From Bacteroidales bacterium (GTDB taxonomy: Bacteria; Bacteroidota; Bacteroidia; Bacteroidales; UBA932): a stretch of 36,136 nucleotides of DNA. Positions 1-36,136 of this stretch are shown here, one piece after another (the first letter of the stretch is position 1; each line of letters starts with the position of its first letter). Where the stretch lies: the NCBI GenBank assembly GCA_017471025.1, contig JAFUWX010000090.1, positions 1-36,136 of the forward strand, in the 5' to 3' direction. The notes beneath the pieces are model-generated. The model was not told the DNA's origin, searched no databases, and was given only the letters and a program-made list of their open reading frames with translations. The translations under genes and the position numbers were made by a program.

Positions 1-246
1 ACGAAAAGCGGCGGCGTTGCTGTAAAATAGTTGAGAAAATGCTTGGAAAAGTCTTAGAATACCCCCTTCGGTCGCCTTCGGCTCCGGAACAAATAAGTCC
101 GGAATAGCAATCAACCGACAGTGGCAAGATTACCGCTGGTCGAAAGCTTTCCCGGTTATCTTTGAAAAGTTTATCTCTACCATAAACATATTACAAAGTT
201 TTAACTGAAAATGTCAAATGAGTAAAATGATTAAACTTCTAAATCG
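1..246. other. Noncoding leader region with a diverged intergenic repeat
   Basis: I see no convincing gene here. The first 30 bases read TKSGGVAVK and a TAG stop on the plus strand and could be the end of a gene outside the window, but this is too short to support. Bases 61-88 hold a C-rich block (ACCCCCTTCGG...CTCCGG). Bases 100-164 run from AATAGCAA to GCTTTCCCGGTTATCTTTG. The same two modules, in better-preserved form, occur upstream of the TonB receptor gene near 31611-31808. TATCTTTG at 157-164 resembles a Bacteroidota -7 box but has no clear -33 TTG at the usual distance. Confidence 0.4.
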
Positions 247-276
247 TTGTAGATTTCAGAAATTTGCGTATATTTG
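247..276 (+). promoter_or_regulatory. Bacteroidota-type promoter for the LAGG peptide and lipoprotein
   Basis: TTG at 247-249 is followed after 19 bases by TATATTTG at 269-276, matching the -33/-7 consensus of the Bacteroidota primary sigma factor (TTG, then TAnnTTTG). Transcription would begin near 282, giving a leader of about 57 bases before the peptide start at 339. Confidence 0.7.
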
Positions 277-338
277 CACGCTCGGGATTCCGAGACATAG
301 CCAATGCGCCAAGTATAATTAATACATAAAATTAAGAG

Positions 339-473
339 ATGAAGAAAACTTACACAACGCCCGAAATGGAGACCATGGTTATCCAATGCGAGGGAGAAAT
401 CTTGGCCGGAGGTCATTCTGGCAGCAATCTAACAATCAAGTACACCAATCCTTGGGATGAGGAGGACGAATAA
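339..473 (+). CDS. Small peptide with an LAGG double-glycine-like motif (44 aa)
   Basis: This 44-residue gene begins MKKTYTTPEMETM and ends NPWDEEDE. It has an amphipathic N-terminal half, the motif EILAGG at residues 20-25, and an acidic tail of 19 residues after the GG. Peptides with the start MKKxYxxP and an LAG(G/S) motif near residue 22-25 are, from general knowledge, common and mostly uncharacterised in Bacteroidales. The layout resembles the double-glycine leaders cut by C39 peptidases, but no such peptidase or transporter is in this window. It follows a good promoter and lies 13 bases before a lipoprotein gene, so the two are probably co-transcribed. The start is supported by the conserved-looking N-terminus and by in-frame continuity. 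Function is unknown; export or processing is inference. Confidence 0.7.
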   Translation: MKKTYTTPEMETMVIQCEGEILAGGHSGSNLTIKYTNPWDEEDE

Positions 474-486
474 AAAAGAAATCATT

Positions 487-1821
487 ATGAAAAGAGCATT
501 ATACCTTTCTTGCCTCCTTCTTGGCATTGGCCTGACCGCCTGCAACAAAGAAAACCAAGGAGCTCCGGTTGCACCTGAAACGGATCCTTCCGAAATTTCC
601 GGTAACGATATCATCGTGGCTGACATCGTTCCGATGACGACACCTGAATCGAAAACCACCTACGAAATTGACAATGTCAACAACGTTGCCAAGTTCAGCT
701 GGCTGAAGAATGACCAATTTCTGATGGTTGTCAAAAATTCTGCCGGAGAATTGAATCATTATCGTTTCACAGCAACTGCGACTGGTGCCTCCACAGAGTT
801 CAGCGGTACGCTGCCTGACGGAACCACTTGGTCGGAAACCAACTTCGCCGTTTATCCTGCAAATGTAAATGGCTTTTCCTATGTATCTGGCAATATCTCA
901 GAGGGAGTGAATGTATCTCTCCCTGGCACTGCCTATAACCAGAACAGCGTAGATCCTCTCGCCGGGATTCCCATGGTCGGCATTAAGCAGGCAGACGGGC
1001 ATTACCAGTTCCATGCTGCGATGGGCGTCCTTAAGTTTACCGTCAAGAATGTTCCCGCCGATATGCGCCATATCTGCCTCTATACCGTCGCTCCCGCAAA
1101 ACTCCAGGGCACTTTTGCTTTAGATGATGAGGGTTATGTTTATATGACGGCCGGCGGAAATGATTATCTCCAAAGATATATCGATTACACGCCTGCGGCA
1201 CAAGGTGAGGATGTCTCCTTCTATATCCCGGTCCCGATTGGAACTGTTCCGGCAGGCTCATATATCATCATCCAGGATAGCAGTTATGGATCAATCGTTG
1301 AAAAGAGAATTGCGGCTGACATCGCTTCTGAGAAGAACACCCTTACGGAAGTCGCTCCTTTCAGCTGCTACTTTGTCGATAATCTCGTAGGAACATATTC
1401 CACGGCTGTCACTCAGGGTAGCTATGCCTATAATTACACCGCTGGTGACTTCGTTCTCGCTGCGAGCGATGACGCAAGCAAGGGCAATATTATGATTACC
1501 AAATTTGCGGGAATCGACGGAAAGCTGTACGGAACCTATAATCCGAAGTATTTCACCATGACCTTCTCCAAAGATCAGGTTTTCGGTGACAATCCTTATA
1601 CCGATACGGCTACAGATTACCCGCAGATTGCCTTGGTGTCTCACAATGGCAGCTCCGCTGTTGATATTGAATTCAAAGTTACCAACTCCGGGAAAATCAA
1701 ATTCACCGGTGTTGACCTCGGATTCCGTGCCGTCAAAGATCTTGCAACCTGGACCTCGGATTATAGTGGTGCATGGCCTTGGTCGCTGGGCTATAAGACC
1801 TTCGTTGCTACAAAGAAATAA
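487..1821 (+). CDS. Fimbrillin-like secreted lipoprotein (444 aa)
   Basis: The protein starts MKRALYLSC and has a lipobox LTAC with the lipidated Cys at residue 19, so it is a lipoprotein delivered to the outer membrane or cell surface. The mature part has the pattern KFSWLKNDQF, then TGASTEFSGTL and AVYPAN, then a short hydrophobic FHAAMGVLKFTV segment. This order is typical of fimbrillin/Mfa-like adhesins of Bacteroidales. A separate C-terminal beta-rich domain starts near residue 305 (LVGTYST). I chose the ATG at 487 rather than an upstream in-frame ATG at 457, because 487 gives a proper signal peptide and 457 overlaps the upstream peptide gene. The neighbouring peptide is 13 bases upstream. 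Whether it polymerises into a fimbria or acts as a tip or surface protein is not shown. The fimbrillin assignment is moderate. Confidence 0.6.
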   Translation: MKRALYLSCLLLGIGLTACNKENQGAPVAPETDPSEISGNDIIVADIVPMTTPESKTTYEIDNVNNVAKFSWLKNDQFLMVVKNSAGELNHYRFTATATGASTEFSGTLPDGTTWSETNFAVYPANVNGFSYVSGNISEGVNVSLPGTAYNQNSVDPLAGIPMVGIKQADGHYQFHAAMGVLKFTVKNVPADMRHICLYTVAPAKLQGTFALDDEGYVYMTAGGNDYLQRYIDYTPAAQGEDVSFYIPVPIGTVPAGSYIIIQDSSYGSIVEKRIAADIASEKNTLTEVAPFSCYFVDNLVGTYSTAVTQGSYAYNYTAGDFVLAASDDASKGNIMITKFAGIDGKLYGTYNPKYFTMTFSKDQVFGDNPYTDTATDYPQIALVSHNGSSAVDIEFKVTNSGKIKFTGVDLGFRAVKDLATWTSDYSGAWPWSLGYKTFVATKK

Positions 1822-1841
1822 TCTGACAATCGAAACATGAC

Positions 1842-1879
1842 AAGGGGCCGACCGGAAAAAAATCTTTGGTCGGCCCCTT
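1842..1879 (+). terminator. Hairpin terminator after the lipoprotein gene
   Basis: A perfect 12-base inverted repeat (AAGGGGCCGACC at 1842-1853 and its complement at 1868-1879) surrounds an A/T-rich loop, 20 bases after the stop codon. It has no long T tract directly behind it. Confidence 0.65.
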
Positions 1880-1965
1880 CGGGTCTCTTACCCCCTCAGA
1901 CTATCATCTGACCCTTATTAGGGGTATGATTTTTGCGGAAAAACCGCTCCAGAACACATGGCAGC

Positions 1966-3924
1966 ATGAACAGAATCTTGACCGTTGCGCTGGCCGTCCT
2001 GATTTCGGCCCGCGCTTTCGCCCAATATTCGGAGCTTCCGCTGGGGTCCATCCGGGCCGAGGGCTGGCTCCTGGAACAACTTCAGCGGCAGGCCACCGGC
2101 CTGACAGGGCACCTGGACGAAGTATATCCCGAAGTGATGGGCCCCTCCAACGCCTGGCTCGGCGGAGACGGAGACGCCTGGGAAAGAGGCCCCTATTGGA
2201 TTGACGGCCTCCTCCCGCTGGCCTATATCCTGGACGACGACACCCTTAAGCAGAAGGCGCAGCGCTGGGTGGAAGCCATGCTGGCCTCCCAGCAGGAAGA
2301 CGGCTACTTCGGACCGGCGCAGGACCATCCCTTCGTATATGGCCTGCAACGCGGCGGCTCGCACGACTGGTGGCCCAAAATGGTCGCCCTCAAGATCCTG
2401 CAGCAATACTACAATGCCACCCATGACGCGCGCGTAATCACCTGTCTGACAAACTATTTCCGTTACCAGGCCGCCACCCTTCCGGAGCAGCCCCTGGACC
2501 ATTACTCCAGCTGGGGCCGCGAACGCGGCGGCGACAACCTGGAAGTGGTCTATTGGCTGTACGATATCACCGGCGAAGACTGGCTCCTCGCGCTCGGCGA
2601 CTTGCTGTACAGCCAGACGACCGACTGGGCCGGCCTTTTCCAGGAAGGGGAAATCTTCTCCCGGCCGGGAAGCGTCCACACCGTCAACCTCGCCCAGGGA
2701 TTCAAGACCCCCATCGTCCGCTGGACGCATTCCCGGGCTGAAAGCGACCTGCTCGCTCCGAAACGCGCCCAGGCATGGATGCGGCACAGCGTCGGCTTCC
2801 CGACCGGCCTGTGGGCCGGCGATGAACAGCTCCAGTTCGGCTCCCCCACCCGCGGCAGCGAACTCTGCCAGGCCGTGGAAATGATGTTCTCTCTGGAGGA
2901 AATGCTGCGCCTGAGCGGCGACCCCGCCTGGGCCGACTGGCTGGAGCGGGTCGCCTACAACGCCCTTCCCACCCAGGCCAACGACGATTTCACCGCCAAA
3001 CAATATTACCAGCAAGTCAATCAGATCGCCTGTACGGTGGGTTGGAGGCCATTCTCCACGCCCCACGACGGGCTGGACACCGTATTCGGCACCCTGAACG
3101 GCTATCCCTGCTGCCTGTCCAACATGCACCAGGGCTGGCCCAAATTCGTCCAGAACCTGTGGTATGCCGCGCCGGACGGCGGACTGGCCGCCCTGCTGTA
3201 CGGTCCCTGCAAAGTAACGGCCGAAGTGGCCGGCGGAAAGGAAGTAAGCATCACGGAATCAACGGATTATCCCTTCCGCGAACAGGTCCGGATGGACATA
3301 CGCATCGCCGGAAAGAAAGCCCGTTTCCCCCTCACCCTTCGGATTCCGGCCTGGAGTCGGGACTGGGCCCTTTCCGTCAACGGAAAAGTGCAGAACGTGA
3401 CCGCCCAAGACGGGATCTGCACCCTGGACCGGACCTGGAAAGACGGCGATGTCGTCCTGCTGGAGCTGAAGGCCGAACTGACGACGGAAAGCTGGTACGG
3501 CGGGGCCTGGAGCTTCGTACGCGGGCCGCTGCTCTATGCCCTCGGCCTGGAGGAGAACTGGCAATGGAACGAGACGGTCGCCGCCTGGGAAGTCACCACC
3601 GAATCCCCCTGGAACTACTGCATCATGCGGGATTCCTTCCGGGCGGAAGACTGCACGGTAACCCTGCATGAGCGCAGCGAGACCTATCCCTGGAACCCGG
3701 AGAGCGCCCCGGTCCGAATCGATATCCCCGCCCGGGTCCTCCCCCACTGGCAGGCATACGGCGGCAGCACGGGCGAGGTGGCGTACTGGACGGAGGACGG
3801 CTATGATGTCGGCGAGCCTGCCCGCATCCAGCTGATTCCCTACGGCTGCACGACCCTGCGCATCGCCGAATTCCCGACCCGCATCGTCCCCTGGGATATC
3901 GAATACAAGACGCAAAAGCCATAA
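1966..3924 (+). CDS. GH127-type beta-L-arabinofuranosidase, secreted (652 aa)
   Basis: This is a glycoside hydrolase of the GH127 (former DUF1680) type, which removes L-arabinofuranose residues from plant arabinans or glycoproteins. A signal peptide is seen (MNRILTVALAVLISARAFA), so I start at 1966 rather than at the in-frame ATG at 1933. An (alpha/alpha)6-like N-terminal region rich in Trp, Asp and Gly precedes a beta-sandwich C-terminus. In the characterised GH127 enzyme HypBA1, zinc is held by a Glu-x-Cys pair and two adjacent Cys residues, one of them the nucleophile. Here these fit E299-L-C301 and C382-C383 (YPCCLSNM), with E287 a possible acid/base. It stands alone between two terminators, not in an obvious polysaccharide utilisation locus. 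Exact linkage specificity is unknown; GH146 and other DUF1680 subfamilies are alternatives. Confidence 0.8.
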   Translation: MNRILTVALAVLISARAFAQYSELPLGSIRAEGWLLEQLQRQATGLTGHLDEVYPEVMGPSNAWLGGDGDAWERGPYWIDGLLPLAYILDDDTLKQKAQRWVEAMLASQQEDGYFGPAQDHPFVYGLQRGGSHDWWPKMVALKILQQYYNATHDARVITCLTNYFRYQAATLPEQPLDHYSSWGRERGGDNLEVVYWLYDITGEDWLLALGDLLYSQTTDWAGLFQEGEIFSRPGSVHTVNLAQGFKTPIVRWTHSRAESDLLAPKRAQAWMRHSVGFPTGLWAGDEQLQFGSPTRGSELCQAVEMMFSLEEMLRLSGDPAWADWLERVAYNALPTQANDDFTAKQYYQQVNQIACTVGWRPFSTPHDGLDTVFGTLNGYPCCLSNMHQGWPKFVQNLWYAAPDGGLAALLYGPCKVTAEVAGGKEVSITESTDYPFREQVRMDIRIAGKKARFPLTLRIPAWSRDWALSVNGKVQNVTAQDGICTLDRTWKDGDVVLLELKAELTTESWYGGAWSFVRGPLLYALGLEENWQWNETVAAWEVTTESPWNYCIMRDSFRAEDCTVTLHERSETYPWNPESAPVRIDIPARVLPHWQAYGGSTGEVAYWTEDGYDVGEPARIQLIPYGCTTLRIAEFPTRIVPWDIEYKTQKP

Positions 3925-3945
3925 CGCGAAACATCGCGACGCCAA

Positions 3946-3984
3946 AAAGGGGTGTATTCCTAAACACTTGGAATACACCCCTTT
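3946..3984. terminator. Bidirectional terminator between the convergent GH127 and potD genes
   Basis: The 15-base arms AAAGGGGTGTATTCC (3946-3960) and their complement (3970-3984) enclose a 9-base loop. There are A residues on one side and T residues on the other, so the hairpin can serve both convergent genes. Confidence 0.85.
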
Positions 3985-4006
3985 GCTATACGATTGAAGA
4001 CCGGAA

Positions 4007-5302
4007 TTATCTGCGGCGTCTGCGGCTGCGCTTGCGGCGGGCGCTCAGCCAGGCCACCAGGATGACGGCCAGGACGGCGACAATCAGAATGATATAGGTA
4101 AATCCGGAAGCATTGTCTCCCTTCACGCGGGACCACATGGCCAGCAGCTTGTCCGTATCCTGGCCCCAGTCATGCTCAAGGGCGCAGCGGTCGATGACAG
4201 CCTTGTCGGGATAAAGCACGGGATCCACGCGGACGCTGTCTGCATCGGGTCCGAAGAAATACGTGAGGTCGATCGGGTCCAGGTCCTCATCAATCTGGGA
4301 CGCAACGACTTCCCAGGCACCGTTGGCAGACACATAACCGGTCTCATCCATGTTGCGGATGGCGATGTCCGGCCGGCACATGAAGTTGATGAACCAGGTA
4401 GCGGCCTTGACGTTCTTGGCATACTTGGGGATCACCCAGCCGTCGAACCACACCGTACTGCCTTCCTCCGGCACGACATAGCGCAGCTCCACATCCACGT
4501 CGGCAGCCTCTTCGATGGCCCAGACCGCGTCACCGCTCCAGTTCAGGGAAATGACGCCGCGCTCCTTGGTCATCTGGTCCTTGCCGAAATCGGCCTCCCA
4601 GCCCAGCACATTGTCCTTGGCGCCCTTGAGGAAGGTCTCGACCGCCGCGATGGACGCATCGGAGGAATCATACATGAGCTCCTGCAGGGTCACGCTGCCT
4701 TCCTGCAACTCTTTCTGTTTGAGGTAGATCAGCACCGGGCCATAGACATCGCGTGGGGCGTCCTTGATCAGGATCTGGTCCTTGAATTTCGGATTGGCGA
4801 TGACGCCCCAGCTGGAAACTTCCTCGTCGGTGACATACTTGGGGTTGTAGATCAGACCGGTCGTTCCCCACATGTAGGCCACGGAATAGTCGTTGGCGTC
4901 GATGTCGGGGTTGATGTCGCGGAAGATGCCCTGGATATACGGAGACTTGTTGTTGGCGATATAGTTCAGCGAATCCGGGATGGAGGCGAAGTCGAGGGGA
5001 AGCAGGAGCCCGTTGTTGAGCATGCGCTCGATGATATAATCGGACGGGCATACCACGTCGTAGTCCTCATGGCCTTTCTCGATCTTGGAGAGCATCGTCT
5101 CATTGATGTCGAAGGTCTGATAGACGACGGTGATTTTCTCCCCGGTACGGGCCTCATACCACTGCTCGAATTCCGGAATGGCCGACTCGTCGATGTAGTC
5201 GGACCAGTTATAGACTTTCAGGATCTGGGAGCGGTCCCCTCCGCAGGAAACGGCCGCCAGCGTCACGAGGACGGCAGCGAGGATGCTAAAGCATTTTTTC
5301 AT
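4007..5302 (-). CDS. potD: Spermidine/putrescine-binding lipoprotein PotD with a C-terminal membrane anchor (431 aa)
   Basis: This is the substrate-binding component of a polyamine ABC importer. It has an N-terminal lipoprotein signal (lipobox AVSC, Cys20) and a type-I periplasmic binding fold beginning LKVYNWSDYID, the usual PotD opening. The start at 5302 is chosen because it yields the signal peptide; an in-frame ATG at 5335 would lie inside potC. Unusually for a PotD, a hydrophobic helix (about residues 402-421) and a ten-residue tail RRKRSRRRRR follow the binding domain. This suggests that the protein is held in the inner membrane at both ends. It is the last gene of the operon and starts 1 base after the potC stop. 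Substrate identity (spermidine, putrescine or another cation) is inferred from family. Confidence 0.87.
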   Translation of the reverse strand: MKKCFSILAAVLVTLAAVSCGGDRSQILKVYNWSDYIDESAIPEFEQWYEARTGEKITVVYQTFDINETMLSKIEKGHEDYDVVCPSDYIIERMLNNGLLLPLDFASIPDSLNYIANNKSPYIQGIFRDINPDIDANDYSVAYMWGTTGLIYNPKYVTDEEVSSWGVIANPKFKDQILIKDAPRDVYGPVLIYLKQKELQEGSVTLQELMYDSSDASIAAVETFLKGAKDNVLGWEADFGKDQMTKERGVISLNWSGDAVWAIEEAADVDVELRYVVPEEGSTVWFDGWVIPKYAKNVKAATWFINFMCRPDIAIRNMDETGYVSANGAWEVVASQIDEDLDPIDLTYFFGPDADSVRVDPVLYPDKAVIDRCALEHDWGQDTDKLLAMWSRVKGDNASGFTYIILIVAVLAVILVAWLSARRKRSRRRRR

Positions 5303-5303
5303 G

Positions 5304-6098
5304 TCAGTTTGTTTTGGTTTTGGTGGAACGTACATTGATAAAGAGGAGAACGGCCAGGATGACCAGGAAAATAATGGTCATCAAGGGCTTAAGCTCCGGG
5401 GTCAGGCCGCCTTTGCGGGCGTCCGTATAGATGAAGGTCGAGAGCGTGTCCAGGCCGATGGTCCCGCGGGTGAAGAAGGTCACGGCGAAGTCGTCCAGGC
5501 TCATCGTAAAGGAAAGGATGAAACCGGAGACCATGCCGGGCCGCAGCGTGGGGACCAGGACCTTGCGCAGGGCCTGGAAAGGGGTCGCCCCCAGGTCCAG
5601 GGCCGCCTCATAGATATTCGGATTCATCTGCGAGAGCTTCGGCAGGACATTCAGCACGACATAGGGCGTACAGAAGGTGATATGGGCCAGGATGACGGTC
5701 AGGTAACCCTGGGAGACATGCAGGAAGACGAACAGCAGGAACAGCGAGACACCCGTGATGATATCCGGGTTGATCATCGGAATGTTGTTCAGGAACTGCA
5801 TCGTCTGCTTCTTGCGGCCTTTGAGGTTGAAGATGCCGATGGCGGCCACCGTACCCAGCAGCGTCGCAATCAGGGACGCCACGAGGGCGATCAGCAGCGT
5901 ATTTTCCACGGCGGAAATCAGCCCGGCGGAATTCTGCATCGACCCGGTGAAGAGGTTCTTGTACAGGTTCAGCGAGAAGCCCGTCCAGTTGCCCAGCGAC
6001 TTGGCCTCCGTGAAGGAGAATACCGCGATGAAGACGATCGGCAGGTAAAGCACCAGCAGGATCAGCCACAAATAGGCTTTGGCGAGGATTTTTTTCAT
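5304..6098 (-). CDS. potC: Polyamine ABC transporter permease PotC (264 aa)
   Basis: This is an inner-membrane permease of the binding-protein-dependent type with about six hydrophobic segments. It carries the cytoplasmic EAA loop (EAALDLGATPFQALRKV) that docks onto the ATPase. The length is normal for PotC. Its ATG overlaps the end of potB by 4 bases and its stop lies 1 base before potD, so translation of the three genes is probably coupled. It pairs with PotB to form the membrane channel of the importer. Confidence 0.93.
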   Translation of the reverse strand: MKKILAKAYLWLILLVLYLPIVFIAVFSFTEAKSLGNWTGFSLNLYKNLFTGSMQNSAGLISAVENTLLIALVASLIATLLGTVAAIGIFNLKGRKKQTMQFLNNIPMINPDIITGVSLFLLFVFLHVSQGYLTVILAHITFCTPYVVLNVLPKLSQMNPNIYEAALDLGATPFQALRKVLVPTLRPGMVSGFILSFTMSLDDFAVTFFTRGTIGLDTLSTFIYTDARKGGLTPELKPLMTIIFLVILAVLLFINVRSTKTKTN

Positions 6099-6868
6099 AT
6101 CGCACCTCCTTCCGCGGCCTCACGGGAATCCTTCCCTTGCAGGAAGGTGGTTATGCCGATGATGACGAGCATCACCAGGGACAGGGCGGCGCCATAGTTC
6201 CACATGGAGTTGTTGATGTTCTCCTGGATGATGGTACCGAAGAGCTTGATCTTGTTGTTGGTCAGGAATTCGGAGATGGCGAAGGTGGATACCGTCGGCA
6301 TAAAGACCATCATCACGCCGCTGACCACACCCGGCATCGAGAGCGGGAGCGTCACTTTCGTGAAGACCTGCAAAGGCTTGGCGCCCAGGTCTTCCGCGGC
6401 CTCCGCATAGGACTTGTCCATCTTCGCCAGCTGGTTGTAGATGGGATAGATCATAAACGGAAGATAGTCATAGCACATACCGAAGAGCAGGGTCCCCTTC
6501 CCCAGGGTGATGCCGGCCATGGTGAACAGCTCGGCCGTGGCCAGGGTACGCATCAGCGCGTTCACCCACATCGGCAGGATGAACAGCACCACCGTTACCG
6601 CGCTGCGGTTCAGGGACTTATCCGCGAGGATATAGGCGACGGGATAACCGATCAGGATACAGAGCGCCGTATTCTCCAGGGCCACCTCGATGGACAGGGC
6701 AAAGGTGCTCAGGGCATCCTTGTCCGTGAAGAACTTGGTGATGTTGGAGAAGGAGAAATGGCCGGACGCATCCTGAAGGGCATAGACCACGATCAGGACC
6801 AGCGGCACCACGACGAACAGCACCAGGAAGATGAAATAGGGCAAAGCCCAGCTGGAACGCTTATTCAT
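6095..6868 (-). CDS. potB: Polyamine ABC transporter permease PotB (257 aa)
   Basis: This is the second inner-membrane permease subunit, with an N-terminal helix (residues about 8-30), further hydrophobic segments and an EAA loop ([17 protein letters not shown]). It overlaps potA upstream by 8 bases and potC downstream by 4 bases. The gene order ATPase, PotB, PotC, PotD is that of classical polyamine importers. Confidence 0.92.
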
Positions 6869-8249
6869 GTTGTGCCGCAGGTTTGGACAGACGGATATCT
6901 TCAGGAAGGATCTTGATGCCGACGAAATCGCCCTTGTCCCAGATGTCGTTCGTATCCACCCAGATGTTCTCGCCGGTCTCGGTCTTGACGGTCAGGTGAT
7001 AATGGTCGCCCATATACAGGATGACGCTCACGTGGCCGGTCAGGTCGGCGGTCTCTTCGTGGTCGAGCAAATCGACCTTTTCGAAGGATACGGTGGCCTG
7101 GACGGTATCGCCTTCGGCGAAGCCTTCGGTGTCGCAGGCGAATTCCGTATCGAGGAACGAGACCTTACCCGCGCCCGTCACCCGGGCCTCGAAGACATTG
7201 GCGACGCGTTCTTTCTTCATGACCTGGATGTCGTCCGGGTCGATATACAGCATCACCTCCGTGCCGACGGGATAAGGGTCATAGTCCTGGATCATCAGCT
7301 CGTAGCCGGTGTCGGTATCCACCCACATTTCGTAGTGTACGCCTTTGAAGGTACAGGAGTTGACCTTGGCGCGGAACTGGCATTTGGCCGGGTCCGTGGT
7401 GAAATAGATGTCCTCGGGCCGGACGACCACATCGACGGGCACGTCTTCGCCGAAACCCTCATCGACGCAGTCGAACTCGTGCTTGATGAACGCCACGCGG
7501 CGGTCATGCAACATCCTGCCTTTCAGGATATTGCTCTCTCCGATAAAATCGGCGACAAAGCAATTGACCGGTTCGTTGTAGATATCGATCGGGGTGCCGA
7601 TCTGCTGGATCCGTCCCTCGTTCATGACGACGATGGTATCGGACAGGGTCAGGGCCTCCTCCTGGTCATGGGTCACATAGATGAAGGTGATGCCGAGCTT
7701 GCGGTGCATTTCCTTCAGCTCAATCTGCATATCCTTGCGCATCTTCAGGTCCAGGGCGGCCAGCGGTTCGTCCAGCAACAGGATCTGAGGCTGGTTGACG
7801 ATGGCCCGGGCGATGGCGATACGCTGCTGCTGTCCGCCGGAGAGGGACTCCACGTCGCGGTCCTCGTAATCGGACATGCTGACGAGCTTGAGCACCTTGC
7901 GGACCTTCTTGTCTATCTCGTCCTCGGGGGTCTTCTTCAGCTTGAGGCCGAAGGCGATGTTGTCATAGACATCCAGGTGCGGGAACAGGGCGTAGCGCTG
8001 GAATACCGTATTGAGCTGACGCAGATGCGGCGGGATGCCGGTGATGTCCTTTCCGTCCATCAGGATGGCCCCTTCGTCCGGCTGCAGGAAGCCGGCGATC
8101 ATCCGGAGCAGGGTCGTCTTGCCGCAGCCCGAAGGGCCGAGCAGGGTGATGAACTCCCCTTTCTTGACATACAGATTGATGTCCCTCAGCACGTTCTTGT
8201 CGCCGAACGACTTCGAAACGTGCTGGATTTCAATGATTTTTTCGTCCAT
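6861..8249 (-). CDS. potA: Polyamine ABC transporter ATPase PotA with an extended C-terminus (462 aa)
   Basis: This ATP-binding subunit shows Walker A (GPSGCGKTT, residues 38-46), a Q-loop (VFQRYALFP), the ABC signature LSGGQ (136-140) and Walker B ILLLDE (156-161). After the ATPase core there is a TOBE-like regulatory domain (roughly 236-350). A second TOBE-like stretch then runs to the C-terminus (about 352-455). The E. coli enzyme is 378 residues, so this one is about 80 residues longer. It starts 3 bases after the preceding outer-membrane barrel gene, suggesting one transcript. The extra domain may sense a ligand, but this is inference. Confidence 0.92.
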
Positions 8250-8252
8250 TCC

Positions 8253-9374
8253 CTACCAGAGTTTGATGGCCCAGTCGTAGGTGATGCCGAGCAGGCCGAA
8301 GAGCATATTGTTGTTGTAGCCTGCGCTGGCCTGCACGCGCAGGGACTTGTCCTGCAGCGGATACCAACTGGCGGTCAGGCCGCCACTGTAGAAGGCATAC
8401 TTGTCAAAGGGAACATCCGAGGGGGTATAGTCTTCCGGGACGACGCAGCTGTCGGTGTCCTTGTCCCAGCCATAAGGCGCGGGGTCATGGGCGATATTCG
8501 CCACCCCTTTGAGAGAAAGGTCCCAATGGTCGCCGATCTCATACTGGAAGTTGGCCGATACCGTGTGGCCTTTGACGGCCGCCTGCACCCAGTAAGGGTC
8601 GCCGCAGCGGTTCATGTAATCGACGGTAGCGGTGAATCCGCCGAAATTCAGGCGGTTACCGATGCTGAAGATCGGCCGCAGGTAGGTGTCGCGGCCGGTA
8701 GCGTGGTCATATTCCTTGGCCGTGAGCACGCTATAGTTGGTGCTCCAGGGGCCATATTCGCCCGTCCAACGCAGCGCGAAAGCCGGACCGGCATTGTCCT
8801 GGTCCATGGCCACCTGGAAGGCGAAGGTACTCTGCTCCGAGGGGGTCGTCCAGGCAGCGGAGAAGCCCAGTTTATATACCGTGTAGGAATTCCAGAAATG
8901 CGTGGCCGTCATCGGATTGACATCGAAGTCGTACTCGTCGAATTCGAATCCGCCTACGAACAGGGCCATTTTACCCAGGGAAAGTTCGAAATCGCCCGGA
9001 GTGAAGGTGATGTAAGCCCAGTCAAGGAAGTTGTTGGCGCCGTTGCCGGAGCCCGGCCAGGGGAAATGATACAGGTTTTTGGTCGGTGTCAATACTCCGT
9101 CCTGGAAAGACCCGTAGGTCCAGTCGGTGGCAATCCAGTGATTGCACACGGAGAACGACCATTTTTCAGAGATGTTACCCTCAAAGAGGGTGTAAAGATG
9201 TGTGTTGCCGAAGCTGAACGACGCGGATTTGCTATCCAAGTCATACAATACGCCGACGTCAACCCTCGGAATAATGGACAACCCGGCACCACGGCCGGTG
9301 TCCTCAGCCTCTTGTGCGCGCACAAGAGAGCAGCACAGCATCGCGGCTGCGCAGACTACCAGGAATCTCTTCAT
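8253..9374 (-). CDS. Outer-membrane beta-barrel protein, first gene of the pot operon (373 aa)
   Basis: A signal peptide (MKRFLVVCAAAMLCCSLVRA) is followed by alternating aromatic and polar strands and many Gly/Asn/Asp turns. The C-terminal residue is Trp after an aliphatic strand, typical of an outer-membrane porin. It resembles the Bacteroidota porins sometimes annotated as phosphate-selective or OprP-like, but I cannot assign it to a family with certainty. It is the promoter-proximal gene of the potABCD transcript, 3 bases before potA. The context suggests that it is the outer-membrane entry route for the polyamine taken up by the importer; this is inference. Many acidic residues in the predicted strands and loops would suit a cationic substrate. 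Confidence 0.72.
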   Translation of the reverse strand: MKRFLVVCAAAMLCCSLVRAQEAEDTGRGAGLSIIPRVDVGVLYDLDSKSASFSFGNTHLYTLFEGNISEKWSFSVCNHWIATDWTYGSFQDGVLTPTKNLYHFPWPGSGNGANNFLDWAYITFTPGDFELSLGKMALFVGGFEFDEYDFDVNPMTATHFWNSYTVYKLGFSAAWTTPSEQSTFAFQVAMDQDNAGPAFALRWTGEYGPWSTNYSVLTAKEYDHATGRDTYLRPIFSIGNRLNFGGFTATVDYMNRCGDPYWVQAAVKGHTVSANFQYEIGDHWDLSLKGVANIAHDPAPYGWDKDTDSCVVPEDYTPSDVPFDKYAFYSGGLTASWYPLQDKSLRVQASAGYNNNMLFGLLGITYDWAIKLW

Positions 9375-9445
9375 TGAGCCTCATAAAAAATTGGTTTGGT
9401 GACACATACCTGCACGGAGCAAGGCCCTTCGCAGGTTTATCGGTG

Positions 9446-9473
9446 CAAAGGTATAAAAAAATGCAGGAAACAA
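9446..9473 (-). promoter_or_regulatory. Promoter of the porin-potABCD operon
   Basis: Read on the minus strand, TTG (9473-9471) is followed after 17 bases by TACCTTTG (9453-9446). The start codon lies about 70 bases downstream. Confidence 0.6.
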
Positions 9474-9518
9474 GACAATTTTCATAAAAAAAACTGCTGT
9501 ACCCTTCGCATCCAGACC

Positions 9519-10358
9519 CTATTTCATCCGGCTGAGCCGCTTGAGTTCGGATTCCGCCCGGATTATGTCGATAATGGAGCAGACGATACGGAAAGCCCGG
9601 GAATCGCGGGTATAGGTGGCCGGCGCGACGAAATTGACCCGGCCCTGGCGCAGGAGTTTCTCAGCCACGGTCCGCTTGTCCGGATTCTGGGGGTTATAGA
9701 CGGCGATGCAGTGCCCGCCGAACATCGTGACGATCTTCATGCAGGGGACATCCGTCTCCCCGTCGCCAAAATAGATCATCTGCGGGAAAGGGATCCGCTT
9801 TTTGTCGTCGTCCGTGCTCTCGTTGACCCGTTTGGCGTCGCGCGAGGAGAAAATGCCCTTGTTGATTTTGAACATGAACTGGGTCTTGGCGGTGTAATCG
9901 ACGGCGATGCCGGGCCATTCCGCCTCCCCCTCTTCATTGTAAATATACGTACAGGCAAAGATGTGCTTGAATTCGTGGGCGATGGGCGTGCCTTCGATGA
10001 TTTCCTTCAGGCCGGAAGAATTGATGTAGTGCTCGACGCGCACCCCGTGCTGGGCGCCGTACTCGTTGACCTGCCGGAACCAGGTGCGCAACCCTTCGAA
10101 AAGCTGCACATGCTCGCCGAATTTTTTGAATTCGGAACGTCTCAGGCGGATTCCCTTGCGGCGGGCTTCGTCGAACATCAGTTTCATATAGGCCAGGATA
10201 TTGCTGGCGTCCTGCCCCTTGGCGATGCCGTCACTCTTGGTCCAGAACTCTTCCGGCGTCTGGCCGATGGCCTGGATAAAGCCGAATTCCTGCATATTCC
10301 CCGGCGAGAGGGTCCCGTCGAAATCGTAAATCAGGGCGACGATAGGTTTTTGTTTCAT
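9519..10358 (-). CDS. HAD-superfamily hydrolase, phosphoserine-phosphatase-like (279 aa)
   Basis: This cytoplasmic phosphatase-type protein has HAD motif I YDFDGTLS (nucleophile D12, acid/base D14), motif II INSSG (about 112-116) and motif IV GDGETD (198-203). The start at 10358 is chosen because MKQKPIVALIYDFDG places motif I close to the N-terminus, as is usual. The longer reading upstream runs through the promoter. A helical cap lies between motifs I and II (about residues 20-110). The substrate is not known. It is transcribed alone, divergent from the acyl-CoA ligase gene. Confidence 0.82.
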   Translation of the reverse strand: MKQKPIVALIYDFDGTLSPGNMQEFGFIQAIGQTPEEFWTKSDGIAKGQDASNILAYMKLMFDEARRKGIRLRRSEFKKFGEHVQLFEGLRTWFRQVNEYGAQHGVRVEHYINSSGLKEIIEGTPIAHEFKHIFACTYIYNEEGEAEWPGIAVDYTAKTQFMFKINKGIFSSRDAKRVNESTDDDKKRIPFPQMIYFGDGETDVPCMKIVTMFGGHCIAVYNPQNPDKRTVAEKLLRQGRVNFVAPATYTRDSRAFRIVCSIIDIIRAESELKRLSRMK

Positions 10359-10415
10359 ATTCAAAATAATATAAACCTGGCAATCAATCATTTCGCCACA
10401 CCGGACGAAGTTTTG

Positions 10416-10423
10416 CAAAGATA
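10416..10423 (-). promoter_or_regulatory. -7 promoter element for the HAD hydrolase
   Basis: The minus strand reads TATCTTTG here, 57 bases before the chosen start. No good -33 TTG is visible at the expected distance. Confidence 0.45.
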
Positions 10424-10540
10424 CAACATTTTTGCTGGGAAAAAAACGCGTTTTTTCGTAACTTCGCTTGTTCAACCGGATAACAGGCCGGAAGAAAGAC
10501 AATACGTATCAAAAACATAAACCTTAACAAACTTCTATTT

Positions 10541-12178
10541 ATGGAACATTATCTTGCTGCGTTGCAGAAAGCGACCCGGAAATTCTGGGACAAGCCTGCC
10601 TTGAACACCATCGGCGGAGAGAGCTTCACCTACGGCGACATGGCGGTCCAGATCGAGAAATTCCACTGCTTTTTCGAGGCCATCGGCCTGAAGAAAGGAG
10701 ACAAGGTCGCCCTCTGTGCCAACAACGGTGCCCGCTGGGGCATGACCTATATGGCTGTCAACACCTACGAAACCGTCATCGTGCCGATCCTGGCCGACTT
10801 CACGCCGGAAGCCGTCTGCACGCTGGTCAACCACTCCGACAGCATCGGTTTCTTTACGTCTGCGGACCGTTGGAAGAAACAGGATATCGCGAACTTCCCT
10901 GCCCTGCGCTTCGTCGTGGACATTGATTCCTGGAGCCTGCTGTATGCCCGGGAAGAATCCATCGCCGAGGCCTTTGGGAAGATGGACGACATGCTGAAAG
11001 CTCGCTATCCGAAGGGCTTTGGACCCGATGACGTCGTATTCCCGACCGACAACTGGGACGACCTCTCCACCATCAACTATACTTCCGGTTCCACCGGCAA
11101 CCCGAAGGGTGTCATGCTGACCTACCGGAACTTCAGCGCCAACGTCGATTTCTCGCAGCGCCATGTCCCCGCGGGTGACAAGATGGTCTCCATGCTGCCC
11201 ATGGCCCACATGTACGGCCTGGTCATCGAGTTCATCTACCCGCTGAGCAACGGCACGTCCATTTACTGGCTCGGCAAGGCGCCGACCCCGGCCGCCCTGC
11301 TCAAGGCCTTCGCCGACGTGAAGCCTTACCTGCTGATCACGGTGCCGCTGGTCATGGAAAAGATCTACAAGTCCAAGATCAAGCCGACGCTCGACAAGCC
11401 GGCGGTCAAGTTCCTGCTGAAGATTCCGGGCATCAACAACATCATCTACAAGAAGGTGAAAGACGGTCTGGTGGCGGCCTTCGGCGGCAATGTGCAGGAA
11501 TTCATCATGGGCGGCGCCGCCCTCAATCCCGAGGTGGAGAGAATCTTCAAGCGGATCAACTTCCCGTACCTGGTCGGCTACGGCATGACCGAAGCCTGCC
11601 CGCTGCTCGCCTATGAGCACTGGACGAAGTATGTCCCGGGTTCCTGCGGCAAGGCCGTCGATTGCGCGACCGTCCGTATCGATTCCGAAGACCCGCAGCA
11701 CATCGTGGGTGAAATCCAGGCCAAGGGCGAAAACATCACCATCGGCTATTACAAGAACGAGGAAGCCTCCGCAAACGCCTTTACCGAAGACGGTTACCTC
11801 AAAACCGGCGACCTGGGTATCATGGACGCCGAAGGCAACATCTTCATCCGCGGACGTTCCAAGAACATGATCCTGTCCGCCAACGGACAGAACATCTATC
11901 CGGAAGAGGTCGAGGCCATCGTGAACAACCAGAGCTACGTGAGCGAGTCCGTGGTCGTGGACCGTGGCGGCAAACTCGTCGCGCTGGTATATCTCGACCA
12001 GGTGGGCATCGCCAAGGACCTGCTGGACAAAGAGGCCATCGCCGACATTCCCGACCAGATCAAGAACGGCGCCAACAAGTCCCTCCCTGTATATAGCAAA
12101 ATCGCCCAGGTGGAAACGATGGACCAGCCTTTCGAGAAGACCCCGAAGATGTCCATCAAGAGATTCCTCTATAAATAG
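10541..12178 (+). CDS. AMP-forming long-chain acyl-CoA synthetase (545 aa)
   Basis: This ligase activates a fatty acid with ATP and couples it to CoA. The AMP-binding P-loop YTSGSTGNPKGV starts near residue 180. YGMTEACPL provides the adenylate-binding motif, and KTGDLG followed by FIRGRSKNMIL marks the hinge to the C-terminal domain. The C-terminus holds the expected catalytic Lys region (FEKTPKMSIKRFLY). The length is typical of bacterial FadD-like enzymes. No signal peptide or membrane segment is seen. A weak -7-like box TAACTTCG is at 10459-10466. Chain length and whether it feeds beta-oxidation or phospholipid synthesis cannot be read from the sequence. Confidence 0.87.
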   Translation: MEHYLAALQKATRKFWDKPALNTIGGESFTYGDMAVQIEKFHCFFEAIGLKKGDKVALCANNGARWGMTYMAVNTYETVIVPILADFTPEAVCTLVNHSDSIGFFTSADRWKKQDIANFPALRFVVDIDSWSLLYAREESIAEAFGKMDDMLKARYPKGFGPDDVVFPTDNWDDLSTINYTSGSTGNPKGVMLTYRNFSANVDFSQRHVPAGDKMVSMLPMAHMYGLVIEFIYPLSNGTSIYWLGKAPTPAALLKAFADVKPYLLITVPLVMEKIYKSKIKPTLDKPAVKFLLKIPGINNIIYKKVKDGLVAAFGGNVQEFIMGGAALNPEVERIFKRINFPYLVGYGMTEACPLLAYEHWTKYVPGSCGKAVDCATVRIDSEDPQHIVGEIQAKGENITIGYYKNEEASANAFTEDGYLKTGDLGIMDAEGNIFIRGRSKNMILSANGQNIYPEEVEAIVNNQSYVSESVVVDRGGKLVALVYLDQVGIAKDLLDKEAIADIPDQIKNGANKSLPVYSKIAQVETMDQPFEKTPKMSIKRFLYK

Positions 12179-12224
12179 TGACAATTTGGCAGAGAATTCT
12201 GCTTGGAACATAATTTGACCAGTT

Positions 12225-12253
12225 ACAGGCGGCTGCATGATGCGGCCGCCTGT
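12225..12253 (+). terminator. Hairpin after the acyl-CoA ligase gene
   Basis: The 9-base arms ACAGGCGGC (12225-12233) and GCCGCCTGT (12245-12253) enclose an 11-base loop. Only a short T-rich stretch follows, so termination strength is uncertain. Confidence 0.5.
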
Positions 12254-12282
12254 ATTGTATCCAAAACAAAACTGTATAACTT

Positions 12283-14313
12283 ATGGCAACAAACGGAAAA
12301 ATTGGTGTAACGACCGAGAATATCTTCCCGGTTATCAAGCAGTTCCTGTATTCTGACCACGAGATATTCCTGCGTGAACTCGTGGCGAACGCCGTCGATG
12401 CCACCCAGAAGATGAAGGCCCTCGCGAGCAGCGGAGACTTCAAGGGCGAGCTCGGCGACCTGCATGTCAGCATCGAACTGGATGAAAAGAAACAGATCCT
12501 GAAGGTCATCGACCAAGGTATCGGTATGACGGCGGAGGAAGTGGATAAGTATATCAACCAAATCGCTTTCTCATCCGCCGGAGAATTCCTCGAAAAGTAT
12601 AAGGACCAGCTGAGCAGCATCATCGGCCACTTCGGCCTGGGCTTCTACTCCGCGTTCATGGTGGCCAAGAAGGTCACGATCGACACCCTGAGCTGGAAGG
12701 ACGGCGCCAAGGCGGTCAAATGGACCTGCGACGGCAGCCCGGAGTACAAGATGGAGGATTCCAAGAAACAGGACCGCGGTACCGTCATCACCCTCTGGCT
12801 GGACGACGATGCCAAGGAATACGGAGAGAAGGGCAAGATCGAGGCCCTGCTCGACAAATACTGCAAGTTCATGCCCGTTCCCATCCTCTTCGGCAAGGAG
12901 CAGGAGTGGAAGGACGGCAAATATGTCGATACCGACAAGGACAAGGTCGTCAACAGCATCGAGCCCATCTGGACGAAAGCCCCGTCGGACCTGAAGGACG
13001 AAGACTACCTGAAGTTCTACAAGGCCCTGTATCCGATGCACGAGGACCCGATGTTCTGGATCCACCTGAATGTCGATTATCCTTTCACGCTGACCGGCGT
13101 GTTGTACTTCCCGAAACTCAAGGACCGCATGTCCATCGAGAAGAACAAGATCCAGCTCTATTGCAACCAGATGTTCGTCACGGACCATGTCGATAACATC
13201 GTCCCGGACTTCCTGACCCTGCTGCACGGTGTCATCGATTCCCCGGACATCCCGCTGAACGTATCCAGAAGCTATCTGCAGAGCGATGCGAACGTCAAGA
13301 AGATTTCCACCTATATTACCAAGAAGGTGGCCGACCGCCTGGAGGATATCTTCATGACCCGCCGGCAGGAGTTCGAAGGCAAATGGGACAACCTCAAGCT
13401 CTTCATCGAATACGGCATGCTGAGCGACGAGAAGTTCTGCGAACGCGCCCTGAAGTTCGCCCTCTTCAAGAATACGGAAGGCAAGTATTTCAGCTTCGAA
13501 GAGTACCAGAAGGCCGTCGAGTCCGAGCAGAAAGACAAGGACAAGAAGACGGTGTATCTCTATGCCACGGATACGGACGCGCAGTATCCCTTCATCGAGG
13601 CCGCCCGCAACAAGGGTTATGACGTGCTGCTGATGGACTGCGAACTGGATGCCCACTATGTCAATCTCCTGGAACAGAAGCTCAAGGACGTCCGCTTCGC
13701 CCGCGTGGATTCGGACAGCATCGAGCGCCTGATTCCGAAACAGGACCATGTCAAACTCGAAATGACGGCGGCCGAGCGCTTCGACCTTTCCGAGGTCTTC
13801 AAGGCAGCGCTGCCCAAGGGGAACGACTGGTATGTGGAAGGAGACAACCTCGGCGAGAACGCGGAGCCTGTCCTGATCACGCAAAGCGAGTTCATGCGCC
13901 GCTACCGCGAGATGAGCGCCCTGGGCGGAGGAATGAATTTCTACGGAGAAATGCCGCCGTCCTATAATATTACGGTCAACATGGACAATGCCCTGATCGC
14001 AAAAGTGATGCAGGCCAAACAGGCCGAAGTCAAGCCGATGGAGAGCGCAGGCGAGCAGCCGGAAGCCCTCGGCAAGGACGCGACGCAGGAGCAGAAGGAC
14101 GCCCACGATGCCGCCATGAAGGCTTACAACGAAAAGAAGGAAAGCGTAGAGAACGCACACAAGGCTGACCTGACGGCATTTGCCGAAGGGAACGAAATCC
14201 TGCACCAGGTCATCGACCTGGCCCTGCTGGCCAACGGCCTGCTGAAAGGAAAGGCCCTGAGCGACTTTATCGCCCGCAGCCAGAAGGTCGTCAGCGACGC
14301 CTATCTGAAATAA
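12283..14313 (+). CDS. htpG: Chaperone HtpG (Hsp90 family, 676 aa)
   Basis: This is bacterial Hsp90, a cytoplasmic ATP-driven chaperone. The N-terminal GHKL ATPase shows ELVANAVDATQK (residues about 31-42), DQGIGM and GHFGLGFYSAFM, the usual nucleotide-binding motifs. The middle domain (about 220-500) includes RSYLQSDANVKKI, and a C-terminal dimerisation domain follows. There is a charged insertion rich in Lys/Glu near residues 575-615, as in other Bacteroidota HtpG proteins. The length fits the family in this phylum. It is transcribed alone and ends in a strong terminator. Confidence 0.97.
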   Translation: MATNGKIGVTTENIFPVIKQFLYSDHEIFLRELVANAVDATQKMKALASSGDFKGELGDLHVSIELDEKKQILKVIDQGIGMTAEEVDKYINQIAFSSAGEFLEKYKDQLSSIIGHFGLGFYSAFMVAKKVTIDTLSWKDGAKAVKWTCDGSPEYKMEDSKKQDRGTVITLWLDDDAKEYGEKGKIEALLDKYCKFMPVPILFGKEQEWKDGKYVDTDKDKVVNSIEPIWTKAPSDLKDEDYLKFYKALYPMHEDPMFWIHLNVDYPFTLTGVLYFPKLKDRMSIEKNKIQLYCNQMFVTDHVDNIVPDFLTLLHGVIDSPDIPLNVSRSYLQSDANVKKISTYITKKVADRLEDIFMTRRQEFEGKWDNLKLFIEYGMLSDEKFCERALKFALFKNTEGKYFSFEEYQKAVESEQKDKDKKTVYLYATDTDAQYPFIEAARNKGYDVLLMDCELDAHYVNLLEQKLKDVRFARVDSDSIERLIPKQDHVKLEMTAAERFDLSEVFKAALPKGNDWYVEGDNLGENAEPVLITQSEFMRRYREMSALGGGMNFYGEMPPSYNITVNMDNALIAKVMQAKQAEVKPMESAGEQPEALGKDATQEQKDAHDAAMKAYNEKKESVENAHKADLTAFAEGNEILHQVIDLALLANGLLKGKALSDFIARSQKVVSDAYLK

Positions 14314-14336
14314 AGGGATTGCCCTTATCAAACAAC

Positions 14337-14370
14337 GAGGCCGGCTCTCCGAAGAGCCGGCCTCTCTTTT
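14337..14370 (+). terminator. Strong terminator after htpG
   Basis: The 12-base arms GAGGCCGGCTCT (14337-14348) and AGAGCCGGCCTC (14353-14364) with a 4-base loop are followed by TCTTTT. Confidence 0.9.
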
Positions 14371-14440
14371 ATGCGCCCTCGTCTTAACAACTGCTGCCCA
14401 GGAGGAGGTAGCGGAGCCGCGCGGCAGCAGGATAAGGGCA

Positions 14441-14473
14441 AAAAACAAGGGACCGACCCAAAGGGCCGGTCCC
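14441..14473 (-). terminator. Terminator of the OmpA-like gene
   Basis: On the minus strand GGGACCG (14473-14467) pairs with CGGTCCC (14455-14449), followed by TTGTTTTT. It lies 25 bases after the stop codon of the minus-strand gene. Confidence 0.8.
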
Positions 14474-14497
14474 GAAAATTGTGCTATTGTTTCGGAA

Positions 14498-15760
14498 TTA
14501 CTTCACGGAAACAACCACGCGGCGAGCCTCGATGTCACCGGCGATACCGCCGAGAACCTCAGTCTCAATGCGATCAGCAGCGACACCCTTCTTTACGAGG
14601 TAGTCCTTGACAGCGTTGGCACGCTGCTCGGAGAGCTGGGTGTTGCGCTTGGCAGAACCGGTCTTGCTGTCAGCGGAACCGCTCACGAGGAGACCCTTGT
14701 CGTCAGCGAGGTTGGCAACGACGTTGTCGCAGAAGAAGTCGAGGTGCAGTTTCTCACGGTCGGAGAGCTTAGCGGAACCCATCTCGAAGAAGGCGTATGC
14801 AGGAGACTCAACATTGTTGGTACCAACATAAACCGTGTCAGGAGCCTGGTTCTTGAGAGCTTCGATCTCATCCTTGAGAGCGGCGTTCTCCTTCTCGAGT
14901 TCCTCAACACGAGCCTTGAGGGCGTTGTACTGCTCGGTGGTGAAAGGCACAGGGATGACAACCGGAGTCACGGAGGAGTGACGGTCGAAGTTGGTGCGAC
15001 CGAGGTTGAAGATCAGGCCGAGGGTAGCGGAAGGAAGGAAGCCATAGCGATCGAGGAATTTCTTGACATCGGTGTCAACCTTCGCGGAACGGTCACCGGT
15101 GATACCGAGTTCATAATCGCGAACGACCGGGAGGGAGAGGTCGAGGTAGAGATCGACATGCTTGCCAAGACGGAAGTCGTTGATGAAACCGAAACCAGCC
15201 TCATAGCCGAGACCATTCTTCAGCATCGGCTTGTCGGTGGTCTTGAAGTTCACGACACCAGCCTGGAAGTAACCGATAACATCCCAGAAACGGGTCTCCT
15301 TGTAGCCGCTGAAGCTGTTGGAGATGTTCCAGAGGAAGTCAGCGTGAATAGCGTGCTGCCAGTAACCGGCGTTCACGAAAGCGTTGGTGCTGGCGCCCAT
15401 CTTGGTCGTAGGGGCATCGAGACCCTGGAGCGGGTGGGTACCATTGGTGAGACCCTTGTAACCCACACGGACACCGACGGTAGGAGTGATCCACTTACCG
15501 ACGAAGAGGTCAGCGGCGATACCGCCATAGAGGCACTTGAAGGTGTCGTTCTTCCAGTTGGTTCCGAAGATATCGACAGCGGTCTGAACACCACCACCGA
15601 CACCGATGAACCAATTGTCCCAGAAACCGTTGGTCTCGTAAGGGCCACGGACGATCTTACCGTTCTCGTCACGGTTGCCATTCTCCTGCGCAAAAGCGCT
15701 GCCGGAGAAGAGAAGTCCTGCTACTGCAAGAACTCCGAAAAGTGTTTTGATTCCTTTCAT
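14498..15760 (-). CDS. OmpA-family outer-membrane protein (420 aa)
   Basis: This protein anchors the outer membrane to peptidoglycan. It has a signal peptide (ending SGSAFAQ), an eight-strand-like beta-barrel region (about 25-270), and a short coiled coil (LKARVEELEKENAALKDEIE, about 280-305). The OmpA C-terminal peptidoglycan-binding domain (about 320-420) includes the region LSEQRANAVKDYLVKKG. I start at 15760 because this yields a clean signal peptide; the longer frame has none. Codon use is very biased and the sequence is highly regular, consistent with strong expression. Function in peptidoglycan binding is inferred from the family. Confidence 0.9.
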   Translation of the reverse strand: MKGIKTLFGVLAVAGLLFSGSAFAQENGNRDENGKIVRGPYETNGFWDNWFIGVGGGVQTAVDIFGTNWKNDTFKCLYGGIAADLFVGKWITPTVGVRVGYKGLTNGTHPLQGLDAPTTKMGASTNAFVNAGYWQHAIHADFLWNISNSFSGYKETRFWDVIGYFQAGVVNFKTTDKPMLKNGLGYEAGFGFINDFRLGKHVDLYLDLSLPVVRDYELGITGDRSAKVDTDVKKFLDRYGFLPSATLGLIFNLGRTNFDRHSSVTPVVIPVPFTTEQYNALKARVEELEKENAALKDEIEALKNQAPDTVYVGTNNVESPAYAFFEMGSAKLSDREKLHLDFFCDNVVANLADDKGLLVSGSADSKTGSAKRNTQLSEQRANAVKDYLVKKGVAADRIETEVLGGIAGDIEARRVVVSVK

Positions 15761-15832
15761 AATATTGAATAAGTAATTAAAAATATTTTTCCAACATGTG
15801 CTTTCGCCTTTCGCTACTAGCCATATCAAATG

Positions 15833-15861
15833 CAAAGGTAATAAAAAATTCATACTTCAAA
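15833..15861 (-). promoter_or_regulatory. Promoter of the OmpA-like gene
   Basis: The minus strand reads TTTG (15861-15858), 17 bases, then TACCTTTG (15840-15833). The same 17-base spacing occurs in the porin-pot promoter. The leader is about 67 bases. Confidence 0.7.
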
Positions 15862-15884
15862 AAATATTATGCATTATTTTTCCC

Positions 15885-15892
15885 TATCTTTG
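15885..15892 (+). promoter_or_regulatory. -7 promoter element for uvrB
   Basis: TATCTTTG lies 53 bases before the uvrB start, in a short A/T-rich divergent region shared with the ompA promoter. A clear -33 TTG is not seen. Confidence 0.5.
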
Positions 15893-15945
15893 CAGGAGAA
15901 AATCATTCATTTTCATCATTTTTATATAAAAAATCGCCTGAAAGA

Positions 15946-18078
<2,133 letters not shown>

Positions 18079-18084
<6 letters not shown>

Positions 18085-20229
18085 CCGGCTGACCTTCTGC
18101 ACATGCCGGAGCATCCGCAGCTGGGACACGACCTTGTCCAGTTCCAGATTGGACGGCACGGCCACCTTCATCTGGATGTCGTATGTGCCATTACGCTGGT
18201 TTTCATTCACTTTGAACTCGCGCAGCGAAGCCTTGAAGGTGTTCACCACGTCGATGACCTGGTTGAGCACGGACGCCTCCATGGCGGCGACGACCCGCAG
18301 GGCCACCTGGAAGGAGCCGGAAGACGGCGAGTCCGCCCAGCGCACTTTCTGGATCCGGTAAGGATACATCTCCAGCAGCCTGGCCGCATTCGGGCAGGTG
18401 ATGCGGTGGATCTTGATGCCGGCATCCCGGGTGACGAAGCCGAACACGTCATCGCCGAAAACCGGGTTGCAGCAGCGGGCCATCTTGTAATCCAAACCCT
18501 TGAGGTTGCGGGCATTCAGGACCAGGATGTCATCGGTGCCCGTGTGCGCCCCCGCATCCCAGCTCTTGCGCTCCTGCGCCTCGGCAGCCGCAGCACGCGC
18601 CGCCGCCTCCGCCACCATGGCGTCATGCTCCTGGATATAGGTCTTGATCTCGTTGATATCCAGGGTTCCCTCCCCGATGGCCGCGAAGAAAGCATGGACG
18701 GTAGAGAAGCGCCGCTTCTTCATGAACTCGGTGATCATCTCGTCCTTGAGCTCCAGCTTCCAGTTTTTCAAACGCCTGGTCAGCAGCTCTTTCCCTTCAG
18801 CCGCCTTCTTGTATTCCGCCTCATGCAGCGCCTGCCGGATCTTGTTGCGGGCCTTCGATGAAACGACATATCCGACCCAGTCCGGATTCGGCTTCTGGTT
18901 CTTGCTGCTCATGATATCGACCACGTCGCCGGTCTTGAGCTTTTCCTTGATGGAAACCGCCTTGCCGCCGATCATGGCACCGGTACAACGCATGCCCAGG
19001 CCGGAGTGGATATTGAAGGCGAAGTCGAGCACGGAAGCCCCGGCCGGCAGGATGCGCAGCTCGCCGGAGGGCGTGAAGACGAAGATTTCCCGGGACGGGG
19101 GCTGCGGCAGTTCTTCCGGGCTGTCCGTGTCCGGATGTTCGAGGGCATAGCGGACGGCGGTCAGCCACTGGGCCATGCTCTCCTCCCGCTTGATCCCCTT
19201 GTAGGACCAGTGGGAAGCGAAGCCGTTCTCGGCGATCTCGTCCATCCGCTTCGTGCGGATCTGCACTTCCAGGTAGCTGTTGTCCTTATTCTTGACCGTG
19301 ATGTGCAGGGACTCGTAGCCGTTGGTTTTGGGATTGGTGATCCAGTCGCGCAGGCGCCGCGTGTCCGGTTCGTATTCTTCGGTCACGAAGGAATAGACCT
19401 TCCAGCAAAGCTCTTTCTCCGTCTTGCTGTCCTCCGGACAGTCGATGATGAAACGGATGGCGAAGACATCATAGACCCCCTCGAAAGGGACCTTCTGCTT
19501 CTGCATCTTGGCCCAGATGGAATAGGCCGCCTTCGTACGGATTTTCAGTTTATAGCGGATGCCGGCGTCCGAAAGTTTTTTCTGCAACGGCTCGATAAAC
19601 TCCTGCATCAGCTTCTCCCGGTCTTTTTCCGTCGCCTTCAACTTATTGGTAATCAGGCGATACTGCTCAGGTTCGGCATAGCTCAGATAGATATCCTCCA
19701 TCTCCCGCTTCATGTTGTACAGGCCGAGCTGGTGCGCCAGCGGGATATACAACATCAGCGTTTCCAGGACCTTGCGCTCACGCGACGCCTTGGGGAACAT
19801 GGACAGGCTGCGCATCACCTCCAGCCGGTCGGCCAGCTTGAGCACCGTCACGCGCGGGTCGCGGGAATACTGGATGATCAGTTTCTTGTAATTCTCCGCC
19901 TCCAAGCGGGTATCCTTCGGCTTGATGGTCGAAATCAGGTTCAGTCCTTCGACCATCACATAGACGCTTTCATCGAGTTTGAGGGAACGGATATCCAGCT
20001 GGGGATGCTCCCGCGTGGCTTCGTGCAGGAACACGGCCGCCACGCACTCGGGCGGCAGGCCGATCTCATCCGCGACAATGCGGGCGACCGCCTCCGGATG
20101 ACTGAGAAACGGGGAACCGTCGTAACGGGTCACCCCTTGCAGGGCCTCCTGGGCGACGCCATAGGCCTTGCGGATCATCTCCCGCCCCTGCGGGGCATAG
20201 TGGGAGAACCACTCGTCGATTCTGTCCAT
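18079..20229 (-). CDS. RelA/SpoT-family (p)ppGpp synthetase with a degenerate hydrolase domain (716 aa)
   Basis: This RSH enzyme controls the stringent-response alarmone (p)ppGpp. Its domains are an HD hydrolase fold (about 25-170), the synthetase (about 225-345, with TNPKTNGYESLHITV and EVQIRTKRMDEIAENG), TGS (about 384-445), a helical region and a C-terminal ACT domain. Bifunctional Rel proteins carry HDxxED in the hydrolase site. Here the stretch is H69-E-A-T-R-E74, so three of these acidic residues differ, and the later HNMR is EVMR, while H44 and D134 are kept. The synthetase motif is RLRD (292-295), closer to the RxKD of bifunctional Rel than to the ExDD of RelA. A synthetase-only role is therefore likely but not proven. 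It is the last gene of the rpsA run. Confidence 0.9.
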
Positions 20230-20241
20230 AGTAAGTCCGGT

Positions 20242-21270
20242 TTATCGGGCGGCTCTCTGCCGGGCGGTCAAAGCCCGCTGGAAAGCGCGCGCATTCATCA
20301 GGTGCTCCGAATAGGTTTCGGCAAAACGGTGGCTGCCGTTGAAATCCGGGCTGGCGCAGAAATACAGGTACGCATGCCTGTCCGGGTTCAGCACGGCATC
20401 CAGGCAGGCCCGCGTCGGGACCTGGATCGGGGCCGGCGGCAGTCCGGCATACTTATAGGTGTTATATGGGGAATCCACCTGGGTATGTTTGCGCAGGATC
20501 CGGTTGGGCTCGTAATCGAAGCAGAAGGCGACGGTCGGGTCCGCCTGGAGCAGCATTCCCTTCTTGAGCCGGTTCAGATAGACCCCGGCGATGGACGGCA
20601 TCTCGGGTTCGTAGTTCGTCTCGCCCTTCACGATAGAGGCCAGGATGGAGACTTCCATCGGGGTAAGGCCCTGCCGGGCCGCTTTCAGGCGGTTCTCGTC
20701 AGTCCAGTAGGCGTCATAGGCTTTCTTCTGCCGGGCCAGGATTTCGTCCATGGACTCGGTCCAATAGACCTCGTAGGTGTCCGGGATGAACAGGGCGAAC
20801 ATCGTCTGCGGGGAGAAGCCGTACCGGGCGAGCCGGGCGGAATCCCGCAGTGCCGAGACGACGGACAGGGAGTCCAGCAGCAGCTGCGAGGAGATTTTGC
20901 GGGCGATGGCCTCGTCGCTGCGCATGGCCCCGGACAGCACCAGCCGGACAGGCGTCTGCCAGCCCAGCGACAGCATACGGGCCACATAGACGCTCGGGCT
21001 GGAGGGATCCACCGTATAATGGCCTGCCTTCACGCTTTCCACCCCGGCGAAGGCACGGCGCACGCTGCCGGGATGCTTCACGTCGCAGTCCGCGCAGATC
21101 CGGGCCACCACCGAATCCACGGGGGTATCCGGATAGACATACAACTCACTCACGGAGCGGAAGTTGGGGACCTTCCTGTCGTAATAGAACTGTCCCGCCT
21201 TCAGCCCCGCCACACCCAGTACGAGCAGCCCTGCGACCGCCAGTACTCCTATCAGAGATTTCTTTTTCAT
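20242..21270 (-). CDS. mltG: Endolytic murein transglycosylase MltG (342 aa)
   Basis: MltG is an inner-membrane lytic transglycosylase that cuts nascent glycan strands and sets their length. One N-terminal membrane helix (about residues 5-25) is followed by a LysM-like subdomain and the YceG catalytic fold. The motif ASIVKGET places the catalytic Glu at 217, matching E218 of E. coli. FIPDTYEVYW (161-170) and LQADPTV (241-247) are further family motifs. The start overlaps the stop of the upstream glucosaminidase gene by 4 bases, so two peptidoglycan enzymes are translationally coupled. The RSH gene follows after 12 bases. Confidence 0.92.
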   Translation of the reverse strand: MKKKSLIGVLAVAGLLVLGVAGLKAGQFYYDRKVPNFRSVSELYVYPDTPVDSVVARICADCDVKHPGSVRRAFAGVESVKAGHYTVDPSSPSVYVARMLSLGWQTPVRLVLSGAMRSDEAIARKISSQLLLDSLSVVSALRDSARLARYGFSPQTMFALFIPDTYEVYWTESMDEILARQKKAYDAYWTDENRLKAARQGLTPMEVSILASIVKGETNYEPEMPSIAGVYLNRLKKGMLLQADPTVAFCFDYEPNRILRKHTQVDSPYNTYKYAGLPPAPIQVPTRACLDAVLNPDRHAYLYFCASPDFNGSHRFAETYSEHLMNARAFQRALTARQRAAR

Positions 21271-22382
21271 CTTTTCCGGAAGATTCGTTTTAGCAGCGGG
21301 TCATCCCGCATCACGACCGTATCCCCCTCGCGCAGGACATGGTCTTTGTCGAAGCCATTGAGCTTCAGCAAGGTAGAGAGGCGCAGGCCGAATCGCTGGG
21401 AGATATCCCGCAAACGCTCGCCGTCATGGTCCACGATGTATTTTTCCAAACCGCGGGCCGCCTGCTTTTTCTTGCGCTGGAGATAGACGATCTCGCCGGG
21501 ATGCACCTCGTCCCCGGGGCCCAGGTCGTTAAAACGGCGCAACTCCTTGTCGAACAGTTTGTAACGGGCGGCGATGGCGGCGATGTCCTCGCCGGGCTGC
21601 GCCGTAATGAAGGGGACGCCGTTGCGCGAGTACATTTCGCGCGAGAGGGCATAGCTATAGCGCTCGCGGATATCGGAACGCGTCACCCGCTTGGGCTCTT
21701 CGATAGACATCGGCGAATCCGGAATCTCGGTGCGGGTGTCATCCACATATTTGGCCGCCTGGGAACGGGAGCGCTTGCGGTTACGCTTTTTCGTCGTCGC
21801 CTTCGGGGTATCCTTCTTCTCCTCGGGGGCGATCTGCTGCGTCTGCTCCTCCTCCCGTATCTCCGCTTCCTTCACGGACATCTTGTCATACTCGTACAAC
21901 TTATAGTCTTCGATGTACTTGATGAGCTTCGCCGGATAATGCGGGTCCGTGGCGTAGCCGGCCTTCTTCAGGCCGTAGGCCCAGGCCTTGTAATCCGTCG
22001 TCTTGTTGTCGAACAGGAATTTATAGCGGTCCCGGTAACGCAGGAAGTCCGAATGGTCCTGGAAAGACTGCGCGGCATCGTCATAGACCCGGAAGCACTC
22101 CCCTTTCTTGTCATCGTCCACGAACATCCGCTTGCCTTTCCAGTCGTGGCACTTGATGCCGAAATGGTTGTTGCCGTCCTTGGCCAGCGACGACAGGCCA
22201 TAGCGGGATTCCAACAGTCCCTGGGCCAGGGTAATGCTGGCCGGGACGCCGGTCCGGTACATTTCGCTGACCGCCAGGGCGGCGTATTGCCGGATATATT
22301 GCTCCTGGGGAGATACAGGCGCTGCCGCCGAGACAAAGAGCAGCGGCAGCAGCAAAAGAACGATTCGACGGTATCCTTTCAT
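21267..22382 (-). CDS. Secreted N-acetylglucosaminidase with two LysM domains (371 aa)
   Basis: This peptidoglycan hydrolase has a signal peptide (MKGYRRIVLLLLPLLFVSAA) and a FlgJ/glucosaminidase domain (about 25-165). GLLESRYG carries the likely catalytic Glu58, and NNHFGIKC is the family signature. A basic linker (KKRNRKRSRS) is followed by two LysM repeats (about 260-305 and 320-365) that bind peptidoglycan. The start at 22382 gives a correct signal peptide; the longer frame from 22409 adds nine residues. It lies 36 bases downstream of rnz. It probably acts in the periplasm or at the cell surface on septal or lateral murein. Confidence 0.88.
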   Translation of the reverse strand: MKGYRRIVLLLLPLLFVSAAAPVSPQEQYIRQYAALAVSEMYRTGVPASITLAQGLLESRYGLSSLAKDGNNHFGIKCHDWKGKRMFVDDDKKGECFRVYDDAAQSFQDHSDFLRYRDRYKFLFDNKTTDYKAWAYGLKKAGYATDPHYPAKLIKYIEDYKLYEYDKMSVKEAEIREEEQTQQIAPEEKKDTPKATTKKRNRKRSRSQAAKYVDDTRTEIPDSPMSIEEPKRVTRSDIRERYSYALSREMYSRNGVPFITAQPGEDIAAIAARYKLFDKELRRFNDLGPGDEVHPGEIVYLQRKKKQAARGLEKYIVDHDGERLRDISQRFGLRLSTLLKLNGFDKDHVLREGDTVVMRDDPLLKRIFRKR

Positions 22383-22418
22383 ATTGCACCAAGCGTAATC
22401 CAGGTGCAAGTTACGGAA

Positions 22419-23411
22419 TTATCTCGATTTTTCCAAGGGCAGATCGAATACATCGCCTTCGGAAACGGCATAGGTTTCGGGGAAAATGGCGCGGGCCTCG
22501 GCCTGGTAGGCCTCGGGCTTGACACAGCGCGAAGAATAATGACCGATCGGCAGGCGGCGGACGCCGGCATCCCGGGCACACTGCGCAGCCTGGACAGCCG
22601 TAGAATGGTGCCGGATGGCGGCCTGGTCGGCCCACTGTTCCAGGTAGGTCGATTCATGATACAGCAAGTCCACGCCGGACACCCAGCCGGCGAGCTGCGG
22701 GAAGGGCGCCGTATCGCTGACATAGGCATAACTGCGGGGCTTGAAACGGCGGAAGGTCACTTCGTCGGCCCGGATCAGCATGGGCTCATCCGTGCCGGAG
22801 TGGCGCACGAAACCGTTCAGGAAAGTAGCCTCGGTATCCGGGCCTGCCGGCCGCAGGACGTCTTCTCCCTGTTTGAGCCGGCCGATTTCCGCACGGGTAA
22901 AGCCGTAACGGGCCAGGGCATCCTTGTCAATGTTCAGTTCGGGCTCCCGCTCGCGCAGCAGGTAGCCATAGGTCTCGATCTGGTGGTTCAGCGGAAACGC
23001 CAGCACTTCGAGCGATTTGGATTGCCGGATGACCTCCGGCGCGGAGACCTTGACGGGCGTGAAACGGATTTCATAGGCCAGGTAGTCCCCGTAATAAGAC
23101 AGGAAAAAGTGGACGAGGGGGCCGAGGGCGGTGGGACCGTAAATGTCCAGCGGGGCCGTCCTGCCCAGCATGCCCAGGGTGGAAAGCAGGCCGGAAAGCC
23201 CGAAGACATGGTCCCCATGGATATGGGAGATGAACACCGCTTCGAGCTTCATGGGAGGGATGCCGAAACGGATCATCTGCTTCTGGGCGCCTTCGCCGCA
23301 ATCCATTAAAAAGAAGCGCCCATGCACCGACAGTGCATGCGCGCTCTGATATTTCCCGGGTACGGGCATGGCCGAAGCCGAGCCCAGTACCCGTAGTGTG
23401 AAATTACTCAC
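22419..23411 (-). CDS. rnz: Ribonuclease Z, GTG start (330 aa)
   Basis: This zinc-dependent endonuclease of the metallo-beta-lactamase fold trims the 3' ends of tRNA precursors. The metal motif SHIHGDH is at residues 62-68, and further His/Asp residues are near DTAPFPQ, HESTY and GHYSS. I choose the GTG at 23411 as start because it places LRVLGSASA at the N-terminus as in homologues. The alternative ATG at 23456 would overlap rpsA by 53 bases, whereas the GTG overlaps only 8. The family is usually about 305 residues, so 330 is slightly long. Confidence 0.88.
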   Translation of the reverse strand: MSNFTLRVLGSASAMPVPGKYQSAHALSVHGRFFLMDCGEGAQKQMIRFGIPPMKLEAVFISHIHGDHVFGLSGLLSTLGMLGRTAPLDIYGPTALGPLVHFFLSYYGDYLAYEIRFTPVKVSAPEVIRQSKSLEVLAFPLNHQIETYGYLLREREPELNIDKDALARYGFTRAEIGRLKQGEDVLRPAGPDTEATFLNGFVRHSGTDEPMLIRADEVTFRRFKPRSYAYVSDTAPFPQLAGWVSGVDLLYHESTYLEQWADQAAIRHHSTAVQAAQCARDAGVRRLPIGHYSSRCVKPEAYQAEARAIFPETYAVSEGDVFDLPLEKSR

Positions 23412-25245
23412 CCCGCTCGAGTTTGTCCTTGAGGGCAGCCAGCTCGGAGATGTCACCGAGGGTGGTCTTCTCGATATTGGAGTTGATCTTCTTGACAGCC
23501 TTCTTGGTGTTGTCGGATTCGGCGACAGCCTTCGCTTCCTTCACCTCAGCATAAGTCTTGGTGTGGGAAAGGAGGATGCGGCGGGTGCTGCGACGGAGTT
23601 CCATCACCTTGAACGGAAGGGTCTCGCCGACGATGGCGGACTTACCGTCTTCCTTCACGAGGTCACGGTTGAAGCAGAAGCCTTCCGCACCGCCGGGGAG
23701 GGTGATGTTGGCGCCCTTGTCGGTCGTGGAAGCAACGGTAGCCTCAACGACGGAACCGACAGGATACTTGGACTCAAGCTCGTCCCAAGGGTTCGGGAGC
23801 AGCTGCTTGTGACCCAGGCTGAGCTTATGGTTCTGCTCGTCGAAGTCGAGGATGACCACCTCGATCTTGTCGCCGGCCTGGACCATCTCTGAAGGATGTT
23901 TGATCTTGTCCCAGGACAGGTCGCTGATGTGGATCAGACCTTCGATACCGTCCTCGAGCTCGGCGAATACGCCGAAGTTGGTGATGTTACGCACAGAAGC
24001 GGTATGCTTGCTGCCGACAGGATATTTCTCGCGGATGTTCTCCCACGGGTTCGGAACGAGCTGCTTCAGACCCAGGGACATCTTGCGGCCTTCGCGGTCG
24101 AGGGAAAGGATCTGGGCCTCCACCTCGTCGCCCACCTTCAGGAAATCCTGGGCGATGCGCAGACGCGGGCTCCAGCTCATTTCGGAGACATGGATAAGGC
24201 CCTCGACGCCCGGCTTGATCTCGACGAATGCACCGTAGTCGGCGATGAGGACGACCTTGCCGGTCACCTTGTCACCCACCTTCAGGTCCGGATCGAGGCT
24301 CTCCCACGGGTGCGGGGTGAGCTGCTTCAGACCGAGGGCGATGCGCTTCTGCTGCTCGTTGAAGTCGAGCACGACCACCTTGATCTTGTCATAGAGCTTG
24401 ACGACTTCCTCAGGGTTGTTGATACGACCCCAGGAAAGGTCGGTGATATGGATGAGACCGTCCACGCCGCCGAGATCGACGAACACACCGTAGTTGGTGA
24501 TGTTCTTGACTTCGCCTTCGAGGACCTGGCCCTTCTCGAGCTTGCCGATGATTTCGCTCTTCTGCTTCTCCAGCTCGGCCTCCAGGAGCGCCTTGTGGGA
24601 AACGACGACATTGCGGAATTCCTGGTTGATCTTGACAATCTTGAAGTCCATGTTCTGATCGACATAGACATCGTAGTCACGGATGGGCTTGATGTCGATC
24701 TGGGAACCCGGCAGGAAGGCCTCGATGCCGAATACATCGACGATCATACCGCCCTTCGTACGGGTCTTGACATAACCCTTGACCACTTCGCCGCTTTCGT
24801 AAGCAGCGTTGACCATATCCCAGGAACGCAGCTGGCGGGCCTTCTTGTGGGAGAGGATGAGCTGTCCCTTGCGGTCCTCGGCGGACTCGACATAGACCTC
24901 AACCTTGTCACCGACCTTCAGGTCCGGGTTGTAACGGAACTCGGGAGCCATGATGACGCCTTCGCTCTTGTAACCGATGTTGACGAGGACCTCACGCTTG
25001 GTGATAGCGGTCACGGTACCTTCGACAACTTCATTCTCGACGACCTTGGACAGCGTCTGATCGTACGCTTCCTCGATCTTGGCCTTGTCCTCGGCGCCAT
25101 AGACACCGGCTTCATTCTCGAAAGCTTCCCAGTCGAACTCCTCGGGAGCGACGGAAGCGTTCAGTGCGGCCTTCCTGGTTTCTTTTGCGACGGGAGCCTC
25201 CACTGCGGGGGTCTCCTCGACCACATTCTTGATTTCTTCTGACAT
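23404..25245 (-). CDS. rpsA: 30S ribosomal protein S1 (613 aa)
   Basis: S1 binds mRNA on the small ribosomal subunit. Six S1 RNA-binding repeats can be seen, beginning near residues 50, 130, 220, 305, 395 and 480. The central ones carry typical ITNYGVFVDL and GLIHITDLSW strands. The N-terminal 45 residues are acidic and low-complexity. I start at MSEEIKN (25245), leaving out four upstream residues. It heads a five-gene run with rnz, a glucosaminidase, mltG and the RSH gene. In Bacteroidota, where Shine-Dalgarno sequences are weak, S1 is thought to be important for initiation. Confidence 0.95.
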   Translation of the reverse strand: MSEEIKNVVEETPAVEAPVAKETRKAALNASVAPEEFDWEAFENEAGVYGAEDKAKIEEAYDQTLSKVVENEVVEGTVTAITKREVLVNIGYKSEGVIMAPEFRYNPDLKVGDKVEVYVESAEDRKGQLILSHKKARQLRSWDMVNAAYESGEVVKGYVKTRTKGGMIVDVFGIEAFLPGSQIDIKPIRDYDVYVDQNMDFKIVKINQEFRNVVVSHKALLEAELEKQKSEIIGKLEKGQVLEGEVKNITNYGVFVDLGGVDGLIHITDLSWGRINNPEEVVKLYDKIKVVVLDFNEQQKRIALGLKQLTPHPWESLDPDLKVGDKVTGKVVLIADYGAFVEIKPGVEGLIHVSEMSWSPRLRIAQDFLKVGDEVEAQILSLDREGRKMSLGLKQLVPNPWENIREKYPVGSKHTASVRNITNFGVFAELEDGIEGLIHISDLSWDKIKHPSEMVQAGDKIEVVILDFDEQNHKLSLGHKQLLPNPWDELESKYPVGSVVEATVASTTDKGANITLPGGAEGFCFNRDLVKEDGKSAIVGETLPFKVMELRRSTRRILLSHTKTYAEVKEAKAVAESDNTKKAVKKINSNIEKTTLGDISELAALKDKLERGE

Positions 25246-25330
25246 AAAAGTGTTCAAAAAAAATTAGGGGTTTAACATTATCTTTATGCTTTTGCAGGCC
25301 TTTCGGCAGAAAAACCCGCGAAAAAGCCTG

Positions 25331-25361
25331 CAAATATAAGCAATTCTGTGATATTTTCAAA
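25331..25361 (-). promoter_or_regulatory. Promoter of rpsA and its downstream run
   Basis: The minus strand reads TTTG (25361-25358), 19 bases, then TATATTTG (25338-25331), a very good consensus match. Transcription would start near 25325, giving a leader of about 80 bases. Confidence 0.75.
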
Positions 25362-25373
25362 GAAAAAAACGAC

Positions 25374-26321
25374 TCAGAGCATTTTTTTCTTCTTGAAAAT
25401 GAAAAACGTAACCATGATGGTCAGCAGCATGATGCCGATGATGACGAGCCAGGCCCAGTGGAATCCGGACATCGGAAGGTCCACGTTCATGCCATAGAAA
25501 CTGGCGATCAGCGTCGCCGGCATCAGGAGCACGGACACCAGCGTGAAAATCTTCATGATGCGGTTCTGCTCCAGATTGATCAGACCGACCACCGTATCTT
25601 GCAGATACTCCAGCCTTTCGAAACTGAAGTTCGTGTGGTTGATCAGGGACGAGATATCCTGCTGGAGCACATTGAAACGGGGCTCCAGCTCGGCAGGCAG
25701 CTTGTCGCTCTTGGTGAGGTTGGTAATCAGGCGCTGCTTATCCACGATATTCTCCCGGACAATCATCGTATTCTCCTGCAACTGATTGATATCCAACAGG
25801 AAATCCTCATTGATATCCTCCTGCTCGTTGATGCGGCGGCTGTACTGGGCGATTTCCTTGGACATCAGCTCGATCATATCCGCATCCAGGTCAACACGCT
25901 GATCCAGGATGTTGATGAAGACCCAGTAGCCGTTCGGATACAGGCGCGGCATGGCGCACATGCGGCGCTGCAGTTCGGTGAAACTGCGCAGCGGAACGTC
26001 GCGAAGGGTGGTAAGGGTATGGTCCACGACGGTGAAGGACACCGCCTCCATCGTATATTCGTCCGGACCCGGCATCAGGAAGTTGGTGTTGGCGAACAAG
26101 GCGGAATCCGTCTCCCGGAACCGGGAGGAGCTCTCGATTTCTTCCGCTTCGGCGCGGCTTTGGATTTCGGTATCCAGGAAGCTCTCTACCGTATGCTTCT
26201 CCTCCCCGGTGGGGGCGAAGAGGTCGATCCAGATGACATCGTCACGATGCAGCGCAGAGAGGTCTGTCTCCGACTGGGAAACCATAATTTTTCCGTTTGT
26301 CCTGTAGAAGATGGAAATCAT
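25374..26321 (-). CDS. corA: CorA-family magnesium/divalent cation transporter (315 aa)
   Basis: This is an inner-membrane channel for Mg2+ (possibly Co2+ or Ni2+). A large soluble N-terminal domain with long helices (about 1-250) precedes two C-terminal membrane helices. The family selectivity motif YGMN is at 276-279, between the helices, and the protein ends in a Lys-rich tail (FKKKKML). The length is normal. It has its own promoter and a structured leader of about 113 bases. The start is preceded by AGGAGG at 11-16 bases, an unusually strong Shine-Dalgarno for this phylum. Confidence 0.92.
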   Translation of the reverse strand: MISIFYRTNGKIMVSQSETDLSALHRDDVIWIDLFAPTGEEKHTVESFLDTEIQSRAEAEEIESSSRFRETDSALFANTNFLMPGPDEYTMEAVSFTVVDHTLTTLRDVPLRSFTELQRRMCAMPRLYPNGYWVFINILDQRVDLDADMIELMSKEIAQYSRRINEQEDINEDFLLDINQLQENTMIVRENIVDKQRLITNLTKSDKLPAELEPRFNVLQQDISSLINHTNFSFERLEYLQDTVVGLINLEQNRIMKIFTLVSVLLMPATLIASFYGMNVDLPMSGFHWAWLVIIGIMLLTIMVTFFIFKKKKML

Positions 26322-26434
26322 ATTCTCTTCCTCCTATCCCGGATCTTCGTCCGGCTTTGCCCCCGGCCCAGTCACCGGAGAGTTAAAAATCGCCTGCCCT
26401 ACGGGCAAGACAGGTAAACGTGTGGAAAATTCCA
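26322..26434 (-). other. Structured 5' leader of corA, possible cis-regulatory RNA
   Basis: Between the predicted transcription start and corA lie about 113 bases with several inverted repeats. A hairpin spans 26393-26414 (TGCCC/GGGCA with outer CCTG/CAGG). A second has arms at 26350-26354 and 26339-26343 (CCGGA/TCCGG). Extra CCGG blocks could pair in alternative ways. The last hairpin ends just before the AGGAGG ribosome-binding site. I do not recognise a known riboswitch class. A role in metal sensing is inference from the gene it precedes. Confidence 0.3.
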
Positions 26435-26439
26435 GCCTG

Positions 26440-26469
26440 CAAATGTAAGCATTATTTTTCTAAATCCAA
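26440..26469 (-). promoter_or_regulatory. Promoter of corA
   Basis: The minus strand reads TTG (26469-26467), 19 bases, then TACATTTG (26447-26440). The -33 element lies inside the end of mntP. Confidence 0.65.
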
Positions 26470-27023
26470 CCGAAAAGGAGGTCCAAACCGATAAAAATCA
26501 GAACGGCGCCGCCTATCCCCTGCGCTACGGTCCCGAAACGGCGGCCGATGCGGTGGCCGGAATAGACGCCGGTGACCACCAGCACGAAGGTGACGACGAA
26601 CAGCACGGCGGCCTTGACGGCCAGGGCCCCGGGCTTTTCTCCGCTCAAGGATAAGGACACCCCGACAGCCAGGGCGTCGATGCTGGTCGCGACCGCCCCG
26701 GGAAGGATGTTGCGAAGGCCGTTCAAATCCCTGACTTCCAGATTATTGCGGAATGATTGCACCAGCATGGCCCCGCCCACGTACAGCAGCAGCAAAAAGC
26801 CGATCCACTGGGCGATCTGCTCGACATATCCGGCCACCAGGTCGCCGAGCACCCAGCCGAGCGTGAGGAAACCGACATGGACCAGGGAGAAGATCAGCCC
26901 GATATACAGGGCCCTGCCCGCAGTCAGCCTGCGCAGCGTCACGCTGGAACAGGTCGTCACGGCAAAGCAATCCATGCATAGGGAAAGAGCCAGCGCAAAC
27001 GCGCCCCATAAGGTATCGATCAT
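26460..27023 (-). CDS. mntP: Putative manganese efflux pump MntP (187 aa)
   Basis: This is a small inner-membrane protein with about six hydrophobic helices arranged as two repeats. Each half begins with a conserved acidic motif: D18 in CMDCFAV and D116 in SIDALAVG, as in MntP. The family exports Mn2+. Its start overlaps recR by 4 bases, so it is probably translated from the same message. In several bacteria mntP is preceded by a manganese (yybP-ykoY) riboswitch; that is not possible here because the gene starts inside recR. Confidence 0.9.
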   Translation of the reverse strand: MIDTLWGAFALALSLCMDCFAVTTCSSVTLRRLTAGRALYIGLIFSLVHVGFLTLGWVLGDLVAGYVEQIAQWIGFLLLLYVGGAMLVQSFRNNLEVRDLNGLRNILPGAVATSIDALAVGVSLSLSGEKPGALAVKAAVLFVVTFVLVVTGVYSGHRIGRRFGTVAQGIGGAVLIFIGLDLLFGWI

Positions 27024-27640
27024 GGCTTGAAAATCTGTCGGTTAGCAATCGAACGGCCCAGGGTGAGTTCGTCTGCATATTCCAGGTCGTCGCCGAATCC
27101 CAGGCCGCGGGCCAGGGTGGAAACTTTGACGCCGTACGGCGCGATCTGCCGGTATATATAGAAGGAGGTCGTCTCCCCTTCCACGTCTCCGCTCAGGGCC
27201 AGAATCACCTCTGTCTGAGGACCTTCCATGGCCGAGACCCGCTCCACGAGCTGGCGGATGGACAAATCGGAGGGCCCCATTCCGTTGATGGGGGAAATGA
27301 TGCCCCCCAGCACATGATAGACGCCATGGTACTGGCCGGTGTTCTCGATGCTCATCACGTCCCGGACGTTCTCCACCACGCAGATCGTGCGGCTGTCGCG
27401 GCTGCGGTCGGCACAGATGCTGCACTGAGGCCCGTCCGCGATCATCATACAGGTATGGCAGTAACAGGCCTCGTCCCGGAGCCGGTCGATGGCGCCGGTG
27501 AAATGGTGGACGTTCTCCGCAGGCTGACGCAGCAGATGCAAGGCCAGACGCAGGGCACTGCGCTGGCCGACACCAGGCAACGAAGCAATGGCATCGACGG
27601 CGTCTTCCAACAAACGGGATGGATATTTCTGTTTAAGCAT
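27020..27640 (-). CDS. recR: Recombination protein RecR (206 aa)
   Basis: RecR acts with RecO and RecF in RecA loading at gaps. A helix-hairpin-helix region LPGVGQRSA lies near residues 21-29. The zinc finger has C61/C64 and C73/C76 (CHTC, CSIC). A Toprim domain (about 80-175, with VVENVRDVMSIE) follows. The start at 27640 is chosen for the normal N-terminus MLKQKYPS; it overlaps the upstream kinase gene by 8 bases. Confidence 0.96.
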   Translation of the reverse strand: MLKQKYPSRLLEDAVDAIASLPGVGQRSALRLALHLLRQPAENVHHFTGAIDRLRDEACYCHTCMMIADGPQCSICADRSRDSRTICVVENVRDVMSIENTGQYHGVYHVLGGIISPINGMGPSDLSIRQLVERVSAMEGPQTEVILALSGDVEGETTSFYIYRQIAPYGVKVSTLARGLGFGDDLEYADELTLGRSIANRQIFKP

Positions 27641-28454
27641 AATAGGCCAACAAACCGGGCATCGGTGATGCCGCAATCATTTGTATTTCAATTTCTTCCT
27701 CTTCCGCCACGCGGCGAAGCGCGGGCTCCAGGGCCGCCGCAAACCCGCCGATGATCCCGACAGGCAGGCGGTCGTACCGTCCCAGCATCCGGCGGAAGAA
27801 GCGGCGGAAATTCTCTTCCACCAGCGCATCGGCATAGGGCTCCCGGCCGCACCATGCGGTGACAAAGGGCGCGAAACTTCCCAGATACCCCGCCGGGGAA
27901 GGACCCCGATAGACCTGGCGGACCACCTCGGCATACGACAGATCGTATCGCCGGGCGAAATCCTCCGCCATCGCTGGCGGAAGGAGCCCCTTGACATAGT
28001 CTGCGACCAGGTTTTTCCCCAGGCAGGAGGCGCTTCCCTCATCGCCCAGGATGAAGCCGCCGCCAGGCACCCGGCGGACGATGGTCTCTCCGTCATATTG
28101 GCAGGAATTGGACCCCGTCCCCAGGATGGCGGCCAGGCCGGGGGCATGCCCGCAGACGGCGCGCGCCGCAGCCATCAGGTCGGACTGGTATTCGACCTCA
28201 GCCTGCGGGAAACAGCGGCTGAATGCCCTGTCGAGCCAGGCGGGCGCTTCGGCCACCAGACCTGCGGCATACAGGTGGATCCGGCAGGGGTCCGGACCCG
28301 CCGCGTCCGCGACGGCCTGTACGGCCGCCGTTACCGTCCCTTCCTGCATCGAAGCGACATTCATGCCGGGGGCGCGGAAACGCCGCAGCGTGCCGCCTTC
28401 CATCAGGCAGCAGTCCGACGTGGTCGCTCCGGCATCGATAATCAGTCTGCGCAT
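27633..28454 (-). CDS. BadF/BadG-type sugar kinase, N-acetylglucosamine-kinase-like (273 aa)
   Basis: This is an ASKHA-fold ATPase. The phosphate-1 motif LIIDAGATTSD is at the N-terminus. ILGTGSNSC and GGGFILGDEGS, typical of the BadF/BadG/BcrA/BcrD family, lie in the middle, and GIIGGFAAAL is the adenosine motif. Proteins of this length and type include N-acetylglucosamine and related amino-sugar kinases, so amino-sugar recycling is plausible. The substrate is not shown by the sequence. I start at MRRLIIDAG (28454), which is only 5 bases after a -7 box. It heads the recR-mntP transcript, although the functional link looks weak. Confidence 0.8.
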   Translation of the reverse strand: MRRLIIDAGATTSDCCLMEGGTLRRFRAPGMNVASMQEGTVTAAVQAVADAAGPDPCRIHLYAAGLVAEAPAWLDRAFSRCFPQAEVEYQSDLMAAARAVCGHAPGLAAILGTGSNSCQYDGETIVRRVPGGGFILGDEGSASCLGKNLVADYVKGLLPPAMAEDFARRYDLSYAEVVRQVYRGPSPAGYLGSFAPFVTAWCGREPYADALVEENFRRFFRRMLGRYDRLPVGIIGGFAAALEPALRRVAEEEEIEIQMIAASPMPGLLAYYA

Positions 28455-28459
28455 GGGTA

Positions 28460-28467
28460 CAAAGTTA
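28460..28467 (-). promoter_or_regulatory. -7 promoter element directly upstream of the kinase start
   Basis: The minus strand reads TAACTTTG, and the ATG follows after 5 bases. Transcription would begin at or next to the start codon, suggesting a leaderless message. No clear -33 TTG is seen. Confidence 0.4.
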
Positions 28468-28508
28468 AGCAAATAATTGCTATCTCTGTGTGCTTAAAAA
28501 CAAAAAAG

Positions 28509-29186
28509 ATGAAAGTAAGATTGATCCTTGCGGCAGCCCTGCTGCTGAGCACCCTTCCGGTCCTGGGACAGACCTGGAGCGCTGACGGTTTCTTCCACCG
28601 CTCCCGTTACGAAGCGGCCAACGCCGAAGTCAAAACCCGGCCCGTAGCCGTGCTGTACGGCGATTCGATTACCGACGGCTGGGCCCAGAAAGACCCTGAT
28701 TTCTTTACGGATAATCATTTCATCGGACGGGGCATCAGCGGAGAGGTGACCGCACAGATGCTGCTGCGTTTCCGTCACGACGTGCTGGCCCTGCAGCCCA
28801 AATACGTGGTGATCCTGGCCGGGGTGAACGACATCGCCCAGAACAACGGCTACACCACCCTGGAAGGGGCCGTCGGCAACATCATCTCCATGTGCGAGAT
28901 CGCCCTGGCCAACGGCGTCAAGCCCGTGCTCTGCACCAGCACGCCGGCCAACCGCATCCCCTGGCGGACGGACATCACGAATCCTGCCGACAAGGTCGAT
29001 CAGCTCAATTACATGATCCGCGCCTACGCCCGTGCGAAGCGCCTGCCGTTGGTGGACTACTGGACACCGCTGGCCGATGCCGACCGCGGATTCCCCGCCA
29101 ACCTGGCTTCAGACGGCATCCACCCCACCCTGGAGGGCTACAAGCTGATGGAGAACCTCCTGCTCGACGTGCTCCGGAAGTTGTAA
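28509..29186 (+). CDS. Secreted SGNH/GDSL-family esterase (225 aa)
   Basis: A signal peptide (MKVRLILAAALLLSTLPVLG) is followed by an SGNH hydrolase fold. Block I is GDSITDGW with the nucleophile S53, block II contains G75 (GRGISG), block III is GVNDI (N107), and block V is DGIHPT (D202, H205). The catalytic set is complete. Such enzymes in Bacteroidales deacetylate sugars or act on lipids; the substrate cannot be told. It is convergent with a second, different SGNH protein across a shared terminator. Confidence 0.88.
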   Translation: MKVRLILAAALLLSTLPVLGQTWSADGFFHRSRYEAANAEVKTRPVAVLYGDSITDGWAQKDPDFFTDNHFIGRGISGEVTAQMLLRFRHDVLALQPKYVVILAGVNDIAQNNGYTTLEGAVGNIISMCEIALANGVKPVLCTSTPANRIPWRTDITNPADKVDQLNYMIRAYARAKRLPLVDYWTPLADADRGFPANLASDGIHPTLEGYKLMENLLLDVLRKL

Positions 29187-29196
29187 AGAATGGATG

Positions 29197-29230
29197 AAAA
29201 AAGTTGCCTCGCGCTGAGGCAACTTTTTTT
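29197..29230. terminator. Bidirectional terminator between two esterase genes
   Basis: Fourteen-base arms (29197-29210 and 29216-29229) with a 5-base loop, A-rich on one side and T-rich on the other, lie between the convergent genes. Confidence 0.9.
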
Positions 29231-29241
29231 AGAGTTATTCC

Positions 29242-30381
29242 CTATTTCCCGCTGCGGCGCAGCGCCTTCTTAATGGTCGGAAGGACATGATCGACATAAC
29301 GCATCATGCCCAGGTCGGTGAAATGATACTCGTCCACGGTCGCCTCGCCGTCGCTGCCGATCATCCCTTCCGCCTTGATATAATAGATATTCTTTTCGCC
29401 CTGTTTCTTCAGCTTCTCGAACAACTCGCGCTGGGCGACATTCTTCTTGGTAACCTCCTGAAGGATAACGGGATCGAAGATGGTATGGGGGAAGATCACG
29501 TCTTCGATGAAAATGACAGGGACATCGGGATGGGCGTCGCGGACCACGCGGAAAAAGGCCTCGCCCTTCTCCCGGATGAGGTAATCCCAGGCATTCGGGG
29601 CATAGTCCATGATATAGAGGGCCGGGTCCTCGACGCGGGCCATCAGCTGTGCGATTTCCATATCCAGCAAGGCGTTGCCGCTGAAGCCCAAGTTGATGAC
29701 CTCACGGTCGAGCTTGCGGCCGAGGATGGCCGTATGGGTCATGCCGGGCCGGTTGGCGCAGCCGCCCTGCAGGATGCTGGTGCCATAGGCCACGATCGGA
29801 CGGCGGCTGTCGGGCCGGTTGACCTGCGGCTGCTCCAGGAGGGAGCCCGCTTCCGTGCCGATTTCCAAGGATGAAACGCCGTCATACAGAGACAGATACA
29901 GCATATATTCCCGCATCGTCCCGTCCATGTTGCCGATGATGCGATGGGCGGTCGTCGCGTTGTTCACATCGGGCCGGCCGCTGCCGACATAGCGCCACTG
30001 CCCGTTGTAAATCGTATAGAGGTCCAGTCCGCGCGTACCCGTGGGCGTCTGATGGTTCATCAGGTTCTTGAAGGTCGAGGTCCAGCGGACATGGATGGAC
30101 GGAGAATTGCTGCGGAAACGGACATACAGGCCTGCGGAGTTGCGCCCCAGATACCAGATGGCATCCCGGGACACCCCTTTGAATTCGGCCGGCAGGCGTT
30201 CATAACGGGCGGAAGTGTTTTCCACGCATTTGCCGTACACCGGGAAGGCGTCGGCATTGGTCCAGAGGATTTCAGGGGCGGAAACCCCTTCTCCGTTGCG
30301 GTCGTCCGCCCGCTGGGCGGAAAGGGCAACCCCGCAGCACAGCAGGGCGGCACAAAGCAGGATATGTTTCATATTTTTCAT
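29242..30381 (-). CDS. Secreted GxDLY/SGNH two-domain esterase (379 aa)
   Basis: A signal peptide (MKNMKHILLCAALLCCGVALSAQ) is followed by an N-terminal beta-sandwich domain with the hallmark GLDLYTIYNG, the GxDLY domain known to precede SGNH hydrolases. The catalytic domain shows GTSILQGG (nucleophile Ser), LGFSGNA, MDYAPN and a C-terminal YHFTDLG with the His. Two start codons are possible, at 30381 and 30372; both keep the signal peptide. This architecture is found in carbohydrate acetyl esterases of gut Bacteroidota, so deacetylation of plant polysaccharides is likely but inferred. It lies 26 bases downstream of pnuC. Confidence 0.85.
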   Translation of the reverse strand: MKNMKHILLCAALLCCGVALSAQRADDRNGEGVSAPEILWTNADAFPVYGKCVENTSARYERLPAEFKGVSRDAIWYLGRNSAGLYVRFRSNSPSIHVRWTSTFKNLMNHQTPTGTRGLDLYTIYNGQWRYVGSGRPDVNNATTAHRIIGNMDGTMREYMLYLSLYDGVSSLEIGTEAGSLLEQPQVNRPDSRRPIVAYGTSILQGGCANRPGMTHTAILGRKLDREVINLGFSGNALLDMEIAQLMARVEDPALYIMDYAPNAWDYLIREKGEAFFRVVRDAHPDVPVIFIEDVIFPHTIFDPVILQEVTKKNVAQRELFEKLKKQGEKNIYYIKAEGMIGSDGEATVDEYHFTDLGMMRYVDHVLPTIKKALRRSGK

Positions 30382-30407
30382 GTAATATTGATGATCGATA
30401 TTCCGGC

Positions 30408-30980
30408 TCAGGCGATGTACCTCCCGAAGCGTTTCCAGTGGGAATAGCCATAGACGGCCGAGGCCGTGTAGGCGACATATAGGGCGGTCATCCAGTACAT
30501 GCCGACGCGCAGGCAGAGGACGGTGGACAAGGTGTCGGCCACGATCCACAGCAGCCATTGCTGGGGATAGGATTTGGCCAGCCACCAGGTGCCGATGGCG
30601 CTGAGCACCGTCACCAGGGCGTCCATCCACGACATCTGATCCCCCAGGACCCGAAGCGGTCCGGCCAGCAGCGCCGTTCCGGCTACCAGAATCAACAAGC
30701 TGATATACAGAACCTTGCGCGAGAGTGGGGCCAGATGGATAGGTCCTTCGGTCCGGGCGCCGTCACGCCGCCATTGGACCAGACCCCAGAAAGAGACCAG
30801 GACATAATAGACATTCAGGGCCATCGATGCATACAGGTGCTGCACGGCGAAAGAATACGCACACGCAGCACCTGTCAATATGCCTACGACCCACATTGCA
30901 TTTTTCTGGAAAACCTCCAGAATCACATAGGCAATGCCGGTCACGAAGGCGAAAACCTCGATGGCTTGCAGCAGGTCCAC
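30408..30980 (-). CDS. pnuC: PnuC-family vitamin transporter (190 aa)
   Basis: This is a small inner-membrane transporter with about seven hydrophobic helices. PnuC proteins import nicotinamide riboside; relatives PnuT and PnuX import thiamine or riboflavin. The characteristic WxxWxxxN motif near the substrate site reads WLLWIVAD here, with Asp in place of Asn, so a different vitamin is possible. Bacteroidota PnuT genes often follow a TPP riboswitch. None can be present here because the gene starts 1 base after the FKBP gene. Specificity is therefore open. Confidence 0.85.
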   Translation of the reverse strand: MDLLQAIEVFAFVTGIAYVILEVFQKNAMWVVGILTGAACAYSFAVQHLYASMALNVYYVLVSFWGLVQWRRDGARTEGPIHLAPLSRKVLYISLLILVAGTALLAGPLRVLGDQMSWMDALVTVLSAIGTWWLAKSYPQQWLLWIVADTLSTVLCLRVGMYWMTALYVAYTASAVYGYSHWKRFGRYIA

Positions 30981-30981
30981 C

Positions 30982-31587
30982 CTACAGGACTTTGATCAAT
31001 TCCACCTTGAAAATCAGGGCGGCGTACGGCGGGATGGCCCCGTGGGCACCGGCTTCGCCATAGGCCAGGTTATACGGGATATAGAGTTCCCATTCTGCGC
31101 CTTCGCCCATCAGTTGGAGGGCTTCGGTCCAACCGGCGATCACCTGATTGACGCCGAAGACGGCCGGTTCGCCGCGTTTGTAGGAGCTGTCGAAGACCTG
31201 GCCGTTGGTGAATTTGCCTTCGTAGTGGCAGCGGACGCGGTCGGTCTTGCCGGGCATGACGTCATTACCTTCCTTGATAACCTTGTACTGGAGGCCGCTG
31301 GGCAAGGTCACCACGCCGGGTTTTTTCTTGTTGGCCGCGAGGAATTCCTCACCGTCCTTCTTCATCACTTCCCCGATTTCAGCGGCTTCGGCGGCGCTTT
31401 CCGCTTCCAGTTCCGCGAAATACTTGTTCAGGACCTCCCCGGCTTCTTCATAGGGGATGGCCGGTTCCTGGCCTTCCATCGTGGCTTTCAATCCTGCCGT
31501 AAAGTCCTCATATTTAAGATCTTTGACTCCATTCTGCATCATGTTGTGGGCGATGCTCATTCCCAGTGCGTAGCTTTTCTTGTCCAT
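30982..31587 (-). CDS. FKBP-type peptidyl-prolyl cis-trans isomerase (201 aa)
   Basis: This is an FklB/FkpA-like enzyme that catalyses proline isomerisation during folding. An N-terminal helical dimerisation domain (about 1-100; MDKKSYALGMSIAHNM) is followed by the FKBP domain (about 105-201) with YEGKFTNGQVFDSS, VIAGWTEAL and IPYNLAYGE. There is no signal peptide, so it is probably cytoplasmic. I start at 31587; the longer frame to 31650 reads through a repeat-borne promoter. It is the first gene of a transcript with pnuC and the GxDLY esterase. Confidence 0.9.
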   Translation of the reverse strand: MDKKSYALGMSIAHNMMQNGVKDLKYEDFTAGLKATMEGQEPAIPYEEAGEVLNKYFAELEAESAAEAAEIGEVMKKDGEEFLAANKKKPGVVTLPSGLQYKVIKEGNDVMPGKTDRVRCHYEGKFTNGQVFDSSYKRGEPAVFGVNQVIAGWTEALQLMGEGAEWELYIPYNLAYGEAGAHGAIPPYAALIFKVELIKVL

Positions 31588-31604
31588 AGTGATATTTACT
31601 GTAG

Positions 31605-31693
31605 GGCAAAGATAGCAAAACTGCCTGGCATTTCCAATCCGGGAAGTCAATTTGCCAAGGGAATCCCTTTTGCCTAAGGCTTTCCCGGCTATC
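31605..31693. repeat. Promoter-bearing repeat, copy A
   Basis: Bases 31605-31643 are identical to the inverse complement of copy C (33871-33909). Bases 31680-31693 (CTTTCCCGGCTATC) match the other end of copy C. Between them copy A has 36 bases that copy C lacks. Bases 31611-31654 are repeated exactly at 31765-31808. Confidence 0.85.
31607..31637 (-). promoter_or_regulatory. Repeat-borne promoter of the FKBP gene
   Basis: Inside copy A the minus strand reads TTG (31637-31635), 20 bases, then TATCTTTG (31614-31607), 19 bases before the FKBP start. Confidence 0.65.
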
Positions 31694-31697
31694 TTTG
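31668..31697 (+). promoter_or_regulatory. Possible plus-strand promoter toward the btuB-like gene
   Basis: TTTTG (31668-31672), 17 bases, then TATCTTTG (31690-31697). If used, the btuB-like message would have a leader of about 205 bases holding the hairpin and copy B. Confidence 0.5.
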
Positions 31698-31764
31698 CCC
31701 TCCGGGCTGTCTATCATTGAAGGGGTGGACCCCTTCAAACTACCCCCGTCGGCCAACGGCCTCC

Positions 31765-31808
31765 GATAGCAAAACTGCCTGGCATTTCCAATCCGGGAAG
31801 TCAATTTG
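31765..31808. repeat. Repeat copy B (truncated, direct)
   Basis: These 44 bases exactly repeat 31611-31654, 154 bases downstream. The bases that would complete the TATCTTTG box are missing, so this copy has no promoter. Confidence 0.9.
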
Positions 31809-31894
31809 GTCTTGCCGCCATTCTTTTCTTAGGAATGATAAAAAATAGTTGCTTCAGATTCATAAAAATGAGGCAAGTATTGTTTTTGAATGAC

Positions 31895-31902
31895 TAACTT
31901 TG
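31895..31902 (+). promoter_or_regulatory. -7-like element directly before the btuB-like start
   Basis: TAACTTTG ends 6 bases before the ATG at 31909. No -33 TTG stands at the right distance. If it is functional, the message would be nearly leaderless. Confidence 0.35.
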
Positions 31903-31908
31903 CAGACG

Positions 31909-33843
31909 ATGAAAAAATGGATGGTCATAGGGGCCCTGTTCCTGTGTGGTCATGTGGCGGGACAAAATGTCCTGCCGCCGGCCCATGTGCTGGAAAGCGC
32001 TCCGGCGGGAGCGACCGAACCGACGGATACCATCCCCTCCCACGTGCTGCAACGCAGTACCCATCTGACCGATGCCCTGCGTGGCCTGACCGGAATCCAG
32101 CTTCGGGACTATGGCGGTCTTGGCGGTCTCAAAACAGTCAATATCAGAAGTTTGGGAAGCGAACATACAGGCGTATTCATAGATGGGATACCCGTGGATA
32201 ACGCCCAGAACATGCAGGTCGATCTGGGTCGGTTCGCCCCGGAGATGTACACCCGCGTACAGGTTTATAACGGTCAGCGCGACGCCCTGCTGCAAGGGGC
32301 CCGGGAATATGGCAGTTCCGCCGTCCTGTATCTGGAAAGCGCCCCGCCGCTTGCCGACGGGCGGCCCTGGCGCTTGAGTGTCCGGATGACGGCCGGTCCT
32401 TTCGTGGCCGCCCAACCTTCCATCATTCTGGAGAAATGCCTGGGGCGTGTGACCGCCCGCCTGAGCGGCGGAGCCGTTTTCTCCAATGGACAATACCCTT
32501 TCCATGTGCAGGACACCCGGATCGGACCGGACGGCACTTTGACCGGATATGATACCGTGATGGTCCGGCGCGGTGGCGACCTGCGAAGCCTGCGGGCTGA
32601 AGGACAGTTGTTCGGGCGCGGCTGGCGCCTGCACGGATATGTCTATGGCAGCGACAGAGGCCTTCCCGGGCCGGTGTTCAAACGGGCCGGGGACTGGCCG
32701 CAGAGCCGGGACCGGCAGCGGGACCTCAACAGTTTCCTCCAAGGCGGCGGCCGGTGGGCTATCGGGCAGCGCAACACGCTGAAAATAAAGGGGAAATACA
32801 GCTATGACGACCTGACCTTTCGGGATTATTCCGAATATGACGCGACGCTGGCTCCGGCGGAATTCCGTTACCGCCAGCACCAAATCTACCTCAGTGCCGC
32901 CGATGCACAGGACATGACTTCCTGGTGGAAAATCTCCTTGGCGGCCGACTTCCAGATGAACGCTCTGCAGAGCAACCTGCCCCATTTCGTCCAGCCGCGA
33001 CGCTACACCGGATATGCCGCCTTTTCCAACCTCTGGGTATTCCGCCGGCTGAAGGCGACGGCCAGTCTCCTGTACACGCGGCTGTGGGATATCTCCCTGG
33101 CCGGGAAATCAAGCCGCCAGGCGCTCTCTCCCTTTGTCAGCGTCCATGTCCGGATGATGCCCGGGTGGACTCTGGAGGGCTTCGCCAAAAGGTCCTTCCG
33201 GATGCCGTCGTTCAATGACCTGTATTATACGACGGTCGGAAATGCTTCCCTGCGCCCGGAAGATGCCTGGCAGTTCCAGTTGGGATCGGCCTGGGCCGGC
33301 GGGCCCTGGCAGCTGCGGGGGGCCGTCTATCACAACCGTATTACGGACAAAATCATCGCTGTCCCGGCCGCCAGTCAGTTCCGGTGGAGCATGTACAACA
33401 TAGCCCAGGTGCGGATCCTGGGGGCGGAAGTGCGCGCCGGCTATTCACGACAACTGGGCCCCCATGCCGTATCGGCCACCCTCCGATATACCTACCAGAA
33501 AGCCCGGAATGCCGGGGATTCTCCCTGGGCCGGGCATCAGATTCCCTACATTCCCGTCCATAGCGGACAGACGGATATCCATTGGGAATTCCGGGGTTGG
33601 AGCGCAGATTTGTGCCTGGCCGCCTGGAGCGAACGCTTTTCTTCCCAGGCCAACCTGCCGGCCTATCGGCTGGCTCCGGTCCTGACGCTGGATGCTTCGC
33701 TCTCCCGGGAATGGCCGTTGGGTCCCGGCTCCTTGAGCGTCAGCCTACAGGGACGGAATCTGACCGGTTCACGTTATGAAATCGTCAAAGGATACCCGAT
33801 GCCGCTCGTCCAAGGGCTCCTGTCCCTGGGTTACCGCCTTTAA
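31909..33843 (+). CDS. btuB: TonB-dependent outer-membrane receptor, BtuB-like (644 aa)
   Basis: This gated barrel uses TonB energy to import a large ligand. A signal peptide (MKKWMVIGALFLCGHVAG) is followed by the plug domain (about 40-150: DALRGLTGIQLRDYGGLGG, NIRSLGSEHTGVFIDGIPV). A 22-strand-like barrel then ends in GLLSLGYRL. The size is close to vitamin B12 receptors and much smaller than SusC proteins; the carboxypeptidase-like N-terminal domain of SusC is absent. The start at 31909 is preferred over an upstream TTG in the same frame. The next gene encodes a BtuG-like propeller, and in Bacteroides BtuB and BtuG form a cobalamin uptake pair. The substrate is therefore probably a corrinoid, inferred from context. 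Confidence 0.82.
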   Translation: MKKWMVIGALFLCGHVAGQNVLPPAHVLESAPAGATEPTDTIPSHVLQRSTHLTDALRGLTGIQLRDYGGLGGLKTVNIRSLGSEHTGVFIDGIPVDNAQNMQVDLGRFAPEMYTRVQVYNGQRDALLQGAREYGSSAVLYLESAPPLADGRPWRLSVRMTAGPFVAAQPSIILEKCLGRVTARLSGGAVFSNGQYPFHVQDTRIGPDGTLTGYDTVMVRRGGDLRSLRAEGQLFGRGWRLHGYVYGSDRGLPGPVFKRAGDWPQSRDRQRDLNSFLQGGGRWAIGQRNTLKIKGKYSYDDLTFRDYSEYDATLAPAEFRYRQHQIYLSAADAQDMTSWWKISLAADFQMNALQSNLPHFVQPRRYTGYAAFSNLWVFRRLKATASLLYTRLWDISLAGKSSRQALSPFVSVHVRMMPGWTLEGFAKRSFRMPSFNDLYYTTVGNASLRPEDAWQFQLGSAWAGGPWQLRGAVYHNRITDKIIAVPAASQFRWSMYNIAQVRILGAEVRAGYSRQLGPHAVSATLRYTYQKARNAGDSPWAGHQIPYIPVHSGQTDIHWEFRGWSADLCLAAWSERFSSQANLPAYRLAPVLTLDASLSREWPLGPGSLSVSLQGRNLTGSRYEIVKGYPMPLVQGLLSLGYRL

Positions 33844-33856
33844 CGGCCCCCGCCGA

Positions 33857-33909
33857 GATAGCCGGGAAAGCCCGGATTGGAAATGCCAGGCAGTTTTGCT
33901 ATCTTTGCC
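33857..33909. repeat. Promoter-bearing repeat, copy C (inverted relative to copy A)
   Basis: The 39 bases 33871-33909 are the exact inverse complement of 31605-31643. Bases 33857-33870 are the inverse complement of 31680-31693. It therefore equals copy A with 36 internal bases removed, and lies on the other side of the btuB-like gene. Confidence 0.85.
33877..33907 (+). promoter_or_regulatory. Repeat-borne promoter of the btuG-like gene
   Basis: Inside copy C, TTG (33877-33879), 20 bases, then TATCTTTG (33900-33907). The btuG-like start is 24 bases further, leaving a very short leader. Confidence 0.65.
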
Positions 33910-33931
33910 TCAATATATAGCTCTTTAACAT

Positions 33932-35089
33932 ATGAAACGAATTACACTGCTCGTGACGAGTGGCATCCTGGCGTTAGGCGTCATCGGATGTCAGAAAGGC
34001 GGTCCGCAGGGACCGCAAGAAACCACCTCCAAGGACGAACAACTTGCGGGTGAGGCGGTTACAGTAGGTGAAACGGGTGCAGGCACCAAACTCTTCATCC
34101 TCAATGAAGGCGCCTTCCAAGCCAACAACTGCACCCTGGATTTCCTCCGTTATGCCGATGGCTGTTACATCAGCGACGCTTTTGGAAAGATGAACCCCAC
34201 TGTACCTCTTGGACTTGGCGATACCGGCAACGATATCGCCGTCTATGACGATAAAATCTGGATTGTACTCAACGGATCCGGCGCGGTCACCGTGCTGGAC
34301 GCCCGGGACGAGAGCTTGATCGGGACGCTGGAAGTCCCTGCTCCCCGGCACCTGGCCTTCATCGGCAATGACCTGTATGTCACCTCTTACGAAGGTGCCG
34401 TCTGGGGCGGAGAGGCCGTCCTGGGGGCGGTTTATGGCTTTGACGTCAAGACACTTCAGCCCGATGGAAAGCAAACGGTCGGCTGCCAGCCGGAAGGCCT
34501 GGCCGCATCGAACGGGAATCTGTATATCGCCAACAGCGGCGGCTACCAGGCCAACGGTTATGAAATGACCCTTTCGGTCCTGGATGCCACAACGCTGGAA
34601 AAGACCGACGAAATCCCTGTGGCGGACAACCTGCACGAAGTCCTGGCGGATGATTCCGGCAACCTGTGGATTACCACATACGGTATCGGGGAATATGATG
34701 CGGAATGGAATTATGTCCAGACCGTCGCCTGCAACCTATACCGCTATGACATCGCCAGTGGAAAGATTTCCCGGATTCCCGACGTCCATGCCAGCCGCAT
34801 CTGTCGCTGGAAGGACGGTATCGCCGCTATCGGCAACGACGCCGAATTGGCCGGAGGCGAATCCTGGAGCGTCCATTTCATCCATGGCGACGGCACACTC
34901 GCCGGCACATTGCCGCAGGTCCCGGAAGGCACCCTGTACGGCCTGTGCTGGAACCCTTCGAACGATGACTTTTATCTGACCACGACGGATTACACCACCC
35001 CGGGAAAAGTCTATGCCTACGATGCCGCCGGCAAACCGAAATGGTCGGCTCAGGCGGGTCTCAATCCGGCTCATCTCGCCGTCTGGTAG
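33932..35089 (+). CDS. btuG: BtuG-like surface lipoprotein, seven-bladed propeller (385 aa)
   Basis: This lipoprotein has a lipobox VIGC (Cys20) and a YncE/DUF5074-type beta-propeller. LFILNEGAF, GDTGNDIAVYDDKIWIV, RHLAFIGNDLYVTSYEGAV and GCQPEGLAASNGNLYIANS follow the order seen in Bacteroides BtuG, which captures vitamin B12 with very high affinity and hands it to BtuB. It sits directly after the btuB-like receptor gene. I rate the family match as strong from remembered motifs. Binding of B12 specifically is inferred. A short Gly/Pro-rich linker (residues 21-55) separates the anchor from the propeller. Confidence 0.83.
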   Translation: MKRITLLVTSGILALGVIGCQKGGPQGPQETTSKDEQLAGEAVTVGETGAGTKLFILNEGAFQANNCTLDFLRYADGCYISDAFGKMNPTVPLGLGDTGNDIAVYDDKIWIVLNGSGAVTVLDARDESLIGTLEVPAPRHLAFIGNDLYVTSYEGAVWGGEAVLGAVYGFDVKTLQPDGKQTVGCQPEGLAASNGNLYIANSGGYQANGYEMTLSVLDATTLEKTDEIPVADNLHEVLADDSGNLWITTYGIGEYDAEWNYVQTVACNLYRYDIASGKISRIPDVHASRICRWKDGIAAIGNDAELAGGESWSVHFIHGDGTLAGTLPQVPEGTLYGLCWNPSNDDFYLTTTDYTTPGKVYAYDAAGKPKWSAQAGLNPAHLAVW

Positions 35090-35385
35090 CCCGTCAGCAT
35101 CAGCCTTTTACACCTAAAAAAGGTGGGAGAAATCGTTCCTGATGTCCCGATATAGACTTCGACGCTGCCTGCCGCGTTGATGCGCATGGCACGGATCGGG
35201 AAGGATTCCGTATAGCCCTTCTTGCTGTTATAGACGAGGGCCAGCATATCCTTCTTGTCAAATTTGTTGTTGGAGCAGTTGACAATGCCGTCCGCCTTGA
35301 GGATGCTTGCCTTGATGGCGTCATGGATGGCGTCCCCTGCCTTCTAGTATGTCTCTGACAAATCAATGAGTTCCTGTCTCATCAT
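35071..35385 (-). pseudogene. Small gene interrupted by an in-frame TAG
   Basis: From an ATG at 35385, 3 bases below the Smr-gene stop, the frame reads MMRQELIDLSETY, then TAG (35346-35344), then continues KAGDAIHDAIKASILKADG and on through IRAMRINAAGSVEVYIGTSG for about 75 sensible residues. After SGTISPT the reading becomes Lys/Arg/Leu-rich and runs into the end of the btuG-like gene (stop at 35071-35073). In another frame, just past a TTTTTT run, it would end FLGVKG and stop at 35100, which hints at a one-base indel. TAG is the normal stop of the btuG-like and acyl-CoA ligase genes here, so recoding is unlikely. I do not recognise the family. Confidence 0.65.
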
Positions 35386-35387
35386 GG

Positions 35388-36023
35388 TTATTTGACGGTT
35401 ACGTTGGTGGCCCCCATGGGGCCGTAAGTATAGCTGCAAGAGAGCGCGAAGACTTCATCCAATTCCTTGCGGATGGCCTGTGCGAGGATACCGTCCCCTA
35501 CCCCGTGGATGAAGACGATCCGCTTGCCCTTGTGCTTGATGTTCTGCCGGAGGACCTGGCGGAAATAGTTCATCTGGAAGTCCAGCACCGCCCACTCGGG
35601 GATACCGTCGCTGCCGGGGATACGCTCGATGTGGAGGTCCACCGTCAGGTCCGATAGCGGGTCCTCCGAGTGAAGCGGTTCTTCGACCGGTTTTGCATGC
35701 TTCGACGGTATGGAAGAACGGAGTTTGCGGTCTTCCTCCGGATTGATGGGATAGAACTCGCCCTTTCCGGCCCGGAAAACCAGCCCGTCCATCTCCAGTT
35801 CATAGAAGTCTTTGCCGAACCCGACGATGGTGGCTACATCGCTGCTATCCATCATGCGTACTTTCTGCCCCTTGGCAAGGTCTTCGCTGCGCGCCCTCTC
35901 TTCTTCCTTGCTTCTGAGGACAACCGTCTTGGTACGCGGCTGATTGCCGGAAGGCTTGGCCTCCGGCTCCGGTGCAAGGTCTTTCTTTATGACCTTGAGG
36001 TCTTTCAGGCTGCTGAGTTTCAC
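35388..36023 (-). CDS. Smr-domain (DUF2027-like) protein, GTG start (211 aa)
   Basis: The N-terminal part has a charged region (1-50) and a small beta-domain of the DUF2027 type (about 50-95; KVRMMDSSDVATIVGFG). The C-terminal Smr domain (about 125-211) carries VDLHIERI and FIHGVGDG (H173), the motifs of MutS2-type Smr nucleases, and ends ATNVTVK. Smr domains cut or bind nucleic acids, often at stalled or collided ribosomes; the function here is unproven. The GTG start overlaps the stop of the upstream gene by 4 bases, and the broken gene starts 2 bases after its stop, so all three were probably one operon. Confidence 0.83.
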   Translation of the reverse strand: MKLSSLKDLKVIKKDLAPEPEAKPSGNQPRTKTVVLRSKEEERARSEDLAKGQKVRMMDSSDVATIVGFGKDFYELEMDGLVFRAGKGEFYPINPEEDRKLRSSIPSKHAKPVEEPLHSEDPLSDLTVDLHIERIPGSDGIPEWAVLDFQMNYFRQVLRQNIKHKGKRIVFIHGVGDGILAQAIRKELDEVFALSCSYTYGPMGATNVTVK

Positions 36024-36136
36024 TTGATCCTTTTCCCTAGTTCGTAAGCCTCTTTGTATGCGGGAAGGGCCTTGACTTCGCCCTTCTTGTCGGCGCCACC
36101 GCCATAGACACGTCCGCAGCGGCGGATGTCATCGAA
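36020..36136 (-). CDS. 3' end of an unidentified gene (partial)
   Basis: The window edge cuts this gene. The last 38 residues are visible, from FDDIRRCGRVYGGG to EAYELGKRIK, followed by a TGA that overlaps the GTG of the Smr-domain gene. The reading is coherent and the tight overlap supports a real gene. I cannot name the family from so little. Confidence 0.6.
   Translation of the reverse strand, partial: FDDIRRCGRVYGGGADKKGEVKALPAYKEAYELGKRIK

Follow-up and report, generated by a model that had tools for sequence, protein, structure and literature searches.

As a rule, REP elements carry a tetranucleotide tag, and putative mobile promoters, as Matus-Garcia, Nijveen and van Passel reportedly defined them in 2012, are near-identical promoters that stand before unrelated genes of one genome. 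The 2012 study is cited on putative mobile promoters in the accessible text of PMC8049555. BrickBuilt, a MITE of Porphyromonas gingivalis, is described in the available part of PMC4596501 as intergenic, with terminal inverted repeats, ~19 copies, outward promoters and a 23-nt minisatellite. REPs are entered by IS110-family elements (excerpts of PMC1525189 and PMC11208160), and IS200/IS605 elements, which are kin of RAYT, generate no larger target duplications according to the accessible portion of PMC2817692.

Like putative mobile promoters, the near-identical promoter sequences that we describe here precede unrelated genes; unlike them, they belong to a defined palindromic element whose arms contain the -7 box, and they are accompanied by a hairpin with long flanking duplications. 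With BrickBuilt, compared by its description in the available part of PMC4596501, the element shares a dispersed, intergenic distribution in a Bacteroidota genome, terminal inverted repeats and promoters, but it is <100 nt long and ends at the -7 box, in contrast with the 23-nt minisatellite of BrickBuilt. The hairpin resembles REP elements, as excerpts of PMC2817692 and PMC3733652 portray them, in being short, intergenic, tagged with a tetranucleotide and apparently entered by IS110-family elements, while it differs from REP/RAYT systems in that no Y1 transposase was found in the genome, the flanking duplications span 32-102 bp and ~11 copies were seen. As in the invertible promoters of Bacteroidales, to the extent that the accessible literature describes them, a promoter lies between inverted repeats; here, however, no off-orientation copy was found, the copies are single and dispersed, and the repeat overlaps the -7 box.

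The window, as we call the whole 36,136-nt stretch of Bacteroidales DNA analysed, holds a perfect 39-bp inverted repeat (31605-31643 and 33871-33909, 100% complementary over 39 nt, 2227 nt apart), as a preliminary description had reported. Two further observations made there were reproduced: both exact copies carry TTG-N20-TATCTTTG pointing outward, copy A toward an FKBP gene and copy C toward a btuG-like (DUF5074) gene, and copy C equals copy A minus a 36-nt block, beyond which the two copies agree for 37 nt and part at the 38th. Absent from that description were copy B, whose 44 nt match A over 44/44 in A's orientation and in which the -7 box breaks off at TATC|GGAG, and a further family member near the left end, which is diverged and also truncated. 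The 29-nt core has three matches in the window at ≤3 mismatches, two of them exact, and none in 100 shuffles. The FKBP ATG lies 19 nt past the TTTG of A, and the DUF5074 start codon 24 nt past that of C. The features are the following.

1..61, minus strand: IS110-family-like element end, interrupting the second hairpin, at the contig end
62..85, minus strand: second GGAG hairpin element, start only, broken at GAAGGGGG
82..167, minus strand: fourth window copy, diverged, cut at TTGTT|CCGGAG in the -7 box (covariance model E 0.0022)
30985..31587, minus strand: FKBP-type peptidyl-prolyl isomerase gene, downstream of copy A (PF00254, PF01346)
31604..31700, minus strand: copy A, full-length palindromic promoter element with arms GGGCAAAGATAGC and GCTATCTTTGCCC, enclosing the 39-base repeat at 31605-31643 (covariance model E 1.5e-10)
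31607..31614, minus strand: copy A's -7 box TATCTTTG, oriented toward the FKBP gene and preceded at 20 nt by TTG
31690..31697, plus strand: copy A's second TATCTTTG, located in the opposite arm and pointing the other way, with no -33 identified for that box
31701..31764, minus strand: REP-like element of two hairpins with a GGAG tag, separating B from A, right boundary approximate
31765..31808, minus strand: copy B, 44-nt duplicate of A, ending at TATC where GGAG starts
31912..33843, plus strand: TonB-dependent receptor gene between A and C, called btuB-like in the preliminary description (PF00593, PF07715)
33853..33910, plus strand: copy C, short form, 36 nt shorter inside, left arm eroded, enclosing the 39-base repeat at 33871-33909 (covariance model E 1.6e-11)
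33900..33907, plus strand: copy C's -7 box TATCTTTG, oriented toward the DUF5074 gene and preceded at 20 nt by TTG
33932..35089, plus strand: DUF5074 gene downstream of copy C, called btuG-like in the preliminary description (PF16819)

The reading that we favor, with a probability of about 0.68, is that a dispersed promoter module, combined with insertion of a hairpin and a long target duplication, explains the inverted repeat. Both copies of the repeat would belong to a palindromic element that is non-coding, dispersed in the genome and equipped with a promoter. Each copy would provide the gene a few bases beyond it with a promoter of the Bacteroidota type (-33 TTG, -7 TATCTTTG); the opposite orientation of A and C would follow from their genes lying on opposite strands, each copy facing its own. 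Copy B would have arisen when a REP-like element of two hairpins, tagged with GGAG, inserted into the -7 box (TATC|GGAG) and 44 bp of promoter were duplicated, with A left intact. Since the target duplication is long (32-102 bp), one intact promoter would stay beside the gene. If this is true, a single promoter module that has spread drives several housekeeping genes in one Bacteroidota-type species, a hairpin element enters the most sensitive promoter bases yet the gene escapes silencing through the duplication of its promoter, and there is a concrete route for promoter replacement in bacteria.

The core is not confined to the window, in keeping with the portability proposed for it: in the window's own genome (G000; 2.0 Mb in 109 contigs, 80.7% complete, 1.93% contamination), the exact 29 bases also occur on C46 ahead of an EamA-type gene, where the flanks of this copy (D) differ from those of the window copies. 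No match to the core at ≤3 mismatches was found among 36 same-genus and 24 same-order genomes. Copy D lies ~100 bp from an opposite-facing TATCTTTG that adjoins a tRNA-Ser gene (G000:C46:32094-32198; L172:12094-12198), so D is possibly part of a divergent promoter region.

By searching with 31600-31815 and inspecting the neighborhoods of the matches, we found a wider palindromic element of which the 39-bp repeat is one subfamily. Its arms GCAAAGATAAC and GTTATCTTTGC surround TTG-N19/20-TATCTTTG, with the consensus GCAAAGATAAC-yGGGAAAGCC-spacer-GATTG-(5 or 6 nt)-CCrGrC-nnn-TTTGTTATCTTTGC. The arms are complementary and each holds a -7 box, the -33 TTG serving the right-hand one; the short form measures ~58 nt and the long form ~95 nt. 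The own genome has the exact arm pattern at 7 places, the reversed control at none, and 3 of 40 other same-genus genomes contain it once each with unrelated interiors.

A covariance model built from nine copies (R1) identified 11 intact copies in the own genome at E <= 1.4e-7 and five weak ones, namely C1, C100, C99:4699 and C90 at 8.8e-6 to 8.8e-4 and C84 at 0.05; with D included via its exact core match, the genome has 17 intact copies (12 strong, 5 weak). The R1 list had 35 rows, from which 16 intact copies were kept and 8 reverse-strand re-hits, four broken copies (C77:24265, C91, C78:82 and C43:394) and seven matches taken as generic (C27, C21:34874, C78:15830, C47, C21:9613, C14 and C88; all but C47 and C14 inspected) were dropped. 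Among 60 other same-genus genomes, R1 found no close match (best E 1.15e-3, with stricter filters), with weak matches at E <= 0.1 in 33 of them; those inspected were mostly generic back-to-back -7 palindromes, and the top matches in relatives score as well as C90 (8.8e-4) and C84 (0.05) do. Promoter and hairpin patterns had 0 matches in broader genome-contig and viral-contig collections, from which the own genome or its close kin were possibly omitted.

Both arms, each containing a -7 box, are present in 13/17 intact copies, which have the terminal inverted repeats of a MITE; the arms are eroded in C and absent in D, C100 and C84. No short target duplication of constant length was recognized around the promoter element, the arm flanks being complementary and not directly repeated. 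A known riboswitch is not indicated, since Rfam had no match in the window or 18 further loci, except tmRNA in a relative. Separately, a stretch of >200 bp is nearly unchanged between window ~168-390 and G000:C99:1-263; it includes the first part of a small ORF (MKKTYTTPEMETMVIQ...) as well as the sequence preceding a promoter copy.

Bacteroidota promoters have a -33/-7 spacing of 19-21 nt. Bacteroides promoters combine a -7 TAnnTTTG with a -33 TTTG or TTG in the accessible portion of PMC7366714. All 17 intact copies keep TTG-N19/20-TAnnTTTG, and hence both the -7 and the -33 element of a primary Bacteroidota promoter; their -7 boxes read TATCTTTG in 15 copies, TACCTTTG in one and TAAATTTG in one. 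A TTG at this distance (19-20 nt) precedes only 26 of 85 TAYCTTTG octamers in 422 kb of the own genome, a control set that includes some of the same intact copies. By this anatomy, and by the unrelated genes that the wider family precedes, the idea of a portable promoter is supported, and the copies probably act as active promoters. Promoter type and gene content together point to Bacteroidota as the source of the genome.

Fifteen of the 17 intact copies lie 6-35 nt ahead of an ATG-initiated ORF that encodes at least 80 aa; such an ORF is missing within 150 nt of C99:264 and C90, and the 84-aa ORF downstream of C84 is possibly in the wrong frame. Control rates were high, with an ORF start within 60 nt of 510/2000 random positions and of 47/84 octamers, so ORF position by itself is modest evidence. 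Besides C84, Pfam names 12 of the 14 other downstream products: MutS, a ketoacyl synthase, an SRP54-type GTPase (FtsY-like), a SPOUT methyltransferase (RlmH-like), a CdaA-like diadenylate cyclase, a carboxyl transferase, a DcuA/B transporter, an alkaline phosphatase, a sigma-54 activator, FKBP (A), DUF5074 (C) and EamA (D). A calcineurin-like phosphoesterase lies downstream of C100, and the product downstream of C21 has no Pfam match. Several downstream genes are housekeeping genes. A near-identical promoter sequence is thus found in one genome ahead of non-homologous genes (different Pfam families), and we infer that the copies spread by copying, not by convergence.

At six loci (the window, C13, C77, C90, C43 and C99), a GGAG-tagged two-hairpin element of roughly 55-65 nt lies between two local promoter copies, which are identical to each other, in the same locus order, at 44/44, 31/32, 43/43, 63/70, 94/102 and 42/43 positions. 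The upstream copy stops inside its -7 box, 0-3 nt from GGAG, and the downstream copy is intact at all six. When ten GGAG hairpins were inspected, a truncated promoter lay upstream in eight, including C91 and the window's left end, and not in C17 or C101. In a flanking-duplication test, 7/12 hairpins scored at least 18, while 95% of 400 random positions scored 10 or less, with a maximum of 18. Against that 95% value of 10, no flanking duplication was found at C17 (score 6) or in the relative G004 (score 7); C91, C101 and the window's left end also failed the test, and an IS or a contig end lies downstream there.

Direct repeats of at least 20 nt that are 30-400 bp apart occur at four places in 422 kb of the own genome, all of them around GGAG hairpins. 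One of the four (G000:C21:36449-36618; L170:16449-16618) is a 49-nt duplication just beyond a tRNA-Leu gene, and in the relative G008 a comparable hairpin lies between copies of an 18-nt repeat at the end of a gene, indicating that long duplication accompanies the hairpin and not the promoter alone. The hairpin is probably the inserted part. The 49-nt duplication on C21 flanks a third subtype of GGAG hairpin. No promoter-hairpin-promoter layout was found in 390 kb of relatives, nor was a description of it found in a limited look at the literature. Empty sites were sought in relatives via the receptor gene, but with a best receptor identity of 48% the relatives are too distant to show them.

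In an alignment of 10 hairpin sequences from three species (8 from the own genome, 1 from G004 and 1 from G082, the last offset by one column), 92.5% of cells are paired. Seven of 12 pairs changed on both sides, which 5/500 shuffles reach, and the covariation score was reached by 0/500 shuffles; by one of the five measures, further pair types, the hairpin had fewer than the shuffles. Single-strand folding was unexceptional (z -0.7 to -1.7). The hairpin thus has the tag (GGAG) and the maintenance through paired changes that mark REPs, while the RAYT (Y1) transposase family PF01797 had 0 matches in the own genome, which is 80.7% complete.

Under the favored reading, the module could possibly have spread via template switching at hairpins, or as a composite that enters at TTAT(C) and restores the -7 box. 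In the latter form, which we regard as doubtful, the mobile unit would consist of GGAG hairpin, complementary arm and promoter, ending in TTATC, and would insert into the -7 box at TTAT(C)|TTTG, with the box rebuilt at its right end; since the box is rebuilt, the gene would be given a new promoter and not be silenced. The arms of 14 elements (13 from the own genome, 1 from G004) are complementary beyond the shared letters, with a summed run of 58 vs ~32 for shuffled partners that 0/20000 shuffles reach, in a test that is partly circular because some elements were found by a model containing arm pairs. C89 has no such extension, and four pairs in relatives showed nothing (mean 0.75 vs 0.74 shuffled). 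In the relative G004 (G004:C84), a GGAG hairpin is followed by GCGCAAAGATAGTCC...GGACTATCTTTGCGC, the same composite in other letters. C17, with an unrelated TTTTAAT|GGAG at left and a family promoter ending GTTATC|TTTG at right, would be a clean case of composite insertion. In such a composite the left arm, whose bases complement both the -7 region and the locus-specific letters past it, might serve as a built-in DNA guide or end-recognition hairpin.

Hairpins provoke slippage and template-switching events, and the promoter duplication and hairpin copying could be by-products of repair that involve no mobile element. The variable length of the duplication (32-102 aligned nt) is consistent with such events, as is the duplication of 49 nt beside the tRNA-Leu gene in place of a promoter. 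However, six loci share the junction TTAT(C)|GGAG to within 0-3 nt, and the hairpin structure is maintained through paired changes, making this explanation quite unlikely.

The copies might also be a shared regulatory site, an operator plus promoter kept alike by selection across a regulon in which nothing moved. Although the copies are located at promoters and the core palindrome TGCCAGGCA, read by eye, lies between -33 and -7, the canonical copies lack this palindrome, the identity extends over everything from -33 to -7 and gives way abruptly to different flanks, the downstream genes have no common function, and there is no close match among 60 relatives. We therefore consider a shared site very unlikely.

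The idea of the preliminary description that the 2.2 kb segment from A to C could invert found no support and was not disproved; the favored reading accounts for the orientation of A and C by their own genes on opposite strands. A DNA inversion switch, in which either this segment or the stretch between one element's arms flips genes on and off, would fit the 39-bp perfect inverted repeat, the two arms with a -7 box each in 13/17 intact copies, and the accessible literature, in which invertible promoters are common in Bacteroidales. It is nevertheless a remote prospect, since the -33 serves the near gene in 17/17 intact copies and none (0/17) is in the off orientation, and since the search with the 29-base core found no partner for copy D, which faces its gene. 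An artefact of assembling a metagenome-derived genome, to which 109 contigs, 1.93% contamination and several contigs ending at promoter or hairpin repeats might point, is hardly credible given that six loci have the same layout with locus-specific duplicated letters and that the composite of hairpin and promoter also exists in G004.

A number of contigs break where a hairpin is split at GAAGGGGG, as at the left end of the window. Breaks with IS110-family-like ends inside GGAG hairpins were found at window 1-86, G000:C91:1-150, C101:1-149 and both ends of C54, and the broken contig ends match both ends of ~1.86 kb elements in the relatives G021 and G071, whose copies encode an IS110-type transposase. 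IS110-family elements thus seem to have entered some GGAG hairpins, which, if true, would be a case of such elements using GGAG hairpins as landing sites. The contig-breaking repeat had also been considered as an rRNA operon, an idea dropped because the relatives' copies hold the IS110-type transposase. Among other repeats in relatives, G016:C1 has a series with a 52-bp period (L175:3327-3811) that is apparently unrelated to the promoter family, and G004:C89 (L028 ~120-170) has a window-like hairpin (GTCTGAGGGGTCCACCCCTCAG) ahead of a tRNA-like stretch.
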